60,263 nucleotides of DNA, from positions 1 to 60,263 of the IMG/VR virus record IMGVR_UViG_3300029922_000073; one strand, written 5' to 3'. Each line of letters begins with the position of its first letter. Position 1 is the first letter of the stretch. The translations under genes and the position numbers were made by a program. Shown piece by piece: positions 1-60,263 of the stretch. Source of the stretch: a virus. The notes under the pieces were generated by a model that saw only the letters and a list, made by a program, of their open reading frames with translations, was not told the DNA's origin and did not search any database.

Positions 1-20
1 ACCAACATAAGGAGAATAAA

Positions 21-254
21 ATGACCGAGGTAGAAATAAAAAACATGGTTGACCGCTTTTTGAATTGGCGGCTTCCAGAGGATTTTCACCCTGACTGCGG
101 AATTCATTTTGACGCTGATGCTGCGAAGAAACTGCATCCACACAATCACCGCTATGAGCCAATAGGCGCAAACCTATTTACGGCAACGCAAGCAAGGGAA
201 ATGGTTAAATACATGATCGGGGATTTTAGTAACGAGGCCACCGATGCAAAATAA
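21..254 (+). CDS. Conserved small phage protein, 77 aa
   Basis: The start is set by a good ribosome site (AAGGAG) 8 bases upstream. The N-terminal pattern VDRFLNWRLPEDF, then a Cys/Gly stretch, then NLFTATQAREMV matches a small protein I recognise as common in phages of alphaproteobacteria. Its function is unknown to me. It has no membrane segment or metal motif. It overlaps the next gene by 11 bases, as expected for a co-translated early string. The promoter would lie left of the window. Confidence 0.75.
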   Translation: MTEVEIKNMVDRFLNWRLPEDFHPDCGIHFDADAAKKLHPHNHRYEPIGANLFTATQAREMVKYMIGDFSNEATDAK

Positions 255-663
255 AGCCCCAACCCAAGCAGAACTGTTGCCGAGTGATTATCAGAATTTG
301 AAACGCCCCATTTTTGATATTCAAAAGTTCAACGTCAACAACCAGGCTATTACGATTAAGGACGGGGAAGATAAATTTCATGCCTTTGGTGAGGTTGAAT
401 CATGGTTTGAAGAAAATTGGCCTATTATTCAAAGTGCCCTATCCCTAGCCGCTGCACCCCCCACCCCAAATCATGCGGAGTTGGATTATCCAGAAGGCGC
501 TATTTATAACGGGCATGTTTACTTTAACAGGCTAGAGCATCACGGCGAAGTAGCTAATCTTTCAGAGTTTTACGAATTAAAAAACTGCTTTTCTGCTTTG
601 ATTGAATACGCAGAAGCCGCCCGCGCTTATGCGGCGCAATCTGATGGAGGGAAACATGAGTAA
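244..663 (+). CDS. Hypothetical protein, 139 aa
   Basis: Starts inside the end of the previous gene and ends inside the next, consistent with translational coupling. The sequence is acidic and soluble, with a Pro-rich linker (AAAPPTPNH) near residue 75 separating two halves. The last 25 residues (EYAEAARAYAAQSDGGKHE) form a helix followed by a short tail ending in GGK. Similar tails close other genes here (SREGK at 1054, SKKGK near 1725), suggesting repeated use of one C-terminal or ribosome-site cassette. I do not recognise the family. Confidence 0.7.
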   Translation: MQNKAPTQAELLPSDYQNLKRPIFDIQKFNVNNQAITIKDGEDKFHAFGEVESWFEENWPIIQSALSLAAAPPTPNHAELDYPEGAIYNGHVYFNRLEHHGEVANLSEFYELKNCFSALIEYAEAARAYAAQSDGGKHE

Positions 664-1054
664 AGAACTATTTGAAAAATGCCCGCAATGTGATGGTTAT
701 GGATGGTACACAGAAACGGTTGCCAGAAAAAATGGTGAACCGGAACCCGAACAAGCGCAATGTTATGTTTGTCCAGAATCATGCGGTTATATTCCCTATG
801 AAGGCGCAGCGCAAAAACCGCAGGTTGATGGGTGGTTGCCGATTTCAAGTGCGCCGAGAAAGAAAAAATGGGTTATTTTAGCGTGCTTCCCTCTCGCCAG
901 TGATGATGGTGACACGTTCCCAGAAGTTATGTCGGGTTTTTACGATATTGAATTAGAGGAATGGTGCAATTATGAAGATGCGATACCGTTTATTCCTACC
1001 CATTACATGCCTTTACCTCAACCGCCCAGCGCGGCAAGCAGGGAGGGGAAGTGA
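656..1054 (+). CDS. Zinc-motif plus DUF551-like protein, 132 aa
   Basis: I chose the ATG at 656 over an upstream in-frame start because GGAGGG lies 5 bases before it. Residues 7-45 carry CPQC and CYVC pairs, a likely zinc ribbon. From about residue 60 the pattern DGWLPISSAPRKKKWVIL, a later W, and THYMPLPQPP at the end matches the DUF551 signature (W-P-I start, THWMPLP-PP end). DUF551 is common in phages and has no established function. The zinc ribbon fused in front is the notable part. The stop overlaps the next start as TGATG. Confidence 0.72.
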   Translation: MSKELFEKCPQCDGYGWYTETVARKNGEPEPEQAQCYVCPESCGYIPYEGAAQKPQVDGWLPISSAPRKKKWVILACFPLASDDGDTFPEVMSGFYDIELEEWCNYEDAIPFIPTHYMPLPQPPSAASREGK

Positions 1055-1665
1055 TGATCGCGGCCCTGTTCGTTGAAACCGATGGCTGTTATTTCAATGT
1101 GCCTGAAATTGACCCATGGGATATTAGCAGGGAAGCGCGTCTTTATAATGATAATTTCCCCGTTATTGCTCATCCGCCCTGCCAGCGATGGGGAAGATTC
1201 TGGCATGGAAGCACGAGAAAACCACATCAATTCAAATTGGGCGATGATGACGGGTGTTTCGAATTTGCTTTAAAGTCAGTCCGGCGTTGTGGTGGTGTTA
1301 TTGAGCATCCGGCAGATAGCAAAGCATGGGAATTTTTCGGATTGGCAAAGCCACCACGTTCCGGTGGCTGGATAAAGGCTGATGAACAGGGAGGCTCCAC
1401 CTGTTATGTTGAACAGGGATATTATGGCCACTTCTCTCGCAAAGGAACTTGGTTATATGCATGTCGGACTGATTTGCCGGAATTAAAATGGGGGCGCGGC
1501 GCGCAGCGGCTTCATCCAAAGGCATTGGAAAAATACGGGTATGAGAAAGCCAGGCGAATTGGCATGTGCGCCATGATTGGCGGAAAAGATAAAACCAAAA
1601 TACGGAATGCGACACCTATCGAATTTCGTGATCTATTAATCTCAATCACAGGGACTGTAAAATGA
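1054..1665 (+). CDS. PPCQ-motif protein, probable DNA methyltransferase-like fold, 203 aa
   Basis: Contains IAHPPCQRWGRFW near residue 38. Pro-Cys in PPCQ is the motif IV signature of cytosine-C5 DNA methyltransferases. Further conserved blocks are GGVIEHPADSKAW (about residue 75) and PPRSGGWI, then TPIEFRDLL near the end. This set defines a phage family I recognise from alphaproteobacterial phages, usually left as hypothetical. At about 203 residues it is shorter than a normal C5 methylase, and I see no clear SAM-binding FxGxG motif at the N-terminus. Catalysis is therefore uncertain; it could be a degenerate or nucleotide-level enzyme. ATG at 1054 is preferred to GTG at 1051 because it overlaps the upstream stop. 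Confidence 0.65.
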   Translation: MIAALFVETDGCYFNVPEIDPWDISREARLYNDNFPVIAHPPCQRWGRFWHGSTRKPHQFKLGDDDGCFEFALKSVRRCGGVIEHPADSKAWEFFGLAKPPRSGGWIKADEQGGSTCYVEQGYYGHFSRKGTWLYACRTDLPELKWGRGAQRLHPKALEKYGYEKARRIGMCAMIGGKDKTKIRNATPIEFRDLLISITGTVK

Positions 1666-1733
1666 CCACACCAACGCCGTCAGACCAGTATCAGGCCAAC
1701 GCGGCAAGCAAGAAAGGAAAAACCGATGAGTGA
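1662..1733 (+). CDS. Possible 23-aa peptide bridging two genes
   Basis: An ATG overlaps the previous stop (ATGA) and the frame runs 23 codons to end inside the next gene. The product (MTTPTPSDQYQAN...SKKGK) has the same tail as neighbouring proteins. It may be translated only to hand ribosomes on to the gene at 1726, or may be the relic of a larger gene. There is no other support. Confidence 0.3.
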   Translation: MTTPTPSDQYQANAASKKGKTDE

Positions 1734-1962
1734 AGATAACAGCCCCAACGACTATGTGAAAAAGATATGCACCGGAAATGGTGAGAAAGTTTCAATCCGC
1801 GCATTTCCAATTGTGGCAAACTCGCATGGAAACCTTTATTCTTCTCTGAAAGCAGCGCGGGCTTATATTGAAAATCCTGGACTATTTATACAGTCACGAG
1901 ATTTTTTATTGAAAGCAATTAACAATGTGTTGGAACACGCAGAAAAGGCGAGTAAAAAATGA
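1726..1962 (+). CDS. Hypothetical protein, 78 aa
   Basis: AAGGAAA lies 6 bases before the ATG. A soluble protein with a likely helical C-terminal half (DFLLKAINNVLEHAEKASKK). There are no metal or membrane motifs and I do not recognise the family. The stop overlaps the next start (ATGA), placing it in the early operon. Confidence 0.65.
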   Translation: MSEDNSPNDYVKKICTGNGEKVSIRAFPIVANSHGNLYSSLKAARAYIENPGLFIQSRDFLLKAINNVLEHAEKASKK

Positions 1963-2129
1963 CCGACGCTCCTAAACTGCCCCCAATTATCCAAGTGCCC
2001 CGCGCTGATATGGAAAAGCTGTTCCAGGCCACGAACGGCGCACCGCCAGGCTCACGGCTGCACACCGTGCATCTATGGGCTACCCGGTTTTTAGTCAAAC
2101 CCGTTGTGAAAGAGGAGTTGAAGTTATGA
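1959..2129 (+). CDS. Hypothetical protein, 56 aa
   Basis: Starts on the ATGA overlap with the preceding gene and ends on an overlap with the next (ATG at 2126). It reads MTDAPKLPPIIQVPRAD..., with a Pro-rich N-terminus and a C-terminal HTVHLWATRFLVKP segment. No family recognised. Coupled overlaps at both ends are the main evidence that it is translated. Confidence 0.5.
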   Translation: MTDAPKLPPIIQVPRADMEKLFQATNGAPPGSRLHTVHLWATRFLVKPVVKEELKL

Positions 2130-2359
2130 CCAATGAAATCATGGGCGCCGAGGACTTTGCGCTAAAAATGGCCAACCGAAGAAGCTTTAGGGACGCGGTG
2201 GAAATGATAAAAGAGCGCGACACCGCCCTCACCGCCCAAGCACGGAATGATGCGATTGAGGAGTGTGCTGATAAAATGGACACATATTGCGATGGGAATG
2301 GATGCGAATTTGCTGAAATCCTGCGCGCATTAAAAACCCAACCAAAGGAGACGCCATGA
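2126..2359 (+). CDS. Hypothetical helical protein, 77 aa
   Basis: The ATG at 2126 is chosen because GAGGAG lies upstream and it overlaps the previous stop; an upstream in-frame start at 2075 would overrun the 56-aa gene. Mostly charged helix (MIKERDTALTAQARNDAIEECADKM) followed by a Cys-containing turn (YCDGNGCEF). The QARNDAIEECA segment is typical of short phage proteins of unknown role. It ends on an ATGA overlap. Confidence 0.65.
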   Translation: MTNEIMGAEDFALKMANRRSFRDAVEMIKERDTALTAQARNDAIEECADKMDTYCDGNGCEFAEILRALKTQPKETP

Positions 2360-2526
2360 GCGACTTCAAAATAGGCCACGCGCAAAGCTACATTGGCAAC
2401 CAGGATACAATCCCTATGCCGCCAGCTTTTCCAATCCAACAAACGCCAGTCATTCACAAGCTCGAAGGCATGGATAAGCTGCTGGAATTACTCGAACGGC
2501 TAGTGAAAGCATTGGAGGCGAAATGA
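2356..2526 (+). CDS. Hypothetical protein, 56 aa
   Basis: AAAGGAG lies 6 bases before the ATG, which overlaps the upstream stop. The N-terminal half is polar and Pro-rich; the C-terminal half is a leucine-rich amphipathic helix (MDKLLELLERLVKALEAK) that could form a coiled coil or oligomerise. It ends on an ATGA overlap. Family unknown. Confidence 0.6.
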   Translation: MSDFKIGHAQSYIGNQDTIPMPPAFPIQQTPVIHKLEGMDKLLELLERLVKALEAK

Positions 2527-2798
2527 ATACGATAAAGCTATGTAATGGCGTCGGTTGGAGCCTTTTCAATACGCTGGATGGCAAAGACCTGGCAATCAGT
2601 ATTGGTAGGCCCAAGACGATAAGAAACTTTTTAATTGAGATGCTTGCCGGCCAAGACCCCATTATTATGAATGTCAAAATAGCGTTTGACCCTAGCAACA
2701 AGGCATCCGTTGAGCTTCGTGATCTTGTAAATGGACTATTTGTAAATGTAGATGTCCCTGCCGGATTAATTCTTACAGGAAGGGGTAAAGAGAAATGA
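2523..2798 (+). CDS. Hypothetical protein, 91 aa
   Basis: GGAGGCGAA lies just before the ATG. A compact, probably alpha/beta protein (LAISIGRPKTIRNFL, IIMNVKIAFD, LFVNVDVPAGLILTG). No catalytic or metal motif is seen and the family is unrecognised. Overlapping starts and stops at both ends tie it into the early operon. Confidence 0.65.
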   Translation: MNTIKLCNGVGWSLFNTLDGKDLAISIGRPKTIRNFLIEMLAGQDPIIMNVKIAFDPSNKASVELRDLVNGLFVNVDVPAGLILTGRGKEK

Positions 2799-2878
2799 CC
2801 CTAGAACTCATCCCCATCATCGCATTAAAGATTTACCAACCAACCGCGCTAGGAGGCGCAAACCAATGTCAGCACTAG
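2795..2878 (+). CDS. Possible 27-aa peptide
   Basis: Begins on the ATGA overlap with the preceding gene and ends 13 bases inside the next. The ribosome site for the next gene (AGGAGG) lies within it. It is most likely a coupling ORF rather than a functional protein. Confidence 0.25.
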   Translation: MTLELIPIIALKIYQPTALGGANQCQH

Positions 2879-3249
2879 ACAATCTAACAATCAAAGAAGC
2901 CCGCGAACTTGCGGCCCTATTCGGCAACACCAGTAGTCAAGGAAAACTTGACACCTATGCTATAGGAAAGAAGGTCATAATTCGTACCTACTCTGCTGGC
3001 GTATGGTTTGGCCTGCTAATGCAGAAATCCGGTAATGAGGTAATTCTAACCAATGCTCGCCGCCTATGGTCATGGTTTGCTGCGGAAAGCATTTCTTTAA
3101 GCGGCGTTGCCAACTACGGTGTGAAAGATGACAAGAGCAAGATAGCGCCGCCCGTTGAAAGCGTTTGGCTCGAAGCAATTGAGATAATCCCAACATCGGA
3201 TAAAGCAACCGCAAGCATCGAGGGCGCTAAAAATGCCAAACCTGAATAA
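2866..3249 (+). CDS. Small phage protein of the DUF6948-like type, 127 aa
   Basis: AGGAGG precedes the ATG. The opening pattern (LTIKEARELAALFG), a central beta segment GKKVIIRTYSAGVWFG and a later ARRLWSWFAAESIS match a phage family I recall as DUF6948: a small beta-rich protein of unknown role. The name is from memory. The last residues overlap the start of the Gly/Ser repeat gene. Confidence 0.55.
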   Translation: MSALDNLTIKEARELAALFGNTSSQGKLDTYAIGKKVIIRTYSAGVWFGLLMQKSGNEVILTNARRLWSWFAAESISLSGVANYGVKDDKSKIAPPVESVWLEAIEIIPTSDKATASIEGAKNAKPE

Positions 3250-3505
3250 AGACATTATATCCAAGTACGGCTCCGGCTCCGGCTACGGCTCCGGCTCCGG
3301 CGACGGCTCCGGCTCCGGCTACGGCTCCGGCTCCGGCGACGGCTCCGGCTCCGGCTACGGCTCCGGCTTCGGCTCCGGCTCCGGCTCCGGCTACGGCTTC
3401 GGCGACGGCTTCGGCGACGGCTCCGGCTCCGGCTTCGGCGACGGCTCCGGCTCCGGCTCCGGCTCCGGCTACGGCTCCGGCTTCGGCTCCGGCTCCGGCG
3501 AATAA
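3233..3505 (+). CDS. Gly/Ser-rich low-complexity repeat protein, 90 aa
   Basis: After a 12-residue head (MPNLNKDIISKY) the protein is almost only Gly-Ser with Gly-Tyr, Gly-Asp and Gly-Phe inserted every few residues, encoded by repeats of GGCTCC. Similar Gly-Ser-Tyr-Asp repeat proteins occur in other phages, function unknown. The regularly spaced aromatic and acidic residues resemble sticker/spacer sequences. The reading frame is maintained through the repeat despite the slippage risk, which argues that it is expressed. It overlaps the upstream gene by 17 bases. Confidence 0.75.
   Translation: MPNLNKDIISKYGSGSGYGSGSGDGSGSGYGSGSGDGSGSGYGSGFGSGSGSGYGFGDGFGDGSGSGFGDGSGSGSGSGYGSGFGSGSGE
3269..3502 (+). 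repeat. GGCTCC-type short tandem repeat inside the Gly/Ser gene
   Basis: About 230 bases built from 6-base units GGCTCC, GGCTAC, GGCGAC and GGCTTC, arranged in larger near-identical blocks. It is far more GC-rich than its surroundings. Unit changes are in steps of 6 bases, so length variation would keep the frame. Confidence 0.9.
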
Positions 3506-3603
3506 TGATGGCTTACTTCCCCCTCATCGCATTCGTGATCTTTATCGTGTGGCTCTGGCGTTATGCCGTCACGGTGCCTAACGAGGAGTGGGGGGATGAT
3601 TAG
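3505..3603 (+). CDS. Single-span membrane peptide, 32 aa
   Basis: The ATG overlaps the stop of the repeat gene (TAATG). Residues 3-22 are hydrophobic (AYFPLIAFVIFIVWLW), then a short acidic tail ending NEEWGDD. Probably a small inner-membrane peptide. Family unknown. Confidence 0.5.
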   Translation: MMAYFPLIAFVIFIVWLWRYAVTVPNEEWGDD

Positions 3604-3613
3604 ATTATGCCAC

Positions 3614-3641
3614 TTGACATATCTTTTAATCGTAGTAGATT
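3614..3641 (+). promoter_or_regulatory. Sigma70-type promoter for the 3660 gene cluster
   Basis: TTGACA at 3614-3619 and TAGATT at 3636-3641 with a 16-base spacer. The predicted start is near 3648, 12 bases before the ATG at 3660. Confidence 0.65.
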
Positions 3642-3659
3642 AACCATCGGGAGGGTACA

Positions 3660-3863
3660 ATGCTAAACGAAAACAAACTATTGGATATCCCGGTATTACA
3701 GGAATATCCGGTTCAAATTCAAAAACCAACTGCCGCTGAATTGATGCCAGATTATTGTGTCTGCCAACGCTGCCACAAAACGCTGCCTGCCTGGGAATGG
3801 GCTTTTGATAGGTCGGGGCATACGTGTGGCGGTGAAGTGAAGGGTGTATGGGTGTCAAAATGA
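3660..3863 (+). CDS. Zinc-finger-like protein, 67 aa
   Basis: A GGGAGG ribosome site precedes the ATG. The C-terminal half has CVCQRCHKTLPAWEW...HTC, a compact Cys/His set able to bind zinc. The N-terminal half is polar without clear structure. It is the first gene behind the promoter at 3614. Role unknown; small zinc proteins near the early end often bind host proteins or DNA, but that is inference. Confidence 0.65.
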   Translation: MLNENKLLDIPVLQEYPVQIQKPTAAELMPDYCVCQRCHKTLPAWEWAFDRSGHTCGGEVKGVWVSK

Positions 3864-4030
3864 TGAAACAGCTTGCCGCCGTATCAATTTTTATCCTAGG
3901 CATGGCCTTTGGGACCGCAGCAGGGTATTTTGCCGGACAATCTTTGGTATACGAGAAGATCATGTCAAATACCGAAATGCTTATCGCGCCGCATGCGATG
4001 CCCGTTCAAAACGAGGAGAAGAAAAAATGA
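3860..4030 (+). CDS. Small membrane protein, 56 aa
   Basis: I chose ATG 3860 because it overlaps the upstream stop (ATGA); ATG 3848 in the same frame is an alternative. Residues 3-26 are one hydrophobic span with small residues (VSIFILGMAFGTAAGYFAG), followed by a polar tail ending EEKKK. The topology looks like N-in, single pass. Family unknown. Confidence 0.55.
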   Translation: MMKQLAAVSIFILGMAFGTAAGYFAGQSLVYEKIMSNTEMLIAPHAMPVQNEEKKK

Positions 4031-4203
4031 GCTTTAAACTTAATCTTCGTGAGCCTGGACGTAAATTCATGCTGCAATTGCGACGCGTCCGTCAACGTTC
4101 GCGTGTAGCGACCAAGCCATTTAGAAGCAAGAACAAGTACATCATCAGCGGTCCGCTGGCGAATGTTAAACCACATCAAACGGCAGACATCATCTGGGGG
4201 TAA
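4027..4203 (+). CDS. Basic protein, 58 aa
   Basis: GAGGAG lies upstream and the ATG overlaps the previous stop. Arg- and Lys-rich in the middle (QLRRVRQRSRVATKPFRSKNKY), suggesting nucleic-acid binding. No recognised fold. An in-frame upstream start would overrun the membrane gene, so 4027 is preferred. Confidence 0.6.
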   Translation: MSFKLNLREPGRKFMLQLRRVRQRSRVATKPFRSKNKYIISGPLANVKPHQTADIIWG

Positions 4204-4205
4204 CT

Positions 4206-4598
4206 ATGGATGGAATGACAATTTACTGGATAACGCGATTGGTTGCGTTGAATGATTTTTTTTGCAAAATAGTTGTGGTTGGAGCAACGGCCTCTATTAT
4301 CATGGGCATAGGTATGGGCTTAACCGCAGGGCCCGGAGAGGTGAGTGGAGAGGACCTTAAAAAGTTTTGTACAAATTATTTTCGGCCAGTTGTTATTATC
4401 ACAATATCGGCTTTGTTTATTAGTATTTTTACTCCTAATAAAGACGACATGATTTTGATCGCAGGGGCAGAAGTGACGAAGAATGTCGCGACTGAATTGG
4501 CCCCCGAAGGAAAAATGCTACGTGAGTGGGTAGATGATGAACTACAGAAAAAAATAGGGGAAGGAAATAAATCTCCATTGACACCCGCTAAACAATAA
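4206..4598 (+). CDS. Two-span membrane protein, 130 aa
   Basis: Hydrophobic segments near residues 22-42 (KIVVVGATASIIMGIGMGL) and 62-76 (PVVIITISALFISIF) flank a short acidic loop. The C-terminal 50 residues are soluble and charged. Similar two-helix proteins occur in other podovirus early regions, but I cannot assign a role. It follows the 4203 stop by 2 bases. Confidence 0.65.
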   Translation: MDGMTIYWITRLVALNDFFCKIVVVGATASIIMGIGMGLTAGPGEVSGEDLKKFCTNYFRPVVIITISALFISIFTPNKDDMILIAGAEVTKNVATELAPEGKMLREWVDDELQKKIGEGNKSPLTPAKQ

Positions 4599-4604
4599 AA
4601 TAAG

Positions 4605-4874
4605 ATGTCAATCATGGTCGGAACTAAGTTACTTGATCCTCACACGCTGGAATGTCCATCCTGCAAGTCCTCTTGGGACGCAGGGGATATTCCAAAGGAA
4701 AACCATAAGTATTATTCACCCCCATATAAATATTTCCGGGTGGTGGGTATTGAAGTTCCTGGCGGATATGACGGTATCTCGTACTGGCAATGCCCGGATT
4801 GTAATACGGTCTGGGATAGGTGGACGGGTGAAGAAACCCTTTTGCCGAAAAAGGGGGTTGGGGATGGCATATAG
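4605..4874 (+). CDS. Zinc-ribbon protein, 89 aa
   Basis: Has a CPSC pair near residue 18 and a CPDC pair near residue 64, the two knuckles of a zinc ribbon. Between them is an aromatic-rich segment (YYSPPYKYFRV) and a GGYDGISYW turn. Phages carry this type often, commonly next to small membrane genes as here; function unknown. The start could also be the Met at codon 4. Confidence 0.65.
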   Translation: MSIMVGTKLLDPHTLECPSCKSSWDAGDIPKENHKYYSPPYKYFRVVGIEVPGGYDGISYWQCPDCNTVWDRWTGEETLLPKKGVGDGI

Positions 4875-5148
4875 TACGTTAGATTATATGCCATATGCCC
4901 CGAAATGTCAGGCGCAAATTTACCGGGATAGGGCCGCAAGTGCGAAATCAGATTCTGAGTATCGTCATTTTTGGGGTATGTATGAGATGGCTATGCGTCA
5001 GTTACATGATAGAAATCCTCTTTATAATGTTCTTCCGAATGAGTCTTCGCGGGATGAATCCAAAGAGAAAAAAAAGAAGACCAAAGCAGACCACATCAAA
5101 CAGCTTATCATAGCTAGGAGAAGAAAAAATGCAACTACCATCGTTTAA
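4864..5148 (+). CDS. Hypothetical protein with lysine-rich tail, 94 aa
   Basis: GGGGTTGGGG precedes the ATG at 4864; longer in-frame starts would overlap the zinc-ribbon gene fully. The first 60 residues look helical (CQAQIYRDRAASAKSDSEYRHFWGMYEMAM). The C-terminus is strongly basic (KEKKKKTKADHIKQL), so nucleic-acid or ribosome contact is possible. Family unknown. Confidence 0.6.
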   Translation: MAYSTLDYMPYAPKCQAQIYRDRAASAKSDSEYRHFWGMYEMAMRQLHDRNPLYNVLPNESSRDESKEKKKKTKADHIKQLIIARRRKNATTIV

Positions 5149-5434
5149 AACCCTATTGGCATCTGGAAAAGAGAAGATAGACGAACTTATGGCGCCTGCC
5201 CGTGCGGAATTGGTGAAGGCCAAATTCTTCCTGCGCGTGAAGGAAATCGAAACGGAAATCTTAGCGGACGAAAACAATTTCCAGGAAATGCTGGCATCCT
5301 ATAAGGATGAGAAGAAAATTGATTTTGATAAATTGGACTCAGCGTGGGATGATATCGAAATCAAGGAAGCGCGCCTAGAACGTTACAAGGATTTGTGTTC
5401 CAAGCTGTTTCCTAAATCCAAAAAAGACGAATAG
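5129..5434 (+). CDS. All-helical charged protein, 101 aa
   Basis: An AGGAGAAG ribosome site sits inside the end of the upstream gene. The sequence is almost uninterrupted charged helix (ELVKAKFFLRVKEIETEILADENNF...), likely a helical hairpin or coiled coil. No cysteines or motif. Role unknown. Confidence 0.65.
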   Translation: MQLPSFKTLLASGKEKIDELMAPARAELVKAKFFLRVKEIETEILADENNFQEMLASYKDEKKIDFDKLDSAWDDIEIKEARLERYKDLCSKLFPKSKKDE

Positions 5435-5447
5435 AGAGAAATTCAGT

Positions 5448-5777
5448 ATGAGGCGCGTCGTTCTAGAAAGTCCGTACTCCGGCGACATCCTAAAGCATAC
5501 GCAGTATGCCCGTATGTGCCTGAAAGATTGCCTGGAGCGCAATGAGGCGCCCATGGCAAGCCATTTGCTGTACACACAAGTGCTGGATGACGAGATTATC
5601 GAGCAACGTGTAGCCGGGATTGCGGCTGGCCATGCTTGGCTGGATTGTGTGGATGCCGTTGTGGTTTATTCGGATTACGGGATTTCACAGGGGATGACCA
5701 AGGCGATTGGTCTTGCGAATTCTAAGGGGATTCCCGTAGAGGATCGCAAGATTATTTCAGAAGACGGTGAGGATTAG
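5448..5777 (+). CDS. NDT-like fold (DUF7768-type) protein, 109 aa
   Basis: The pattern VVLESPYSGDI...ARMCLKDCLERNEAP.ASHLLYT and YSDYGISQGM matches phage proteins related to nucleoside 2-deoxyribosyltransferases: a Rossmann-like fold with ESPY at the active-site loop and SHLLYT after the second strand. It would act on nucleotides, perhaps in salvage or base modification, but substrate and activity are not known for this family. The DUF number is from memory. AGAGAGAAA lies upstream. Confidence 0.65.
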   Translation: MRRVVLESPYSGDILKHTQYARMCLKDCLERNEAPMASHLLYTQVLDDEIIEQRVAGIAAGHAWLDCVDAVVVYSDYGISQGMTKAIGLANSKGIPVEDRKIISEDGED

Positions 5778-5813
5778 ATGACCAACAAAACCATAAAAAT
5801 AAAGGGAACAAAC

Positions 5814-5975
5814 ATGGGATTTCTGGGGTTCTTAACATTGCTGTTTATCGGCCTGAAACTGGGTCATGTGATTGCATGGTCATGGGCGTGGGTATTATCG
5901 CCTATTTGGGCACCGCTGGTATTCGCTGGTTTTATCATTTTGTTTGTCCTGATTTGTGCGATAATCGGTAAATAA
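5814..5975 (+). CDS. Two-span membrane protein, Fragile-X-F-like, 53 aa
   Basis: AAGGGAA lies 6 bases before ATG 5814; an ATG at 5778 in the same frame lacks a good site. It has two hydrophobic spans around a central IAWSWAWVLSPIWAPL turn. The signature LKLxHVIAWSWxWVLSPxW is that of small phage proteins often labelled transmembrane Fragile-X-F. Function unknown. It is the last gene before the Y RNA promoter. Confidence 0.65.
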   Translation: MGFLGFLTLLFIGLKLGHVIAWSWAWVLSPIWAPLVFAGFIILFVLICAIIGK

Positions 5976-5990
5976 ATTTTCAATACCTGA

Positions 5991-6018
5991 TTGACACATA
6001 AGAAAACAGTGGTATCAT
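5991..6018 (+). promoter_or_regulatory. Strong sigma70 promoter of the Y RNA/Ro60 locus
   Basis: TTGACA at 5991-5996, a 16-base spacer ending TGG, and TATCAT at 6013-6018 give a consensus -35 with an extended -10. The predicted start is near 6025, just before the first structured RNA. Confidence 0.8.
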
Positions 6019-6045
6019 TACAGTTCGAATTAATTTCTTGCCTAG

Positions 6046-6129
6046 AACAGGACAGGGAATAGTGTTGATTACGGTTACTTCGTTTTTCAAAAAAAACACC
6101 GTAATCGCTTTTTCTTTTCCTGTCCTGTT
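6046..6129 (+). ncRNA. Structured RNA, probable first Y RNA of the Ro60 locus
   Basis: An outer stem AACAGGACAGG (6046-6056) pairs perfectly with CCTGTCCTGTT (6119-6129). An inner stem GATTACGGT (6067-6075) pairs with ACCGTAATC (6098-6106). Between them is a short loop region and inside a U-rich/A-rich hairpin. A long terminal stem with an internal loop is the architecture of Y RNAs, whose closed stem binds Ro60. It lies directly downstream of a sigma70 promoter and upstream of a Ro60 gene, the position where bacterial and phage Y RNAs are usually found. The segment GGTTACTTCGT (6073-6083) recurs in the second RNA. Confidence 0.65.
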
Positions 6130-6131
6130 GT

Positions 6132-6260
6132 GGGCAATGGTGTAGGTATCGGTTACTTCGTATCTGAACGAGAGGTCATGGGTTCGATCCCCATCCGGGA
6201 GTTTACTTTCGGTAGCTCAGTGGTAGAGCGCTATGTACTGGTATCGCCAATTCCTTGCCC
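6132..6260 (+). ncRNA. YrlA-type Y RNA with a permuted tRNA-like domain
   Basis: Contains a full T-arm (ATGGG, loop TTCGATC, CCCAT at 6178-6194), then CCGGGAG (6195-6201), a 4-base loop TTTA, then CTTTCGG (6206-6212), which pairs with CCGGGAG as a 7-bp acceptor-like stem, then a D-arm (GCTC, AGTGGTA, GAGC at 6215-6229). The tRNA halves are thus in circularly permuted order. The two ends close with GGGCAA (6132-6137) and TTGCCC (6255-6260), plus TGGTG/CGCCA after an internal bulge, as a Y stem. tRNA mimicry in this arrangement is known for YrlA Y RNAs encoded next to Ro60 in bacteria and phages. It cannot be an ordinary tRNA because the acceptor ends are joined. Confidence 0.8.
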
Positions 6261-6284
6261 GCAGCTAACTTTGGAGGGGGAATC

Positions 6285-7589
6285 ATGAAAGTAAATGTCG
6301 TAAGAAAAATGACGGATGCCACGCATGAAGGCGGGGTCGCTAATCCTCATATTCCCTATATCACACAACTAAAGCGTGCGGTATTCGCATGCCTCTTGTG
6401 GGAAAACAACTTCTATGAAGACGGTGTGAGTATTGCGGACCGTATTAAGTCTTTGTGCGATCATGTTAAGCCGGACGAAGTGGCTGCAATCGCCCGCGAA
6501 GCGCGTACCAAGATGAATTTGCGCCATGTTCCCCTGTTATTGGTTTGTGCGTTGGCGTCCAGGAAGTATGCTGGCCTGGATCAATTGACTTATGATGTCA
6601 TTGAACGCGCAGACGAAATGGGTGAATTGCTTTCAATTTATTGGAAAGACGGCAAGAAACCAATTCCTGCCGCCATGAAACGTGGCCTAGCCGCTGCATT
6701 TACCAAGTTTGACGCCTATCAACTCGGAAAATATTCCGGCGGTGCAATCAAATTGAAGGACGTTCTGCGTCTTGTGCACCCTAAACCAATCCATGATGTG
6801 CAGGCGCGCAACTGGGGTGATCTTGTCCGAGGTGAATTGACGTCGCCGGATACGTGGGAAGTCCAGTTATCTGGTGGTGCGGACAAAAAAGAAACGTTTG
6901 AGCGCCTGATTCGTGAAAAGAAACTTGGTTATATGGCGCTCTTACGCAATTTACGTAATATGAGCCGAGCGGATGTCGATCCTATCTTGGTGAAAGATGC
7001 CTTGATGAACGGTAATGCCAGCCGTGTGCTACCGTTTCGCTATATTGCCGCAGCGCGTGCCGTTCCAGAATGGGCTAATATCATTGATGGGGCATTCAAA
7101 AAGAGATTGGAAGCATTAGAGGGGGCAGATGGGGACACCGTTTTCCTGGTGGACGTTTCTGGTTCAATGGATAGCAAGCTATCGTCTAAGTCTGATTTAA
7201 TGCGTATGGACGCTGCGGCAGCTTTGGCTGCGATTTGGCCTGGTGAAAAAAGGATTTTTAGCTTTTCTAGCGCGCTAGTTGAAGTTGGGGCGTATCAGGG
7301 ACTCGCAGCAATCGAATTGATTGTGAATAGTCAAGAACATGGTGGTACTTATTTGGGGAATTGCCTAAAGGTTCTTCCTGGTATTTTCTCTAAAAAGCCA
7401 AAGCGTTTGATCGTTATTACGGATGAGCAAATCAGTGATAACATCGGACGGCCCTATGCTGAACACGGTTATATTATTAATGTCGCTAGTGAGCGCCCAA
7501 GTATCGCTTATTATGGTCCATGGACGAGCGTGACTGGGTTCAGCGAGAATGTACTTCGGTACATTCAAGAGCATGAAAATCTAAGTTAA
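6285..7589 (+). CDS. rsr: Ro60/TROVE-domain RNA-binding protein, 434 aa
   Basis: Start ATG 6285 has GGAGGGGG upstream; 6255 is a weaker in-frame alternative lying in the RNA. Residues 20-260 are helical HEAT-like repeats typical of the TROVE ring (PHIPYITQLKRAVFACLLWEN, LRHVPLLLVCAL, HPKPIHDVQARNW, LLRNLRNM). Residues 280-434 are a von Willebrand A domain with an intact MIDAS site: DVSGSMD, then GGT (about residue 355), then TDEQ. Ro60 rings bind misfolded RNA ends in the central hole and Y RNA on the outside. In Deinococcus the Y RNA tethers Ro60 to PNPase for structured-RNA decay. The two RNAs upstream fit that role. A phage copy could tune RNA decay or tRNA quality during infection; this is inference. 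Length is slightly short of bacterial Rsr proteins. Confidence 0.9.
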   Translation: MKVNVVRKMTDATHEGGVANPHIPYITQLKRAVFACLLWENNFYEDGVSIADRIKSLCDHVKPDEVAAIAREARTKMNLRHVPLLLVCALASRKYAGLDQLTYDVIERADEMGELLSIYWKDGKKPIPAAMKRGLAAAFTKFDAYQLGKYSGGAIKLKDVLRLVHPKPIHDVQARNWGDLVRGELTSPDTWEVQLSGGADKKETFERLIREKKLGYMALLRNLRNMSRADVDPILVKDALMNGNASRVLPFRYIAAARAVPEWANIIDGAFKKRLEALEGADGDTVFLVDVSGSMDSKLSSKSDLMRMDAAAALAAIWPGEKRIFSFSSALVEVGAYQGLAAIELIVNSQEHGGTYLGNCLKVLPGIFSKKPKRLIVITDEQISDNIGRPYAEHGYIINVASERPSIAYYGPWTSVTGFSENVLRYIQEHENLS

Positions 7590-7600
7590 TCCCTCACCGT

Positions 7601-7630
7601 TTGACTTTATAATTTATTTTTGAGTATTTT
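7601..7630 (+). promoter_or_regulatory. Probable promoter of the replication operon
   Basis: TTGACT (7601-7606), an 18-base A/T-rich spacer, and TATTTT (7625-7630). The predicted start is about 12 bases before the GTG start at 7649. Spacing is slightly long and the -10 is weak, so this is tentative. Confidence 0.5.
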
Positions 7631-7648
7631 AACGCTCGGGGGAGAGCT

Positions 7649-9961
7649 GTGGTTTCTTTATCTGCGCATCAGGATAAAATAGATTCATTTCGAGGATCAA
7701 GAAGTGGAGTCTATTCAGACCCACGAACAGATTTTATCGCCTTCTTGCGTGAACAGGGCTATCAACCACCTGACCGCCTACGCGTAGGTCCACCCTTTAT
7801 GAAGTTTCCGTGCCCAGCAGATACGGGTAATAAAAAGAAGGGGTTCTGCATTTACCATGAAGTTGAAGACCGGGATCACCCGAGCCGTGTCATTGGTATT
7901 GGTATTTACGGCAATTATTATGATGGGTTAGAGCCCAAGAAATGGGTAAGCCGGAACTTTCAAGCATTATCGCCTACACAACGTATGGATTTATCTAGTC
8001 AGATTGAAGAACAAAACCGTCAATATGAACTAGAAAAAGAAAAATCATACCGTGATGCGGCGGATATGGCACGTCAGATTTATGAAAAAGCGGACGGTAC
8101 CCATCCATTAACGCATCCGTATCTGGAAAAAAAGAAAATTCTTCCATTTGGCGCAATCCGTATTGCCACCACGTCTCTTGAAAATGAACGTCCAGGCGAT
8201 CTAATTGTTCCAATTGTGAACGGTAAAGATGAGCTGATGAGCCTGCAATTCATCAAGCCCAATGGATTTAAGATGCATATGACGGGCGGTAAAAAGCAAG
8301 GTTGCTTTTTCTTTATCCCGGCAGACGGTGAAAAGAAAGACAAGATTATTTATATTTGTGAAGGGTATGCCACGGCAGCCAGCGTTCACGAAGCAACGGG
8401 TCGCACCGTCTATGTGTCTTTTGATTGTGGTAATCTGTATAATGTGGCCTCACACGTTAAGAATAAGTACCGGGATGCGAAGATCGTGATCGCAGGTGAT
8501 GATGATATAGACAAAGAAAAGAATGCAGGTAGGGATGCTGCGACGGCAGCAGCATCCGGTCTCGGTATTGAATGTATATTTCCGGTTCTATTGAAGGGGG
8601 CTGGCAAGGATTGGAATGATCTAGCTTGTTCGGAAAGTGTACAGGCCGTCAAGCGTCAGTTGGAATACCGTCCCGAAGCCTATAAGAAAAAAGAAGTTAA
8701 TGCCGACGATTTTGAATTTGAACCACCGCCCGGTATGTTGCGGAACGTGTACGATTATTTTAATACGACATGCGGTAAAGATCAAAAGGGATTTGCTGTC
8801 CAAACGGCATTGGCGGTCGTAAGTATTTTTACTGCAAGAAATTTTATCACTAAAGGTTATGGCAATCTTACCAGCCTCTATCTTTTGTGTATCGGGAAAA
8901 CCAGTACCGGTAAGGAATTCGGAAGAAAAACTATCCAGCAAATTCTTGAAGTCACGAATCATGAAAATCTTGAAGGTAATAGCGGCTATACGTCACCTGC
9001 TGGCGTTTTGTCGGACCTTATAATGAAACCGCGTCATATCAATATTATTGATGAATTCGGCCTTTACTTAAAGAGTGCCCAAAAAGGTGGCGATGGTCGG
9101 ATCATTGCTGCTAATGTTAAATTAATGGAAGCATTCGGTCAGCTTGACGGAAAGATGTCACCAGCGGGTTATTCGACCCTAAATCTTCCAAAAGACAAAA
9201 GAATCGAGATGCAGAATCGCCGTATCCATTTTCCGGCGGTAACGATTTTTGGCATGACGGTTCCCAGTGAATTTTATGATGCCCTCGATATTGAGTCTAT
9301 TCGGAATGGTTTTTTAGGCCGTTTTCTTATTTTTGAATCAACTGCCAAGTCAAGTGTTTATCGGTCAAAAGAAATACAGGGATGCCCAGAAGCTATTAAA
9401 GATTGGGTGAAAAAAATTGATGACAGAATCGGAACGTCCGAGGAGGTGGCGGGTAGCAAGCCCACTCTTAATTGGATTGAAGTTTCAAAAGATGTAAAAG
9501 ATATTTTTGAGGCATATTCACAAGAATGTTTTGATGTCAGTGAAGGGTTGGAAAAATTCGGAATTGGCGGAATTTTGGGAAAATCCGCTGAGATAATGCT
9601 GCGCGTAGCCTTGATCGCAGCACTCGCACGTGATCCAGATACGGATATCGTCAAAAAGGAAGATGCAGAGTGGGCGTACAAATATGTTAAGTTCTGCTTT
9701 GATAGAACAGTTTCTGTGGTAAAGAAATCCATATCCGGGTCCCCATTTGAAGCGAGAAAGAAGGCCGCTTTAGAATATTTAAGAAATGTTGGGGATAAGG
9801 GGGTAATCGAATCAGAAATGCAAAACCTCAAGCCGTTCTCTGCGTGGGCCCCAAGAGATTTAAAAGACGTTATTGAAGCGCTTCTCAAGTCAGAATTAGT
9901 CGCCACCAAACAAGAGCAACGCGGGAAGAAAATGGTGCTGGTGCATTATGCTGTTGTATAA
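7649..9961 (+). CDS. Toprim primase-like/DUF3987-type helicase protein, 770 aa
   Basis: GTG start with GGGGGAGAG 4 bases upstream; no ATG occurs until residue 51. Residues 1-130 hold a Cys/His-containing segment (FPCPADTGNKKKGFC) that may replace the primase zinc finger. Residues 190-330 are a Toprim domain: ICEGYATAAS supplies the catalytic Glu and AGDDDIDKEKNAG the acidic motif. Residues 370-600 form a P-loop ATPase of the DUF3987 type, with CIGKTSTGKE as Walker A and INIIDEFG as Walker B. The C-terminal 80 residues look like a winged helix. It probably primes and unwinds DNA at the phage fork, replacing separate DnaG and DnaB. I see no AEP or DnaG catalytic core beyond Toprim, so primase activity is inferred. 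RusA follows with a 14-base overlap. Confidence 0.75.
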   Translation: MVSLSAHQDKIDSFRGSRSGVYSDPRTDFIAFLREQGYQPPDRLRVGPPFMKFPCPADTGNKKKGFCIYHEVEDRDHPSRVIGIGIYGNYYDGLEPKKWVSRNFQALSPTQRMDLSSQIEEQNRQYELEKEKSYRDAADMARQIYEKADGTHPLTHPYLEKKKILPFGAIRIATTSLENERPGDLIVPIVNGKDELMSLQFIKPNGFKMHMTGGKKQGCFFFIPADGEKKDKIIYICEGYATAASVHEATGRTVYVSFDCGNLYNVASHVKNKYRDAKIVIAGDDDIDKEKNAGRDAATAAASGLGIECIFPVLLKGAGKDWNDLACSESVQAVKRQLEYRPEAYKKKEVNADDFEFEPPPGMLRNVYDYFNTTCGKDQKGFAVQTALAVVSIFTARNFITKGYGNLTSLYLLCIGKTSTGKEFGRKTIQQILEVTNHENLEGNSGYTSPAGVLSDLIMKPRHINIIDEFGLYLKSAQKGGDGRIIAANVKLMEAFGQLDGKMSPAGYSTLNLPKDKRIEMQNRRIHFPAVTIFGMTVPSEFYDALDIESIRNGFLGRFLIFESTAKSSVYRSKEIQGCPEAIKDWVKKIDDRIGTSEEVAGSKPTLNWIEVSKDVKDIFEAYSQECFDVSEGLEKFGIGGILGKSAEIMLRVALIAALARDPDTDIVKKEDAEWAYKYVKFCFDRTVSVVKKSISGSPFEARKKAALEYLRNVGDKGVIESEMQNLKPFSAWAPRDLKDVIEALLKSELVATKQEQRGKKMVLVHYAVV

Positions 9962-10322
9962 TTGTGTGTTGCCGTTTCCCGTTAGCGTGAACGGGGCTTA
10001 TGGGGGTGGTTCGGGCCAGAAAAGATTCCCATCAAAAAAGTACAAGGAATGGCTCGCCAAGTGCCCGAAATTGTCCGCTGAACATATTAACGAATGTGTA
10101 TACATTGTGTACATATTTTATTTCCCGGATGCGAGAACCCGTGATATTTCCAACTACATTAAGGTAGTTGATGATTTTTTAGTTAAGAGCGGGGTGCTTA
10201 TTGACGATAATTGGAAGATTATATCAAGGGTTTCCATCGGGCACGGCGGAATAGACCGAAAAAATCCTAGAGTAGAAATATCAATTTACCCTATTGACAA
10301 GTATTCGTTCGATGTGATTTAA
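9948..10322 (+). CDS. rusA: RusA-family Holliday junction resolvase, 124 aa
   Basis: The core signature RDISNYIKVVDDFL...GVLIDDNW near residues 63-85 carries the four conserved acidic residues (D, D, DD) and the Asn of RusA enzymes. Length and the N-terminal FPVSVNGAYG match the family. RusA cuts Holliday junctions; in phages it resolves branched replication intermediates before packaging. It starts inside the primase-helicase gene, so translation is coupled. Confidence 0.88.
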   Translation: MLLYNCVLPFPVSVNGAYGGGSGQKRFPSKKYKEWLAKCPKLSAEHINECVYIVYIFYFPDARTRDISNYIKVVDDFLVKSGVLIDDNWKIISRVSIGHGGIDRKNPRVEISIYPIDKYSFDVI

Positions 10323-10368
10323 TAGGCTATCCGTCCTAGAGGCGGCAAACGAGCAGAAAGGAAGCAAG

Positions 10369-10800
10369 ATGAGCAATATGGCAGCATTGTTTTCCGAGCA
10401 CGCGAATTTGTGCAAGGGAATCAAAAAGCTAAACGCCCAGAAAGCTAGAATAGAAGCAGAAGTGGCAACCGCCTTCAAATCTGATTTCGATTTACAGCTT
10501 GCTGGCAAGGAGTACAACTGCGGCACGGTGAACGCTGTGCAAGATGGTTGGGCAATCAAGGGAACGGTAGGGAAAGATATTGATTACGATCAGGCGCAAT
10601 TGCGTGGATTGTATTTCAAAACCCTATTAACCTGGGGCGATCCCGATGAATATATCAAGGTCACCTTTGATGTAGAAGAAACAAAGTACAAGGCATGGCC
10701 GTCACCGATCAAGAAATTGTTCGAACCGGCCCGCACTGTGAAACCAAAAAAGATGAGTCTTTCGATTGAAAAGATCGAAACAGAAAGCGAGGCCGTATGA
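10369..10800 (+). CDS. Hypothetical protein in the recombination operon, 143 aa
   Basis: AAAGGAAG precedes the ATG. The N-terminal 45 residues are helical (LCKGIKKLNAQKARIEAEVATAF), then a beta-rich region with YNCGTV and WAIKGTVGKDIDYDQ. It sits between RusA and a RecA-like ATPase and overlaps the latter by ATGA. That gene order is common for small accessory proteins of phage recombination systems, but I do not recognise the fold. Confidence 0.65.
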   Translation: MSNMAALFSEHANLCKGIKKLNAQKARIEAEVATAFKSDFDLQLAGKEYNCGTVNAVQDGWAIKGTVGKDIDYDQAQLRGLYFKTLLTWGDPDEYIKVTFDVEETKYKAWPSPIKKLFEPARTVKPKKMSLSIEKIETESEAV

Positions 10801-11582
10801 GTGAAGAACTAAACCTAGCGAACTTGGTTAAAACCAAGACCGCAAACCCGCCACGTTTGATCGTGTACGGCCCGGAGGGTGTCGGTAAAACCACGTTTGC
10901 AAGCCAGGCGCCGGATGTATTCATTATGGATATTGAGGGCGGTCTGGATGGCATCGAGGCTTACCAGCAAGAAGCAAAGACATGGGATGATGTGGTTGCT
11001 ATTTTGCAGGCGTTAAAGACGCAGCCACATAAATTCCGGTTCTTTGCACTGGACTCTTTGGATTGGCTCGAAGACCTTATTCATGCCAAGGTTTGTCAAA
11101 TTCATAACGTCAAAACCATGGATGATTTCAACTATGGTAAGGGCTTTATGTACGCGATGGACTACTGGATGACGTTCACCAAAGAACTGGACTTTCTGCG
11201 TGATGAACGCAGGATGGGTAGCATCCTTTTGGCGCACGATAAAATCATTCGTTTCAATGATCCAACAGGGACAAGTTATGACCGTCACATCGTTAATCTT
11301 CGGGAAAAGACTTCTTTGCCCCACATCATGGAATGGGCAGATGCGGTTCTCTTTTTGAAATTGAAAAGTGTCGTTACGACCGAAAAGAATGGCTTTAAGG
11401 AATCCAAAAAGGCCCACGATGCAGGCGGTGTTCATATGTACGCCAAAAAAACTTTGTCATATGATGCAAAGAACCGGGTAATGCTATCCCTACCAGACGA
11501 ATTTCCGATTAGTCGGGATAACGCATGGGGTGACTTCATTTCCCAAATCGGTAAAAACAAACCAACAACACAAGGAGAGTAA
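10797..11582 (+). CDS. RecA-like P-loop ATPase, Sak4/AAA_24 type, 261 aa
   Basis: Walker A is YGPEGVGKTTFASQ (residues 22-35); a Walker B-like FFALDSLDWLEDL is near residue 85, and ILLAHDK around residue 140 fits sensor position. This is the compact RecA-core ATPase called Sak4 in phages, a single-strand annealing or recombination protein that works with the phage SSB. The next gene is a DUF669-like protein, and a Cas4-like nuclease and an SF2 helicase follow: a complete recombination module. Start ATG overlaps the upstream stop. Confidence 0.8.
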   Translation: MSEELNLANLVKTKTANPPRLIVYGPEGVGKTTFASQAPDVFIMDIEGGLDGIEAYQQEAKTWDDVVAILQALKTQPHKFRFFALDSLDWLEDLIHAKVCQIHNVKTMDDFNYGKGFMYAMDYWMTFTKELDFLRDERRMGSILLAHDKIIRFNDPTGTSYDRHIVNLREKTSLPHIMEWADAVLFLKLKSVVTTEKNGFKESKKAHDAGGVHMYAKKTLSYDAKNRVMLSLPDEFPISRDNAWGDFISQIGKNKPTTQGE

Positions 11583-11583
11583 A

Positions 11584-12150
11584 ATGGTAGCAGTAAAATT
11601 AAACACAGAAAAAATGGAAGAAGCCAAGGCTGCGCCAACTAGCAGTTTTGGGGTTACTATCCCGGATGGTACCTACAAGGCTGTAATCGTTAAATCTGAA
11701 GAGGTCGCACCTATTGTGTCGGGTGATCCGAAAGATTTAATGCTGACGGTCGTCATCACGGACGGCGAACATAGTGGTAAGGAGCTGGAAGTACGGCTTG
11801 GATTCGATAATACGAAACCAATGAATCCAGAAAAACCTGGTTGGACATACCAAAAAGCCGCATACAAAAATATGGCTGCGATTCTGGACGCATTGAGCAT
11901 TCCTCAAGACGTGAAAGATTTCAATACCACTATGTTGCACGCGAAGCCATTGTTGATTGTGACTGGAACGGGAAAGCCAAAACCTAAAGCAAACGGTAAT
12001 GGGAATTGGCCTGGCAGGACTTATATTAATGATGTCCTACCAATCCCCAAGGCTGGTGCTGTGCAGGCCACACATCAGGCAGTAGCGGCTGCTGCAACTG
12101 TCCCCGTTCAGGATAGTGCAGTGCCACCCTGGGAACAAACAGCGGCATAA
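11584..12150 (+). CDS. DUF669-like, probable ssDNA-binding protein, 188 aa
   Basis: AAGGAGAG lies 5 bases before ATG 11584; an in-frame GTG at 11530 would overlap the ATPase gene. The pattern FGVTIPDGTYKAVIVKSEE, an acidic beta strand region, then AAYKNMAAILDALSIP resembles DUF669 proteins. These sit beside Sak4-like ATPases and are thought to bind DNA. The C-terminus is a long Ala/Val linker ending VPPWEQTAA, similar to the flexible tail with an aromatic tip of SSB proteins. The SSB role is inference from fold, tail and neighbours. Confidence 0.7.
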   Translation: MVAVKLNTEKMEEAKAAPTSSFGVTIPDGTYKAVIVKSEEVAPIVSGDPKDLMLTVVITDGEHSGKELEVRLGFDNTKPMNPEKPGWTYQKAAYKNMAAILDALSIPQDVKDFNTTMLHAKPLLIVTGTGKPKPKANGNGNWPGRTYINDVLPIPKAGAVQATHQAVAAAATVPVQDSAVPPWEQTAA

Positions 12151-12207
12151 ATAACAAGCGTGTGGAACCGAGCGCGCTAAATCGGTTCAACTTTTTCGGA
12201 GGGGATA

Positions 12208-12309
12208 ATGAATTGGGAATTAATTTGCTTTGGCGGAACTGTTTCAGTGAAACCCTATACCATTTTCCAAATGTGTATAGGATTTGTCAAAAGGATTATC
12301 CATGGTTGA
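12208..12309 (+). CDS. Possible 33-aa peptide upstream of the nuclease
   Basis: The very strong site GGAGGGG lies 4 bases before ATG 12208. The frame gives 33 residues (MNWELICFGGTVSVK...) and stops 8 bases inside the nuclease gene. It may couple translation, or be a small protein in its own right. The strong ribosome site is the only support. Confidence 0.45.
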   Translation: MNWELICFGGTVSVKPYTIFQMCIGFVKRIIHG

Positions 12310-13036
12310 AATTTCAACTGTTCCCGGTGATAAAACACTTGCCGCACTGCGCCATATTTGCGAGCAGATCGGTAATAGCAAGGAACGTCGGGACTACCTA
12401 GGCGCATCCCTTATTGGTGATGATTGCGTGCGGAAGGTCTGGTATGATTATAACAAATATGAACGTAAACCGTTCGGGTGGGAAACGCTTTGGAATTTCG
12501 AAGACGGCCACAGAACAGAGGACCTGATCGCCGACCGTTTACGCCTTGTGCCTGGTCTTCAATTGTGGACGCATGATGATGCGGGTAGACAGTTTGGGTT
12601 TAGTGATCTTGATGGTAAGTTTAAAGGCCATTTTGATGGTGTCATCCGTGGCCTACCTGATGATCCTGATAATAATTATTTATGGGAAAACAAGGCAAGC
12701 GCGCAAAAGAAATTCGCCGAATTTCAAAAAGCCAAACAGACCCATGGTGATGGTGGCGCGCTTAAACAATGGAATGCCGGATATTACGCACAGGCGCAGC
12801 TATATATGCATTACACAAAAATCCATCGCCACTATCTTACGGTTGCATTGGCCGGTGGCCGCGATCTTGATTCATGCATAACCCTATATGACCAAGGAAT
12901 GGCGGAATTTTATATCCAGCGTGCCAAATTAATTATTGGAGCCAAAGAACCATTGCCGAGGATAAGCGACAAGCCAGACTGGTATCAATGCAAGATGTGC
13001 GATTTCAGGGGTGTGTGCCATGCTAATTCCACATAG
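12302..13036 (+). CDS. Cas4/RecB-like PD-(D/E)XK nuclease with probable Fe-S cluster, 244 aa
   Basis: AAAGGA precedes ATG 12302. Catalytic pieces are in order: GHRTED (His, about residue 67), GHFDGVI (Asp, about 107), LWENKAS (E-x-K, about 124) and a later QAQLYMHY. One Cys near residue 42 (GDDCVRK) plus CKMCDFRGVC at the C-terminus reproduce the 1+3 cysteine layout of the 4Fe-4S cluster in Cas4 and AddB-type nucleases. No CRISPR array or other cas gene is present, so it is a phage recombination exonuclease, likely making single-strand tails for the Sak4 system. It overlaps the helicase. Confidence 0.83.
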   Translation: MVEISTVPGDKTLAALRHICEQIGNSKERRDYLGASLIGDDCVRKVWYDYNKYERKPFGWETLWNFEDGHRTEDLIADRLRLVPGLQLWTHDDAGRQFGFSDLDGKFKGHFDGVIRGLPDDPDNNYLWENKASAQKKFAEFQKAKQTHGDGGALKQWNAGYYAQAQLYMHYTKIHRHYLTVALAGGRDLDSCITLYDQGMAEFYIQRAKLIIGAKEPLPRISDKPDWYQCKMCDFRGVCHANST

Positions 13037-14678
13037 CCATCAAGAAGCCGCTATATCATCAGCATATGAATGGCTCTTTCGGCCCAATGCAAAACCAGGG
13101 CTGGTTGTTGTCCCCGTTGGTGGGGGCAAATCCCTTATTATGGCCGAATTAATTAAGCGTATTTCATTGGCCTACCCACGCACAAAAATTATTTCACTTA
13201 CTCACGTTCAGGAACTTATTCAGCAGAACGTTGAACACCTGATCCGGCAATGTCCAGAAGCAGATATTTGTATTTATTCCGCTGGCTTGGGCTCTAAGCG
13301 GCTTCATTCTGATATTGTATTTGCCGGAATCCAAAGCGTCTATAACAAGATTGCTGATTTTGCGCGCTGCCCTTCAATCATCCTTATTGATGAAGCGCAT
13401 CTGATTAGTCATAATTCTGAAACCATGTACCGTCAATTTTTGAACGATATCGTGGCGATCAATCCTAATGCCCGTATTTTAGGATTTACCGGAACGCCTT
13501 TTCGCGCTGATACTGGTCGCCTAGATGAGGGTGATGGTAGGCTATTTGATGAGATTATTTACCAAATTGAATTGAAATATTTGATTGATAATGACTACCT
13601 ATGCCGTCCCGTAACGCCTGAAAATTCGGTAATAGAAATGGATGTCACTGGCGTAGGTACCCGAAAGGGCGACTATATTGAAAGCCAGTTGCAAAAGGCT
13701 GTAGATAAGCAGGGTATTACGGGTGCCTGCGTGGATGAAATTATTCGATACGGCGCTAACCGCAAACAATGGCTGGTATTCACAGCAGGTGTTCAGCATT
13801 GCTTACACGTCATGGAAGAAATAAAGAGCCGTGGCATTACTGCTGCTATGGTGACAGGGAAAACCCCGCCCGAGGAACGGGCACAAATATTTGCAGATTA
13901 TAAGGCTGGAAAAACCCGGTGCTTGGTGAATGTTGGGGTGGCTACTACCGGTTTCAACGTCCCGGCTATTGATATGATAGCCCTGATGCGCCCTACGCGT
14001 TCTCCGGTACTTTATATGCAAATGGCGGGTCGTGGATTGCGCCTATCGCCAGGCAAAGAAGACTGCTTATTCCTAGACTTTGGTGGCGTTATTCGGGAAT
14101 TGGGTCCATTGGATGCTATAGACATTAGAAAACGTGCTTCCGTTAAGGACCCCGATGATATCACGTTGCCAGTAACAAAAATATGTCCAGCTTGTACTAC
14201 GGTGTGCATGGGCGGTCAAAAATATTGCTATTCTTGCGGATATCAATTCCCTATGGGTATGGAACTGGATCGAGAGGCCGAAAAAAAACAGAATATGCTA
14301 ACAGGTCTACCTGAAAAGCGCCCCGTCATACGTATGACAACTGCTGTACACAAAAGCCTGAATAAGCCAGATGGGCCAACTAGTATGCGTGTGGACTATG
14401 ATTGCCTGGGTAAACGTTTTTCCGAATGGGTCTGCTTTAACCACCAAGGATTTGCGCGTGAGAAGGCCGTAATTTGGCATAATAGGATGCGCCCAGATAT
14501 CCCGCCACCGGCAACTGTAGAAGAAGCCGTGAATATCAATTATCCGAAACCGGATGAGATCGAGGTCCGCCAAGAAGGTAAATATTGGCGGGTAATGAAT
14601 GTCGTTCTGTCTGAACGCGCAATGGAAAATCTATCGTTACCGGAAGGTATAGATGATTACGAGGAAATTTTATTCTGA
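13020..14678 (+). CDS. SF2 DEAH-type DNA helicase, 552 aa
   Basis: AGGGG lies 8 bases before ATG 13020 (a GTG at 13011 is in frame). Motif I is VPVGGGKSLIM, motif II LIDEAHL, motif III GFTGTPFRAD, motif VI MAGRGLRLSPG. A four-Cys zinc element (CPACTTVC...CYSC) follows near residue 395. The organisation matches phage UvsW-like/RecG-class SF2 helicases that remodel branched DNA. It may process recombination intermediates together with the nuclease that overlaps its start. The C-terminal 120 residues are family-specific and not assigned. Confidence 0.85.
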   Translation: MLIPHSHQEAAISSAYEWLFRPNAKPGLVVVPVGGGKSLIMAELIKRISLAYPRTKIISLTHVQELIQQNVEHLIRQCPEADICIYSAGLGSKRLHSDIVFAGIQSVYNKIADFARCPSIILIDEAHLISHNSETMYRQFLNDIVAINPNARILGFTGTPFRADTGRLDEGDGRLFDEIIYQIELKYLIDNDYLCRPVTPENSVIEMDVTGVGTRKGDYIESQLQKAVDKQGITGACVDEIIRYGANRKQWLVFTAGVQHCLHVMEEIKSRGITAAMVTGKTPPEERAQIFADYKAGKTRCLVNVGVATTGFNVPAIDMIALMRPTRSPVLYMQMAGRGLRLSPGKEDCLFLDFGGVIRELGPLDAIDIRKRASVKDPDDITLPVTKICPACTTVCMGGQKYCYSCGYQFPMGMELDREAEKKQNMLTGLPEKRPVIRMTTAVHKSLNKPDGPTSMRVDYDCLGKRFSEWVCFNHQGFAREKAVIWHNRMRPDIPPPATVEEAVNINYPKPDEIEVRQEGKYWRVMNVVLSERAMENLSLPEGIDDYEEILF

Positions 14679-14887
14679 TGGAAGAGACGTTTTATGATGT
14701 CGGGACTTGGATTTGCTCGGGACCGGTGAACGCCTGTAAGGAATTCATAAAATTTAATGGGTTTACAAAAGAGGATGTCCGACTTATAATGGACAAGGAA
14801 AATGAAATAACGGGGGTTGTTTCCAAGAAGGCTGGCTTATGTGGTGGACCAGGATTCATACCAAGCCCAGAAAGCATGAATCAGTAA
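14678..14887 (+). CDS. Hypothetical protein, 69 aa
   Basis: The ATG overlaps the helicase stop (TGATG) and its own stop overlaps the GcrA start (TAATG), so it is translated between them. The sequence suggests a small alpha/beta fold: DVGTWICSG, ACKEFIKFNGFTKEDVRLIMD, GVVSKKAGLCGGPG. Family unknown. Confidence 0.65.
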   Translation: MEETFYDVGTWICSGPVNACKEFIKFNGFTKEDVRLIMDKENEITGVVSKKAGLCGGPGFIPSPESMNQ

Positions 14888-15315
14888 TGACGTTTTGCGT
14901 TTGGACTGCCGATAAGATTACGGTAGTCGCCGAGATGGTCGCATCCCACATGTCGTCATCTCATATTGCTCGAAAGATGAGCCATATTTACCGTGCCACG
15001 ATTACAAGAAATTCTGTTATTGGAATTTGTCATCGGAATGGCATTAAGTTTCCAATTCGTAGAAAGCGCAGGGGCTCTCCCAAGATGCGAGCGGTTGTCG
15101 CTCGGCTCAAGGGCTCGGATGATGATCGGGACGTACTGGCGCCATTCCAGGAATACCATGGGGGCGAAAAGACGCATCAGGAACTAGGTCCAGGGGAATG
15201 TCACTTCCCATTAGAACGTGGGGATGGTCATGTATTTTGTGGCAGACAGATTGCTCGCGGTAGTTATTGCCAGCATCATTATTCACTTTGCTACATAGAA
15301 GAAGACCCGGCATAA
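14887..15315 (+). CDS. gcrA: GcrA-like cell-cycle transcription regulator, 142 aa
   Basis: Start ATG 14887 overlaps the upstream stop. Residues 6-52 match the GcrA DNA-binding domain: VWTADKITVVAEMV, then SSSHIARKM, then TRNSVIGICHRNGIKF. The C-terminal part CHFPLERGDG...FCGRQIARGSYCQHH matches the sigma70-contacting Cys/His motif of GcrA (C-x-P-ending, FCG, YCxHH). GcrA is found in alphaproteobacteria, binds GANTC sites, best when methylated by CcrM, and activates through sigma70 region 2. The middle linker is shorter than in host GcrA. This is the last gene of the replication operon, so it would accumulate before late expression. Late promoters in this window carry GAATC next to their -10. 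Confidence 0.88.
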   Translation: MTFCVWTADKITVVAEMVASHMSSSHIARKMSHIYRATITRNSVIGICHRNGIKFPIRRKRRGSPKMRAVVARLKGSDDDRDVLAPFQEYHGGEKTHQELGPGECHFPLERGDGHVFCGRQIARGSYCQHHYSLCYIEEDPA

Positions 15316-15321
15316 GCCGGG
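15306..15321. terminator. Bidirectional terminator between GcrA and the late block
   Basis: CCCGGC and GCCGGG enclose a 4-base loop ATAA whose last three bases are the GcrA stop codon. T-rich sequence follows on the plus strand (ending TGTTTTTTG near 15346) and TCTTCTTC follows on the minus strand. It lies between convergent operons. Confidence 0.75.
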
Positions 15322-15352
15322 CCTTAAAATTTCCTGTTTTTTGTCCAGTCGA

Positions 15353-15811
15353 TTATTGTTGGGCGGTTTCTGCGTTTGGGTTAACTATTGAAGCAGTAGG
15401 TTCCTGTGTCTGTGCAGTCTGGGTTACAGCAAGAGTAGGTGGGGAATTCGAGGTAGCTTCCAATGAGGGTATAGATGTGTCCGCAGTTAAGGCAGGTTCG
15501 TTTGGGCTTTCGAATGCAGATGAACCGATAGAGGCTGCCAGTTCGGTAGATGCATTCCCAGCAGGCGTCACTGGTGTAACCGTGCTCTGTGCAGTAATAT
15601 CCTCGTTTGGGCTCTTTGGCTCTGGTGGCACAGCCAAATTAATCGACGGCGCAATAGTAGCAACTGGCACGTTATTCGCACGTGCATGGTCGAAAATCTT
15701 CGCGATTAGCTGATGAAACAAGACGCCAATCTCGTTCAAAAGGGTTTGTGCCTTGGACGCCTGATCGTGTAGGTCGTTTTGGGTTTTTTTAAGTTCTTCG
15801 TTGGTAGTCAT
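15353..15811 (-). CDS. Low-complexity Ala/Thr/Pro-rich protein, 152 aa
   Basis: Start chosen at 15811, where GGGGAAA lies upstream. The first 60 residues are a charged helix (TNEELKKTQNDLHDQASKAQTLLNEIGVLFHQLIAKIF). The remaining 90 are Pro, Thr, Ala and Ser-rich without predicted order. Its own promoter (15843-15870) separates it from the lysis genes. It could be a virion or lysis accessory; I cannot assign it. Confidence 0.6.
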   Translation of the reverse strand: MTTNEELKKTQNDLHDQASKAQTLLNEIGVLFHQLIAKIFDHARANNVPVATIAPSINLAVPPEPKSPNEDITAQSTVTPVTPAGNASTELAASIGSSAFESPNEPALTADTSIPSLEATSNSPPTLAVTQTAQTQEPTASIVNPNAETAQQ

Positions 15812-15842
15812 ACGGTTTCCCCGAGGTTGAAGTGAGGGATAG

Positions 15843-15870
15843 ATGGTATCACTATCAATCATTTTGTCAA
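15843..15870 (-). promoter_or_regulatory. Sigma70-type promoter for the 15353-15811 gene
   Basis: Read on the minus strand: TTGACA (15870-15865), a 16-base spacer ending TGA, TACCAT (15848-15843). It has an extended -10 and no GAATC at the usual position, so it looks like an early-type promoter inside the late block. Confidence 0.55.
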
Positions 15871-16296
15871 CTACTGTTTTTGTTCTTCCCAAACTTTTGT
15901 CACAAAAGATTGACAGGACTTTAGCTGAAGGCGGTAATGTTCGGCTTCGGTTGCAAAATCATAGAGCTGATTAGATGTTGCATTTTTTGCAACATGTCCT
16001 GGTTTGCCGGAGGTTCCATCATGTCCTGGGGAGGTGATGGTAACTGGCATGCTGGCGATTGTGGACTGCTGCAAGCGGCTACGCTCAGCAGTAAGATTAG
16101 AAAGATTGGATTCAAAGTCATGTGACACCTCGGAAGTCACGATTTTATCATCTTTACAGCTTTTTTGCAATGCTTCCTGCTGACTTTTCAATTCGCTTTG
16201 GTCGTGTAATTTAATTGCGCCAACGTCCAAGGTGTGCAATGCAAACGCTACAACGGATGTTATGACGAATGTTATAACTATCTGGATATAATTCAT
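15871..16296 (-). CDS. Rz: Rz-like inner-membrane spanin, 141 aa
   Basis: An N-terminal hydrophobic anchor (residues 3-21, IQIVITFVITSVVAFALHT) is followed by a charged coiled-coil periplasmic region, the layout of i-spanins. It lies after endolysin and holin and overlaps the holin stop by ATGA. A second reading frame inside it encodes a lipoprotein (Rz1), which is decisive for the call. The spanin pair fuses inner and outer membranes at the end of lysis in Gram-negative hosts. Confidence 0.85.
   Translation of the reverse strand: MNYIQIVITFVITSVVAFALHTLDVGAIKLHDQSELKSQQEALQKSCKDDKIVTSEVSHDFESNLSNLTAERSRLQQSTIASMPVTITSPGHDGTSGKPGHVAKNATSNQLYDFATEAEHYRLQLKSCQSFVTKVWEEQKQ
15921..16121 (-). CDS. 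Rz1: Rz1-like outer-membrane lipoprotein spanin, nested in Rz, 66 aa
   Basis: Fully inside the Rz gene in another frame. The signal peptide ends in a lipobox LSVAAC (Cys 17); after processing the mature part is short and Pro-rich (SSPQSPACQLPSPPQDMMEPP), as in lambda Rz1. An embedded arrangement rather than an overlapping one is a known spanin gene architecture. It would be the outer-membrane partner of the Rz coiled coil. Confidence 0.82.
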   Translation of the reverse strand: MTLNPIFLILLLSVAACSSPQSPACQLPSPPQDMMEPPANQDMLQKMQHLISSMILQPKPNITAFS

Positions 16297-16532
16297 GATG
16301 GATCGCTTTTTGACTGAATCCCGGTACCACCCGCATAAACCCCGCCACCGCCGAGTAGACTGCCTAGGGCAATACCGAATTCACTGATATGAGGGGACGT
16401 TGGGGCTAGGCAGATTTGAATAAGGCTGTAAGCGATGATCGCCAAGACACCCCATAGGATGAAAACGACGTGAGGTTCAACTGATTTTTCTGAAGGGTCA
16501 AATAATTTATCAAAGAAATTCTTATTGTTCAT
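16293..16532 (-). CDS. Probable holin, 79 aa
   Basis: Hydrophobic spans at about residues 22-42 (VVFILWGVLAIIAYSLIQICL) and 50-68 (FGIALGSLLGGGGVYAGG, very Gly-rich), with a charged N-terminus and a short polar C-terminus. It lies between endolysin and spanin with overlaps at both ends, the standard holin position. Two-span topology would be class II. Two other small membrane genes upstream (16953-17496) compete for the role. Confidence 0.68.
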   Translation of the reverse strand: MNNKNFFDKLFDPSEKSVEPHVVFILWGVLAIIAYSLIQICLAPTSPHISEFGIALGSLLGGGGVYAGGTGIQSKSDPS

Positions 16533-16950
16533 TGAATAGCGCCTGTTCTGCCAATCTACGTCTGGTTAGTCCAAGTAGAACTACGCCGCCAGAATGGTTC
16601 CATTTTGGAAACTCATTGGCCGCAGCCCCAAATTGACGGGCGTTTACGTATTGTAATAAGTGCGACGTTTGTAATTCGACGTGCCCGACGTTGAAAAATA
16701 GATCACTTAACGCGTCGAACTGGTTTTGGTTGATTTCTGTTATTACTAGTCTCGTCACCCAATTAGCAGCGTCTGCCATATCATCTTGCAACCATTGATC
16801 GGCTTGCTCCTGGGTACACGTATCTCCCTGTTGGACGCCATTAGTATGTCCAAATCCAATCGTCCAGATGTCGCGTGAATCTTGGTAAGATTCAAGATAG
16901 CAACTCTCAAATTGCGTGGCTAAATTGAATGCGTTCTGTGACGGCTGCAT
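16522..16950 (-). CDS. GH24 lysozyme endolysin, 142 aa
   Basis: The T4-lysozyme-type catalytic region is clear: FESCYLESYQDSRDIWTIGFGHT (split here as Glu 14, then YQDSRDIW, then TIGFGHT) holds the Glu-Asp-Thr triad. It then has TQEQADQWLQDDM and a later NQNQFDALSDLFFNVG, both GH24 features, and TRRRLAEQALF near the end. It cleaves the peptidoglycan glycan strand. No signal peptide or SAR segment is seen, so export needs the holin. The Gly usually following the catalytic Glu (EG) is Ser here, a small deviation. Confidence 0.88.
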   Translation of the reverse strand: MQPSQNAFNLATQFESCYLESYQDSRDIWTIGFGHTNGVQQGDTCTQEQADQWLQDDMADAANWVTRLVITEINQNQFDALSDLFFNVGHVELQTSHLLQYVNARQFGAAANEFPKWNHSGGVVLLGLTRRRLAEQALFNEQ

Positions 16951-16952
16951 GA

Positions 16953-17276
16953 TTATAACAAATGTGGAAGAACATTAACGAGTAGTGATGAAATTAAATT
17001 TTGCGTACCCGGAAGTGAATTGATTAGAATAACCCCGAATATACCAATTAATTGGTATTGTAGGCCGTCCGTTTTTCTTTTCAAATTATCGTTGGATGTA
17101 GTTATCGCGGACAGCATATCTTTTGTAATCATGGTCGTGGAAATATTGTCTATTTTTTTTGCCAACTCTTTGTGATCTTCTGAATTGCCTTTTAATTCAT
17201 CCTCAATACGCGGAAGAATAGTTTCTAGAACGGCAACCTTCACTTCTAGGCTTTGGTTTAATTCTTGGTCGTTCAT
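16953..17276 (-). CDS. Coiled-coil protein with C-terminal membrane anchor, 107 aa
   Basis: Residues 5-75 are heptad-like helix (LEVKVAVLETILPRIEDEL...). The last 35 residues are hydrophobic (LQYQLIGIFGVILINSL, then NLISSLLVNVLPHLL). Similar proteins occur in lysis cassettes as antiholin or haemolysin-like (XhlA-type) partners. This assignment rests on position and topology only. Confidence 0.6.
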   Translation of the reverse strand: MNDQELNQSLEVKVAVLETILPRIEDELKGNSEDHKELAKKIDNISTTMITKDMLSAITTSNDNLKRKTDGLQYQLIGIFGVILINSLPGTQNLISSLLVNVLPHLL

Positions 17277-17277
17277 G

Positions 17278-17496
17278 TTATGGTTCTATTCCTTTTATTT
17301 TTTGATCGTACCAAAGTTGCATCTGACTGCCGACACGCATAGCCGCCACACTACCAAACCCCATCGCGGCCACACCCGAAAAGAACAAGAAGCCATCCTT
17401 GGTAGGAACCACATCCACATCTTTCGCTATATGTGCCAAGATGGCAGATGAAATGGAAAGTGTTAGGATGCTCGGGATATGACCAAAACGTTCCAT
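17278..17496 (-). CDS. Small two-span membrane protein, holin-like, 72 aa
   Basis: Hydrophobic segments around residues 8-24 (PSILTLSISSAILAHIA) and 36-55 (GFLFFSGVAAMGFGSVAAM) with a charged tail. Separated from the next lysis gene by one base. It may be a second holin or antiholin working with the 16293 protein. Family unknown. Confidence 0.55.
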   Translation of the reverse strand: MERFGHIPSILTLSISSAILAHIAKDVDVVPTKDGFLFFSGVAAMGFGSVAAMRVGSQMQLWYDQKIKGIEP

Positions 17497-17551
17497 TATT
17501 CACCCATTCACCATCATAGCGCGGCGGCGAAAGAGGGCGGCGTGATCCATT

Positions 17552-20347
17552 TTAGGCCAATGCGATTGCTACGGCTGAACCATAATAATTCGTACCATCC
17601 CAAGTGATATCGAACATGTCAATCTTGTTCGCTGCTGTGGAGTACGCTGGTGGCGTACCTCCTGCCCACTTGATGGAAGACAAACTGTAAACGTGCCCTG
17701 TGGCGTCTTGTTTCACAATAAGCGTATAACGCCCAGGATAGGTTGGCGTAGTCTGCGTCATCGCAACAGCGCCTGTCACCGAAATCGTTTGGTAAGGCCC
17801 GTTATCTTTATTCAGCGCGAACGAAGTTCCGGAGTTGCCATTCGCATAAATAACATCTTCGCCAGTACGTCCAACTTCGCGCCAGTAGGTACCGTCATAT
17901 TCGAACCAAATCGCATTTTTGGTGCTTGATGTCCATAGTTTACCGACGATAATATTCGCACCACCCGGCGCGATTGTCGTAAAACCGGAATCGCCACCTT
18001 GCAAAATCATGGTTTGTCCAGATTTGCCGCCCGTAAAGTTTGTAAGCGTCGTGGCGGAGGTGTTCGCGGTTTTAAAAATATTGCTGCCAATAATGGAAGG
18101 CGTGGCCGAATTTACAGTGAGCGAATTAATGGCCACGCTAGTTTGAGAGTAGCGGGATGCAGAACCAAAATCCTGATACATGCTGGTGCTGAAAGAAATC
18201 CCGGGGAACAAATCAAGGTTCAAAATCGTATGGGTATGCAGCGAACGGTTACCCGAAGTAATGCCGGAATAATCGACCTGCATAACGTGATTTGTGCCGG
18301 TCACAAATGGATTTTCCAAGACTAAATCAGTACAGCCAGTCACGGATGATGGGCCGCCCGTTGAACAGGCAAACGCGGGTTGTCCGCTATCGGCGAGCGT
18401 CGCATAACACGCCCAACCCGTCGTTGATGTGCTAATTTGCGGGATTGCCACGGTGCCAAATACAGCACCAAAAGGCCCGCTGTAGGTTAGCTTATAAGTG
18501 TAGGTCGTGCCCGTAACCAGCGCCACCGTTACGTTCGTACCCACGGCTGCAATGGCTTGCAGATTTGTTTGCACGGTTGCGGCGCTATCGCCGTTCCCAA
18601 TCGTAAGCGTACCACCCGTGCCGAGCGTAGTCGTGGGAATGGTAATTGTGGCACCCGTGCCGGAAGCCGAATTAACGATAAACTGGCTCAGGCTAGTCCC
18701 TTGTTTGGTAACGGGCGTGCTTTGCGTTGTGAAACTGCAACTGCGCCAGCTTGTGCGCGTGGTACCCGTGGCGAGGTAACCAGATGCCTGCGGATTGCCA
18801 GGATCAGAACTATTGGTTGTATAGTTGGCGGCAGTATAACTGGCCAATACGCGGCAATTCACAAATGATAGATCAATTCCTTGAGCAACGGGTACCAGAT
18901 CGCGCGACGTGAGGGTGTAGCGAGACCAGAATCCAGGACAATTATCGACGTTTGAAACGTCTGCAAAACATCCCGTGACAGTGCCATCATCGCAATCCAG
19001 GAAGTTAAACCCTGCTTGTCCTGAATCAGCACCAGGTGCTGGTGTGGAATTGCTAGAGGCATAAGGCTGGCAGACGTTGGTGATGGAACAATTTGTCCAA
19101 GTTGCGGAGTCAATATCCTCCATATCAAAGCCGCGTTCGCAGGTATCGGCGACTAGATTTGAATAAGCTGCACCCGTGACGAATTTCGATTTGAACGCTG
19201 ATGAATACGGGTTATTAGAGCAATAGCCGTTGGAAATAATAATGCCATACGAGCGCGTGAATGGCGGCACATAAGGAGACGGTTGGTTACCGTCTCCGTA
19301 AAAAGCGTGCGGCGGCGTCGCGCCAGCGCCGGTTGTGGCATTGGGCGTTTGGCTATAATTGATGTTCGTGACTTTAAAGTCAATCAAAGTGAAGTAGGAT
19401 TGTTTCTGGTAAAGAACACCAAAATCAACCGAGTCAGCGCGGTAATTCGCGATGCGATTACCGAAGTTATTATCCACAGCCGGATTCCCGGTAAGCGAGC
19501 TATTACCGATTAATTTAATACCTGTGACAAAACCTTGCACAAAGATATTCTCGATGTTGCAGAAATTCGCGCCCGCGATATGGATCGCCGATCCAAAGTT
19601 TACCCCAGTTGATGCCGATGCGAGCGAGCAAGAAACTTTTGCTTGCGAGGATTGAAAATTGACACGCTGGAAGTCAATACCGTCCGCCGTTAATTTAAAG
19701 AGGGGCACGCCATAATTTACTTGGCTCAGAATGGTGCCATTGGCCGAACCGCGCCCTGAACCAATAATTTGCAAGCCAACCGTTGAAATCACAATCCCGC
19801 TCGGCGCGTTGCACAGGAATTTCCCTTTTGGAAGATTTAAAATTCCTACGTTGCCGGATGCGACGACTGCCGCAACCGCAGCGTTAAGCGCACCGTGGTT
19901 ATCTGTCCCAAATTCGCAAGAAGCGCCGCTTACAGCGTTCACAGGCGTGGTCGGCGGCGAAAGGCCGATGTTATTACTCGCCCAATTTACCGTAATGCTC
20001 GTAGAAGATGCGACCGCAGAAATCAGGCCAATCATAGGCAAGCCGCCGGTGCCAATACTGGAAACGGAAATGGTTTGTCCAACCACCGCCGTTGCAAAGC
20101 CGCCTGATGCGCTGGTAACGGTTGTGGGAGTGCTTAAGCTAAGAGTTGCGTCGGATACGACAACGCGGTCGGAAACAAGCCCGTAGTCACCCGCATTAAT
20201 TATCTCAGTCAAGGTAAGGTCAATATTTTGACCGGATACATTAACGCCAACCCCATTGCTGCCAACAAGTATAGCAGCGCCGGAAACGCCGTTAAGGGAT
20301 GAAACCCCGCCGCCGCCGCCCGTATTAGATGTAGCCTTTAAGACCAT
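17552..20347 (-). CDS. Tail spike with pectate-lyase-like beta-helix, 931 aa
   Basis: Near residue 150 the pattern DNHGALNAAVAAVVASGNVG followed by ILNLPKGKFL is the entry motif of phage right-handed beta-helix spikes (Pectate_lyase_3-like). Residues 150-600 show regular NxxI/V repeats of a beta-helix. Residues 1-100 are a flexible head-binding region with Gly-rich LNGVSGAAILVG. The C-terminal 250 residues are beta-rich, probably trimerisation or carbohydrate-binding. It likely recognises or depolymerises surface polysaccharide of the host. The stop/start overlap with the 116-aa gene couples them. Codon use is visibly more GC-rich in places, consistent with exchange of receptor-binding modules. 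Confidence 0.8.
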   Translation of the reverse strand: MVLKATSNTGGGGGVSSLNGVSGAAILVGSNGVGVNVSGQNIDLTLTEIINAGDYGLVSDRVVVSDATLSLSTPTTVTSASGGFATAVVGQTISVSSIGTGGLPMIGLISAVASSTSITVNWASNNIGLSPPTTPVNAVSGASCEFGTDNHGALNAAVAAVVASGNVGILNLPKGKFLCNAPSGIVISTVGLQIIGSGRGSANGTILSQVNYGVPLFKLTADGIDFQRVNFQSSQAKVSCSLASASTGVNFGSAIHIAGANFCNIENIFVQGFVTGIKLIGNSSLTGNPAVDNNFGNRIANYRADSVDFGVLYQKQSYFTLIDFKVTNINYSQTPNATTGAGATPPHAFYGDGNQPSPYVPPFTRSYGIIISNGYCSNNPYSSAFKSKFVTGAAYSNLVADTCERGFDMEDIDSATWTNCSITNVCQPYASSNSTPAPGADSGQAGFNFLDCDDGTVTGCFADVSNVDNCPGFWSRYTLTSRDLVPVAQGIDLSFVNCRVLASYTAANYTTNSSDPGNPQASGYLATGTTRTSWRSCSFTTQSTPVTKQGTSLSQFIVNSASGTGATITIPTTTLGTGGTLTIGNGDSAATVQTNLQAIAAVGTNVTVALVTGTTYTYKLTYSGPFGAVFGTVAIPQISTSTTGWACYATLADSGQPAFACSTGGPSSVTGCTDLVLENPFVTGTNHVMQVDYSGITSGNRSLHTHTILNLDLFPGISFSTSMYQDFGSASRYSQTSVAINSLTVNSATPSIIGSNIFKTANTSATTLTNFTGGKSGQTMILQGGDSGFTTIAPGGANIIVGKLWTSSTKNAIWFEYDGTYWREVGRTGEDVIYANGNSGTSFALNKDNGPYQTISVTGAVAMTQTTPTYPGRYTLIVKQDATGHVYSLSSIKWAGGTPPAYSTAANKIDMFDITWDGTNYYGSAVAIALA

Positions 20348-20697
20348 TACGCACCTTCACCGGCAGAAAAGTAAACATTCCCGGTACCGGCAGGGTTGAT
20401 GACAGCAAAAGCGTCACTTCCAATATTTTTAGTCAGAACAACGATTGCTCCCGGCGCTACCGGGATAGATGACGCGCTTTCCGTGGTTGTCGGTGCAGTT
20501 GCGGTGGCTGTAGAGACGCCGAAATTAACAAAAACCACAGTTGACGACCCGTTATAGATCATCACACTGTTTGCCTGGATCGAAAGGGATGACGTGAAAT
20601 TACCCTGTGCGCTCGTGCCAGAAGAAGCTAGAACGATTGTCCCATAAGTTTGAAAATTCAAGAATCCATTAGGATTAAAACTATTATTTGATGCCAT
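20347..20697 (-). CDS. Small beta-rich virion protein, 116 aa
   Basis: First gene behind a GAATC promoter, with an AGAGGAA site before the ATG. Thr/Ser/Ala-rich beta sequence (NFTSSLSIQANSVMIYNGSSTVV), the style of decoration or spike-adaptor proteins. The stop overlaps the tail-spike start, so it may be a spike adaptor or chaperone. Inference from position. Confidence 0.6.
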   Translation of the reverse strand: MASNNSFNPNGFLNFQTYGTIVLASSGTSAQGNFTSSLSIQANSVMIYNGSSTVVFVNFGVSTATATAPTTTESASSIPVAPGAIVVLTKNIGSDAFAVINPAGTGNVYFSAGEGA

Positions 20698-20722
20698 AAA
20701 TTCCTCTTTTAATTATAACGAT

Positions 20723-20737
20723 ATTATACCAGATTCG
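20723..20737 (-). promoter_or_regulatory. GAATC-type late promoter upstream of the spike operon
   Basis: Minus strand: CGAATC, TGG, TATAAT. GAATC at 20736-20732, extended -10 TGG, -10 at 20728-20723; no TTGACA-like -35. The transcript would have a leader of about 20 bases with a good ribosome site. Confidence 0.75.
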
Positions 20738-20746
20738 TAGTAAAAA

Positions 20747-21328
20747 TTATAGGTGTTGACAGAATTCAACGACTGCTTCCATGGTACCGATACAGAGCCC
20801 AAAGATCGCGGAACTAATCCTGGTTCCTTGCTCAAATCCTGGTATCTTGCTTGGGATTTTCCATCCAAAATAACAGGAAGGGGCGATCAGAAAGCCGCTT
20901 AAAGCGATGGATAGACCCAATACCGGGTTCGATGCCGCTACAAAGAACCCGGCTGGAAGCGTGAATAAAAATCCTTGAAGCCCAAGATTTGCAAAACTGC
21001 TTAATGTAAACGGTGGATTGATGTATTTCCCCCAGGCAGCCCAAGTAGAACCGATATATGATACAATAACCAAAATAGTGAAATAAAGGAAATTATCTTG
21101 CCAGGGAATAAAATGCGCAAAGGGAAAAACGGTTAAGGCAAATGGGAGTGCCCATAAGAGCAAGCGCCCCATCTGGCTATTCAAGGTAAAGAAGTCCCAA
21201 ATATCGGCGTAGAATTTATTCGTGGATGACGGTGCAGCCGGGTTTAGTGGATCGGCAGTCAATTCTGTAATCCAACCATCCCGCATCCGGTTGGCGATGG
21301 CGAGAAATGGAATTTGCCAGGGGATCAT
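20747..21328 (-). CDS. Multi-span membrane protein, 193 aa
   Basis: ATG 21328 overlaps the upstream stop (ATGA); a longer in-frame start would overrun the 111-aa gene. It has four or five hydrophobic segments after a soluble first 60 residues: LLLWALPFALTVFPFAHFI, NFLYFTILVIVSYIGS, GFLFTLPAGFFVAASN, LGLSIALSGFLI. The opening IPWQIPFLAIANRMRDGWI is a pattern I recall from other alphaproteobacterial phages. A membrane protein inside the tail-fibre block is unusual; a role in superinfection exclusion or host-surface change is possible but unproven. Confidence 0.65.
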   Translation of the reverse strand: MIPWQIPFLAIANRMRDGWITELTADPLNPAAPSSTNKFYADIWDFFTLNSQMGRLLLWALPFALTVFPFAHFIPWQDNFLYFTILVIVSYIGSTWAAWGKYINPPFTLSSFANLGLQGFLFTLPAGFFVAASNPVLGLSIALSGFLIAPSCYFGWKIPSKIPGFEQGTRISSAIFGLCIGTMEAVVEFCQHL

Positions 21329-21660
21329 GTGAGTTGCGCACGCAATGCAGCTATCTGCGTGTTCAGATTCGCAAGCCATCCGCCATCAGCTCCGGCAGCA
21401 GCTTCACGAATCCGGCGCTTGGTCTGGGTTGCTTCCAGCGCGTTAATCTGTTGCTGAATAAGCGCATTGCCAGTTAGGGCAGGCGGCATTACCGCCTCAG
21501 GATTCCCATTGCTATCAGGCTGAATAATTTTACCCGCTGCTTGCGCCTCAAATAGTGCCGCGTATGCTTCGTCAGTCACGGCCACCGCGTCACCGGGCAT
21601 CGTTTGATGAAATGTGTTGTCGTAAAAACCTTTGGTGGATGCTGAATAAAATTTTGCCAT
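21325..21660 (-). CDS. Tail-fibre assembly-like protein, 111 aa
   Basis: The N-terminal AKFYSASTKGFYDNTFH...PGDAVAVTDEAYAALFEAQAAGK matches the start of phage tail-fibre assembly chaperones (Caudo_TAP-like), in which a FY(D/S)xx...F motif is followed by ITxEEHxAL. It follows the fibre gene directly, as usual. The second half is helical. It would help the fibre trimerise. Confidence 0.72.
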   Translation of the reverse strand: MAKFYSASTKGFYDNTFHQTMPGDAVAVTDEAYAALFEAQAAGKIIQPDSNGNPEAVMPPALTGNALIQQQINALEATQTKRRIREAAAGADGGWLANLNTQIAALRAQLT

Positions 21661-21661
21661 G

Positions 21662-22831
21662 TTAATTTCCTATCGCAAGATAAGTGAATGGGACATTGTG
21701 GTTGAAGGTAAGTCCGCCATTCGTATCCCCATATATGTTGCAACCTGTGGTTGATAGTGATTCCGTAGAAATCGCTGGCTTATCTCCGCTGGTGTTCACG
21801 TCGCCGTTTGCTACAGCCCACACGCCATAACATTTATTGGTAAAAGCTGCTGGAAAAGTGATCGACGTATAGTTTGAAGTGTTGCTATTCGCGATCCAAG
21901 TTCCTGTCGCTATCATATAAGTATAGCCAAACGGGCCATATCCAAAGATTACATTGGGGGTCGGATTGTAATTAACACCAAATCCCAGATTAGTAATCGC
22001 AGTACTCACGTTCGCCAAATCAGAAAGATTGTTCGATGCCTTTAATCCCCCTAGATTAGTAAGCGCGGTTGTCGCATTGGCGACATCAGAAAGATTGTTC
22101 GATGCCTTTAATCCCCCTAGATTAGTAAGCGCGGTTGTCGCATTGGCGACATCAGAAAGATTGTTTGCCTTTAATAGCGGTGTGCCGCCAGAAGGATAAG
22201 TAGTATTAGCTACCCCACCAACGAATGTCCCCTCTACAACCCCCGTGATAGAGCCAGGATTAACCGGGACAGTCGCCTGTGCGGAAAGCGTCCAATCCCC
22301 ATTTGCAAGATCAGTCGCCCATACGCCGGAAAGATTCGCAACTTGGCAGATATAATAATTTAAGGTATTATCCCCATTTATACCATCTTGGACGATATCA
22401 CCCACATTATACGAAATATCCGTTGCCCAAATCCCACGAAATTGCGTAGTACGAGACGAAATTTGCTGTATTTGCATTTCCAAAGTATCGAGCGCAGCTT
22501 CGATTACTTGCGGCCAAAGGTCTCCCTGGTTTGTGAGCGACGTGGCCTGTACAAGCGGGAGAGTTCGTTGAATAAGTAAATAGGTCCCAACTGCAATAGG
22601 CGGACCCGACAAAGGATAGGTAACCGATCCACCAATTCCCCAAATTTGATTGGCTGCCGATGGATTTATGGTTAACGTATAAGAGGATGGGTTTAGAAGG
22701 GATAATGTGGTACCATTAAAATAGTAAACGTAAATAAAGGGCGCAGCATCCCCAACGAAAGAGAAAGAAAATTCTGTCGTTGAACCATTACCGATAGCAG
22801 TAACGGAATTTGATTGCGTAAAAATAGTCAT
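21662..22831 (-). CDS. Tail fibre protein with T7-type N-terminus, 389 aa
   Basis: Residues 1-140 (GNGSTTEFSFSFVGDAAPFIYV, then LLIQRTLPLVQATSLTNQG, then ALDTLEMQIQQI) match the virion-attachment domain of T7-like tail fibres. Residues 215-280 contain tandem LSDVANATTALTNLGGLKAS repeats, typical of fibre shafts. The C-terminus is a beta-rich tip. The start codon lies 7 bases after a TATAAT box with no ribosome site, so the mRNA is predicted leaderless. Confidence 0.8.
   Translation of the reverse strand: MTIFTQSNSVTAIGNGSTTEFSFSFVGDAAPFIYVYYFNGTTLSLLNPSSYTLTINPSAANQIWGIGGSVTYPLSGPPIAVGTYLLIQRTLPLVQATSLTNQGDLWPQVIEAALDTLEMQIQQISSRTTQFRGIWATDISYNVGDIVQDGINGDNTLNYYICQVANLSGVWATDLANGDWTLSAQATVPVNPGSITGVVEGTFVGGVANTTYPSGGTPLLKANNLSDVANATTALTNLGGLKASNNLSDVANATTALTNLGGLKASNNLSDLANVSTAITNLGFGVNYNPTPNVIFGYGPFGYTYMIATGTWIANSNTSNYTSITFPAAFTNKCYGVWAVANGDVNTSGDKPAISTESLSTTGCNIYGDTNGGLTFNHNVPFTYLAIGN
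22021..22152 (-). repeat. 66-bp perfect tandem repeat in the tail-fibre gene
   Basis: 22021-22086 and 22087-22152 are identical 66-base units starting CAGAAAGATTGTTCGATGCC. A partial copy follows, and a diverged copy precedes it. It encodes the 22-residue shaft repeat, so copy-number change would keep the frame. Confidence 0.9.
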
Positions 22832-22837
22832 ATCAAT

Positions 22838-22852
22838 ATTATACCAGATTCA
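22838..22852 (-). promoter_or_regulatory. GAATC-type promoter directly at the tail-fibre start codon
   Basis: Minus strand: TGAATC, TGG, TATAAT; -10 at 22843-22838. The fibre ATG begins at 22831, 7 bases after the -10, so transcription would start on the start codon. Confidence 0.75.
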
Positions 22853-22880
22853 GGTCAAAGCTAGGTGTAGCGGGAAATTG

Positions 22881-25337
22881 CTACTCGTTATCTTGTTTAT
22901 CGTTTTGGCTGCTCAAATAGACACCAGGTATCCCATACGGCACGCCGCCGCCCGGCACATATCCGGCCATAGTGCGTTTTTGCTCTTTATCTAAACGTCG
23001 ATTTGTTCTTTCCCACCAGCCCGGATCAACTGCTTCGTAGACGTGATACCAAGCCATATAATCTAGCGCACCTTTCAGGTAAACAAGATTAGCGAATGGG
23101 AGATGATTAACTCCAAAATGGGCTAATTCAGGCCACACATCGGCATACTGACCATTTTTATGGTTGACATTAGGGTTAAATGTATCCTGCATCCCATTGT
23201 TATAAATTTTCCAGATTTGGTCTAGGTCATTGGCAACTGGACCGGCAAAGGAAACCAGTGGGGATGAGCCAGCCATCTTGTAGGTTTGCCCGAACATCAT
23301 ATCACCCATCAGCCCCAACATCCCGCTTTCTTTAGCAGCATTCATCCAAGTTGTAGGATTTCTAGGATCATCAGCCGGTCTACCAGCTATCATATTCATG
23401 ACAGAAGAGCGCATGTAGCCCAATGGAACCCCCATTGCAATAAGCGTACCGATATTCATGGTGGCATCTTTAGCGGACAAACTCATGTAAATATCACGCT
23501 CTAGGGCTTGGTGATATAGGGCTAACGGCCATGCTTTGAACTGCGTGAAGAAACGAGCAAATGTATTGGCAGCCGTGCCCCGTTGGGTCCCGAAATTAAG
23601 AAGTGCGCGTTCACGGACACCAGGCGTTACGGTAGAATGCAGGGCAGCATCTGAATAATAGGACCCAATTTTATCTGCTAAATTATTCTTGAAATCTTCA
23701 GGATACCTGCCCCCTAATCCCTCCAAAACAGAAGCAGGTGTTAAGTAATTACGTCCGTTGTAAGTGTGTATCTGCTCAAGGCCACGTAAAGATTCCCATT
23801 CTTCCGGCGTAATACGATACTTCCCAAGCATATTTTGAAGGTGGGGCTCCAGCTCATCAAATGATTTAGTTAAGTTTTCGGCCAGATTATTGGCTAACAT
23901 CCCACGCATGGCTGCCTGAGAACGGTCTAGGATTAAATGGATTCCACTCATTTCAACTACTTTGCCAGCCCAGGAGCTTAACATCCCTGGGACACCACCA
24001 TTGGTAGGTGCATCTATTTGCGAATAAGAATGGCGTGCTGCGCTATCACCATAAGCCCCCAATTGGGTTTGTAGGTCGCGCAATTCTTGGGAAGATCTTC
24101 CAGTCATGAGGCCCTGAGCCAATTCCTTCATGGCGGAAATTCTGTTGATACCGTGCTGTGCTGCTTCTGAAACAAAGGTAGGTGTAACGGAAACCAAGTG
24201 GGTTATTCCAACACCTCCTAAATGTACAGAACTTTCACCGGCTAAAACAGCACTCGTAAATTGATCCAACCCCATATTGGCAGGTATGTTAGCCGTACCA
24301 TCCAACTGCTTCATTTCGTTAACAGTATAATGAACATCTCCCTGAAATTTGTTCACGCCATCAGCATCTGACTTATACATTTCTTTCAGGCGATTAACGA
24401 CTAAATTTAAATTGGCTGAAGGATTGGCTCCAAATCGGTCCATAAGGGCAGTCGCCTTTGTCCCTCGATTAATCGTATTCATTACAGATTGATAAAGAGT
24501 CTGTGATTTCCCAAAATCTTGCATATGATCGTGCCAGGACTGGCCATCTTTCCAAACGATGGCGCGGTGAGCCGATACCCGGTCTCTGATATTGGACGTT
24601 CCCTGTAATTCCTTCGGAACAATTCCAGTCTCTGACAATCCAACACGTTCATGGATACCGGTCAGAAATGATTCAAACATATATTGCCCAAATTCACGCT
24701 CGGCCTCTGCCATTGTTTGTCCAGGGCGCGGCTTAACACTTTCAAATGTTTTATCACTCATGCGCGGGCGTTCAGTAGACCACCATGCATCGAATGCCTC
24801 TGGCAATGTTTTATTTATGCCTGCGGCCTGACGCATCTTAACCGCATCCCATTCGGTGCGCGTGACGTAATTTTTCGCATCCCCAATATCACCACCAACC
24901 TTGTTTTGACGATCACGAACTTCGTCTATCGCTTTAGAATATATCTTAGCCAGGTCTGCTGCGGGACCGGTGCCAGGATCTTGTCCGTTACTAATCTTAA
25001 ACATCGCGTCCGAAATATCACGATCCAAAGCACCCTTTATGGCTACCTGTTTATATCCATTTTTATAAACTTCATTTTCTAGCGTTGAAGATAAAAGTGC
25101 GCGGTCGCGATTATACGAACTTTCGACGCTATCGCGCCCGAACTTATTGGACCCACGGAGTAAAGAGCTTAACCATTCCTGCGCGTCCTTAATATTCGTG
25201 CCGCTTTTCTGGAAATCATCGACAATGCCCTGACGCTTGGCCGCGCTTTCTAAAGCTGCAATGCGGCTCTTGCGAGTTTCCTTAAGATCATCCTCGATCT
25301 GTTTTAGATTCTTGAATTCTGTACTACATACAGCCAT
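22881..25337 (-). CDS. Large internal virion (ejection) protein, 818 aa
   Basis: ATG 25337 overlaps the upstream stop (TAATG); a longer start adds 6 residues. N-terminal charged helix (FKNLKQIEDDLKETRKSRIAALESA) and helix-rich body. The C-terminal third (GTAANTFARFFTQFKAWPLALYHQALERD, a Gly/Met-rich hydrophobic stretch MGVPLGYM, then GPVANDLDQIWKIYNN) is the pattern of podovirus internal core or ejection proteins. They enter the cell with DNA and form a transmembrane conduit. It is one of four such genes here. No enzymatic motif recognised. Confidence 0.7.
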   Translation of the reverse strand: MAVCSTEFKNLKQIEDDLKETRKSRIAALESAAKRQGIVDDFQKSGTNIKDAQEWLSSLLRGSNKFGRDSVESSYNRDRALLSSTLENEVYKNGYKQVAIKGALDRDISDAMFKISNGQDPGTGPAADLAKIYSKAIDEVRDRQNKVGGDIGDAKNYVTRTEWDAVKMRQAAGINKTLPEAFDAWWSTERPRMSDKTFESVKPRPGQTMAEAEREFGQYMFESFLTGIHERVGLSETGIVPKELQGTSNIRDRVSAHRAIVWKDGQSWHDHMQDFGKSQTLYQSVMNTINRGTKATALMDRFGANPSANLNLVVNRLKEMYKSDADGVNKFQGDVHYTVNEMKQLDGTANIPANMGLDQFTSAVLAGESSVHLGGVGITHLVSVTPTFVSEAAQHGINRISAMKELAQGLMTGRSSQELRDLQTQLGAYGDSAARHSYSQIDAPTNGGVPGMLSSWAGKVVEMSGIHLILDRSQAAMRGMLANNLAENLTKSFDELEPHLQNMLGKYRITPEEWESLRGLEQIHTYNGRNYLTPASVLEGLGGRYPEDFKNNLADKIGSYYSDAALHSTVTPGVRERALLNFGTQRGTAANTFARFFTQFKAWPLALYHQALERDIYMSLSAKDATMNIGTLIAMGVPLGYMRSSVMNMIAGRPADDPRNPTTWMNAAKESGMLGLMGDMMFGQTYKMAGSSPLVSFAGPVANDLDQIWKIYNNGMQDTFNPNVNHKNGQYADVWPELAHFGVNHLPFANLVYLKGALDYMAWYHVYEAVDPGWWERTNRRLDKEQKRTMAGYVPGGGVPYGIPGVYLSSQNDKQDNE

Positions 25338-27022
25338 TATGCATTCCCCATACAATCGGCCAGGGCCTTAATCGCGGATTCGTAAGTATTTTTAGCCGAC
25401 TTATATGGATCAATCGTTTCAGCCAATAATTGTCGCTCTTCTACCGTCATTTTTGAGGTGTCCAATTTCTGTTCCAGGGCTGATATTTTTTCATCATCTG
25501 GATGAATGATCGTATCAATCGGTTTTTCTTTTAATCCAACTGCTTCCACGACTTTACCAATGGCACCCTTTATCGCTCCAACAACACCATCTTCTTCAGG
25601 TGCTGGATTCTTTTCCTCAGCAACCTTCTGAGCAACAAAATCTGATGTTCCTTTGTCTAGAACCACATTATTTTCCTGAGCGGCAGATTGAACGGTATTT
25701 TTTGTTTGTTCTAGAACGGGCGCATCCACATGGGTTGGTGGTAATTTTATAGGTGCTTCCACGGGTTCTTCTTTAGGTTTATTGAATTCTTCTGATGCGC
25801 TTGCAAGTTCTGTTTGTGTCATATCGGGAGACCAGCCATCACGATATAGGGCTGATTGTTGCTGGGCTTTATTGGCAATCATGTTCTGGTCAAATTGATA
25901 CGAAAATCGTTGCCATTCTGCTTCTTTGGTGTTCTGAGCAGTTTTTTCATTTTCCCATTGCTTCAACCATGTTTGCTGATTGGCTCTTGCCTGCTCCTGT
26001 TCTGGAGTGAGGGTGGCAGTATCATAATGTTCAAAATCCGACAACTTATCTTCAGGGCGAATAAGGGTCCCTTCTGGAGACATGATATTATATGCGGCGG
26101 CTCGAACGGGGAATAATGCCTCTACGTCAACTGGTCGGTTATCCACAACCTGGGAAACAGCAGACCTCATAGCACCGTCTTTTGTGATTGCATCTGAATC
26201 CACAATTTGCTGGGCATCTGGGGGTAATGGTAAATCTTTATTGGCTTCTGGTGGATTTATATTATCGCTTATATTAGCCTTACCAATGCTTCTCATTCCC
26301 TTCCAGGCATCTGTTGCCGCGCCAATCCCAGAATGGAATAGAGCCCCCATAACAGCGGCATTTTTCAGGTCATAAAAAGCAGCCCTGGCGTCATAATCCG
26401 AATTCCATTGTGTACCTTCACCATATTTAATCGCCGTCAGTGGAACCTGTGACAAGCCGCCAGAAACTGCGCCAGATACTCCGCGAGCGATTGTGCGTCC
26501 TGCGAAACCAGACACGCCAACTTCACTAAGTCCCTTAATCATTCCAGCCTCACCAAGCCCCGGAACGAACATGGTGGCTAGGTTAGCAGGGTCCAAAACG
26601 AACGCAGCGGAATCGCGTATGAAGTTTTTCAGGCCGCTATTTGGATTTTGATATTGCCAACGCTGAAGGCGTCCCTCAATATCCATCTGATCGCCTTTGG
26701 CTTTACCCAACATTTGGGCAACTTCAGGATATTGTGGTTGATCTGTTATTTTTTGTTGCGTACCGTCTGGTCCGATAGGTGCATATTTCTGGTTTACCTC
26801 ATCAGCAGGAATTTTATTCTCGCCTGAAAGGGAGCCGGAAATATTACCGCTTAATTCGTCAACGCCTCGACCAATGGCAGCGGTTGTCGAGCCAGATTGG
26901 AATCTATCAAGTATATTCTGACCATCTGAAACGGGGGTATTATTCGAATACTGTTGTGACAGGAATTCATCCGGTACGGCTTGCGATATATTCGCATCTT
27001 TTGGCATAATCATTGGAAGCAT
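25337..27022 (-). CDS. Internal virion/ejection protein, 561 aa
   Basis: Sits between two other core-protein genes. Residues 120-230 contain hydrophobic Gly/Ala-rich segments (FVLDPANLATMFVPGLGEAGM, GVSGAVSGGLSQVP) that could insert in membrane. The rest is Gln/Glu/Pro-rich helix. Position and composition fit an internal virion protein. No catalytic motif seen. The start could be any of three clustered Met codons; none has a strong ribosome site. Confidence 0.62.
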   Translation of the reverse strand: MLPMIMPKDANISQAVPDEFLSQQYSNNTPVSDGQNILDRFQSGSTTAAIGRGVDELSGNISGSLSGENKIPADEVNQKYAPIGPDGTQQKITDQPQYPEVAQMLGKAKGDQMDIEGRLQRWQYQNPNSGLKNFIRDSAAFVLDPANLATMFVPGLGEAGMIKGLSEVGVSGFAGRTIARGVSGAVSGGLSQVPLTAIKYGEGTQWNSDYDARAAFYDLKNAAVMGALFHSGIGAATDAWKGMRSIGKANISDNINPPEANKDLPLPPDAQQIVDSDAITKDGAMRSAVSQVVDNRPVDVEALFPVRAAAYNIMSPEGTLIRPEDKLSDFEHYDTATLTPEQEQARANQQTWLKQWENEKTAQNTKEAEWQRFSYQFDQNMIANKAQQQSALYRDGWSPDMTQTELASASEEFNKPKEEPVEAPIKLPPTHVDAPVLEQTKNTVQSAAQENNVVLDKGTSDFVAQKVAEEKNPAPEEDGVVGAIKGAIGKVVEAVGLKEKPIDTIIHPDDEKISALEQKLDTSKMTVEERQLLAETIDPYKSAKNTYESAIKALADCMGNA

Positions 27023-27038
27023 GTTAATTACTCATATA

Positions 27039-29801
27039 TTATTGATATGATCGCAGCATCGCCGGGTCATTGGAATCTACTGCGTTTGCTGGGGCTTCTG
27101 TACTTTCCAGTAAATCAATTATAGGTTGATATGGGCGCGTAAGCACAGCCTGATTGTAAGGCATTGTAAATATCTTACCATGTTTATCCAATACCGGAGC
27201 ACCATTTTGATCCAATAGGTTTAGCCCATTACCATTTTTTGCAGCCACCCAAGTATGATTACCCTTTATAGCATTATAATATTCATCTGGGGTTGGCAGG
27301 CCATGACGACCTGTATTATATTCATTTGGCGCCATTGCGTAGGACGAAATATATTTTAAAACTAAATCAGAATTCTGTTTAACGGAATCAAATTTATCCG
27401 TCGGGACGGCGGCCCCGCCGTTAGGCATAAAATCATACTTAGACGTAAATGCTTTGACTGCATTAGACGCCGCCGTGCTGGCATCCTCATTAAAGTTGTA
27501 AATTCTGGCGAATGCCAAGTCTTTAATAGAGTTGAATGTTGATGCAACCATATATTTCGATTGATCGCCGCTGCTATTCTTAATGGAATTCGTTAGCGCA
27601 AGGTAAGCGGGATCGCTCTGAACTTTTTTCTGAATATCGCCTTCATTTTTTTTACCAATAAGATCGGAATTTAGCTTCCCCTTAACATCCTGACCGTACC
27701 ATTGCGATAAAATCGTCGCATCTTTAATCGTATCCACGTTATCACTAAGCTGTGCAACAGCCTGCATTTGTGGGGATAATTGCCCAACAGTTACCATAGA
27801 ATGGTATATATCAGGCCATGATTTACCGTACTGAGTTGACAATTTAGAAAACGTATTAGCCGCTGTAGATGGATTTGACATCACTGAATTGGATAACGTT
27901 GTTGCAGCGGATACTGGCAACGCAGTCTGGTGATCTGTATCCACTCCTAAAAATTGCTGTCTGGCTAAGGATGCATTGATAAAATCTCCCATTTTAGATG
28001 GGTCTTGCGCGGCTTGATTGAAAAGACCTGTCAATATTTGATCCTGCTTAACTGCCGTACCGGCGGGATCATTGTTAAGTTTTTGGACGTACTGGTCGGC
28101 TGCCGATTTCATCATTTTATAGAGCTGTGATTGACCTCCCTGTAAATTATCCAGACGCGAATTCCAGCCAGCCAAATCTGGCCCATATTGCTGTGGGTTT
28201 GACGTAGCAAGACGTTGATATTCCTGACGACGCATATCAATCAATTGGTCTGGTGTAGCTCCGTCCTTAGCGGCCTGAATAAGCTGGTCACCAAATTCTT
28301 TATAATGATTAACGATACCATCCATCACAACTGGACGATCTGCAACAGGAACCTGATCCATTCCGCGTTTATCCCAAAATTCAGTCTTATAAAAGTCCGC
28401 CGCGTAAGTCTGTCCGGCTTGGGCACCCTGCTCATCTGTTAATTTTTTGGCTTGGGCAAACTGTTGGGGAAAGAAATTTTTATCAATTCCATAGATTGCA
28501 TGCCCATCCGGCGACAGGCCACCTTCGTTCTTCAAAACAGTATCTATAGAACCACTGGGGCCAGAAAAATAACCATTTAAATCATTGTAAATTTGTGCAG
28601 GCGTCTTGGTCTGAAAGGACCCCGCAAAACCTGCGACAATGTGCAAATTATCAACCTGTGACTGAATATTTTTTACTGCATTAGGATCATTAGGATAAGC
28701 GGCTTGAATTTGTCCAGGCGTATAAGTTCCTGTAACCGCATAACCATTCATCGCATTTTCATTGTCCGAATTCAATTGGTTAGTAAGTTGATACTCGCTA
28801 TCATTTTGACGGGCACGACTTTGTGTCTCTTGCAGTGAAAGCAATTGAGATCGGACATAATCTTCTGGACGTCCGGCACGGGCCATGGATGAAACTAGCC
28901 TGTCCGCGTCAAATGGGGCGCCAGCCTTTGCATAATCTTTAGCGGATTGTAAATTTTGACCTTCTTGGACCCTATATTCAGAAACCATTTCTGATCGCGT
29001 TTGTGCAGCCTGCTCAGCATCCATAAACGGAATTTTTACAGACTGACCGTTCCTATTAACTTTAAATCCCTCATTCATCCCCTCATTATATAATTGCTCG
29101 GCCATATCGGGATTTGTTGTAACGGTAGACTTAATGAGTGACGCATAACCAGCACCGACATTTTTTGAAACGAGCATATCTGCGTCTTGCTCACTCAGGC
29201 CCTTAAAATGAGCCAATTGTAAGGCATCATCACGAATACCACTCGCTAATTCGGAACGACGATTAATATCATTGGCAGCAAATGCAAATTGGTTCTGACG
29301 ATTCTGTATTGACGCCTGTAAGGAAGTACCTTGTGCTTCCGTAGCTTGGTCTGCCGCCCAAGCGCCAGCATCTTTAATTGAATAAGCCCCCTCTCTAGTG
29401 ATTTGGTCCATAAATAATTTTTGAGCACCATTAGTCGGCATACTATTGGCGTGCTGATATATAATATCCTGAACTTTATCTTGAAAAGCCTTTAAGGCTT
29501 GTGGTGCATTTAGACCACGATTCTGACGATATTCATTGGTAGCATCGCCCAAATCTTTAGATGCCTTAACAACCCCATCACGGGCACTGGCATCATTATA
29601 AATATCCCCAAGATGTGTCGCTAGGTCAATTCCTTTCGCGCCGGTCTCCTGTAATTGGCCGCCAGATGTTTGTAGGGACTGTCCTATTTGAGCACCGAAA
29701 TCTTCTGGATTCGCACGCACATCAAATGGTCTGCCGCCCCCGCCGTCAGGGGTAACAGTCGGAACTGGGTTATATGGTACGGGCTGGAAATGATCTACCA
29801 T
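27039..29801 (-). CDS. Internal virion protein with GH108-type muramidase domain, 920 aa
   Basis: Near residue 420 the sequence VLKNEGGLSPDGHAIYGID gives the catalytic Glu and following Gly-rich turn of GH108 N-acetylmuramidases; YAADFYKTEFWDKRGMDQV follows. Around residue 530 RRQEYQRLATSNPQQYG and GWNSRLDNL match the PG_binding_3 partner domain. In free GH108 enzymes these form a lysin of about 180 aa; here the pair is buried in a 920-aa helical protein. It is the probable virion-associated lysin that opens the cell wall for DNA entry, parallel to T7 gp16, which uses a transglycosylase instead. The start codon overlaps the previous stop. Confidence 0.8.
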   Translation of the reverse strand: MVDHFQPVPYNPVPTVTPDGGGGRPFDVRANPEDFGAQIGQSLQTSGGQLQETGAKGIDLATHLGDIYNDASARDGVVKASKDLGDATNEYRQNRGLNAPQALKAFQDKVQDIIYQHANSMPTNGAQKLFMDQITREGAYSIKDAGAWAADQATEAQGTSLQASIQNRQNQFAFAANDINRRSELASGIRDDALQLAHFKGLSEQDADMLVSKNVGAGYASLIKSTVTTNPDMAEQLYNEGMNEGFKVNRNGQSVKIPFMDAEQAAQTRSEMVSEYRVQEGQNLQSAKDYAKAGAPFDADRLVSSMARAGRPEDYVRSQLLSLQETQSRARQNDSEYQLTNQLNSDNENAMNGYAVTGTYTPGQIQAAYPNDPNAVKNIQSQVDNLHIVAGFAGSFQTKTPAQIYNDLNGYFSGPSGSIDTVLKNEGGLSPDGHAIYGIDKNFFPQQFAQAKKLTDEQGAQAGQTYAADFYKTEFWDKRGMDQVPVADRPVVMDGIVNHYKEFGDQLIQAAKDGATPDQLIDMRRQEYQRLATSNPQQYGPDLAGWNSRLDNLQGGQSQLYKMMKSAADQYVQKLNNDPAGTAVKQDQILTGLFNQAAQDPSKMGDFINASLARQQFLGVDTDHQTALPVSAATTLSNSVMSNPSTAANTFSKLSTQYGKSWPDIYHSMVTVGQLSPQMQAVAQLSDNVDTIKDATILSQWYGQDVKGKLNSDLIGKKNEGDIQKKVQSDPAYLALTNSIKNSSGDQSKYMVASTFNSIKDLAFARIYNFNEDASTAASNAVKAFTSKYDFMPNGGAAVPTDKFDSVKQNSDLVLKYISSYAMAPNEYNTGRHGLPTPDEYYNAIKGNHTWVAAKNGNGLNLLDQNGAPVLDKHGKIFTMPYNQAVLTRPYQPIIDLLESTEAPANAVDSNDPAMLRSYQ

Positions 29802-30454
29802 TAACTTACGGACCCCAAAGTATTAGGATTATTATTTGATGACAAATATCTTTCGTACCCTAAGCCAGCGTTTGCGCTTCCAGATAAAATAGTTGAACCG
29901 GCGCCGATATCACCAGCGGTTTGGGCATTTGAGCCCGCGAATCTGTCAAGATTAGATTGAGCGACATCACTTGTTGCGGAAGTCTGATATCCGTATGCCT
30001 GACGAGCCGCATTCGCCCTGATATTGAGGGCATCCAATTCACCAAGTTCGGCAGCGCTGGAGCGTACATCCAGATTGGAACCACTATTAACATCAACGCC
30101 ATTCGCGGACTGTGCGGATTCGATTGCGCCCACACGAGAACGCGTCTCTAATTCTTTTTGAGCGGCCTGTTCTTCGCCCTCTTGACCAGCCCATGTTGCG
30201 TTTTGGGTTTGGATTTGGGCGTTTTCTTTGGCTACCTCAGCGTTGTAGGTACCTGATGCCTTTGCGGCTTGTCCAGATTGATACAGACCAACTGCTGACG
30301 TGGCCGCCCCTAATAAACCTACCGCCAATGAAGCGTCAGCTAAACTGATACCACCAGCGGCGGCGGCCCCTGCGCCAGCCGCTGCGGCCCCTGCGCCAGC
30401 TGCTGCGGTAGCTGTCCCTGCTGCGGCAGCTGCTGCTGTTGTACCACCAGACAT
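29801..30454 (-). CDS. Internal virion protein B-like, 217 aa
   Basis: An Ala/Gly-only N-terminus (about residues 5-35) is followed by LADASLAVGLLGAATSAVGLYQSGQAAKA, then a long Gln/Ala/Glu helix with RSRVGAIESAQSANGVDVNSGS and ELDALNIRANAARQAYGYQ. This is a hallmark pattern of the small core protein of T7-like and related podoviruses (gp14-like), a membrane-active ejection protein. It lies beside the muramidase gene with a TAATG overlap. Confidence 0.75.
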   Translation of the reverse strand: MSGGTTAAAAAAGTATAAAGAGAAAAGAGAAAAGGISLADASLAVGLLGAATSAVGLYQSGQAAKASGTYNAEVAKENAQIQTQNATWAGQEGEEQAAQKELETRSRVGAIESAQSANGVDVNSGSNLDVRSSAAELGELDALNIRANAARQAYGYQTSATSDVAQSNLDRFAGSNAQTAGDIGAGSTILSGSANAGLGYERYLSSNNNPNTLGSVS

Positions 30455-30455
30455 C

Positions 30456-30914
30456 TTATTCCCCCGTAATTATTGTATGGTTTTCAGCGTCAGTATAACG
30501 TGAAAATAATAAATGAGTTTCATCCGTAAATTCCTCCTCTGCTTCAGCCACAGTCTTGGCATTTGTTGCAAATATCATCGTCACATGGGTATCTGTCATC
30601 GCAACCCCGATTTGTTTCCTATTCTCGCTACCTGTGAAAATATTATATCCTGTCAGTTTTATTGTCTTGTCACCAGCAAATAAAAGAAATTCACCCTGAA
30701 TAATCAGCAAAGTCGGTATTTTCATCAATGATCCAGTCAACATAATACCAGCGGGTACTGTAATGGTGCGAGCATACATTCCCGCATGGATTATATGATG
30801 AGTCGCAATCTTGATTTGCGGCATTTTAAGCATCTCTTTTTCCATATAGCGTACCTTATCAATTTCCTCAGTGCTCATAATACCAATTTTGCGTTTTACA
30901 ACTTCATTTAACAT
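30456..30914 (-). CDS. Cupin-like protein, 152 aa
   Basis: The central part HHIIHAGMYARTITVPAGIML, then LIIQGEFLLFAGDKTIKLTGY, reads as the double-stranded beta-helix of a small cupin, as found in host-derived genes of other podovirus structural blocks. Metal ligands are partly present (HH and later H). It overlaps the GNAT gene by 7 bases. It may be a virion or assembly factor; function unknown. Confidence 0.6.
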   Translation of the reverse strand: MLNEVVKRKIGIMSTEEIDKVRYMEKEMLKMPQIKIATHHIIHAGMYARTITVPAGIMLTGSLMKIPTLLIIQGEFLLFAGDKTIKLTGYNIFTGSENRKQIGVAMTDTHVTMIFATNAKTVAEAEEEFTDETHLLFSRYTDAENHTIITGE

Positions 30915-31381
30915 TTGAAACTCCTAAAAAATATGACATTAGATGGGGAATATTCGGTAGAATGATGCAAGATTTTTGATAAGACGCCGTCGTAAGGCGC
31001 ACTTACAAGAATACCGAAGGCCCCTGCATTTTTAGCATAATCTTCTGCTGCGCTTAAAAGGCGCAATCCAGCACCTGTTTTCCTATCAATTTTCCGAACA
31101 AAAAAACTTTCCGTAACTGCCATCGGGACACCGTAATGAGGCAAAACAGTAATCAAAAATGTGATATACCCGATAATATTATTATTTTCTTTGGAAATAA
31201 AAGTATGCAGTATCCCAGTAGCTTCCAATGCTAAATAAACTTCAGCCTTTACATCAGGACGTGGCATATTTTTATGTGCCGATTCGGTAGCATATTCCTC
31301 AAGCAATTCCTGGATATTGCTGGCATTCTTAAGTTCTGATATAGAGGATTTCTTAATTTCTAACACGGGGCCTTCTTCCAA
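30908..31381 (-). CDS. GNAT-like acetyltransferase, 157 aa
   Basis: The acetyl-CoA-binding signature is visible: VTESFFVRKIDRKTGAGLRL then LSAAEDYAKNAGAFGILVSA (strand, Arg-x-x-Gly-x-Gly-like loop, helix). The N-terminal half has IIGYITFLITV, the core strand. The Q/RxxGxG loop is RKTGAG. Adjacent to a second GNAT-like gene in the structural block, a layout seen in several podoviruses. Substrate unknown. Confidence 0.68.
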   Translation of the reverse strand: MEEGPVLEIKKSSISELKNASNIQELLEEYATESAHKNMPRPDVKAEVYLALEATGILHTFISKENNNIIGYITFLITVLPHYGVPMAVTESFFVRKIDRKTGAGLRLLSAAEDYAKNAGAFGILVSAPYDGVLSKILHHSTEYSPSNVIFFRSFKC

Positions 31382-31863
31382 AATCTATTAAACATTGCGC
31401 CATTATCCCCATATGGTTCGGGCGCTTCAATTGTAAATCCTATAATATCAAGCAGCCTAATTGCCGAAGTATAACGCGAGTCGACGTAATTTTCAAGGTA
31501 CGGAAACATCGCCAGCATACGGACCACTTCTTTCTGATAAATACGGGCAAACTTCAGAGGGCTGATATTATAAACTTCGTCAGTCGTCAAAAGCCAAGGC
31601 TGTCCGATATCCCCCGTTGGAGTGCCGCACACCCCCCATACAGCCGCTATTTTCCCGTTAATAAATGCCGCTTTCGGGATAAGTGAGTAACGATAACTTT
31701 CCCATACCGCCTTAAATGGTTTAAATCCAGCCGCTATAATTTCTTCTTCATCAGCCGTTCTAATATGATCTGCGAGCATACGCACATGTTCTTTTTCCAT
31801 CTTCACGATTTCAATAACCGGATTCGAAATTTCAATTTCATTTTTTATTACCACATTAATCAC
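31360..31863 (-). CDS. T7 gp13-like (DUF2833) GNAT-fold protein, 167 aa
   Basis: No suitable ATG exists near the 5 prime end; GTG 31863 with GGGG 9 bases upstream is preferred over a distal TTG at 31896. KMEKEHVRMLADHIRTADEEEI, then YRYSLIPKAAFINGKIAAVWGV, then YLENYVDSRYTSAIRLLDIIGF matches DUF2833 proteins, to which T7 internal virion protein A (gp13) is related. The GNAT core is kept but the acetyl-CoA loop looks weak. It probably acts in head or core assembly. It overlaps the genes on both sides. Confidence 0.68.
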   Translation of the reverse strand: MINVVIKNEIEISNPVIEIVKMEKEHVRMLADHIRTADEEEIIAAGFKPFKAVWESYRYSLIPKAAFINGKIAAVWGVCGTPTGDIGQPWLLTTDEVYNISPLKFARIYQKEVVRMLAMFPYLENYVDSRYTSAIRLLDIIGFTIEAPEPYGDNGAMFNRFWKKAPC

Positions 31864-34774
31864 CGGCAGAATCCCCGATTGAGAAGTTGCTAACAATCGC
31901 CAAAATATTAGCAGGTAAGGGATAGGTTTGCTGAATCGCTACCTGACCAGGCACCTGCCAAGAACTAAAAACATTCTTGTAAAAATCACCCGTGAACATT
32001 TGAATCGAAGAGCCAAGAGAAACGGAAGCCCCGCGCTCTTTAATTTCAGACATACCGGGCGACGATGTTGTAGCATTAGGCCACGTCTGGATAGCGTTGT
32101 TAGGTTGCGTGGAAGAATCCACCATATTTGTCCCTACGCTTATCCCACGGCTAGATTCAACGCGAACAGTACAGCTATAAACATTCTTCCTTTTACCTTG
32201 AATGGTTGGGCCCTGAGGGTCCAGGTATGGCGTTTGAAGTTGGCAAACATAAGGCAGCCCAATCGTGATATAGGAATATGATTGAGGAAGCGTAATGGTA
32301 CCATCAACAACAACTTGGGGCTGCATAACGCTTCCATCCGCTAAAATGGATACAGTTTTTCCTTCTAAATGATTAAGTCCGCTAACCGTATTTGTCGTTG
32401 GCGTAATTGACCAATCACCGGACGGCTGGGGGGCAACGATAGTAGTGATTGCATCGTCTGGTAACGTACTAGTTATGGCCTGGGTAATATTAACAGTTAA
32501 ACTTGTTGGGCTATTGTACGCAGTCACAGTCATCTTACCGCCGCCCATTCTAATCACATTTCCAACATTTCCAGCGGAAAATACGCCACTAGAAGCGGTC
32601 ACGGTTGCCGTCCCAACGGCAGCAGAAGAGCAGGTCAAAGTGGCATTTGGGTATGTCATCGGCCATTGCAAGCCAGCATCAACGCAGTAGCATTCCTCTA
32701 CGGTATTCCAATTTCTATCGTCCATGCGCTCTGAATAGTATATCCATTGACCGCGAATGTATCGCTGAACGATCAAATATAAAGCATCGACAGGCGGCTC
32801 TTTTACCTTACATACGCACTGATAAATCCCATCCGTATCATGGCGGGACCAACCAGCAACTTTCTGCTCGACCAGGTACGTGAACGATAAAAGAACCCCA
32901 TCATCACGCACCGCCCAGACAATCTTATATGGCGCATCACAATAAGCCCATTGAATAATCTGATGGTCTAGGAATAAGTGGCTTGAAAGAACTGTCTGAT
33001 CGGTCGTTTCATAAATTTGGAAGTAATAATTATATTGCATATTTCTGGTAATGCTGCCCTGAGAATCCAGAAACAAAATATTATATCCAATCGGAATTGG
33101 CTGAACGAAAGGCGAACAACCGAATTGCTGAGATTGGGGTGTCGCGGACTGATCGGCTGGCGTGATCGCGGCGTTAGTGCCGCCATTTAACTGCCAAGCG
33201 CCATTCCCCGTATAAATTACCAATCCGCCGGGCATCGGTACCAAGAACTGAATTCCATTAATTTGTTGTGCCCAAGGCGCACCGGTAATAGAATCACTAT
33301 CAGATGTCGGGATAGACGAATCAAAATTTAAGAAAGCACCAGGTTGGCTCATATAATAAGTATCTGGATTGTCCAGAGATGCGGCATAAACCCGTCTTTG
33401 TTGGAAATACGCCACAGAACCGGGATAGGTCCCAGTAGCAGGCCCTATCTTAATAGAGGCCGTCGCACCCGTACCACCACCACTGTCCGTAATAGTAATG
33501 GTATCCGTTTGAGCAAAGTTCTTTCCACCATTAATAATTATCATCCCAACGAAATCGCCGCTGGAACCAACAATCGGCGTCCCTACAAATCCGGTGCCTG
33601 TGGAAGTGGTGATAGAGTATCCAATGGTTGCTTGCGTATATCCCGTACCATTCGCGGTTGGGCTGATACTAACAACGGGGCCGCGAGCAAATGGGTCTTG
33701 GTGGGTGGGTGGGACACGCGTGAAGTCGGTAGTAATATTAGTATCGACAAAACTTGGGCCGATTGACGATCCGACATATCCATATGCCACACCGACCGGA
33801 ACTTGTTGCTGATAACATGGGGTTGCAGAATAAACATTATAATTGCTGGCATTGGGAACCCCATTCCAGGACAATACGTTCGATCCGGCATTCACGGAAA
33901 TATCATTATTATAACAATACGCAGCACTTGATGCGATACTTTCTTCACCGGTTGTTGCATCAACGGCAGTCACCACATAACTATAATAAGTCGTTTCCGT
34001 AATTGAGCTCTTCGCGGTCACAGTCAGACCATTGGGGGCGGCAATCTTCGCGCCGAATGACACTGCTGTGAATGTCCAATCCGTATCACTTACACGCAAT
34101 AAATCATAGGGTGGATATTCTGTGCCGGTTACCGTATTCACGCACGTTAATGACATCGTGTTTTCGGATTGCGTATATTTTAAATAAGGAAGATCAATGG
34201 CAGCGTAAGGCGCAACTGCGGTATAAATTCTAGCAAGTGTTCCGCCGGAAATATAGGCATTGAACAATGTGGTGTCTACGGGGTTGCCGAATAGATCGGT
34301 TACGGAAAATGTACTGCCGCTTAAATTTTGAACGATCCAGACCAGACCATTAAAATTGGTCATCCCGGTAACGCCGTTAACATAAATCCAATCGCCATTA
34401 GAAAGTGAGTAATTGGTATTGGTATAAGAAAAAATGCCTGGATTATTATTAGTAATACCAGTAATGGGATTATTAGCCTCAACGACATAAGCGCCCTGTG
34501 ATTTAACGCGCATATATTGATCGCCAAATTCTAATGCAAAGCCCTGATTAATATTGAATTGGAATGGGATATCACGTGGCGGCGTACCGTATGGCTGTTT
34601 ACATGTTCCCACATAGGCTGTGCCAGAACGAGAACTCGCACCGCCTTTATAATTTACAAAGAAATTACGCATCGTGAACGCGCCAAGATGATATTTATCA
34701 ATATCCGTTCTTCCCCAGACGGATGGACTCAACTCACCCCCAAGAAACGCATTATGAATTGTATTTAAAGGCAT
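31856..34774 (-). CDS. Tail tubular protein B/nozzle-like, 972 aa
   Basis: The N-terminus NAFLGGELSPSVWGRTDIDKY, then MRNFFVNYKGGASSRSGTAYV is the standard opening of large podovirus tail stabilisation/nozzle proteins. The body is beta-rich with Gly/Thr repeats (residues 350-480) and a KRKNVYSCTVRVESSRG element near residue 850. Length is above T7 gp12 and in the range of BPP-1-like relatives. It forms the lower tail through which DNA leaves. It starts 1 base from the stop of tail tubular protein A. Confidence 0.82.
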   Translation of the reverse strand: MPLNTIHNAFLGGELSPSVWGRTDIDKYHLGAFTMRNFFVNYKGGASSRSGTAYVGTCKQPYGTPPRDIPFQFNINQGFALEFGDQYMRVKSQGAYVVEANNPITGITNNNPGIFSYTNTNYSLSNGDWIYVNGVTGMTNFNGLVWIVQNLSGSTFSVTDLFGNPVDTTLFNAYISGGTLARIYTAVAPYAAIDLPYLKYTQSENTMSLTCVNTVTGTEYPPYDLLRVSDTDWTFTAVSFGAKIAAPNGLTVTAKSSITETTYYSYVVTAVDATTGEESIASSAAYCYNNDISVNAGSNVLSWNGVPNASNYNVYSATPCYQQQVPVGVAYGYVGSSIGPSFVDTNITTDFTRVPPTHQDPFARGPVVSISPTANGTGYTQATIGYSITTSTGTGFVGTPIVGSSGDFVGMIIINGGKNFAQTDTITITDSGGGTGATASIKIGPATGTYPGSVAYFQQRRVYAASLDNPDTYYMSQPGAFLNFDSSIPTSDSDSITGAPWAQQINGIQFLVPMPGGLVIYTGNGAWQLNGGTNAAITPADQSATPQSQQFGCSPFVQPIPIGYNILFLDSQGSITRNMQYNYYFQIYETTDQTVLSSHLFLDHQIIQWAYCDAPYKIVWAVRDDGVLLSFTYLVEQKVAGWSRHDTDGIYQCVCKVKEPPVDALYLIVQRYIRGQWIYYSERMDDRNWNTVEECYCVDAGLQWPMTYPNATLTCSSAAVGTATVTASSGVFSAGNVGNVIRMGGGKMTVTAYNSPTSLTVNITQAITSTLPDDAITTIVAPQPSGDWSITPTTNTVSGLNHLEGKTVSILADGSVMQPQVVVDGTITLPQSYSYITIGLPYVCQLQTPYLDPQGPTIQGKRKNVYSCTVRVESSRGISVGTNMVDSSTQPNNAIQTWPNATTSSPGMSEIKERGASVSLGSSIQMFTGDFYKNVFSSWQVPGQVAIQQTYPLPANILAIVSNFSIGDSAGD

Positions 34775-35575
34775 CTACCAGCTTCCTGATCCGCCATCTT
34801 GCTGCCAATTCGCATAACCACCGTCGAAACCGGCCCCATAACGACGCGGATATCTTCCCTCGAAGTAGCCACGTGCAATCAACCAATCTGGAATATGATC
34901 TTGCGATGAGTATCCCTCATTACCATCTTCAACGCGTGCTTCCGCCACAATCGCCATCGCTTCTTTAAATTTCATGTCGGCCAATTGAAGATTCAGGGAT
35001 AGGGCCGGGACGAGGTACGAGGCGAGTAGTGCGACAAATGCCGCCTGGAAACCAACATCCCAAACGATGGGGTTGGGCTGGTTAACCGTATAAATACAAT
35101 TAGCCTGACTTAAATTCGTTAGAATAATTTGGATTGGGTTTTTACTTGAATCTACATCATATGCGACGGCAAATGGGATTTCCCCATCGCTAGGAAGACG
35201 AAGCGGGGCATTCATTAGACCAGTACTGATTGTGCCAGTCGATGGTGTAATGTTGGCATAAATATTAGGGATAACGCATCTAATCTTCAGCGAATCACTG
35301 GGCAGCGCATACGAATACAACCATGGAACGGCTGGATAGGGAACAAGTGTTCCGTTTGGATTTTCTGGGGTGCCTGGAGCGGCTTTTAATAAAGTAAGGG
35401 AAACTTCCTGACGAAGAAAATTCCACCAGGCTTTGCGGGCCAACTCTTGGTAAGCTAGGGGTATTAATGCGGAACAGGCATTGGATTCATCGGAGCCCTC
35501 AGTGAGGCTTGAAATATAAGCACGGGCGCCAACTGATAAGAGGGCCTGGTTAGCCAAGGTCACGATGTCTGTCAT
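34775..35575 (-). CDS. Tail tubular protein A/adaptor-like, 266 aa
   Basis: The opening TDIVTLANQALLSVGARAYI, with SLTEGSDESNACSALIPLAYQELARKAWWNFLR, is the conserved gatekeeper/adaptor motif of podovirus tail tubular protein A (the INxALxxIG...A...Y...R pattern). It forms the ring between portal and nozzle. The AGGAG-like site precedes the ATG. The C-terminus ends in a Tyr/Gly-rich tail (YGAGFDGGYANW). Confidence 0.82.
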   Translation of the reverse strand: MTDIVTLANQALLSVGARAYISSLTEGSDESNACSALIPLAYQELARKAWWNFLRQEVSLTLLKAAPGTPENPNGTLVPYPAVPWLYSYALPSDSLKIRCVIPNIYANITPSTGTISTGLMNAPLRLPSDGEIPFAVAYDVDSSKNPIQIILTNLSQANCIYTVNQPNPIVWDVGFQAAFVALLASYLVPALSLNLQLADMKFKEAMAIVAEARVEDGNEGYSSQDHIPDWLIARGYFEGRYPRRYGAGFDGGYANWQQDGGSGSW

Positions 35576-35593
35576 ATCGACAATCTCCTAAAT

Positions 35594-35923
35594 TTACTTA
35601 TAGAGAGTGCGACGTGGCTTCATCTCTTTTTCTGATTTTCTGTTTTCACTGTCCTCGTCTTCCGGGGAATCAATGATGTGCGTAATGGTCAACTCAATAC
35701 GGTGATCTTCGCCGTTACCATGGTCGTGCTTCGAAACAGAAGTAACTTTTGCGAGCCCGTGAATATGCAATAGATCACCGACTTCACATTCGGCCGGATC
35801 AAGACCAAGTTTTTCTAATTCGGGATTTTCCAATGAAATAGATAAGCCATAAGGGTAATGCCCATCCTGGCCCTCATCACCAGAATCCCTGCGCATATCA
35901 ATCATTGGTGGAAGTTTTTCCAT
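35594..35923 (-). CDS. Capsid staple/decoration-like protein, 109 aa
   Basis: The pattern YPYGLSISLENPELEKLGLDP, then VGDLLHIHGLAKVTSVSKHD, then RIELTITHI matches a very common small phage head protein (P-G-L-x-I-x-L, E-L-x-K-L-G, G-D, A-x-V-x-x-V-S, L-x-I-x-x-I/M) described as a capsid staple. The C-terminus is charged and probably flexible. The start is adjacent to the decoration gene. Confidence 0.6.
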   Translation of the reverse strand: MEKLPPMIDMRRDSGDEGQDGHYPYGLSISLENPELEKLGLDPAECEVGDLLHIHGLAKVTSVSKHDHGNGEDHRIELTITHIIDSPEDEDSENRKSEKEMKPRRTLYK

Positions 35924-36366
35924 TAGCTAGAAACTGCACCGATTAGAGCAGATTCCCAATTACCAGAAACCAAACAAGTAAATGATGCCCCGCGATTGGC
36001 TGATGTCAATGTAACGGCAGCGCTTGCACTTCCGCCATCAATTGTTTCTGTGCCGAATGGATAGATTTTAATCGTCGCACCAGTATTATTATAGACGTAA
36101 ATTGTCTTACCAACAATTGTTGTTGAGGTCGGAAGCAATACACCCTGGTTAGCCGTACCAGTCGCTACGTTAATAAGACCGGCAGCGCTTAATACTGTGG
36201 CAGTGCCCTGCGTTGTGCCTGCCGCTACTACTGACGCGACAAGTTTTGGCGCTTGGGCGACATCACGTGTTCTGACTGTTTGTGTGGTAGCGGCTGGTGC
36301 TGTGCCTGCCGCTGATGCCTGACCTAGAACTTCAAATGTTTCTGCGCCATTTAATGGTGTTGCCAT
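35923..36366 (-). CDS. Head fibre/decoration-like protein, 147 aa
   Basis: Ala/Thr/Val-rich beta protein: residues 25-45 are a low-complexity arm, then repeating strands (TIVGKTIYVYNNTGATIKI, SANRGASFTCL). The last residues (GNWESALIGAVSS) resemble the tip of head-fibre proteins in related phages. Likely displayed on the capsid. No receptor evidence. Confidence 0.6.
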   Translation of the reverse strand: MATPLNGAETFEVLGQASAAGTAPAATTQTVRTRDVAQAPKLVASVVAAGTTQGTATVLSAAGLINVATGTANQGVLLPTSTTIVGKTIYVYNNTGATIKIYPFGTETIDGGSASAAVTLTSANRGASFTCLVSGNWESALIGAVSS

Positions 36367-36368
36367 AA

Positions 36369-36914
36369 TTATTTATCTCCTAAAATTTTAAAGTTGATTA
36401 TATTCGATTCTTGGGCTGTAGTCGATACAGAATGTTTCTTGATATATTCAATCGCAGATTTCATTTTTTCTATATTATCCTCAAAATGTCCTAGGCCAAG
36501 ATTACATTTCATACATAAAATTCCTCTAATATTACCGTTATCGTGATCATGGTCAACACAAGTTGTTTTGGCTAAAAATTCCATATTATTAAAACAAATT
36601 CCGCATTTACCGTTCTGAGCATCGTACATTGTTTTAAATGATATACTGCTTAACCCATAAGACCTACTTCTTCTTTTTTCCCTACGATAATTTGGTTCCT
36701 TGCTAACACCTAATGGTCTCTTCAAACCCCTTTTTCTTAATGCCTGCCGTCTTTGACTATTCAAACATTCCTTACATCTAGATGATCTTCCTAATCTGTG
36801 TCGTACTGATTTTGAAAAATCAAATAAAAATTTCTCTTCCTTACAACTGCCACAAACTTTTTGATTTTCTAAAATTAGCGGGTGATCATCTGAAAGAATA
36901 TCATATTTGAACAT
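36369..36914 (-). CDS. HNH homing endonuclease of the endonuclease VII type, 181 aa
   Basis: CGSCKEEK and CKECLN at residues 21-50 form one zinc pair. CGICFNN, CVDHDHDNGNIRGILCMKCN near residues 108-148 is the recombination-endonuclease-VII HNH core with the DHDH catalytic pair and RG-C-xx-CN. This type is the common free-standing homing nuclease of phages. It sits between two small head genes and has a more A/T-rich, different codon style, as expected of a mobile insert. Its start overlaps the upstream stop. Confidence 0.83.
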   Translation of the reverse strand: MFKYDILSDDHPLILENQKVCGSCKEEKFLFDFSKSVRHRLGRSSRCKECLNSQRRQALRKRGLKRPLGVSKEPNYRREKRRSRSYGLSSISFKTMYDAQNGKCGICFNNMEFLAKTTCVDHDHDNGNIRGILCMKCNLGLGHFEDNIEKMKSAIEYIKKHSVSTTAQESNIINFKILGDK

Positions 36915-37240
36915 TATTCAGATTTTCCAGCCAATTCCTTCTCGTGTCTTTTGAACATGTCTGAACGCTCTTTCAAATGCCTTTGATGCATTTCTTTTTT
37001 ATCTTTTTTGCCCATAGCGTCGTGCATTACGTGCTCATTCTCGTGGGCATGATTCATAGAACCGCGCTCCACGCCGTGGCGCATTTCAACAGGAACCCCT
37101 TCGGTACCAGCATCGTCACTAGTTAGCGGCGCTTTGGTCTTTTCGGATTTTTTGACTTCCATGTTACCATCTTCGCCACGTTCGGCTTTTGGTGGATTTC
37201 CATAGAATTTATCCTGTTTGCTTTTTTTCTTGTCAGCCAT
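36914..37240 (-). CDS. Charged small head-region protein, 108 aa
   Basis: Lys/Glu/His-rich and probably disordered, with HAHENEHVMHDAMGKKDKKEMHQRHLKER near the C-terminus (shown here in part). The N-terminus KQDKFYGNPP is a variant of a K-x-K-L-Y-G-K motif also found in three other small head-region proteins. Histidine clusters may bind metal. Function unknown. Confidence 0.6.
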   Translation of the reverse strand: MADKKKSKQDKFYGNPPKAERGEDGNMEVKKSEKTKAPLTSDDAGTEGVPVEMRHGVERGSMNHAHENEHVMHDAMGKKDKKEMHQRHLKERSDMFKRHEKELAGKSE

Positions 37241-37244
37241 TTTT

Positions 37245-37457
37245 TTAATCCTTGCCGTATAATTTTTTCTTGCGTTCTTTATGAGAATGCAGACCCATCA
37301 GGGTTTCTGCAAGTCTGGCCTGCTTACCCGTTTTACCAGGATCGCTCTCATGTTCTTTTGCAAATTCTTCTGTGGATTTGCCAACCGCCTCAGCCTTGGC
37401 CTTAAATTGACCATGACTGTTGGCGGTAGCGCTTTTTATCCAATGCTTCTTTGCCAT
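37245..37457 (-). CDS. Basic small head-region protein, 70 aa
   Basis: The opening AKKHWIKSATANSHGQFKAKAEAVGKS resembles a family of small phage proteins starting KHWIxxAIKxPGALH. It ends ERKKKLYGKD, sharing the KLYGK motif with the scaffold C-terminus. Lys-rich, possibly binding DNA or capsid. Function unknown. Confidence 0.6.
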   Translation of the reverse strand: MAKKHWIKSATANSHGQFKAKAEAVGKSTEEFAKEHESDPGKTGKQARLAETLMGLHSHKERKKKLYGKD

Positions 37458-37458
37458 C

Positions 37459-37911
37459 TTATGCTGCCGGACGGCCTTTTTTTAGGTCGAGAGTCATGAC
37501 TTCCAAATCTTTTGGAGCATCTTTTTCCATTACGCCCTGAATACGTGGGTCACTATTTTTTAATTTAGGGCGCACTGGGGGTTTACCTGTTGGCTCTAAG
37601 CCCATGATTTTTTTATTTTCATCAAAGGCAGAATCAACGGCGTCATCCAATTGACGAAGCATATCATGAGTAAGTCCCGTAAATTCGCGACCTTCTTTTT
37701 CTGCTTTTTTACGAGCAAAATCTTCTAGCTTTGTTACGAATTTCGCCATTTCTTCACGAGCGGCTTTATTCATCGGCTGCATTTGCAAGTTGGGCTCGTC
37801 CGAATACATAATGTAATCGTTTTCGCGCCACAACTTGCAGTCAGGGCCAAAGAAACCATTCTCGTCAAGAATCTTATAGACGGGGGTTTTGTATTTCTCA
37901 AAATCAGCCAT
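37459..37911 (-). CDS. Hypothetical head-region protein, 150 aa
   Basis: Residues 1-45 read as a small beta domain (YKTPVYKILDENGFFGPDCKLWRENDYIMYSDEPN). The rest is charged helix (AAREEMAKFVTKLEDFARKKAEKEG) and a Pro/Lys-rich tail (PTGKPPVRPKLK). It lies between cement-like and small basic genes. Family not recognised. Confidence 0.62.
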   Translation of the reverse strand: MADFEKYKTPVYKILDENGFFGPDCKLWRENDYIMYSDEPNLQMQPMNKAAREEMAKFVTKLEDFARKKAEKEGREFTGLTHDMLRQLDDAVDSAFDENKKIMGLEPTGKPPVRPKLKNSDPRIQGVMEKDAPKDLEVMTLDLKKGRPAA

Positions 37912-37921
37912 GAGTTACCTA

Positions 37922-38443
37922 CTAAGATGCAACTGTATAGTTGTTTGCGTAGATACCGAATGGCAGTGTCATTGGGTTGATACCGAACCATGCAGTGATA
38001 GCACCAGCAGAGAATGTGCTGGTTCCGACTACGTAGTTCAATGTGTAGAAACGTGGAAGCGCTTCACTCAATGTACGTGGTGGGATGGGCAATAGTAACG
38101 GACGGCCACTGTTTAACTGTGCCACTGAAAGTGCCGCAGTTTGAGAGATAACACTATAAGTACCAGGTGAGTTAGAACCGTTATCCGGTGCTGACTCGAT
38201 TTGGACTTGGAGCGTTGCGCCACCACCACTCACGAATGGAGTAGTGAAGAAAACAATCGCGTAGATAGGTGCGGCTGCGCCGTCACCTTGGCCGATATCG
38301 TTTCCGTATGTGGTCGCGTTTCCAAATGTCATGGCTGGTGCGTTACCAACCCCTGCGCCAGTAATGTCGTAGGTATTGGTTGCAGCGGCTGTAGACGTAA
38401 TGGCCTGAGCGTTTGATAGTTGAAGGGAATTATCTAAAAACAT
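37922..38443 (-). CDS. Bbp16-like capsid cement protein, 173 aa
   Basis: The opening FLDNSLQLSNAQAITSTAAATNTYDI, then NDIGQGDGAAAPIYAIVFF, then VSGGGATLQVQIESAPDNG matches the cement protein of Bordetella phage BPP-1 (Bbp16): a jelly-roll decorating the capsid. Its position just downstream of the capsid gene is the same as in BPP-1. Confidence 0.75.
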   Translation of the reverse strand: MFLDNSLQLSNAQAITSTAAATNTYDITGAGVGNAPAMTFGNATTYGNDIGQGDGAAAPIYAIVFFTTPFVSGGGATLQVQIESAPDNGSNSPGTYSVISQTAALSVAQLNSGRPLLLPIPPRTLSEALPRFYTLNYVVGTSTFSAGAITAWFGINPMTLPFGIYANNYTVAS

Positions 38444-38468
38444 TTTCGTTTACTCCTTAATGTTTCCG

Positions 38469-39512
38469 TTAAACAACGCGTGATTCTGAGTTAGTTAGCG
38501 CATCAACGGTACGAACGGGGATTCCGCGCCATTCCGTGATTGGCTCACCAGCGTATTCAGTTGGTTTCAGCAATACGTTTTTGTCACGGATCGCTTGAAC
38601 ATCAAGGTATTCACCAACGGTACGGTTCGCGTACCATGCAAAGTTACTTCCTTGAACTGGATCATTTGGAGCATCAGATTCTGTAATACCAGATGTACGA
38701 CGCGTCATTTTTGGTGGGCGTTTTACCGCTTTCGCCATTGCCGCGAACAAATCAGGTGGATTGCTTCCCGCAAGACCCGCTGAAGTGGTATCAATGTTCG
38801 CCATACGAACGTTATAACGCCAGTCTTCAATAGCTAGACCAGTCTTCCAGATGAACACAGATGTGTAACCTTCAAACGGGTTGTTGCTTGCATCGTAAAG
38901 CGCACGGATGTCGCCTTTATCTTCATAAGTCAAACCGGCAGGCGATCCTTTAGGGAAAATCCCATAAGTCGCATAGTCGTTCCAGCCTACCAACCAAAGA
39001 GAAGCGTTGCTGCTTCCGGTACCACCCATATCAAGAACGTTACGTGCGATTTGCGCAGTGCCGGTTGAAACGGTGTTATAGATTGAAGAGAACCCGGTAA
39101 ATTGGTTAGGGTTAACCGCTTCGTTCCCGTAGAATAGGGTAGAAGCCATTTGTTGTGACAGACCCTCAATCGTACCCATATCTTGGTTCATACGGTATTT
39201 GCCCGTGTCACCCATCAGGTCAGCGATTGATTTATCAACTTCACCGTATGCCATTAACTCTGTGATAGAGAATTGCAGTTGGCTGTATGTTGATTTGCTG
39301 GCAGCAACCCCTTGGTTAGCCTGACGCCATGTACCTTGCGGTAATGACACACGTAGGGAAACCTTGTGGCCGAGAGGCATATTTGCCTCTTTATAAATCA
39401 TGTCTTTTAAAATTTCGTTGCACTGTGAAAGCATTTCAGCGATCACGGCAGGGGTACCGTCGGGATCAACTTGCTTTGCCCAGTCAATAATATTTGGTAA
39501 TACGGAAGCCAT
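38469..39512 (-). CDS. Major capsid protein, 347 aa
   Basis: Follows scaffold and precedes cement. KSTYSQLQFSITELMAYGEVDKSIADLM near residue 75, NTFTGFSSIYN-like NPNQFTGFSSIYNT near 135, and SLWLVGWNDYATYGIFPKG near 165 are features of podovirus HK97-fold capsid proteins of the BPP-1 (Bbp17) type. About 347 residues fits the family. The AAGGAAT-like site precedes the ATG. Confidence 0.82.
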   Translation of the reverse strand: MASVLPNIIDWAKQVDPDGTPAVIAEMLSQCNEILKDMIYKEANMPLGHKVSLRVSLPQGTWRQANQGVAASKSTYSQLQFSITELMAYGEVDKSIADLMGDTGKYRMNQDMGTIEGLSQQMASTLFYGNEAVNPNQFTGFSSIYNTVSTGTAQIARNVLDMGGTGSSNASLWLVGWNDYATYGIFPKGSPAGLTYEDKGDIRALYDASNNPFEGYTSVFIWKTGLAIEDWRYNVRMANIDTTSAGLAGSNPPDLFAAMAKAVKRPPKMTRRTSGITESDAPNDPVQGSNFAWYANRTVGEYLDVQAIRDKNVLLKPTEYAGEPITEWRGIPVRTVDALTNSESRVV

Positions 39513-39537
39513 TTTTTTTATTCCTTAAATTGTTGTT

Positions 39538-40353
39538 TTATACGGTTGTTTTGCCGTATAGTTTTTGTGTTTTGCTCAATTGTTCCCTTACAGGCACACT
39601 GGCAGCTAACGGACCGGGTTCCTTAAATGAGGTCCCTAAATTCGCTAGAAGTCGGATCATGGAAGGGTGATTACCCAACCCTGTCTTTTCCAGGATGTCT
39701 CTAAACTCTGCTTGCTGCTCTGGTGTTCCGCCATGGTCAGCGATGACTTTTTTGGCGGCTTCAACGGTTGTTTGCTGGCGGTTACCACCGATTTCAGGGT
39801 CGTTGACAAATGCTTGTCGCCATTCCTGTTTCTTTCTTTCAAAAGATTCGGCTTGTACTCTTGCCATGCGCTCAACAGTTTTTTGAACTTCAGCAACATG
39901 CATATCCACCAATTCTTGTCCGAAGGTTTGAAGCAGGGCTTGGTCAGCCTTTGACTTAACCTGGATATCGGCCAGTTTACTGGTGAACGCGCCTAACGCT
40001 TCCGTGTCCCCAAGGACACCATCTGGAAGTTTAAACGTCTCAAAGGAAGGCAGCGGAGCCGGATCATCGGACTGGCTTTTCTCTTCCGTTTTTACCGGCT
40101 CACCCGAAGGCGCGTCGGAATTCTTTGTATCAACCGTTGGCGTTTCCGCTTTCGGCGCCTCAGCGACAGGCGCCTCGGTTAGAATAGTTGTTTCTACAAC
40201 CTCTGCTGGTGTAGCGGCTTCAGTATTCGGAGTCTCGATAACGGGAGAGGATGTTATCGGCGCTTCAACTGTCGCTGCTGATGTAGGTTCAGTTTGTGTT
40301 ACTGGAGCCGCTTCAACAGCAGGGGCTGCGTTAGTAATATTTTCTTCAATCAT
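39538..40353 (-). CDS. Scaffolding protein, 271 aa
   Basis: Ala/Val/Glu/Thr/Pro-rich, low-complexity first 110 residues, then helical segments (FKLPDGVLGDTEALGAFTSKL, then AEVQKTVERMARVQAESFERKKQ) and a conserved GGTPEQQAEFRDILEKTGLGNHPSMIRLL block near residue 215 that is typical of podovirus scaffolds. It ends QKLYGKTTV, a motif shared with three small head genes. A GAATC promoter sits so close that the ATG would be at +1 or +2. Confidence 0.82.
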   Translation of the reverse strand: MIEENITNAAPAVEAAPVTQTEPTSAATVEAPITSSPVIETPNTEAATPAEVVETTILTEAPVAEAPKAETPTVDTKNSDAPSGEPVKTEEKSQSDDPAPLPSFETFKLPDGVLGDTEALGAFTSKLADIQVKSKADQALLQTFGQELVDMHVAEVQKTVERMARVQAESFERKKQEWRQAFVNDPEIGGNRQQTTVEAAKKVIADHGGTPEQQAEFRDILEKTGLGNHPSMIRLLANLGTSFKEPGPLAASVPVREQLSKTQKLYGKTTV

Positions 40354-40361
40354 ATCCGTAT

Positions 40362-40377
40362 ATTTTAGAAGGATTCG
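40362..40377 (-). promoter_or_regulatory. GAATC-type promoter at the scaffold start codon
   Basis: Minus strand: CGAATC, CTTC, TAAAAT; -10 at 40367-40362. The scaffold ATG begins at 40353, 9 bases after the -10, so the mRNA would be leaderless or nearly so. No extended-10 TG here. Confidence 0.62.
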
Positions 40378-40403
40378 GGTTTATAAAATATCGTGGGAAA
40401 CCA

Positions 40404-40607
40404 CTACGACAATAATTTACTTGCAATAGCTATCGCTACCGCTTGACTTCTTGTTGACGCATTCAATTTACCCCTAACCCTCGCCACATAGGTCTCTACG
40501 GTATTTTCCGAAATGCCTAAAATTTTTCCGATTTCGAAAGACGTTTTTCCGTTCTGAATCCAAGTAAGAACTTCTGTTTCTCTTGGTGTTAGGGTTGCGG
40601 TGTTCAT
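40404..40607 (-). CDS. Small LuxR/GerE-type HTH regulator, 67 aa
   Basis: The whole protein is a GerE helix-turn-helix: LTPRETEVLTWIQNGKTSFEIG, then KILGISENTVETYVARVRGKLN. The diagnostic T-PRE-EVL, G-x-x-x-x-EIA-like and TV-x-x-x-x-x-I-x-x-KL residues are kept (Y-V for H-I). With no sensor domain it is a stand-alone DNA-binding module. It lies between portal-side genes and the scaffold promoter, so it could adjust head-gene timing. Confidence 0.82.
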   Translation of the reverse strand: MNTATLTPRETEVLTWIQNGKTSFEIGKILGISENTVETYVARVRGKLNASTRSQAVAIAIASKLLS

Positions 40608-40942
40608 TTTATTCCGCCATTTTCTTTAATCATAATCCAATAATTTTCTGGTGACGTTTTCATAATATCTTCTTGAATTATGTGCCCAATCATTTGACGG
40701 CCAATAGCCCGATTGGTTTCGTGATCGGTATTATAAGCTGGTGCGGTAAAGGTTCCACATCTGCCCAAAAGCCTATAAAACCAGGCCCTTCCGGTCGGTA
40801 GCTCCATAATAGCTTTAACAATTTCAAGATCATCATGTTTTGCGCGTCCGGCCTTTTTTCTGGCTTTATTGATCTGCTCTGAATCATTGGCGTCATAATT
40901 ATCCGAAAATTGCGGTAGTTCTTCGTCAGATTCGTTAACCAT
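40604..40942 (-). CDS. Bbp19-like phage protein, 112 aa
   Basis: DLEIVKAIMELPTGRAWFYRLLGRCGTF, then ETNRAIGRQMIGHIIQEDI matches the Bbp19-like domain found between portal and capsid genes in BPP-1-like podoviruses (P-x-G-R-x-x-L-x-x-L-L-x-x-C, then GR-x-x-G). The role is unknown. The stop overlaps the HTH gene start. Confidence 0.65.
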   Translation of the reverse strand: MVNESDEELPQFSDNYDANDSEQINKARKKAGRAKHDDLEIVKAIMELPTGRAWFYRLLGRCGTFTAPAYNTDHETNRAIGRQMIGHIIQEDIMKTSPENYWIMIKENGGIK

Positions 40943-41246
40943 CTATAATTATTCTCTTTTTAAATTTTTCTGCTTTTTCCTTGGCAACCTTGGCATCTGT
41001 CTTTTTACCAATCCGGGTTTCCCACATATCAAGCTGGCGATCTAACTCCCGACTAGCCAATGCACGTCCTTGGGCCATAATATTCCCACGGCGGCGTAAT
41101 TCATCCAAACAGTGTGCAACATTATTCCACATGCTTCTTTTTTTGTCAGATAGTGCGGTGAATTCCACCATTTCGAGTGCGCAGGATGTGGCGCGCTTCA
41201 ACGCGTCATTCCAGCGGTCCAACATTTCGTTTTCTGTAATTTCCAT
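40935..41246 (-). CDS. Helical protein next to portal, 103 aa
   Basis: Charged helices throughout (LDELRRRGNIMAQGRALASRELDRQLDMW, then KVAKEKAEKFKKRI). The ATG overlaps the upstream 59-aa gene stop (TAATG). Similar in place to the small helical proteins between portal and scaffold in BPP-1-like phages. Function unknown. Confidence 0.6.
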   Translation of the reverse strand: MEITENEMLDRWNDALKRATSCALEMVEFTALSDKKRSMWNNVAHCLDELRRRGNIMAQGRALASRELDRQLDMWETRIGKKTDAKVAKEKAEKFKKRIIIDG

Positions 41247-41425
41247 TAGCCTGCTATTACCTTTTCAATTGTCTTGTTAACGCAGAATGATTTTATATTA
41301 TAAAGTGTATCACGGATAAGCGCCCATCGAGGGTCACGCCATGTGACCAAAACTTGGGACGCAACACCGGCTGCCTCCTGCATAGCGCGCATGAATTCGA
41401 TCATGACATTTGGCTGTGCTCTCAT
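41246..41425 (-). CDS. Small protein between portal and head genes, 59 aa
   Basis: ATG 41425 starts 3 bases after the portal stop; the stop overlaps the next ATG (TAATG). It reads MRAQPNVMIEFMRAMQ... and WRDPRWALIRDTLYNIK, a helical protein. The tight overlaps on both sides support translation. Family unknown. Confidence 0.6.
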   Translation of the reverse strand: MRAQPNVMIEFMRAMQEAAGVASQVLVTWRDPRWALIRDTLYNIKSFCVNKTIEKVIAG

Positions 41426-41427
41426 TT

Positions 41428-43272
41428 TTAGCCACCTCCCTGGCCGACTAATGAAGATAATAAATTCTCCCCTGCTTGGCCGGTTGGTACCTGAGAGGCC
41501 ACCTGTGCGGCTTGGGCACCCACTTGGGCTGTTTGCGCCATGTGATTGGCGGCATTCATTGCATTTGCCTGCTGGGCTTGTTTTTGTTGTTGGGCGGCCA
41601 ATTGCGCCACGGCCTTTGGACCCCTCATAATTTTTTGAGGATTACCCAGAAGCATGCTGTATTCTTGTAGGAACGAATCGAAATCAATATTGTTCAATGA
41701 ACCTGGAGCCAGTGCAGCGGTTTTCCCGCTCATCTCGATTAATCTTTCCATACCACCTGTCGCTGCTGCTTTCTGTGAGAGTGCCAGCATGCTGACAAAA
41801 TCAATATCCAGAGGAACGCCCCTTAATGAGTCTGGGGGAGGCGGTAAAATATCGCGGCGTTTTAGTATTTGGAAAATTCTTTTTAACTTTAGCTTCAAAT
41901 CGCCAAGAATACTTTCCAATACGGGCCCCAACACCGCCATCTTTTCTTGCATGCGCTGTGCGATTTCATAGGCGGTCACACGTTCACGTCCCGCATTGTC
42001 CGATAACATCAGAAATAAATCATTATAAAAACCCTTAGCAATACGCGCCTGGATTTCTTTAATCCATTCTGCCATCTCGCGAACTTCGGGGTTAACGGTG
42101 TAAATCGGCTTCATGCCACCATCGCGCACATTATCCGTGTATGTGACATGCCCAGGAAGTGCAGACGCGGGCTGATTCTTTAATTCCATGCCAGCCAATA
42201 GGGGTGGTCTAACTAACTTCTCCACCGCCTCAGATAGACGGCGTGTCATGACCTGTAATTGCATTACATCAGGCAGAACGTCCATACCAACGGAACGCCC
42301 ATAGGCATCGTTGCTCTGAACGGTCCAGCGTGATGCCGTGAACGGCTGGTCAATGAAGCCACGCACAGATAGTGGATATTCACTGGATGCCCCGTAAACC
42401 CAATAAACTTCACGCCAAGTAAAGTTACCTGGCACAACACCAACTTTCCCATCAACGGCGTAATTGGGCTCAATTGAATGGGATACGATACGTTCAATAT
42501 CTAGCCCGGAACCTTTTTGCTTCCAAAGTTGCTGGACATCCGGCGGACAATTTTCTAATTTGAAGAAATCAACGATCTGAGAAATCGTCATAACGAAACT
42601 GCGATAAAGGCCATCAACTCGGAGATTGGCGCCTGATGCAAGATAATATTCACCAATCGCGGGCGTGTAACATCTAAATAAGTCTTTTTCGTCTTCGTAA
42701 ATAATCATCACCGAAGTTCCGAAAACAACAAGGTCTTCGCACTCGGTCGCAAAAGAATTATAAAAATTTGTTCCCGCGATGACATTGTACATGCGGTCTT
42801 CGACCTCATCTAGCCATGCACGGGCTTCAGCATCTAAGGTAATCCTGCTAGTGGCAGGAACAATTTTAAACCATGGACGGGAGGGTGATGCCAGGCCAGA
42901 CATTAGGCCGCCTGCACAGATGCGCGCCGCGTAGGTGGCGGCAGGGTCCACAATCGCCCCATTAATAGGGCGACCACGTGTCATATTATTGGGCGTCGGA
43001 AGACCACCAGCAGACTGGGTAAACCAGATTGAACGGCGGGGTAGAATATATTCAGCGAGTTGGCTATAATTCTGGTTCCACCAACTTTGGCGCCAGTTTC
43101 TTAAAGAGGATTGACGGGCCTGCAAATGGTTTTGCAAGATTTGCCAGTCCTCTTTGGACATCCAACCTTTACCTTTTTTCTTACCAACGTCATCCGGTTG
43201 CTGCGAGAGCAACGTGGGTCCGCTAATTTCATAGAAGGCTTGGCCGTACTTTTCCTTATTATTGGCAGCCAT
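41428..43272 (-). CDS. Portal (head-tail connector) protein, 614 aa
   Basis: RRNWRQSWWNQNYSQ-like SSLRNWRQSWWNQNYSQLAEYILP (split), then NGAIVDPAATYAARICAGGLMSGLASPSRPWF is the typical N-terminal clip/stem signature of podovirus portals. PPLLAGMELKNQPASALPGHVTY near residue 360 and NAGRERVTAYEIAQRMQEKMAVLGP near 430 are further portal hallmarks. The C-terminal 70 residues are Gln/Ala-rich, expected for a barrel or crown extension. It forms the dodecameric packaging vertex. Confidence 0.88.
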   Translation of the reverse strand: MAANNKEKYGQAFYEISGPTLLSQQPDDVGKKKGKGWMSKEDWQILQNHLQARQSSLRNWRQSWWNQNYSQLAEYILPRRSIWFTQSAGGLPTPNNMTRGRPINGAIVDPAATYAARICAGGLMSGLASPSRPWFKIVPATSRITLDAEARAWLDEVEDRMYNVIAGTNFYNSFATECEDLVVFGTSVMIIYEDEKDLFRCYTPAIGEYYLASGANLRVDGLYRSFVMTISQIVDFFKLENCPPDVQQLWKQKGSGLDIERIVSHSIEPNYAVDGKVGVVPGNFTWREVYWVYGASSEYPLSVRGFIDQPFTASRWTVQSNDAYGRSVGMDVLPDVMQLQVMTRRLSEAVEKLVRPPLLAGMELKNQPASALPGHVTYTDNVRDGGMKPIYTVNPEVREMAEWIKEIQARIAKGFYNDLFLMLSDNAGRERVTAYEIAQRMQEKMAVLGPVLESILGDLKLKLKRIFQILKRRDILPPPPDSLRGVPLDIDFVSMLALSQKAAATGGMERLIEMSGKTAALAPGSLNNIDFDSFLQEYSMLLGNPQKIMRGPKAVAQLAAQQQKQAQQANAMNAANHMAQTAQVGAQAAQVASQVPTGQAGENLLSSLVGQGGG

Positions 43273-43526
43273 TAACTACCACCGCCACCCTGACCGAGTA
43301 GCGTCGCTCTGGCGGTAGCCGGGCTAGATTCACCAGATACCCCTAAGGGGCCGAGAGTTCCAGAAGCGGCGGCAGCACCAGCTTCTAACTGACGTTGCTG
43401 CGCTGAGGATGCGGCGACTGAAGAACTGGCTAGGGTTGCCGGGGCAGCCGCCGGAGGGGCTGCTGGAATAGCAGGAACTGCCGGGGCCTTAGCCCCACCA
43501 AAAATACCCAATTTAATATACTCCAT
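43272..43526 (-). CDS. Ala/Pro-rich small protein, 84 aa
   Basis: First gene behind a GAATC promoter. After IKLGIFGGAKAPAVPAIP it is Ala, Pro, Ser and Gly-rich and probably disordered, ending ATLLGQGGGGS. The portal ends GQGGG too. Short Ala/Pro-rich proteins at this place in other podoviruses are unassigned. The leader is only about 9 bases and lacks a ribosome site. Confidence 0.55.
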   Translation of the reverse strand: MEYIKLGIFGGAKAPAVPAIPAAPPAAAPATLASSSVAASSAQQRQLEAGAAAASGTLGPLGVSGESSPATARATLLGQGGGGS

Positions 43527-43537
43527 AAAAATTATGA

Positions 43538-43759
43538 CTAAATTTTATCAGATTCGCGGTTTTTTGTATAGGTTCGACCAAGGGTTATATTCTTGGAAGC
43601 TCGAACATCCTGGTTGCGGAAAGTCCAACATTCACCTGTTTCATGGATGAAGCAGACCCATTGAAGGTTCGCTTCGGACCCATTATCAATAACAAAATGA
43701 GCGATCCCCAATCCTTTTGGGGTTTGCAACCATATTTCTTTATTTATTTCCAGTATCAC
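43538..43759 (-). CDS. Hypothetical protein, 73 aa
   Basis: A small beta protein: IWLQTPKGLGIAHFVIDNGSEANLQWVC, then GECWTFRNQDVRASKNITLGR. The pattern (P-x-G-x-G-x-A, D-x-G-x-E, L-x-WV, GE-W-x-x-N-x-x-VR) is shared by unnamed phage proteins. Its 3 prime end contains the GAATC promoter of the next operon. It overlaps the upstream 61-aa gene by 20 bases. Confidence 0.62.
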   Translation of the reverse strand: MILEINKEIWLQTPKGLGIAHFVIDNGSEANLQWVCFIHETGECWTFRNQDVRASKNITLGRTYTKNRESDKI

Positions 43760-43925
43760 TTTTACCGTATAGTTTTTCCTGTTTACTTTTCTTTATGGTG
43801 CTTTCCTTAGCCTTATCTGCGGCGATAAAGTCCTTTCCGACTGATTGCGGTACGCCGCCGTAGCCGCCTTTGTTGTGGGCAGCGATTTCCATCAGCTTAT
43901 GTTGTTCAGGGGTTTTTGATGGCAC
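43740..43925 (-). CDS. Small basic protein with KLYGK motif, 61 aa
   Basis: SKTPEQHKLMEIAAHNKGGYGGVPQSVGKDFI resembles a widespread phage protein (S-x-x-Q-x-x-x-M-x-A-A-x-x-x-x-A-G-V-P-x-x-V-A-x-E-F). The C-terminus KQEKLYGKSDTGNK carries the motif seen in the scaffold tail. Possibly binds capsid or scaffold. Overlaps the 148-aa gene upstream. Confidence 0.6.
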   Translation of the reverse strand: MPSKTPEQHKLMEIAAHNKGGYGGVPQSVGKDFIAADKAKESTIKKSKQEKLYGKSDTGNK

Positions 43926-44352
43926 CTTGGTACTTACTCTTTCCTAAAAATTTATTTCTCCATGGCATCCTTCCAAAAAAGACCGCCAATTCATTAAATG
44001 ACTTAACACCCATCCTGTGCTTACTAATTAAAACATGACGGGTTTTATTTAACATTTCGTCCAGTTCACGCGCCGTGAGATTCAGGTTATCAAGCAACCT
44101 AGCGAGACGAGAGCTAAGACCAAGACGTAGCGCTATCTCTTCCGTAATAGGGATGTCGCGATCAAGTGAATGAAGATAAAGCGGACTATCTTGACACAAC
44201 AGCAGAAGCTCGCCCCTCTTAACCAATTGACTTAAACGTTGACGGGTTAACGGTTTATCGGGATTCCAAAACCTGGCGATCTCGCCCAACGTAGCACCAT
44301 TACGTTTCATTTTCGCGGCCTCAATGGCACGAATCCTAGCGGGTAAAGTCAT
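43906..44352 (-). CDS. HTH protein with RNA-polymerase alpha-CTD-like half, 148 aa
   Basis: Residues 5-48 are a helix-turn-helix-like unit (AAKMKRNGATLGEIARFW, then LTRQRLSQLVKRGEL). Residues 75-135 (GLSSRLARLLDNLNLTARELDEML, then MGVKSFNELAVFFG) resemble the alpha-subunit C-terminal domain, with the LS-R-...-L, ...DL..., and NLGxKSLxEI pattern showing as HRMGVKSFNEL. The fold assignment is by eye. It has its own sigma70 promoter with an inverted repeat over the -10, so self-regulation is plausible. It could adapt host RNA polymerase to phage promoters. Confidence 0.55.
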   Translation of the reverse strand: MTLPARIRAIEAAKMKRNGATLGEIARFWNPDKPLTRQRLSQLVKRGELLLLCQDSPLYLHSLDRDIPITEEIALRLGLSSRLARLLDNLNLTARELDEMLNKTRHVLISKHRMGVKSFNELAVFFGRMPWRNKFLGKSKYQGAIKNP

Positions 44353-44377
44353 ATATTAAACTCCATTCTAACTTTAT

Positions 44378-44406
44378 AAAATAGATCTAAAGAATGGATT
44401 TGTCAA
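44378..44406 (-). promoter_or_regulatory. Sigma70 promoter with inverted repeat (operator) for the 43906 gene
   Basis: Minus strand: TTGACA (44406-44401), 17-base spacer, TATTTT (44383-44378). CCATTCT (44363-44369) and AGAATGG (44391-44397) form a 7-bp inverted repeat flanking the -10, suggesting an operator. Confidence 0.65.
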
Positions 44407-44453
44407 GTACGAATTTATATTCCGAATACCCTTGAAGTATAGCATGATTCGCG

Positions 44454-44723
44454 CTAACGGCGCACGCAATCTGCGCAAGGACAGCTAACTACCGCACTCC
44501 CATTCTTAGAACGGTAAGTGGTAACGGGAGGGGTATCCCGAACTCGTTTCATTTTAGTCAGATAGACAAGGGTATCCGACAGTTCTTCTATAGCTTCGTC
44601 AAGCCAGTCACGATCATTAGCCCGCTCCATCGTTTTCCCGAATTTTACAATCCCGTCCGCTGATCGCCTTAGAATTCTGGTAACGACCTCATTAACAACG
44701 GCATCTTCAGTATATTTAAGCAT
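44454..44723 (-). CDS. MazG-like small protein, 89 aa
   Basis: RILRRSADGIVKFGKTMER, then DRDWLDEAIEELSDTLVYLTKM matches the R-x-x-x-GI-x-K-Y/F-G-x-T...W-x-x-x-A-x-EE-x-x-D-x-x-x-YL pattern of small phage MazG-like or dCTPase-like proteins. The acidic EE-x-x-D helix would coordinate Mg for nucleotide hydrolysis. Only one such helix is seen, so activity is uncertain. The tail CPCADC may bind metal. The stop lies 100 bases upstream of the next promoter. Confidence 0.58.
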   Translation of the reverse strand: MLKYTEDAVVNEVVTRILRRSADGIVKFGKTMERANDRDWLDEAIEELSDTLVYLTKMKRVRDTPPVTTYRSKNGSAVVSCPCADCVRR

Positions 44724-44944
44724 TAGTTACCCCTAGTCAATAAAGTAAATTTGGCTTCTTCTAATAAACCAATCTTTTCAACATTGTTGCTAATATGGGA
44801 CCAATGCTGATAAAATCCGCCATTTTTAAATCCAAAAACAACAACGCCCTCGTAATTTTCATCCATAGCGGCGGCTAGGGCCTCAATAGCCTTCTCCTTT
44901 AAAGTTTCATTGGCGGGAACAATATGAATTGTTGGTTTAGCCAT
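44723..44944 (-). CDS. Hypothetical protein, 73 aa
   Basis: ATG 44944 overlaps the phosphoesterase stop (ATGGCTAA); a longer in-frame start is possible but overruns it. A small alpha/beta protein (PTIHIVPANETLKEKAIEALAAAM, then YEGVVVFGFKNGG). It resembles unnamed phage proteins with a TIxIIPAxxxLK start. Function unknown. Confidence 0.62.
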   Translation of the reverse strand: MAKPTIHIVPANETLKEKAIEALAAAMDENYEGVVVFGFKNGGFYQHWSHISNNVEKIGLLEEAKFTLLTRGN

Positions 44945-45971
44945 AGTGCTTCTCAAGCGTTCGCATAGAGTACCATTGGGTTTCAGAAATAGACCCATCA
45001 TGAATGGTTATTAAGCAGCACCCATACCACCAATTATTCAGGGAATGCTCTGCATAGGAAAAGATGTGATCCTGCGGAAGGGCACACCCAAGGTTGATTG
45101 TCGTAATCGACTTCGCACCATATTTTTCATGGCTCGTCTCGGTTTTTTTGTGGGTATGCCCACAAACTGCATCCCATAACAACTTATTACCAATACTGAC
45201 CAAACCGGGTGATTGGGATTTTGGTTGGGATGCGGCATGAAAGGGAGAATGCGTAAACCCAACACCGTGAATGAAATGCCACGCACCGTATTCTGAATAC
45301 GACCACCCGGCATCATTCAGACTGCTTTCGAATTGATGGCGAAGCATCCCCGACGTTTCCGGGTTTACTTCTTCATAACGGTACAGTCGATTTTCGTGGT
45401 TTCCTATCGTAATATGTTTAACAGGGTCATAAGAAAGCGGCGCATTAAACTCAGCGAGTGCGGCGCGAAGCGAAAGAATATCAGTCATGAATGGCGTTTT
45501 CTGCTTCCCGCTCAATGTTTCATTCTTGACATGGCTGTTCAGGCTATCAAAATCGCTTATGTCCCCGATTTGAACCACATATTCCGGGCGCGCTGCCTCA
45601 CAAAGTCGCCCCATCCATCGGAAGCGGGATTTATCAGGCAGCACCGGAGAATCATGGGCATCGCCAATCGCAAGCACGCGATACGTACCAATATCTTTAT
45701 TGGGCGGGATGACCGACATTTCTAATTTTTTCTGTTGCTCTTTGAGCAGAATATTCGAATATTTCACATGCATCTTAGGCGCAGACCTATTATGCTCCAA
45801 GAGCCCCAATTCACGGGCAACATTCACACGACGTCCAACGGCATCGTGTGTTAATTGGAGAGTATTTGCTATGTGCTTTTGGCATCCGAGGACAGCCAGC
45901 CCTTGCGCAGCTAAACGATTGTATTCTTCTACAACTGGCTGGAGGTCTTCCGCTGTGAATTTTTTAGACAT
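44937..45971 (-). CDS. Calcineurin-like metallophosphoesterase with HTH N-terminus, 344 aa
   Basis: Start ATG 45971 overlaps the upstream stop by 8 bases. Residues 1-60 look like a helix-turn-helix (GLAVLGCQKHIANTLQLTHDAVGRRVNVA). The catalytic order is GDAHDSP (about residue 100), QIGDISDFDSLNSH, TIGNHENRLYR, FIHGVGFTHSP, and CGHTHKKTE, i.e. all five metal motifs. Such enzymes cleave phosphodiesters in DNA, RNA or nucleotides; this type is common next to terminase genes. The HTH in front suggests DNA targeting. Confidence 0.82.
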   Translation of the reverse strand: MSKKFTAEDLQPVVEEYNRLAAQGLAVLGCQKHIANTLQLTHDAVGRRVNVARELGLLEHNRSAPKMHVKYSNILLKEQQKKLEMSVIPPNKDIGTYRVLAIGDAHDSPVLPDKSRFRWMGRLCEAARPEYVVQIGDISDFDSLNSHVKNETLSGKQKTPFMTDILSLRAALAEFNAPLSYDPVKHITIGNHENRLYRYEEVNPETSGMLRHQFESSLNDAGWSYSEYGAWHFIHGVGFTHSPFHAASQPKSQSPGLVSIGNKLLWDAVCGHTHKKTETSHEKYGAKSITTINLGCALPQDHIFSYAEHSLNNWWYGCCLITIHDGSISETQWYSMRTLEKHYG

Positions 45972-46212
45972 CCAGGCCGCCTTCCCGAATTTCATCGCTA
46001 ATATTATCAATGAAATCAGCGACTTCTAACCTATATTTGCGGGTGGAATCTGTAAAATTATGATCGTATTGTGGCGGCGACCCGTCAGCCGGAAAAAATA
46101 TGACGAGCACGCCATCACTACCACCTAAATTAATAAGGTTGGTAATGTTCTTAAATAGGGTCTGCCACTTTCCCAGGATTGGCACAACGACCGACTTTTT
46201 CTTTCTTGCCAC
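45964..46212 (-). CDS. Hypothetical protein, 82 aa
   Basis: Lies between terminase and phosphoesterase; the start is 8 bases from the terminase stop. A small mixed protein (KWQTLFKNITNLINLGGSDGVLVIFFP, then YRLEVADFIDNISDEI). A predicted acidic C-terminal helix. Family unknown. Confidence 0.6.
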   Translation of the reverse strand: MARKKKSVVVPILGKWQTLFKNITNLINLGGSDGVLVIFFPADGSPPQYDHNFTDSTRKYRLEVADFIDNISDEIREGGLDV

Positions 46213-46220
46213 GCTTCCCC

Positions 46221-47630
46221 CTACATCCTATTCGGATTGTATTGATCCCTGGCAATATAATCAGGATCAAGTGGATTATACTCTATTTGGACACTATTTC
46301 TAGTAGATATTGAATACTTATCGCGAACCTGATCGCGGATTCTATCCATGGGCAGGAATTGCGCATAACGCAGCATCATAAGGGCATATCTGATAGCGCA
46401 TAAAATGTCGTCCCCTTCTTTCACAACCTTGCCGTCCTTACGGTGGTAAAGCCGGAATTCTTCAAAGAAATCAGAACAGGTATTAAAAACTTTAAATCTT
46501 CCGGTTTGCATACGGTCCAGCATCATCATCAAGCCAGCCTCAACGCCGCTTGTGCCGTCTGGGAAGGTGGCGCGTTCTGATAAAAGTTTCAAACCGTTCT
46601 TACGGTAGATATCTGCGAGTTGCTCGCCCGACCCCTTGTCGTGCTGCAAACCATCGTGCGGCCATGCCCACAACAATTCTTCACCCCAGGCTTTTAGGGC
46701 GGCGCTATGAAGTAACGGCGTAGCCTCTTTGACGCGATACACATGTGTTACATAAGCGATGTCCGTTTCTGGGTCATACGCGATCTTTGCGGCTGCGGTC
46801 GGGTGAGACCAGCCAAAATCGAGGCCACCAAGACGCTGATATGTAAATGGAATATCGAATGGCTTACAGGTAATGAGCTCTTCCGTAACCGGGAAAATCT
46901 TACCCTCGCCAAGCATTGGGATACCCTTTGCGCGGGCCTCCCGTTCATGGGCCGGATAGGCAGAAATAATCTTTCGACGATCTTCTTCCGAATAATGCAG
47001 AACGTCTTCGATGGTCATATTAATCACCTGACGATCCGGCGAATGCTCATTCAAGAAGCGCCGTACTACGTGCGACATCCCACGAAGGGGGGTGAACGTC
47101 ATCCAGACCATTCCGCCCGTTGCGTTGGTTCTCGTTAAAGCCTCGGTATAAATTTCTTCATCAGGCTCCTCATCCAACCAAACCCAGGATAGCGTGCTAC
47201 CTTGCCATTTTTCACGGCCTTGTTCGTAGTTTTTGAACCCGATCATAGATCGACCGCCACTGACATGTTTAATCGCACAACGGTCGATTGCACCGGGGAC
47301 GCCACGTGCCATAACGATAGAATCGTCAATGATGCATTCTCGCGGAATAAAGCCAGTCCCGAGTTTTCCAGGCTCACCGAATAACAATGATTGGCTGGTA
47401 TCGCGAACGAAAACAGCAGACTCGCCGCCTACCCAACCACGTGTGGCGTCTTCAAAGCGTACACCATCGTACCAATCTGGATAACGACCCGTGGCATGAT
47501 AAGTGGCGTGGGCGGCACCAGCAAGCGTTTTTCCCAACTGGTTGCCCGCCATAAAGAGGGTCTCGCGGACCCTGCTATTGTGGAATAATTTCTGACGAGG
47601 GTAGGGCTGGTATAGTTCCAGCTTCCGCAT
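46221..47630 (-). CDS. terL: Terminase large subunit, 469 aa
   Basis: I chose ATG 47630 because AGGA lies 10 bases upstream and MRKLELYQPYPRQKLFHNS is the usual family start; TTG/ATG near 47742 would add 38 residues inside the small-subunit gene. Walker A is AGNQLGKTLAG, Walker B plus catalytic Glu SWVWLDEEP, motif III region WMTFTPL. The nuclease domain has LGGLDFGWSHPTAAA, a mid-domain Asp, and DDILCAIRYALMM. It powers packaging and cuts concatemers. Relationship is with the T7/BPP-1-type terminases often annotated terminase_6. Confidence 0.9.
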   Translation of the reverse strand: MRKLELYQPYPRQKLFHNSRVRETLFMAGNQLGKTLAGAAHATYHATGRYPDWYDGVRFEDATRGWVGGESAVFVRDTSQSLLFGEPGKLGTGFIPRECIIDDSIVMARGVPGAIDRCAIKHVSGGRSMIGFKNYEQGREKWQGSTLSWVWLDEEPDEEIYTEALTRTNATGGMVWMTFTPLRGMSHVVRRFLNEHSPDRQVINMTIEDVLHYSEEDRRKIISAYPAHEREARAKGIPMLGEGKIFPVTEELITCKPFDIPFTYQRLGGLDFGWSHPTAAAKIAYDPETDIAYVTHVYRVKEATPLLHSAALKAWGEELLWAWPHDGLQHDKGSGEQLADIYRKNGLKLLSERATFPDGTSGVEAGLMMMLDRMQTGRFKVFNTCSDFFEEFRLYHRKDGKVVKEGDDILCAIRYALMMLRYAQFLPMDRIRDQVRDKYSISTRNSVQIEYNPLDPDYIARDQYNPNRM

Positions 47631-48045
47631 CAATAATTGTTCCTGGATTTCTCGCTTTAGAGAAGCCAACTGCGACGCCGAGGCGCCCGGCAAGTTCGAT
47701 AAGTTCTGAGGTGCTAAGATTTTTTGTTCTACTTTCTTCATCAATTTTTACTTCTTGTATTGGTTTTCCAAGTGCGCGGTCGAGAACAAGAGCGGCTGCC
47801 GTGACGCGAACATTCGGCGGCATTTGCTTGTCTTTGGTAATTTCAATTAAGGTTTCTATTAAATTATGACCGTCTATAATGGCGCGATTTGTCATGGCAC
47901 GGCGGTAAGCATCGGCCTGGTCAGGGTCCATATTAGCCACCGCCTTAGCGGCTACCTTCTTTGCCTCTTTAACAAATTCACGCGCTGATTCCAGTTCTTC
48001 CCTGTTACGCGACTTTATCCTGCGGACTGATTCATCTTCCAACAT
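47575..48045 (-). CDS. Probable terminase small subunit, 156 aa
   Basis: It directly precedes and overlaps terL. Residues 1-60 are charged helix (REELESARELVKEAKK-like SAREFVKEAKKVAAKAVANMD), then LIETLIEITKDKQMPPNVRVTAAALVLDRALGKPIQEV, which resembles the helical repeat of small-terminase-like phage proteins (V-R-x-x-AA-x-x-x-LDR-x-x-GKP). The C-terminal 45 residues are flexible. The call is by position and this motif. Confidence 0.68.
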   Translation of the reverse strand: MLEDESVRRIKSRNREELESAREFVKEAKKVAAKAVANMDPDQADAYRRAMTNRAIIDGHNLIETLIEITKDKQMPPNVRVTAAALVLDRALGKPIQEVKIDEESRTKNLSTSELIELAGRLGVAVGFSKARNPGTIIDAEAGTIPALPSSEIIPQ

Positions 48046-48218
48046 TAGAACGTCACCCTAAGATAGGCGGTCGCTCTATCAATAATTTCATCATTTGAAA
48101 GGCCGCAGAATAAAAGGAACTCGGCAACCTGGTCTAAGTCCACGACCTCTTGGACGAGGTGCATAACCTCGATCTCGTCTTCAATTGAAACAAGATCAAG
48201 GCACTCAATATCTTCCAT
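48045..48218 (-). CDS. Small acidic protein at the head of the packaging operon, 57 aa
   Basis: AAAGGA lies 10 bases before ATG 48218; the stop overlaps the terS start (TAATG). It reads MEDIECLDLVSIEDEIEVMH...DQVAEFLLFCGLSNDEIIDR: an acidic helix pair. It is the first gene after a structured leader with two attenuator-like hairpins. Function unknown. Confidence 0.62.
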   Translation of the reverse strand: MEDIECLDLVSIEDEIEVMHLVQEVVDLDQVAEFLLFCGLSNDEIIDRATAYLRVTF

Positions 48219-48230
48219 AATATTAATCCT

Positions 48231-48294
48231 TTAAAAAATTGGACGGTACTAGGTTAAATATAAACCTACATAAAAAATATATCTTATACCGTCC
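48231..48294 (-). terminator. Intrinsic terminator/attenuator in the packaging-operon leader
   Basis: Minus strand: GGACGGTA (48294-48287) pairs with TACCGTCC (48248-48241), enclosing a second stem TAGGTT/AACCTA, and is followed by AATTTTTT (48240-48233). It lies 13 bases before the first start codon, so termination or ribosome access could be controlled here. Confidence 0.6.
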
Positions 48295-48321
48295 ATTAAT
48301 AATTTCTCACTGCTACTGATG

Positions 48322-48393
48322 TAATATAAAAGCCCGTTGCTACAACCCAGGGGCGAATAAGGTACGTATAATACCCGGCAACCCTGGACGGGG
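48322..48393 (-). promoter_or_regulatory. Structured leader element with U-run, packaging operon
   Basis: On the minus strand CCCGT (48392-48388 region) pairs with ACGGG (48337-48333), CCAGGG with CCCTGG inside it, GGTA with TACC at the tip, and GTTG-TA-GCAAC forms a side hairpin; CTTTTATATT follows. The transcript from the promoter at 48404 would contain it. It may be an attenuator or a protein-binding leader; it matches no riboswitch I know. Confidence 0.45.
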
Positions 48394-48403
48394 TTATCGG
48401 ATA

Positions 48404-48419
48404 AGTATATCAGGATTCG
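48404..48419 (-). promoter_or_regulatory. GAATC-type promoter of the packaging operon
   Basis: Minus strand: CGAATC (48419-48414), CTGA, TATACT (48409-48404), with an extended -10 TG. The predicted start near 48397 gives a leader of about 180 bases. Confidence 0.72.
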
Positions 48420-48437
48420 CGGCTTACCGAAACTTTA

Positions 48438-48674
48438 TTACGCAGCAATCAATGAGGATTGCGTCTCGGTAGGGGCATCCGGCAATTTTGCGTCCTGAAT
48501 TTGCACATCCCGTCCGCCATTCATATAAAAATCAATAAACTGAAGGGCATTTTCCAGGACACTTTGGATCGTGTCCCCTGGTTGTCTCGCCTGCAAAGCA
48601 GATTGTACGGCCATCTGACGGATAGCCCACTGTTCATTAGGGGCCAAGTGCTTTAATTGTGCGTTATCGCTCAT
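48438..48674 (-). CDS. Hypothetical protein, 78 aa
   Basis: Start ATG 48674 has GAGAG 6 bases upstream; a longer in-frame ORF would add a hydrophobic stretch from the intergenic promoter region and is rejected. Helical (NAQLKHLAPNEQWAIRQMAVQSAL, then IQSVLENALQFIDFY) with a loose C-terminus. It is separated from the packaging operon by the GAATC promoter. Family unknown. Confidence 0.6.
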   Translation of the reverse strand: MSDNAQLKHLAPNEQWAIRQMAVQSALQARQPGDTIQSVLENALQFIDFYMNGGRDVQIQDAKLPDAPTETQSSLIAA

Positions 48675-48700
48675 TTGTTCTCTCAAAGTTATTTGTCCCG

Positions 48701-48715
48701 CGAATCCAATATAAC
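48701..48715 (+). promoter_or_regulatory. GAATC-type promoter, plus strand, upstream of the tRNA block
   Basis: CGAATC (48701-48706), CAA, TATAAC (48710-48715). No -35 and no extended-10 TG. It would transcribe the 48774 gene and tRNAs. Confidence 0.5.
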
Positions 48716-48750
48716 ATAAAGTCAATAGGATTGATATTGCCATTTGATAA

Positions 48751-48765
48751 GAATCCTGTTATGAT
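48751..48765 (+). promoter_or_regulatory. GAATC-type promoter immediately before the 48774 gene
   Basis: GAATC (48751-48755), CTGT, TATGAT (48760-48765), extended -10. The ATG at 48774 is 9 bases after the -10, so the mRNA is predicted leaderless. It may also drive the tRNA array. Confidence 0.65.
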
Positions 48766-48773
48766 TTTATTCT

Positions 48774-49013
48774 ATGTGCCTAGAATCAGCCATCCGACGT
48801 CGTGTCATCACGGCCAATACCCCGAAATCATTATCGTTTTCTGTGGAAAGTATTTATAATACGGATGGCGGCGGTTTAAAACTTATCCTGGAAGTTCATG
48901 AAAAAAAATTCAGGGGGCCGGTCCGGCTCTTCATTCCGGCCACAATGCGCCCCGATCTTGAACGTGGAGCCCGAAATAGAGCTCTGGACCAAAAATTTAA
49001 ACTAGCCCTCTAG
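48774..49013 (+). CDS. Hypothetical protein at the head of the tRNA block, 79 aa
   Basis: No ribosome site precedes the ATG; the GAATC promoter at 48751 would start the RNA about 2 bases before it. Beta-rich first half (SLSFSVESIYNTDGGGLKLILEVHEKKFRG) and basic C-terminus (RPDLERGARNRALDQKFKLAL). It ends about 35 bases before the first tRNA. Family unknown; coding status rests on the promoter fit. Confidence 0.5.
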   Translation: MCLESAIRRRVITANTPKSLSFSVESIYNTDGGGLKLILEVHEKKFRGPVRLFIPATMRPDLERGARNRALDQKFKLAL

Positions 49014-49047
49014 CAATCATACAAAAAATCAATTACAGTATTTACAT

Positions 49048-49124
49048 CGCGAAGTAACTCAGCCTGGTAGAGTACGTGGTTTGGGGCCATGGAGTCAAAG
49101 GTTCGAATCCTTTCTTCGCGACCA
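49048..49124 (+). tRNA. tRNA-Pro (UGG)
   Basis: Acceptor CGCGAAG/CTTCGCG, D-arm ACTC/GAGT, anticodon stem CGTGG/CCATG with loop TTTGGGG (anticodon TGG), T-loop TTCGAAT, CCA encoded. First tRNA of the array. Confidence 0.9.
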
Positions 49125-49200
49125 TAGGGGTGTCGCCAAGTGGTTAAGGCAACGGGTTTTCAGTCCGTCATCGCGAGTTCAATCCTCGTCACCCCTACCA
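49125..49200 (+). tRNA. tRNA-Glu (UUC)
   Basis: Acceptor TAGGGGT/ACCCCTA, anticodon stem ACGGG/TCCGT, loop TTTTCAG (anticodon TTC), T-loop TTCAATC, encoded CCA. It abuts tRNA-Pro with no spacer. Confidence 0.88.
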
Positions 49201-49207
49201 AGTAATT

Positions 49208-49283
49208 GGGTTCCTGGCGTAACTAGTGTGCGCGGCTGATTGAAGCTCAGCAGGAGCAGGTGCGATCCCTGCGGAACTCACCA
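49208..49283 (+). tRNA. tRNA-Phe (GAA)
   Basis: Acceptor GGGTTCC/GGAACTC, anticodon stem GCTGA/TCAGC, loop TTGAAGC (anticodon GAA), T-stem GCAGG/CCTGC, encoded CCA. The T-loop is TGCGATC: G replaces the near-universal U55. Confidence 0.85.
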
Positions 49284-49285
49284 AA

Positions 49286-49359
49286 GGGTGTATAGCTCAA
49301 TAGAAGAGCAAGCGGCTTTTAACCGTTCGACCAAGGAGCGTTACCTTGTGCACCCACCA
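49286..49359 (+). tRNA. tRNA-Lys (UUU)
   Basis: Acceptor GGGTGTA/TGCACCC, anticodon stem AGCGG/CCGTT, loop CTTTTAA (anticodon TTT), T-stem CAAGG/CCTTG, encoded CCA. The T-loop AGCGTTA lacks the normal TTC. Confidence 0.85.
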
Positions 49360-49368
49360 GTTAGTTTT

Positions 49369-49442
49369 ATGTGCGTAGTGTAATGGTAACACGGCTGCCT
49401 CCAAATCAGCAAACCAGGGTTCGATTCCTTGCGCATGTGCCA
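49369..49442 (+). tRNA. tRNA-Trp (CCA)
   Basis: Acceptor ATGTGCG/CGCATGT with G:U pairs, anticodon loop CTCCAAA (anticodon CCA) on stem GCTGC/TCAGC with one mismatch, T-loop TTCGATT, encoded CCA. Confidence 0.82.
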
Positions 49443-49443
49443 T

Positions 49444-49517
49444 TCTTAAGTCGTCCAAAGGTAGGACAAGCGACTGTTAATCGCTGAATCTAGGTTCGAC
49501 TCCTAGCTTAAGAGCCA
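49444..49517 (+). tRNA. tRNA-Asn (GUU)
   Basis: Acceptor TCTTAAG/CTTAAGA, anticodon stem AGCGA/TCGCT, loop CTGTTAA (anticodon GTT), T-loop TTCGACT, encoded CCA. Confidence 0.9.
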
Positions 49518-49519
49518 AA

Positions 49520-49596
49520 GATCACGTCGCGTAGTGGCCTATCGCACCTCTCTGTCTAAGAGGATTTCGCGGGTTCGAATCCCGCCGTGATCGCCA
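49520..49596 (+). tRNA. tRNA-Asp (GUC)
   Basis: Acceptor GATCACG/CGTGATC, anticodon stem CCTCT/AGAGG, loop CTGTCTA (anticodon GTC), T-loop TTCGAAT, encoded CCA. Confidence 0.9.
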
Positions 49597-49670
49597 GGGC
49601 TTGTAGTACATTGGTAGTACGCCTGCTTTGCACGCAGGAGAACAGGTTTCGATTACCTGCTGGTCCACCA
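49597..49670 (+). tRNA. tRNA-Ala (UGC)
   Basis: Anticodon stem CCTGC/GCAGG, loop TTTGCAC (anticodon TGC), T-stem CAGGT/ACCTG, encoded CCA. The acceptor stem GGGCTTG/CTGGTCC has one mismatch and two wobbles. Confidence 0.85.
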
Positions 49671-49671
49671 C

Positions 49672-49745
49672 TTGAGGTTAGTTTAATGGTAGAATTTCCG
49701 ACTTTGAATCGGAAGATAGACGTTCGAGTCGTTCACCTCAAGCCA
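49672..49745 (+). tRNA. tRNA-Gln (UUG)
   Basis: Acceptor TTGAGGT/ACCTCAA, anticodon stem TCCGA/TCGGA, loop CTTTGAA (anticodon TTG), encoded CCA. Confidence 0.88.
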
Positions 49746-49750
49746 AATAA

Positions 49751-49825
49751 GCGGGGTTAATTCAGCGGTAGAATGTCTGCCTTCCAAGCAGAACGTCATC
49801 GGTTCAAATCCGATACCCCGCTCCA
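49751..49825 (+). tRNA. tRNA-Gly (UCC)
   Basis: Acceptor GCGGGGT/ACCCCGC, anticodon stem TCTGC/GCAGA, loop CTTCCAA (anticodon TCC), T-loop TTCAAAT, encoded CCA. Confidence 0.9.
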
Positions 49826-49828
49826 AAT

Positions 49829-49904
49829 GCTGTTCTAACTCATCTGGTAGAGTGCCACCTTTGTAACGTGGAAGTGCGGGGTTCAAGTCCTCGGAGCAGC
49901 ACCA
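49829..49904 (+). tRNA. tRNA-Thr (UGU)
   Basis: Acceptor GCTGTTC/GAGCAGC, D-arm ACTC/GAGT, anticodon loop TTTGTAA (anticodon TGT) on stem CCACC/CGTGG with a C-C closing mismatch, encoded CCA. Confidence 0.84.
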
Positions 49905-49912
49905 GTTTTTAT

Positions 49913-49990
49913 GTTACGAGTGGCCGAACGGTTTAGGCACTTCCCTGTGAAGGAAGATAGAAGCGGGTTCGACTCCCGTCTCGTACCCCA
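49913..49990 (+). tRNA. tRNA-His (GUG)
   Basis: Anticodon stem CTTCC/GGAAG, loop CTGTGAA (anticodon GTG), T-loop TTCGACT, encoded CCA. A G at 49913 can pair with C73 as the histidine identity G-1; the next pair is mismatched, so the exact 5 prime end is uncertain. Confidence 0.82.
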
Positions 49991-49991
49991 T

Positions 49992-50065
49992 GCCCCACTA
50001 GCTCAATGGTAGAGCAATTGGTTTACATCCAAAAGACGGTGGTTCAATTCCATCGTGGGGTACCA
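49992..50065 (+). tRNA. tRNA-Val (UAC)
   Basis: Acceptor GCCCCAC/GTGGGGT, anticodon loop TTTACAT (anticodon TAC) on stem ATTGG/CCAAA with one mismatch, T-loop TTCAATT, encoded CCA. Confidence 0.86.
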
Positions 50066-50075
50066 AGTTTCTATA

Positions 50076-50104
50076 TTGACAAAAGAAGTGATTTGAAATA
50101 ATTT
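50076..50104 (+). promoter_or_regulatory. Internal sigma70 promoter in the tRNA array
   Basis: TTGACA (50076-50081), 17-base spacer, TAATTT (50099-50104). The predicted start (about 50111) coincides with the 5 prime end of the next tRNA, so that tRNA may need little or no 5 prime processing. Confidence 0.65.
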
Positions 50105-50109
50105 TGTTC

Positions 50110-50181
50110 GGCGGGTGCGCAAGGCGCGATCAGGCTTCATACGCCAGATTCTGAAGGGTGCGAGTCCCTTACCCGCTACCA
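50110..50181 (+). tRNA. tRNA with CAU anticodon (Met or Ile2), short D-arm
   Basis: Acceptor GGCGGGT/ACCCGCT, anticodon stem CAGGC/GCCAG with one mismatch, loop TTCATAC (anticodon CAT), T-stem AAGGG/CCCTT, encoded CCA. Only 14 bases separate acceptor and anticodon stems: a 3-bp D-stem CGC/GCG with a 5-base loop AAGGC. The T-loop TGCGAGT lacks U55. It may be degenerate or specialised. Confidence 0.65.
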
Positions 50182-50182
50182 T

Positions 50183-50259
50183 GCTCACGTAGGCTAACTG
50201 GTAACGCCACCAGACTTAAAATCTTGTGATTGTCAGTTCGAATCTGACCGTGAGTACCA
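50183..50259 (+). tRNA. tRNA-Leu (UAA) with short variable loop
   Basis: Acceptor GCTCACG/CGTGAGT, anticodon loop CTTAAAA (anticodon TAA) on stem CCAGA/TCTTG with a mismatch, T-stem GTCAG/CTGAC, encoded CCA. The variable loop is only 5 bases, whereas bacterial tRNA-Leu has a long variable arm. Confidence 0.8.
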
Positions 50260-50267
50260 AAAGTTAT

Positions 50268-50342
50268 GGTTTCCTAGCTCAAAGGAAGAGCAACGACCTT
50301 CTAAGTCGTAGGTTCAAGGTTCGAGTCCTTGGGAAATCACCA
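50268..50342 (+). tRNA. tRNA-Arg (UCU)
   Basis: Acceptor GGTTTCC/GGAAATC, anticodon stem ACGAC/GTCGT, loop CTTCTAA (anticodon TCT), T-loop TTCGAGT, encoded CCA. Confidence 0.9.
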
Positions 50343-50343
50343 A

Positions 50344-50419
50344 GCCTCGTTGGCGGAAAGGCAGACGCACTAGATTTAGGCTCTAGTTTCTCCCGGTTCG
50401 AATCCGGGACGGGGTACCA
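50344..50419 (+). tRNA. tRNA-Leu (UAG) with short variable loop
   Basis: Acceptor GCCTCGT/ACGGGGT, Leu-like D-arm GGCGGAAAGGCAGACGC, anticodon stem CTAGA/TCTAG, loop TTTAGGC (anticodon TAG), T-stem CCCGG/CCGGG, encoded CCA. The variable loop is TTTCT, 5 bases, again without the long arm. Confidence 0.84.
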
Positions 50420-50420
50420 A

Positions 50421-50495
50421 AGTTGTGTAGCTCAAAGGTGGAGCTGGCTGCTCATAACGGCCTGGGTGCTGGTTCGAGTCCAGCCGCAACTACCA
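50421..50495 (+). tRNA. tRNA with CAU anticodon (Met or Ile2)
   Basis: Acceptor AGTTGTG/CGCAACT, anticodon stem GGCTG/CGGCC, loop CTCATAA (anticodon CAT), T-loop TTCGAGT, encoded CCA. Elongator Met and lysidine-modified Ile2 cannot be told apart from sequence alone. Confidence 0.87.
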
Positions 50496-50502
50496 GTTTT
50501 AA

Positions 50503-50577
50503 CCAAGGGTAGCATAATGGTAATGCCCGCGACCGATAATCGCGTGAGTGAAGGTTCGATTCCTTCTCCTTGGACCA
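50503..50577 (+). tRNA. tRNA-Ile (GAU) with C33
   Basis: Acceptor CCAAGGG/TCCTTGG, anticodon stem CGCGA/TCGCG, loop CCGATAA (anticodon GAT), T-loop TTCGATT, encoded CCA. Position 33 is C instead of the near-invariant U. Confidence 0.84.
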
Positions 50578-50580
50578 AAT

Positions 50581-50657
50581 AGTCCTGTAGCTCAATTGGA
50601 TGAGCAGGCCGCTACGAACGGAAAGGTATGCAGGTTCGAATCCTGTCAGGACTACCA
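50581..50657 (+). tRNA. tRNA-Arg (ACG)
   Basis: Acceptor AGTCCTG/CAGGACT, anticodon loop CTACGAA (anticodon ACG, read as inosine-CG after editing), T-stem GCAGG/CCTGT, encoded CCA. The anticodon stem has two mismatched pairs at its outer end. Confidence 0.84.
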
Positions 50658-50663
50658 ATTTTT

Positions 50664-50749
50664 GGAAAGTTAACGTGCCGGGGGCACGTCCCGATTGCTA
50701 ATCGGAGAGCACCGCGAGGTGTGTGGATCAAGACCACAGCTTTCCGCCA
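50664..50749 (+). tRNA. tRNA-Ser (GCU)
   Basis: Acceptor GGAAAGT/GCTTTCC, anticodon loop TTGCTAA (anticodon GCT), long variable arm CACC-GCGA-GGTG as expected for Ser, T-stem TGTGG/CCACA with loop ATCAAGA, discriminator G, encoded CCA. Confidence 0.86.
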
Positions 50750-50760
50750 AATTAATTAAA

Positions 50761-50846
50761 GGAGCGTTGGCAGAACGGTATTGCAGCAGTCCTGAAAACT
50801 GTAAAACCTAACGGTTTTCTCGGTTCAAATCCGAGGCGCTCCGCCA
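50761..50846 (+). tRNA. tRNA-Ser (UGA) with C33
   Basis: Acceptor GGAGCGT/GCGCTCC, anticodon stem GCAGT/ACTGT, loop CCTGAAA (anticodon TGA), long variable arm AAAACC-TAAC-GGTTTT, T-loop TTCAAAT, discriminator G, encoded CCA. Position 33 is C. Confidence 0.87.
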
Positions 50847-50855
50847 GCAACAGAA

Positions 50856-51107
50856 ATGAAGATCAGAAACATATTAAAGCGTGACATCAAATCAATCCGC
50901 ATGCAGGTCATTCGAGACAAACGACAGGCTATGTGTGGGTACGAAATGTCGCAAAGAATTTTAGAGGCGGTGATTGAATATGGCTACAGTGAAGAAGAAT
51001 ATGAAAACGAGTGCGCCAGAATGGTGGGTGCATCTGCGCTCTTTCGGGAAACGCCAATTCTGGAAAGCAGAACGAGCCGCCCAGAAGAAGGCGATTGCAA
51101 AGGATAA
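50856..51107 (+). CDS. Hypothetical protein between tRNA genes, 83 aa
   Basis: Starts 10 bases after tRNA-Ser; no strong ribosome site. Basic N-terminal helix (KIRNILKRDIKSIRMQVIRDKR) then EMSQRILEAVIEYGYSEEEYENEC. The second half overlaps another frame (50980-51147) that also looks coding. Only one may be fully functional in the overlap. Confidence 0.5.
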   Translation: MKIRNILKRDIKSIRMQVIRDKRQAMCGYEMSQRILEAVIEYGYSEEEYENECARMVGASALFRETPILESRTSRPEEGDCKG

Positions 51108-51147
51108 GGAAACTATTGTAAAGGATAATGGGTGGTTATTCCGCTAG
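50980..51147 (+). CDS. Small basic phage protein running into tRNA-Tyr, 55 aa
   Basis: The pattern APEWWVHLRSFGKRQFWKAERAA is one I recognise from short phage proteins (HLRPxGKRxFWKxxRxA). AGAGGCGG lies 11 bases upstream of ATG 50980. The stop codon is 18 bases inside the mature tRNA-Tyr sequence, so the mRNA and tRNA compete for the same transcript. Function unknown. Confidence 0.58.
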   Translation: MATVKKNMKTSAPEWWVHLRSFGKRQFWKAERAAQKKAIAKDKETIVKDNGWLFR

Positions 51148-51213
51148 AGTGGCGGGGCGGGCTGTAAACCCGATGCTTCGGCTCAGTAGGTGCGTCTCCT
51201 ACACCACCCACCA
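51130..51213 (+). tRNA. tRNA-Tyr (GUA)
   Basis: Acceptor GGGTGGT/ACCACCC, anticodon loop CTGTAAA (anticodon GTA), variable arm around TGC-TTCG-GCT as in type II tRNA-Tyr, T-stem GTAGG/CCTAC, T-loop TGCGTCT (G at 55), encoded CCA. It is set apart from the other 22 by two ORFs. Confidence 0.87.
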
Positions 51214-51231
51214 CATATAGACTATTGACGA

Positions 51232-51246
51232 GAATCGTAATATAAT
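51232..51246 (+). promoter_or_regulatory. GAATC-type promoter for the SpeD-like gene
   Basis: GAATC (51232-51236), GTAA, TATAAT (51241-51246). A TTGACG at 51225 is too close to act as -35. The transcript begins near 51253. Confidence 0.62.
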
Positions 51247-51275
51247 TTCTGGCCCCAAAGAACCAGCTTCCCACA

Positions 51276-51293
51276 GGGTGTTTCGCAACACCC
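51276..51293 (+). promoter_or_regulatory. GC-rich hairpin in the leader of the SpeD-like gene
   Basis: GGGTGTT, loop TCGC, AACACCC: a perfect 7-bp stem 20 bases before the start codon, without a U-run. It may protect the mRNA or bind a regulator. Confidence 0.6.
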
Positions 51294-51313
51294 ACTAACA
51301 GGGGAATTATATT

Positions 51314-51676
51314 ATGGATAATAAATACTGGGGCAAACACTTAATACTTAATCTTTCCGGCTGCCCGACGAACTTAATTACGGACGAAGATAATATTCGT
51401 GAATGGAGCAAGACGCTCATCAAGGCGATTGATATGATCGCATACGGCGATCCGTTCCTGAAATATTTCGACAACCACGATCCGGGCTATACGTTCTCAC
51501 AAATCATCCTTACGTCGAATATCACAGCCCACTTCGTGGATACCCACGGCGGCGCGTACATCGATATCTTCTCATGCAAGGATTTTGTGTCTGAGGATGC
51601 GCTGAAGGTATGCGTGGAATTCTTTTCCCCTGAACACACAGAATCCCAAGAATTATATCGCGGTCCTAAGAAGTAG
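51314..51676 (+). CDS. SpeD/AdoMet-decarboxylase-like pyruvoyl protein, 120 aa
   Basis: An AGGGGAA ribosome site precedes the ATG. WGKHLILNLSGC, then KTLIKAIDMIAYGDP, then GYTFSQIILTSNITAHFVD and AYIDIFSCKDF match the class-1 AdoMetDC fold. In the ESHxSIHTWPE active-site block the Ser that forms the pyruvoyl group is kept (TSNITAHF, about residue 71), as are the His five residues later and the Cys in IFSC; the residue before Ser is Thr, not Glu. Phage SpeD-like proteins may lower SAM or decarboxylate other amino acids; which applies here is open. It converges with the gene at 51666, their ends overlapping. Confidence 0.75.
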   Translation: MDNKYWGKHLILNLSGCPTNLITDEDNIREWSKTLIKAIDMIAYGDPFLKYFDNHDPGYTFSQIILTSNITAHFVDTHGGAYIDIFSCKDFVSEDALKVCVEFFSPEHTESQELYRGPKK

Positions 51677-51911
51677 GGCGCTCCCTGTGGAACGTTAGCG
51701 TCAAAAGCGGTTGACCCTTTTCAGACGACTGCATCACGAGATGTGAGTGCGCATGCTCAGGCCAGACCTTACGAATCAAATCATAACGGTTCGTGTAGAC
51801 TAAAATTTCATGCAGTTCTTGAAGGTTAAGCGTACTGACGGGCGGCTCTCGGTCGCGAAGAGCCTTTAATTTTCGACGACTAGATGATGGGAATTTATGG
51901 ACCTCATTCAT
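51666..51911 (-). CDS. Hypothetical protein, 81 aa
   Basis: Last gene of the leftward accessory operon; ATG 51911 is adjacent to the upstream stop. A basic N-terminus (KFPSSSRRKLKALRDREPP), then helix (NLQELHEILVYTNRYDLIRKVW) and a beta C-terminus (SHLVMQSSEKGQPLLTLTFH). The 3 prime end overlaps the SpeD-like gene on the opposite strand. Family unknown. Confidence 0.6.
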   Translation of the reverse strand: MNEVHKFPSSSRRKLKALRDREPPVSTLNLQELHEILVYTNRYDLIRKVWPEHAHSHLVMQSSEKGQPLLTLTFHRERPTS

Positions 51912-51912
51912 A

Positions 51913-52146
51913 TCACCGCTCGACCATTCTAAACTCACCGGGCCCATATCCTGGCGGTGGCCTAAAGTCCCGGTCCACCTTCATAAGTTTTATTTCGTGC
52001 ATCATTCTCTGGATTTGGTCCATTAGAATACTACGCAATGTTTCCGGCTTATCGAACATCGGCATAGGCCAATTCCAGCCATAAGCGATTTTGTCGCCGT
52101 AACAGGGCCGGTACTCAACGTAGATATTGATAATGTCCTGTTCCAT
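51913..52146 (-). CDS. Hypothetical protein, 77 aa
   Basis: Preceded by a long structured leader (52153-52222). IINIYVEYRPCYGDKIAYGWNW then a helix (TLRSILMDQIQRMMHEIKLMKVD) and a Pro/Gly tail (FRPPPGYGPGEF). No family recognised. It could be an inhibitor-sized host-takeover protein, but this is only position-based. Confidence 0.6.
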   Translation of the reverse strand: MEQDIINIYVEYRPCYGDKIAYGWNWPMPMFDKPETLRSILMDQIQRMMHEIKLMKVDRDFRPPPGYGPGEFRMVER

Positions 52147-52152
52147 ACCTAG

Positions 52153-52222
52153 AATGCCGCACAGAAATGGAAGAGGGGCCGAATGTTGTGGTGCTGCCCC
52201 ACTCCCATTTCTTTATGGCATT
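52153..52222. promoter_or_regulatory. Long stem-loop between the 52146 and 52231 genes
   Basis: AATGCC (52153-52158) pairs with GGCATT (52217-52222), AGAAATGG (52163-52170) with CCATTTCT (52205-52212), and GGGGC with GCCCC inside. On the plus strand GTTTTTTCTT follows, as for a terminator of rightward antisense transcription; on the minus strand it forms the leader of the 51913 gene. Confidence 0.65.
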
Positions 52223-52230
52223 GTTTTTTC

Positions 52231-52437
52231 TTAATAAAGCGGCGGATCATAGGTCAAGCATCTTTGCGGAATTCGGGTAAAACGGATTTCCCCGTTTGCA
52301 AAATAAATAGCGTTTACTTCTTCCGCACCGAGAACCTCGGCGAGCGTAAGCGGCGGATCAATCTGGCCCTTGATGTAGACGACATCCCCTACCTCAAAAG
52401 CAGGAACCACAACCCCCTTCTTATCAATCCTTAACAT
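52231..52437 (-). CDS. DUF2158/YodC-like small beta-barrel protein, 68 aa
   Basis: FEVGDVVYIKGQIDPPLTLAEVLGAEEVNAIYFANGEI (given in parts here) follows the F-x-x-GD-V-x-LK-x-G-x-PxMT-V...W-F pattern of DUF2158 (YodC) SH3-like proteins, with Tyr for Trp. These are small proteins of unknown role, frequent in phages. It begins 6 bases from the next gene stop. Confidence 0.55.
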   Translation of the reverse strand: MLRIDKKGVVVPAFEVGDVVYIKGQIDPPLTLAEVLGAEEVNAIYFANGEIRFTRIPQRCLTYDPPLY

Positions 52438-52442
52438 TCTCT

Positions 52443-52763
52443 TTAGCCCTTTGTCACATGTTTAACTGCCCAAAAAACTGCCTCTTCCATTTTGGTGGCG
52501 GCTATGGCCAGCTCTCGACTCTGGAAAGATGTACCCTCGGGAGGCATCCCGTCTTCCATGTCGATCCCGGAAATATCGTAAAGGAGAGCGATAAAGTCCA
52601 GCCCAATATCCTTAAGCTGTACCATTTGAAACTTTTCGTACTCGTTAAGGACCCGGTAATCGTGCCGCATGACGTTGTTGATAACACGACTGGCCCCCTC
52701 GCTCGGAACGAAGTTACCCGGAATATCGGCATCATGGTCGGTAACAAGATTTTCATTACTCAT
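52443..52763 (-). CDS. Acb2-like cyclic-nucleotide sponge (anti-CBASS), 106 aa
   Basis: ATG 52763 overlaps the upstream stop (ATGA). After a variable N-terminus, residues 30-106 read as the Acb2/Tad1-type hairpin: MRHDYRVLNEYEKFQMVQLKDIG, then FIALLYDISG, then SRELAIAATKMEEAVFWAVK. The family signature (Y-R-x-L-x-x-x-E, I/L-K-x-x-G, RELA-I-A-x-TK-x-EEAVMWAVKxI) is kept. Acb2 binds cyclic di- and trinucleotides and so blocks CBASS signalling. The assignment is by eye; it lies in a leftward accessory operon, the expected setting for a counter-defence gene. Confidence 0.68.
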   Translation of the reverse strand: MSNENLVTDHDADIPGNFVPSEGASRVINNVMRHDYRVLNEYEKFQMVQLKDIGLDFIALLYDISGIDMEDGMPPEGTSFQSRELAIAATKMEEAVFWAVKHVTKG

Positions 52764-52963
52764 GGTCTTTTCCACATGCTGTAAACGGACAGCGCAAGCC
52801 AGCAGAGCGATGCGATCAAGCATGACATATGCCCCGAAATGTTTAAGGCAGCCGCCCAAACCCCGCTGAGAATAAGCGAAACAGTCCAAAGGATGTCCCA
52901 CGTATTCTGACGCACAGCTATCCTTATCTCAGGAATAATTTCAGTTTCTGGAAGCTCACTCAT
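52760..52963 (-). CDS. Two-span membrane protein, 67 aa
   Basis: A soluble N-terminus with alternating acidic residues (SELPETEIIPEIRI), then two hydrophobic segments (TWDILWTVSLILSGVWAAAL and CLIASLCWLALSVYSMW). Overlaps both neighbours by 4 bases or less, so it is co-translated with the Acb2-like gene. It may be unrelated or a membrane partner; unknown. Confidence 0.6.
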   Translation of the reverse strand: MSELPETEIIPEIRIAVRQNTWDILWTVSLILSGVWAAALNISGHMSCLIASLCWLALSVYSMWKRP

Positions 52964-53259
52964 TAAGCGGACCTTTCTTTAAGCATAAATGTTTGGAGCT
53001 GATCCTCAATGTAGGACCTGCGCAGCCACGCTTCCATCAAAGCACAAATCGCATACGTGATAGTATCTTTGTCGGTACCGTATTTTTTCAGGCTGAAAAT
53101 CGCGCTGTCAACCCAATCTTGGGGCTCCTTGGTAGCGCTCGCAATCTTTTCTTCATCAAGCAAGTTCTCAAATTCCGCCCAAGACCTATCAAATAAGGAT
53201 TTGGTGTTTTGGGTCAATTCATGGAACTTAGTCGCACGTTCGTTCTTACTATACAGCAT
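52963..53259 (-). CDS. Helical accessory protein, first gene of the leftward operon, 98 aa
   Basis: AGGGGGAGGG precedes the ATG. A charged helical protein (SLFDRSWAEFENLLDEEKIASATKEPQDWVD, TITYAICALMEAWLRRSYIED). It lies directly behind the promoter at 53290. No family recognised. Confidence 0.62.
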   Translation of the reverse strand: MLYSKNERATKFHELTQNTKSLFDRSWAEFENLLDEEKIASATKEPQDWVDSAIFSLKKYGTDKDTITYAICALMEAWLRRSYIEDQLQTFMLKERSA

Positions 53260-53289
53260 AAACCCTCCCCCTGGGTATGACAGCCTTGA

Positions 53290-53317
53290 ATTGTACCAGA
53301 TATAGTGGGCGTGTCAA
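53290..53317 (-). promoter_or_regulatory. Sigma70 promoter of the leftward accessory operon
   Basis: Minus strand: TTGACA (53317-53312), 16-base spacer ending TGG, TACAAT (53295-53290). An early-type promoter with extended -10. Confidence 0.75.
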
Positions 53318-53319
53318 CC

Positions 53320-53967
53320 GGGTATTGAAAATTTATTTTGAGGCAAGCCCAGGACGACAAACCCCTGGGTTTATAATTCTGCTCTTTAGTGTCATCAACA
53401 GTTTCTGTTCATCTCAAACACGAGATGACCGCCTTCTCGCAAATCCAGGGCGGCATTGCATTGCCTCAATGGTACATCCACACGTCGCACGGGACAGGTT
53501 GGTGTGCAGACGTACCATTCAAACAATTAAGATTAACAATAATTATATTGCATCCTTATGTCAAGATGGTTATTTTAAAATTCTCAGGGTACCCGGTCAG
53601 TTAGTCTATCCCTCCCCCGGTAAGACGCCGGGTACCCTGTTCAGACTTAAAAGTCAATACCCATAATTAACTTCATTTCTAGAATTTTTGCGTCTGGCCC
53701 CCTGACAAAACAAACAAAGCCCCTTTCCCCCGTATGCCACCCCGAGGTTGCGCCGCGCCCACAAATCACACGCAACGGTTGAATGATGCATCAGGACGCA
53801 CGCAAAGGGGGGTGCCCTAGGGATAGTGACCGGGGAATGATCGCTTATGGGCGAACATATAATGCATCTTGACAACAATTTGACATAATCACGCACCCCT
53901 GCGCGCTGAGAGGGGATTGCGCCGGGTAATGATAGGCATGATATCGCGCAGGAACACAAAATACATC
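53320..53967. other. Gene-poor regulatory region, about 650 bases
   Basis: No convincing gene; open frames here have poor composition and no ribosome sites. A 12-bp perfect stem CAGGGTACCCGG (53585-53596) with CCGGGTACCCTG (53628-53639), loop 31 bases; a 7-bp hairpin TCATCTC/GAGATGA near 53416; and the repeated string GCATCTTGACA (53865 and, with one change, 53964) are seen. It separates divergent operons. A replication origin or an early control region would fit; I see no iterons that prove it. Confidence 0.5.
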
Positions 53968-53996
53968 TTGACATGGCATAACGCGCGTGGTAGATT
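53968..53996 (+). promoter_or_regulatory. Sigma70 promoter of the rightward early operon
   Basis: TTGACA (53968-53973), 17-base spacer ending TGG, TAGATT (53991-53996). The transcript starts near 54003, 40 bases before ATG 54043. Confidence 0.72.
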
Positions 53997-54042
53997 ATTT
54001 TGATACGGGCAATTGAGTCCGTATGCACCAAGGAGTCAAACG

Positions 54043-54207
54043 ATGGATAAAGATCAAGTCATTAGCGACCTGGTAGATGCGCTGAAGGTCATACGCTGGG
54101 AGCTGATCGATTGTGACAGCCTAGCAAGCGCCATAGATACGGCGGCAAGGGTAGCAGATAACGCACTGGCAAAACTCAATCAAACGTACGAGGAGCACGC
54201 AGCATGA
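54043..54207 (+). CDS. Hypothetical helical protein, 54 aa
   Basis: AAGGAG lies 7 bases before ATG 54043; an upstream in-frame start is outside the leader signals. It is a single acidic helical protein (DLVDALKVIRWELIDCDSLASAIDTAARVADNALAKL). Similar short proteins with RWELxDC...AADxALxKL exist in phages; role unknown. Confidence 0.65.
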   Translation: MDKDQVISDLVDALKVIRWELIDCDSLASAIDTAARVADNALAKLNQTYEEHAA

Positions 54208-54281
54208 TGAGAATGATTCTTATCGTGATTGCCGCTGTGCTGGCAATCGGCATGTTTTTATCCGCATTGGGCATGCATTAA
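54204..54281 (+). CDS. 25-aa membrane peptide
   Basis: GAGGAG lies 12 bases upstream; the ATG overlaps the previous stop (ATGA). Almost entirely one hydrophobic span (MILIVIAAVLAIGMFLSALG). A plausible small membrane peptide. Confidence 0.45.
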   Translation: MMRMILIVIAAVLAIGMFLSALGMH

Positions 54282-54291
54282 CGGGAAATAA

Positions 54292-54324
54292 CACGCTCCT
54301 AGGCTGAGTTGGCCTAGGAGCGTG
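54292..54324. terminator. 13-bp perfect GC-rich hairpin, terminator-like but without U-run
   Basis: CACGCTCCTAGGC (54292-54304), loop TGAGTTG, GCCTAGGAGCGTG (54312-54324). It follows the last gene of the small operon. With no T-tract it may be a 3 prime mRNA stabiliser or a protein site rather than an intrinsic terminator. Confidence 0.65.
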
Positions 54325-54338
54325 AAATTGTCCCTTGA

Positions 54339-54619
54339 TGTTTGGCCGTAAATGACTGTGTGTTTTACGGGTTTTTTATTTAAATATCAAGATGTTATAA
54401 AATTTTGATTGAAATATAACGGTATACAGCTATGAAGGGATTTGTGAAAGAATGGGTGTTGACAGAAAGTTAGAAAAAAATAAAAAAACAAAGTGTAAAT
54501 ATACTTATTATAAATAAATAATATATATATATATATCATTATATTATTAGTATTTTTTAGATAATCCTTACAATTCCCGCATAAAATCGACTTTTTGCGC
54601 GGTCATATACGGCCAAACA
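54339..54619. other. AT-rich gene-free segment bounded by 12-bp inverted repeats
   Basis: TGTTTGGCCGTA (54339-54350) and TACGGCCAAACA (54608-54619) are perfect inverted repeats about 260 bases apart. Between them is extreme A/T (54460-54555, including an AT dinucleotide tract) with a TTGACA at 54459. ACGGGTTTTTT and ACCCGTTTTTG lie just inside and outside. Candidate for origin unwinding region or cruciform-forming regulatory DNA. Confidence 0.5.
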
Positions 54620-54683
54620 TAAACCCGTTTTTGACCCAAATATGGAATATTGCACAAAAAAACCAAAGATGATAATGTGACAC

Positions 54684-55136
54684 ATGGGCAGACGTGCAAA
54701 AGTAACCAGCTTTGATCTAGGAACAAATATGCGTAACCGTACCACGGGGGACGCAACCATAAAGGCCGCTCAGATTATCGAATCGCTGACAAGAAACGGC
54801 GACTATTTTATCGTGCCGCCGCATAAAGTAAGATCAGTAAGGCGCCGCGCACGCATTGAGGGCATAAAGATTAGAATCATGAAAAATGGCGATAAATACC
54901 GCATTGATCGTCTCTTGCATCTATGGCGGCCTGAAGAAAATCTGGAACCCGATCAAATAGCGTCAAAATATGAAACAGAAATTATCAATCTATCAAGTAA
55001 AAACAAAGAGTTAATAAGCTATTGCAACCGTTTTGCATACTTGATCGCCGTAGCAATGCAATACTTTCCACCGGCAATTATAGAAGAGTCCACCTCAGTG
55101 TTGGACGATTACGAAAACTATTTAAACAAAAACTAA
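54684..55136 (+). CDS. Basic, possibly DNA-binding protein, 150 aa
   Basis: The first 75 residues are basic with an Arg-rich helix (PPHKVRSVRRRARIEGIKIRIM) and could bind nucleic acid; the C-terminal half is a helical coiled coil (KYETEIINLSSKNKELISYCN). It starts 65 bases after the inverted-repeat AT-rich segment, so it could act there. No ribosome site of note. Family unknown. Confidence 0.6.
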   Translation: MGRRAKVTSFDLGTNMRNRTTGDATIKAAQIIESLTRNGDYFIVPPHKVRSVRRRARIEGIKIRIMKNGDKYRIDRLLHLWRPEENLEPDQIASKYETEIINLSSKNKELISYCNRFAYLIAVAMQYFPPAIIEESTSVLDDYENYLNKN

Positions 55137-55145
55137 AAATACCTA

Positions 55146-55174
55146 TTGACAAGCTGGAATAATGGGAATAAATT
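55146..55174 (+). promoter_or_regulatory. Sigma70-type promoter
   Basis: TTGACA (55146-55151), 17-base spacer, TAAATT (55169-55174), upstream of the 55225 gene string. Confidence 0.65.
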
Positions 55175-55224
55175 AGGGATAGATAGGCGATTGGGTCTAT
55201 CTGAACTCACAAGGGAGTCACAAA

Positions 55225-55461
55225 ATGAAAGCAATCAAAACAACATACCTCGGCCCCACAAACACACGTGGTAGCCGGATAAAAGCCAGTGACGGTGATA
55301 AGAATCAGATCACAATATCGTGGCAATATGCACTGGAAGCCGACGAAAACCACAAGGCCGCAGCTAAAGCATTATGCGATAAAATGGGTTGGCATGGTCA
55401 GATGGTCATGGGTGGATTTCCCGATTGCAACGTTCACGTGTTTATTGAGGCACAATCATGA
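55225..55461 (+). CDS. Conserved small phage protein, 78 aa
   Basis: AAGGGAG precedes the ATG. KAIKTTYLGPTNTRGSRIKASDGDKN, then AAAKALCDKMGWHG and VFIEA match a widespread family in phages and plasmids (K-Y-x-G-P-T-N-x-R-G-S-R-x-x-A). Function unknown. Overlaps the next gene by ATGA. Confidence 0.72.
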   Translation: MKAIKTTYLGPTNTRGSRIKASDGDKNQITISWQYALEADENHKAAAKALCDKMGWHGQMVMGGFPDCNVHVFIEAQS

Positions 55462-55736
55462 AAAAAACAAATCAACAATGGGCCGCGGAAGTTGCCGTGT
55501 TAAAGGCGCAACTGCCTTGCTATCTTGCCTCGGCCTCGAAAGAACTAGAAAAAACGAGCGCTGAGCGTTTTATGGCAAGCGGCGTTGTCATTAGCATAAC
55601 AGACTTAACCGGCAAGTTAGTCGTAACTCCCTTTATGTGTGCGGATGGCCTAGAAAGCGCAACTATCGCGGCTCTAAAATCACAGATAAAGAAAACATTG
55701 GACTTGCAGGCTATTTCTAGCAAGGTGGGGGCATAA
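55458..55736 (+). CDS. Hypothetical protein, 92 aa
   Basis: Helical N-terminus (QQWAAEVAVLKAQLPCYLASASKELE), beta middle (GVVISITDLTGKLVVTPFMCADG), helical C-terminus. The stop is 2 bases before the next start. Not recognised. Confidence 0.62.
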   Translation: MKKTNQQWAAEVAVLKAQLPCYLASASKELEKTSAERFMASGVVISITDLTGKLVVTPFMCADGLESATIAALKSQIKKTLDLQAISSKVGA

Positions 55737-55738
55737 TT

Positions 55739-55999
55739 ATGAAAATTATAGCATCAAACCAAGATGGGTCAGTCATTGCGCACGTGGCCGTGCCCGAGAC
55801 TGTACGTTGTGAAACGCTTCTTAATGGTCATGACGGGGCAAAGATTCTGCAAATCATTAACAATCCGTTAATCTGCGGGGATTTTTTGGTTATATTTCCG
55901 GCGAGTGCCGGGCTATCGCCTGGCGGTCGCCATAAAGAGCAATTTTGCGGGTCGTTTGAGACAGCAGTAGCGCTTTATCGCTTTGTGGGAGGGAAATAG
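55739..55999 (+). CDS. Hypothetical protein, 86 aa
   Basis: A small alpha/beta protein (MKIIASNQDGSVIAHVAVPE, then GDFLVIFPASAG, then GSFETAVALYRFVGGK). The preceding GGTGGGGGC provides a ribosome site. Family unknown. It ends at GGGAGGG, which serves the next gene. Confidence 0.62.
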   Translation: MKIIASNQDGSVIAHVAVPETVRCETLLNGHDGAKILQIINNPLICGDFLVIFPASAGLSPGGRHKEQFCGSFETAVALYRFVGGK

Positions 56000-56001
56000 T
56001 C

Positions 56002-56145
56002 ATGAGAATCGAAACCATAGAAACCACAAGCCGCTACAGAGCGGCAAAAGAATGCCCTTGGGCATGCATTATAGCCAAGGTATGGGGCGGCTATAAATGC
56101 TTTGAGTCGCAAGATGACTACCGCATTTGGCGCCACCAGAAATAG
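56002..56145 (+). CDS. Conserved small phage protein, 47 aa
   Basis: GGGAGGG lies 8 bases upstream. The pattern IETIETTSRYRAAKECPWACII, then GGYKCFESQDDYRIWRHQK is one I recognise from many phage genomes (RYRAAKxCPWA...GG-x-x-F-x-S-x-x-DY-x-x-W-x-x-Q). Function unknown. Confidence 0.7.
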   Translation: MRIETIETTSRYRAAKECPWACIIAKVWGGYKCFESQDDYRIWRHQK

Positions 56146-56274
56146 GGAGGGGAAATAGTAAGGATGGAATTAAATTGCTCAACTTAAGAGAAGCCAAAAA
56201 GAAGGCTAACAAATAACCTAACCCGTTAGAGCTGACTAACCCTTGGCTCTAGCAAGATAGGCTAAAATCTATCC

Positions 56275-56306
56275 GGCGGCACAATGCCTAGTCCCATTGT
56301 GCCGCC
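56275..56306. terminator. 12-bp perfect hairpin without U-run
   Basis: GGCGGCACAATG (56275-56286), loop CCTAGTCC, CATTGTGCCGCC (56295-56306), in the 200-base gap before the 56343 gene. The gap otherwise holds AGAGC/GCTCT and GTTAG/CTAAC short repeats. Same style as the hairpin at 54292. Confidence 0.65.
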
Positions 56307-56342
56307 CTAAACCCGGACTAGAAACAACAAGAGGACTAGAAC

Positions 56343-56732
56343 ATGACAACCGACTACTACACCGAAAACCTAGCTGATTTTGGCGCGCGTGAACGCGCCA
56401 TTGCCGCCGAATTACTATCAGCACCCTTGCCGGATACATTCAACAATAGCGGAGTGAAACTCGCGTTTAATAAGAATAGCGGCAACGTGTTTCTGGTTAA
56501 TGGGGATTATCAATGCGCTATGATGAACGGCGACAGCCTAGAAGTGCATCATTCAACGCCATATGACGGGCATGAAGGGTTTATAAGTGATTTGCTGGAT
56601 TTATTCCCTGTTGACCTTAACCTAGAGGATGCACGCTATATCCTGGAAGCTGCTACAGCAGAAAACGTAACCCTTCCTGAAAACTGGCAGAAATTCGCAG
56701 ATGGTGAAACTTCTAGCGCGAAGGTGGCGTAG
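56343..56732 (+). CDS. Hypothetical protein, 129 aa
   Basis: AGAGGA precedes the ATG. An acidic soluble protein with a central Asn/Gly beta sheet (FNKNSGNVFLVNGDYQCAMMNGDSL) and an acidic helix (ISDLLDLFPVDLNLEDARYILEAA). Found in no family I recognise; it heads a group of four coupled genes. Confidence 0.65.
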   Translation: MTTDYYTENLADFGARERAIAAELLSAPLPDTFNNSGVKLAFNKNSGNVFLVNGDYQCAMMNGDSLEVHHSTPYDGHEGFISDLLDLFPVDLNLEDARYILEAATAENVTLPENWQKFADGETSSAKVA

Positions 56733-56733
56733 C

Positions 56734-57093
56734 ATGTCTAAAACTATCTCAGGCGGCCTCGCGTACCGCAAACAATACGCAATTCAATGCCTTTTAAAGG
56801 GTGTTAGCACGCGCGCACGCGACAATTGCTATGAAATGGGTGATGGCGATGACGTCGTGCGGCATATCATGAAAATTTGCCTCACGCCATTGCCGCCTCT
56901 ATTGGAAATGGAGCCGGGCAAATCCTATGAATGGAATGGCCGCGAATACAAAGCAATCAGAAAGAGCCGCGCCGCTCATAAACGGCAAGCCGATCTAATC
57001 GATGCCATAAAGCATTCCGGCTCTTGGGATTACTGGCTTTATTTTTATCAAAACGGTACTTACGTGGGCTATGAAGCCGGAAAGGTAGCATAA
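56734..57093 (+). CDS. Hypothetical protein, 119 aa
   Basis: ATG 56734 directly follows the previous stop; a longer in-frame start overlaps it. Basic, with aromatic C-terminus (SGSWDYWLYFYQNGTYVGYE). KSYEWNGREYKAIRKSRAAHKRQAD suggests a nucleic-acid contact. Unknown family. Confidence 0.62.
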   Translation: MSKTISGGLAYRKQYAIQCLLKGVSTRARDNCYEMGDGDDVVRHIMKICLTPLPPLLEMEPGKSYEWNGREYKAIRKSRAAHKRQADLIDAIKHSGSWDYWLYFYQNGTYVGYEAGKVA

Positions 57094-57094
57094 A

Positions 57095-57259
57095 ATGACA
57101 ACACAACCAAAAGCAACCTACTGCAACGCCGCAAATGGTAACTTTTTACCCGTGATAAAAACTGGCACTAAAAAGCAAGTATTATGGGGAGCGCCGCTGG
57201 CAACTCGCAAAATGGCAGTTAAATATGCACAAATCCACCTAGCAACTAAAAGGAACTAA
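57095..57259 (+). CDS. Hypothetical protein, 54 aa
   Basis: AAAGG and the TAA-ATG junction mark the start, one base after the previous stop. Small basic protein (NAANGNFLPVIKTGTKKQVLWGAPLATRKMAV, shown in part) with alternating strands, similar in feel to phage proteins handling a repeated GxPLATxxxA motif. Unknown function. Confidence 0.58.
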   Translation: MTTQPKATYCNAANGNFLPVIKTGTKKQVLWGAPLATRKMAVKYAQIHLATKRN

Positions 57260-57261
57260 CC

Positions 57262-57792
57262 ATGACAACACTCAACCTCAAAGCCCTGCAAGCATGCAAC
57301 ATGGTAGCGAGTAAAGAAGCATCTAGACCGCAACTTGGGGGAGTTTACACGCACTTGAACGATCAAGGCTACCGCGTTTATGTCGCCACCAATGGGCACG
57401 CCCTAATCTGCATTGCAGAGTACGTGGCGGGCAAAGATGATGAGCAAGCAGCTATCATCCCCGCAAACGTAATTGCGCGCCTCAAAGACAAACACCTTAC
57501 CACGTGCGAGTTGAGCGGGAATCAGATCACGCTCGGACAGGATGTTTTTACCTTTGAACCTATTGGCATAGCCTATCCCGATTACAAGCGCTGCATGACC
57601 TGGAAAGAGGGTGAGGTGGACCTAATCGGGTTAGACCCCGATTCGCTTTTGACGATCACTAAAGCGTATCGGCTTTATAATGACCAAAAACTGGCGTATC
57701 CGAGTCTGAATTTTCAAGATGCGATTAGCCCGATTAAAATCACGTTCGGCAATCCCGCTTTTACCGCTATCTTAATGCCAGTGAGGGCTTAG
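57262..57792 (+). CDS. Sliding-clamp (DnaN)-like protein, 176 aa
   Basis: YVATNGHALICIAEY near residue 40 matches the TDGHRLA strand-turn of bacterial beta clamps, AYPDYKRCM near 110 the FPDY element, and the C-terminus GNPAFTAILMPVRA the G-x-x-x-Y-V-V-MPMR end of DnaN. At 176 residues it has about half of a three-domain clamp, so it would need to assemble as more subunits or be a clamp mimic. It could tether a phage polymerase or compete for the host clamp. ATG follows a TAACC gap. Confidence 0.68.
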   Translation: MTTLNLKALQACNMVASKEASRPQLGGVYTHLNDQGYRVYVATNGHALICIAEYVAGKDDEQAAIIPANVIARLKDKHLTTCELSGNQITLGQDVFTFEPIGIAYPDYKRCMTWKEGEVDLIGLDPDSLLTITKAYRLYNDQKLAYPSLNFQDAISPIKITFGNPAFTAILMPVRA

Positions 57793-57831
57793 CCATGACT
57801 AATCAACAAGCTATTAGCCCGGGGACTAACA

Positions 57832-58080
57832 ATGACTTATAAAATCATCACGCAAACCGAATCAGGCAAACTAGAGCTATGGACGAGCGAATCCAGTCTT
57901 AGTGACTTTGTCGCAGAGGCAAAGGCTCGCGGCTATCTGTGCACTGGCTATAATAAAAATCCATACCATAGGCCAGAACTACGAGGGCAACCAGAATTTG
58001 CGGGCCTATGCGGTCCCATGTATGACGGCGGCCCGATCCGTTATGAGTCCACCGCTGCTTATCAGCGACTCAGTGCATAG
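57832..58080 (+). CDS. Hypothetical protein, 82 aa
   Basis: Starts after a 15-codon leader frame. Beta N-terminus (TYKIITQTESGKLELWTSE), a helix, then Tyr/Gly/Pro-rich C-terminus (PYHRPELRGQPEFAGLCGPMYDGGPIRYEST). Common composition of phage proteins acting as small host-takeover factors, but unassigned. Confidence 0.6.
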   Translation: MTYKIITQTESGKLELWTSESSLSDFVAEAKARGYLCTGYNKNPYHRPELRGQPEFAGLCGPMYDGGPIRYESTAAYQRLSA

Positions 58081-58088
58081 GGGCAAGC

Positions 58089-58214
58089 ATGATTCCGCAA
58101 CTTCTAAAATACCTTGGCTTCGCCTACATAGGCGCCGTATTGGTATGCTTCGCGCTGGCGTTTCTATATGCCGCCGCACGTGCCCTAGAATTCGTGGGAG
58201 TGCTACAATCATGA
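58089..58214 (+). CDS. Single-span membrane peptide, 41 aa
   Basis: GGGGCAAGC precedes the ATG. Residues 10-31 are hydrophobic (FAYIGAVLVCFALAFLYAAA). The stop overlaps the next ATG. Function unknown. Confidence 0.55.
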   Translation: MIPQLLKYLGFAYIGAVLVCFALAFLYAAARALEFVGVLQS

Positions 58215-58375
58215 TACTACGCGGCGAACAATACTACCGTAATGGCGATATCTGGCAGATCGAACAGATCATGAGCAACGGCGAAGTTATTCTTTTTTGC
58301 CCAGCGAATGGATGGAAATTGTATAGCTGGACTCACCTGGTAAAAAACTGGGAAAAAGTAAAATTTAGGTATTGA
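58211..58375 (+). CDS. Hypothetical protein, 54 aa
   Basis: ATG 58211 overlaps the membrane-peptide stop (ATGA). A compact beta protein: LRGEQYYRNGDIWQIEQIM, then GEVILFCPANGWKLYSWTHLVKNWEKV, with an SH3-like feel. Its end overlaps the next promoter. Unknown family. Confidence 0.6.
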   Translation: MILRGEQYYRNGDIWQIEQIMSNGEVILFCPANGWKLYSWTHLVKNWEKVKFRY

Positions 58376-58399
58376 CAGTGAATAAAAATGTGATAACTT
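58372..58399 (+). promoter_or_regulatory. Sigma70 promoter before the HTH-like gene
   Basis: TTGACA (58372-58377), 16-base spacer, TAACTT (58394-58399). Predicted start near 58406. Confidence 0.65.
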
Positions 58400-58406
58400 T
58401 AACCAT

Positions 58407-58426
58407 AGCAGATATTAATATCTGCT
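58407..58426 (+). promoter_or_regulatory. 20-bp perfect palindrome at the transcription start, likely operator
   Basis: AGCAGATATTAATATCTGCT is a perfect palindrome placed at +1 of the promoter at 58372. A homodimeric repressor site is the simplest reading; the next gene encodes a basic HTH-like protein. Confidence 0.7.
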
Positions 58427-58451
58427 CAACCAAAACCAGGAGAGAGAGACA

Positions 58452-58805
58452 ATGAAAAACACCTTGAACCAAAAACTGCGTATTGCGATTGATATTCTTT
58501 ACACGGTGAATGAACCTGCCGTCAAAAATGCAATGCATAGTTATGCAATGACGTTATTAGATGCAGAGAATAATTCCGTAAAGTCCGCAAAACCTGTTAA
58601 AACACGCGGGACACGCCGCCGCGCCTACAAAACCCGTTTTGAGGATTTGATTGCGCCAATTATGCGTATGCATTGGGACGGCTTATCTGGGGAAAAGATT
58701 GCGGCCGCATTGGGTCCGCGCTCTATTTCCAATTTCACGGTGCGTAAGATCATTAAAAATCACGCCCACAAAATGCCACAATCTTCCTTTCAACAGGCCG
58801 CATAA
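58452..58805 (+). CDS. Basic HTH-like protein, possible autoregulator, 117 aa
   Basis: AGGAGAG precedes the ATG. An N-terminal helical part (NQKLRIAIDILYTVNEPAVKNAM), a basic linker (KTRGTRRRAYKTRFED) and a C-terminal HTH-like segment (PIMRMHWDGLSGEKIAAALGP, then NFTVRKIIKNHAHK). The palindrome over its promoter fits self-control. Family not recognised. Confidence 0.62.
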   Translation: MKNTLNQKLRIAIDILYTVNEPAVKNAMHSYAMTLLDAENNSVKSAKPVKTRGTRRRAYKTRFEDLIAPIMRMHWDGLSGEKIAAALGPRSISNFTVRKIIKNHAHKMPQSSFQQAA

Positions 58806-58806
58806 A

Positions 58807-59133
58807 ATGTCGCTTTTCGAATCTAGTAATGAGGAAAAAATCCAGCGCCTAGAACGGGCGCTGGATTGGGCACAGGCTACGCCGCAACCAATGTACCCGG
58901 ATTATTGGCTGGATTTGCAGTGGGGGGCGCGTAAGCAATTGGAATTCTTAAAGCGCTGCGCGACCAAACCTGCACCGGAATATATCGTTATCAGCGATAA
59001 ATATCCGTATCACCGGCACACTTCAATGAGTCAGGCCGTATTCGAAGCCCATCGTTTGGCAAATATGAGTGGGGGTAAGTTTACGATTTTGAAGGTAAAG
59101 AGTGAAATTGTGGGATTAGGAACATCGTCATGA
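58807..59133 (+). CDS. Hypothetical protein, 108 aa
   Basis: The ATG at 58807 is two bases after the previous stop; a longer ORF in this frame overlaps that gene and is rejected. Charged helix (NEEKIQRLERALDWAQATPQP), then YPDYWLDLQWGARKQLEFLKRC, then a beta tail. Ends on an ATGA overlap with the zinc-finger gene. Unknown. Confidence 0.6.
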   Translation: MSLFESSNEEKIQRLERALDWAQATPQPMYPDYWLDLQWGARKQLEFLKRCATKPAPEYIVISDKYPYHRHTSMSQAVFEAHRLANMSGGKFTILKVKSEIVGLGTSS

Positions 59134-59531
59134 CCAAGCCACTCATCGGACCACCGCCAAACCGGCAAAAAATCCATTGCATGCAATGTGAAATTGACGT
59201 GTTGGCTGAATTAAAAAACGGTATGGAAATTTACCGGGCAGGATGGTTAAGCCATAAGCATTTCTGGCGTTGTCCTGCCTGCTTAAACTACGTGGGATGC
59301 CACGGCAACAGCACGAAGCCATTGGGCTGTATTCCTACGCCCTTGATGCGTTCTGCGCGGCTGGAAATTCATAAGGTACTTGATCCGCTTTGGAAGTCAG
59401 GCCGTTATAGCCGCTCAGAGTTATACGCCAAATTGTCGGAACGTTTGGGATGGCAATATCATACCGCTGATTTGAATGATATGGTGGAAGCCAAAAGGGT
59501 TTGGCGAATTGTTAAGGAGTTGGCAGCATGA
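59130..59531 (+). CDS. DUF3268-type zinc-finger protein, 133 aa
   Basis: CMQC and CPACLNYVGCH give the four cysteines (plus His) of the DUF3268 zinc ribbon, followed by PLGCIPTPLMRSARLEIHKVLDPLWKSGR and AKLSERLG, all in the family order (YVGCH, PLG, R-x-x-x-H-x-x-x-D-P-L-W). Found in phages and prophages, role unknown. It overlaps the previous gene by 4 bases. Confidence 0.75.
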   Translation: MTKPLIGPPPNRQKIHCMQCEIDVLAELKNGMEIYRAGWLSHKHFWRCPACLNYVGCHGNSTKPLGCIPTPLMRSARLEIHKVLDPLWKSGRYSRSELYAKLSERLGWQYHTADLNDMVEAKRVWRIVKELAA

Positions 59532-59749
59532 CTTGTAATATAACAAAAACAGAATTCTTGGAATTGGTGGCGAAGGTTTCTGTCTTCGTAATAGCGGAAT
59601 TGTTCCCGTTAGTTGTTATTCATTCTTGGATAGGGCTTTTCTTTTTTCCCGGTATAATAATAGCTTGTATTATCATGGCTGGGATTTTCGGTTTGTGGAA
59701 GAAATTCTGGGGCTTCGTTTATGATCGTTTTTGCGGAGGTGCGAAATGA
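59528..59749 (+). CDS. Two-span membrane protein, 73 aa
   Basis: Residues 14-32 (KVSVFVIAELFPLVVIHSW) and 33-55 (IGLFFFPGIIIACIIMAGIFGLW) are hydrophobic; a short basic C-terminus follows. The ATG overlaps the zinc-finger stop. Unknown. Confidence 0.6.
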   Translation: MTCNITKTEFLELVAKVSVFVIAELFPLVVIHSWIGLFFFPGIIIACIIMAGIFGLWKKFWGFVYDRFCGGAK

Positions 59750-59922
59750 CCGTCGCAGAACTCATTGAGGAACTTAAGAAACAGCCGCAGGATAGCATCG
59801 TGGTTTATCGAAATTGGGCAGACCTTCTCCGGCCGCCTTACCGCGATAAAAACGCACCGAACAGGACTTTTGGCCCGGTCGATTATGTTGAGCCGGTAAA
59901 TGTAAAGCGGGTTGGAAAATGA
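59746..59922 (+). CDS. Conserved small phage protein, 58 aa
   Basis: GGAGG lies 5 bases before ATG 59746, which overlaps the membrane-gene stop. TVAELIEELKKQPQDSIVVYRNW matches a frequent short phage motif (T-V-x-x-L-I-x-x-L-x-x-x-P-x-D-x-x-V-x-x). No known role. Confidence 0.66.
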   Translation: MTVAELIEELKKQPQDSIVVYRNWADLLRPPYRDKNAPNRTFGPVDYVEPVNVKRVGK

Positions 59923-60029
59923 CCCCATCCAACGACAACGATGAATCCTGGGCGCAGATCACGATGCTTTTGTGCGAGTTTAGAATTGCGCGGATGCTTA
60001 AGAAACTAACAAAGATGATGGAGGGATGA
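59919..60029 (+). CDS. Small protein, 36 aa
   Basis: ATG overlaps the upstream stop. It reads MTPSNDNDESWAQITMLLCEFRIARMLKK and ends at GAGGGATGA, which serves as the ribosome site for the next gene. Short but tightly packed in the operon. Confidence 0.45.
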   Translation: MTPSNDNDESWAQITMLLCEFRIARMLKKLTKMMEG

Positions 60030-60263
60030 ATGACTGAAAAATCACAAGCAGAACTAGAAATCGAAGCCCTGGCGGATGTTTTTAACATCGCCACGACGGG
60101 ATTTGATGAGTTTTATAAAACTGCCAAAGAAAAAGACAAAGGCGACTACAGCAAGGCTGCATCTGCGGGCTACTACAGCACGGCTGCATCTGCGGGCGAC
60201 TACAGCACGGCTGCATCTGCGGGCGACTCCAGCACGGCTGCATCTGCGGGCTACTACAGCAAG
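60030..60263 (+). CDS. Repeat protein cut by the window edge, at least 78 aa
   Basis: After 37 residues (MTEKSQAELEIEAL...DEFYKTAKEKDK, shown in part) come 9-residue repeats GDYSKAASA, GYYSTAASA, GDYSTAASA, GDSSTAASA, GYYSK, still in frame at 60263. Such SAG(D/Y)YSTAA repeats are known from phage proteins of unknown role, often long. The 3 prime end is outside the window. Confidence 0.75.
   Translation, partial: MTEKSQAELEIEALADVFNIATTGFDEFYKTAKEKDKGDYSKAASAGYYSTAASAGDYSTAASAGDSSTAASAGYYSK
60141..60263 (+). repeat. 27-bp tandem repeat encoding GxYSTAASA
   Basis: Four full 27-base units plus part of a fifth, differing by single bases (GACTAC, TACTAC or GACTCC at the variable place). Likely continues beyond the window. 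Confidence 0.9.

What the first reader, a model, noticed from the sequence alone, without database searches (positions are those of the whole stretch)
5991..7589. Phage Ro60/Y RNA locus with two Y-type RNAs, one carrying a permuted tRNA mimic
Seen: a consensus sigma70 promoter (5991-6018), a first stem-loop RNA with 11-bp and 9-bp nested perfect stems (6046-6129), a second RNA (6132-6260) in which T-arm, 3 prime acceptor strand, TTTA loop, 5 prime acceptor strand and D-arm occur in circularly permuted tRNA order inside a GGGCAA/TTGCCC end stem, and a TROVE-VWA protein with intact MIDAS residues. Known: YrlA-class Y RNAs mimic tRNA and sit beside bacterial and some phage Ro60 genes; Ro60-Y RNA can tether PNPase. 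Inference: the phage carries a complete RNA-decay or RNA-sorting device, perhaps linked to its large tRNA set.
Basis: partly seen in the sequence, partly recalled or inferred. Interest (0 to 1): 0.9.

Follow-up and report, generated by a model that had tools for sequence, protein, structure and literature searches.

The report
Phage Ro60 with two Y RNAs
This phage carries a gene for a ring-shaped RNA-binding protein (Ro60) and, just before it, two small structured RNAs of the kind that bind it, one of which imitates a transfer RNA; this is a well-supported new example of a system already known in bacteria and some phages, and its job in phages is still untested.

Summary
Window 6285-7589 encodes a Ro60 (TROVE + vWA) protein. 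Upstream are two genuine Y RNAs. RNA2 (6132-6260) has the circularly permuted tRNA module of the YrlA class: T-arm, 7-bp acceptor hairpin, D-arm. That module recurs before Ro60 in 31 of 51 other phage loci, and all 7 acceptor pairs covary. RNA1 (6046-6129) has the same Ro60-side stem but no tRNA module. A covariance model built only from other phages' tRNA-less Y RNAs finds it as the sole hit in 60 kb (58 bits, E 2e-14). A sigma70-like promoter precedes the pair. The same two RNA types sit beside bacterial Ro60 genes, and the Ro60 tree mixes phages and bacteria, so the cassette has moved between them. Phage Ro60 is already known, including a solved Thermus phage phiLo structure (9l5y), and phage Y RNAs have been reported. 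This is therefore a new member of a known kind. The functional link to PNPase or to the phage's 21 tRNAs is untested: the window has no RtcB, and about half of 27 Ro60-bearing phage records carry at most one tRNA hit. Most likely it is a Ro60-Y RNA particle that redirects host RNA turnover or sorting. A tRNA decoy against host nucleases is the main rival.

The parts
5991..6018 (+). sigma70-like promoter, TTGACA-16-TATCAT with extended -10 TG; predicted start near 6025
   Evidence: same placement before the first Y RNA in many related phages; not tested by transcript data
6046..6129 (+). RNA1: tRNA-less (YrlB-like) Y RNA; outer stem 6046-6059/6116-6129
   Evidence: fold; R2 covariance model trained on other phages hits only 6047-6129 in 60 kb, 58 bits, E 2.1e-14; covariation of the family
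6061..6109 (+). RNA1 conserved Ro60-side stem: AGUG-UUG-AUUACGGU-UACUUC ... ACCGUAAU-CGCU
   Evidence: pairing search; 59 units against 0.33 in shuffles over 52 loci
6132..6260 (+). RNA2: YrlA-like Y RNA, end stem GGGCAA/UUGCCC
6139..6248 (+). RNA2 conserved Ro60-side stem: GGUG-UAG-GUAUCGGU-UACUUC (6139-6159) ... ACUGGUAU-CGCC (6237-6248)
   Evidence: sequence-only selection, helix pairs 5.35 of 6 against 3.45 with shuffled partners
6174..6236 (+). permuted tRNA-like module: T-arm 6178-6194, 7-bp acceptor hairpin 6195-6212, D-arm 6215-6229; no anticodon arm, no CCA end
   Evidence: 63.9 bits against at most 40.4 for neighbouring-tRNA artefacts in this window; Rfam YrlA 31.9 bits, below the gathering score
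6285..7589 (+). Ro60 (TROVE + vWA) protein, 434 aa
   Evidence: Pfam TROVE, PHROG 850, AlphaFold2 model pLDDT 86, Foldseek best hits 9kop and 9l5y, also 2nvo, 1yvp, 9nen

Best explanation
The locus encodes a phage Ro60-Y RNA ribonucleoprotein. One promoter drives a tRNA-less (YrlB-like) Y RNA, a YrlA-like Y RNA and the Ro60 gene. Both RNAs present the same bulged, conserved stem to the Ro60 ring; that is inferred from shared covarying structure and co-location, and binding was not tested. On the YrlA-like RNA, the tRNA-like domain then acts as the effector end. As described for bacterial YrlA, it can be read by tRNA-recognising proteins and can tether an exoribonuclease such as host PNPase. 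The particle would thus redirect host RNA turnover or sorting (misfolded, cleaved or structured RNA) during infection, while the short Y RNA occupies or gates Ro60 without an effector. Shown here: identity of the protein, both RNAs, their structures and the conserved arrangement. Inferred: co-transcription, binding, tethering and benefit to the phage. The identity part is about 0.97 likely; the stated confidence covers identity plus this mechanism.
For: Acceptor, T and D helices: 96% of cells paired, 11 of 16 pairs with changes on both sides, against 70% in shuffles and 34-48% in slid controls. Tally from the pattern listing: module upstream of Ro60 in 31 of 51 other phage loci. tRNA-less Y RNA family: 16 of 17 pairs with changes on both sides, and window RNA1 found by a model that had not seen it. 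The same Ro60-side stem occurs in both RNA types. R2 hits in 44 of 51 phage loci and 70 of 80 bacterial Ro60 loci. Ro60 fold: top matches are Thermus phage phiLo Ro60, D. radiodurans Rsr, human and Xenopus Ro60. Literature: YrlA architecture and the Rsr-YrlA-PNPase machine (PMC8394870); the rsr-yrlBA operon (PMC7790460); a Listeria phage Rsr homologue lying near highly transcribed non-coding regions and found in virions (PMC12282133).
Against: No transcript, binding or phenotype data for this phage. No nuclease or RNA-repair enzyme adjoins the locus, and RtcB and RlaP are absent from the window. PNPase tethering was shown in Deinococcus, far from this host. Six terminase relatives lack Ro60, so it is accessory.
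Confidence: 0.6

Rival explanations
1. Counter-defence decoy: the tRNA-like Y RNA, which lacks an anticodon arm, is bound but not cut by host tRNA-targeting nucleases (anticodon nucleases, toxins), and Ro60 stabilises it; together with the 21 phage tRNAs it protects translation.
For: A decoy role for YrlA against an anticodon nuclease, with YrlA reported not to be cut, is proposed in PMC7790460. The phage carries 21 tRNAs. T- and D-loop identity residues are strictly conserved and the anticodon arm is absent.
Against: Bacteria carry the same RNAs. RNA1 has no tRNA part. The link of Ro60 with phage tRNA number is loose.
Confidence: 0.2
2. Leader control: the two RNAs are mainly a 5' untranslated regulator of the Ro60 gene, through which Ro60 limits its own synthesis.
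For: Both RNAs lie between the promoter and the Ro60 start on the same strand. GGGCAA of RNA2 can also pair upstream of RNA1 in the full-length fold.
Against: Relatives carry several Y RNA units in varying number and order, and in some loci downstream of the gene, which a leader would not need. The structure matches free Y RNAs.
Confidence: 0.08
3. Scaffold for RNA repair, as in bacterial rsr-yrlBA-rtcBA operons.
For: RtcB adjoins Ro60 in some bacterial loci (10 of 83 neighbour proteins scanned); RlaP and a PNKP phosphatase domain occur near a few phage Ro60 genes.
Against: No RtcB or RlaP in this window.
Confidence: 0.08
4. Not a Y RNA: a remnant of two neighbouring tRNA genes, or a true permuted tRNA gene.
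For: Neighbouring tRNAs give weak hits to the module model (up to 40 bits in this window).
Against: The two acceptor strands covary with each other in 7 of 7 pairs; no anticodon arm or CCA end; constant position beside Ro60; 63.9 bits against 40.4.
Confidence: 0.02

Closest known systems
YrlA RNA (Rfam RF02553) with Rsr/Ro60, e.g. Salmonella rsr-yrlBA-rtcBA
   Same: permuted T-arm, acceptor hairpin, D-arm module; terminal stem for Ro60; two Y RNAs, beside Ro60
   Different: scores below Rfam's gathering cut-off (31.9 against 69 bits); RNAs precede rather than follow the protein gene; no rtcB; on a phage
Thermus phage phiLo Ro60 (PDB 9l5y)
   Same: phage-encoded Ro60 of the same fold, among the best structural matches
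   Different: about 24% identical; its Y RNAs were not well modelled here (one weak R2 hit, 23.5 bits)
Ro60/Y RNA loci of Xanthomonas phages Olaya/10KY502B, Caulobacter phage CcrColossus and Brevundimonas phages
   Same: Ro60 with arrays of tRNA-type and short Y RNAs upstream
   Different: typically three to five Y RNA units rather than two; some are annotated as ordinary tRNAs
Deinococcus radiodurans Rsr-Y RNA-PNPase machine (RYPER)
   Same: Ro60 fold (2nvo) and Y RNA concept
   Different: tethering of PNPase not testable here; protein only about 16% identical

Membership tests
Ro60 / Rsr (TROVE-vWA) proteins | TROVE domain plus vWA domain with MIDAS | tested here: met
   Pfam TROVE 58.8 bits (cut-off 23); vWA just below its cut-off; MIDAS residues invariant
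Ro60 / Rsr (TROVE-vWA) proteins | HEAT-ring plus vWA fold of Ro60 | tested here: met
   AlphaFold2 pLDDT 86; Foldseek E 1e-18 to 1e-9 to all Ro60 structures
YrlA-class Y RNA | permuted tRNA-like domain (T-arm, acceptor, D-arm; no anticodon arm) | tested here: met
YrlA-class Y RNA | Rfam RF02553 gathering score | tested here: not met
   31.9 bits against 69; other phage Y RNAs also stay below it (best 55.9), so the Rfam model is narrow; filed as YrlA-like on structure
YrlA-class Y RNA | 5'/3' terminal stem with conserved Ro60-binding helix | tested here: met
   actual binding not testable
tRNA-less Y RNA (YrlB-like) | same stem, short loop, beside Ro60 | tested here: met
   independent covariance model hit E 2e-14
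Y RNAs | bound by Ro60 in vivo | not testable with these tools
   needs pull-down
RYPER-type RNA degradation machine | PNPase tethered by the Y RNA | not testable with these tools
   host unknown, no interaction data
rtc RNA-repair operon | RtcB or RtcA encoded alongside | tested here: not met
   RtcB absent from the window; RtcA not searched separately

The most novel reading that the evidence does not exclude
Phage Ro60-Y RNA cassettes are a mobile counter-defence module: the tRNA-like Y RNA acts as an uncleavable decoy for host tRNA-cutting defence nucleases, held ready by the phage Ro60 ring, and the cassette is traded repeatedly between phages and bacteria.
Probability: 0.15. Interest if true: 0.8.

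Novelty: new member of a known kind. Interest (0 to 1): 0.45.

Why it matters
Why many unrelated phages keep a Ro60 ring and its Y RNAs is an open question. This locus is compact, with one promoter, two RNAs and one protein, and the comparative data give precise stems to mutate. The covariance model of tRNA-less Y RNAs (R2) detects a class that the Rfam scan of RNA1 did not match, and the survey shows that some published phage genomes annotate these RNAs as tRNAs.

Tried and rejected
(1) Tandem-tRNA artefact as the source of the permuted module: rejected by acceptor-stem covariation and score gap. (2) Short tRNA-less Y RNAs as a phage speciality: a strict motif count suggested 20/26 phage against 12/48 bacterial loci, but the covariance model found them in many bacterial loci too, so the claim was dropped. 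(3) GGYG/CGCY as a fixed helix in the Ro60 stem: its letters pair by construction of the motif, so it says nothing; the covarying pairing is GUGG/CCC with a bulged U. (4) Origin of the mimic from one of the phage's own tRNAs: none stands out. (5) Link of Ro60 to large tRNA sets: loose. (6) RtcB or RlaP in the window: none. (7) Using Listeria phage P100, a relative of CKA15, as expression evidence: its RNAs upstream of the Rsr-like gene do not match R2, so the published transcript peaks cannot be transferred directly. (9) The key paper on bacterial Y RNAs (RNA 2014, doi 10.1261/rna.047241.114) is not held, so its contents are cited second-hand.

Full report
What is there. The stretch 5991-7589 holds a sigma70-like promoter, two structured RNAs and a 434-aa protein. 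The protein is Ro60: Pfam TROVE 58.8 bits and a vWA-like region, PHROG 850, an AlphaFold2 model with mean pLDDT 86, and Foldseek matches to every solved Ro60, led by 9kop and by 9l5y, 'Ro60 dimer from Thermus phage phiLo'. The vWA metal-site residues D290, S292, S294 and D380 are invariant among 34 phage homologues.

RNA2 is a YrlA-type Y RNA. Rfam finds YrlA at 6171-6232 with 31.9 bits, E 3e-5 for this stretch but below the curated cut-off. Scanning upstream of Ro60 in 51 other phage loci, from IMG/VR and phage records, found the same T-arm, acceptor, D-arm order in 31 of them (tally from the listing). On 35 aligned modules, 96% of cells pair, 11 of 16 pairs change on both sides, and all seven acceptor pairs do; slid controls reach 34-48%. 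Tandem tRNAs can imitate the order, but the best such artefact in this window scores 40.4 bits against 63.9 for the Y RNA, and covariation between the two acceptor strands excludes it. The module lacks an anticodon arm and its acceptor end is a closed loop, so it cannot be charged.

RNA1 is a Y RNA without the tRNA part. Both RNAs share a stem of the form RGYG-UWG-helix-UACUUC ... helix'-CGCY. A pairing search found 59 such units upstream of Ro60 in 52 loci against 0.33 in shuffles. With units selected on sequence letters alone, the variable helix pairs at 5.35 of 6 positions against 3.45 with shuffled partners, maximum 3.74. Aligning 24 short units from other phages gave 16 of 17 pairs with changes on both sides and 86.5% paired against 60% in shuffles. 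The covariance model R2 built from them, without the window, hits exactly 6047-6129 and nothing else in 60 kb, 58 bits, E 2e-14. The window's RNA1 and RNA2 therefore appear to correspond to the yrlB/yrlA pair named in Salmonella (PMC7790460).

Expression. The window promoter matches 11 of 12 consensus bases (0.5% of shuffles do as well). In relatives, a promoter-like site lies 8-20 nt before the first Y RNA in 13 of 26 loci, against 2.4 expected. No transcript data exist for this phage. In Listeria phage CKA15, a Ro60-like protein is found in virions and lies downstream of very highly transcribed non-coding regions that its authors suggest may be Y RNAs (PMC12282133). Checking the related phage P100, its RNAs do not match R2, so that evidence is only by analogy.

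Distribution and history. R2 hits lie in 44 of 51 other phage loci and 70 of 80 bacterial Ro60 loci. The Ro60 tree mixes phage and bacterial rows, with at least five changes forced by well-supported branches; the window protein sits on a long branch inside a mostly proteobacterial and phage clade, highest identity 56%. By terminase the phage resembles Rhizobium phages at about 57%, and six long relatives lack TROVE. The cassette is therefore accessory and mobile.

Function. The bacterial precedent is that the YrlA basal stem binds Rsr and the tRNA-like end engages PNPase, steering it to structured RNA (PMC8394870). A decoy role against an anticodon nuclease has also been proposed (PMC7790460). 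Nothing here tests either. Neighbouring genes in this phage are replication genes (primase 7649-9961, RusA, helicase); RtcB and RlaP are absent. In other phage loci RlaP and a PNKP phosphatase domain occur occasionally, and RtcB adjoins some bacterial Ro60 genes, which fits a general tie to RNA repair or turnover. The proposed link to the tRNA array is weak: of 27 Ro60-bearing phage records, 6 have no tRNA hit and 7 have one, some at Y RNA strength, while 10 have eight or more.

Verdict. The sequence claims are right and now well supported; the device claim is plausible but untested. Ro60-Y RNA loci in phages have been reported before (PMC12282133 cites Y RNAs in mycobacteriophages; PMC7824862 lists TROVE proteins in jumbo phages; a phage Ro60 structure exists), so this is a new member of a known kind.

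Noticed in passing
L041 3810-3877 (Xanthomonas phage 10KY502B), L044 2802-2876 (Brevundimonas phage Gurke), L045 2140-2207 (Caulobacter phage CcrColossus): Genes annotated as tRNA-Thr, tRNA-Ser and tRNA-Gln overlap permuted tRNA modules found here; they are probably Y RNAs, not tRNAs.
   Followed up: partly
L153 34073-34624, minus strand (Listeria phage P100): A ROOL RNA (Rfam RF03087, 86 bits, cut-off 99) lies upstream of the Ro60-like gp165; it may account for one of the highly transcribed regions seen in the related phage CKA15.
   Followed up: partly
L153 about 33480-33110, minus strand (Listeria phage P100): Three tandem short hairpins with the repeated motif ACAGCAAWUACU just upstream of the Ro60-like gene, behind TTGACA-17-TATCAT; they look like divergent Y RNAs but do not match R2.
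   Followed up: no
window 49048-50846: 21 tRNA genes in 1.8 kb; no Cys or Tyr tRNA was called.
   Followed up: no
window about 6038-6042 and 6131-6137: The GGGCAA strand of RNA2's end stem can pair instead with UUGCC upstream of RNA1; the full-length fold prefers this (-81.8 against -78.0 kcal/mol for the parts), a possible alternative structure before processing.
   Followed up: partly
L045 2179-2272 and L046 2182-2275: The Caulobacter phage Y RNA has an acceptor hairpin enlarged by about 30 nt with an extra stem.
   Followed up: no
L048 4572-4766, L049 4497-4680, L050 5099-5290 (crAss-like phages): Permuted-module hits lie downstream rather than upstream of Ro60 in crAss-like phages, two per phage.
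   Followed up: no
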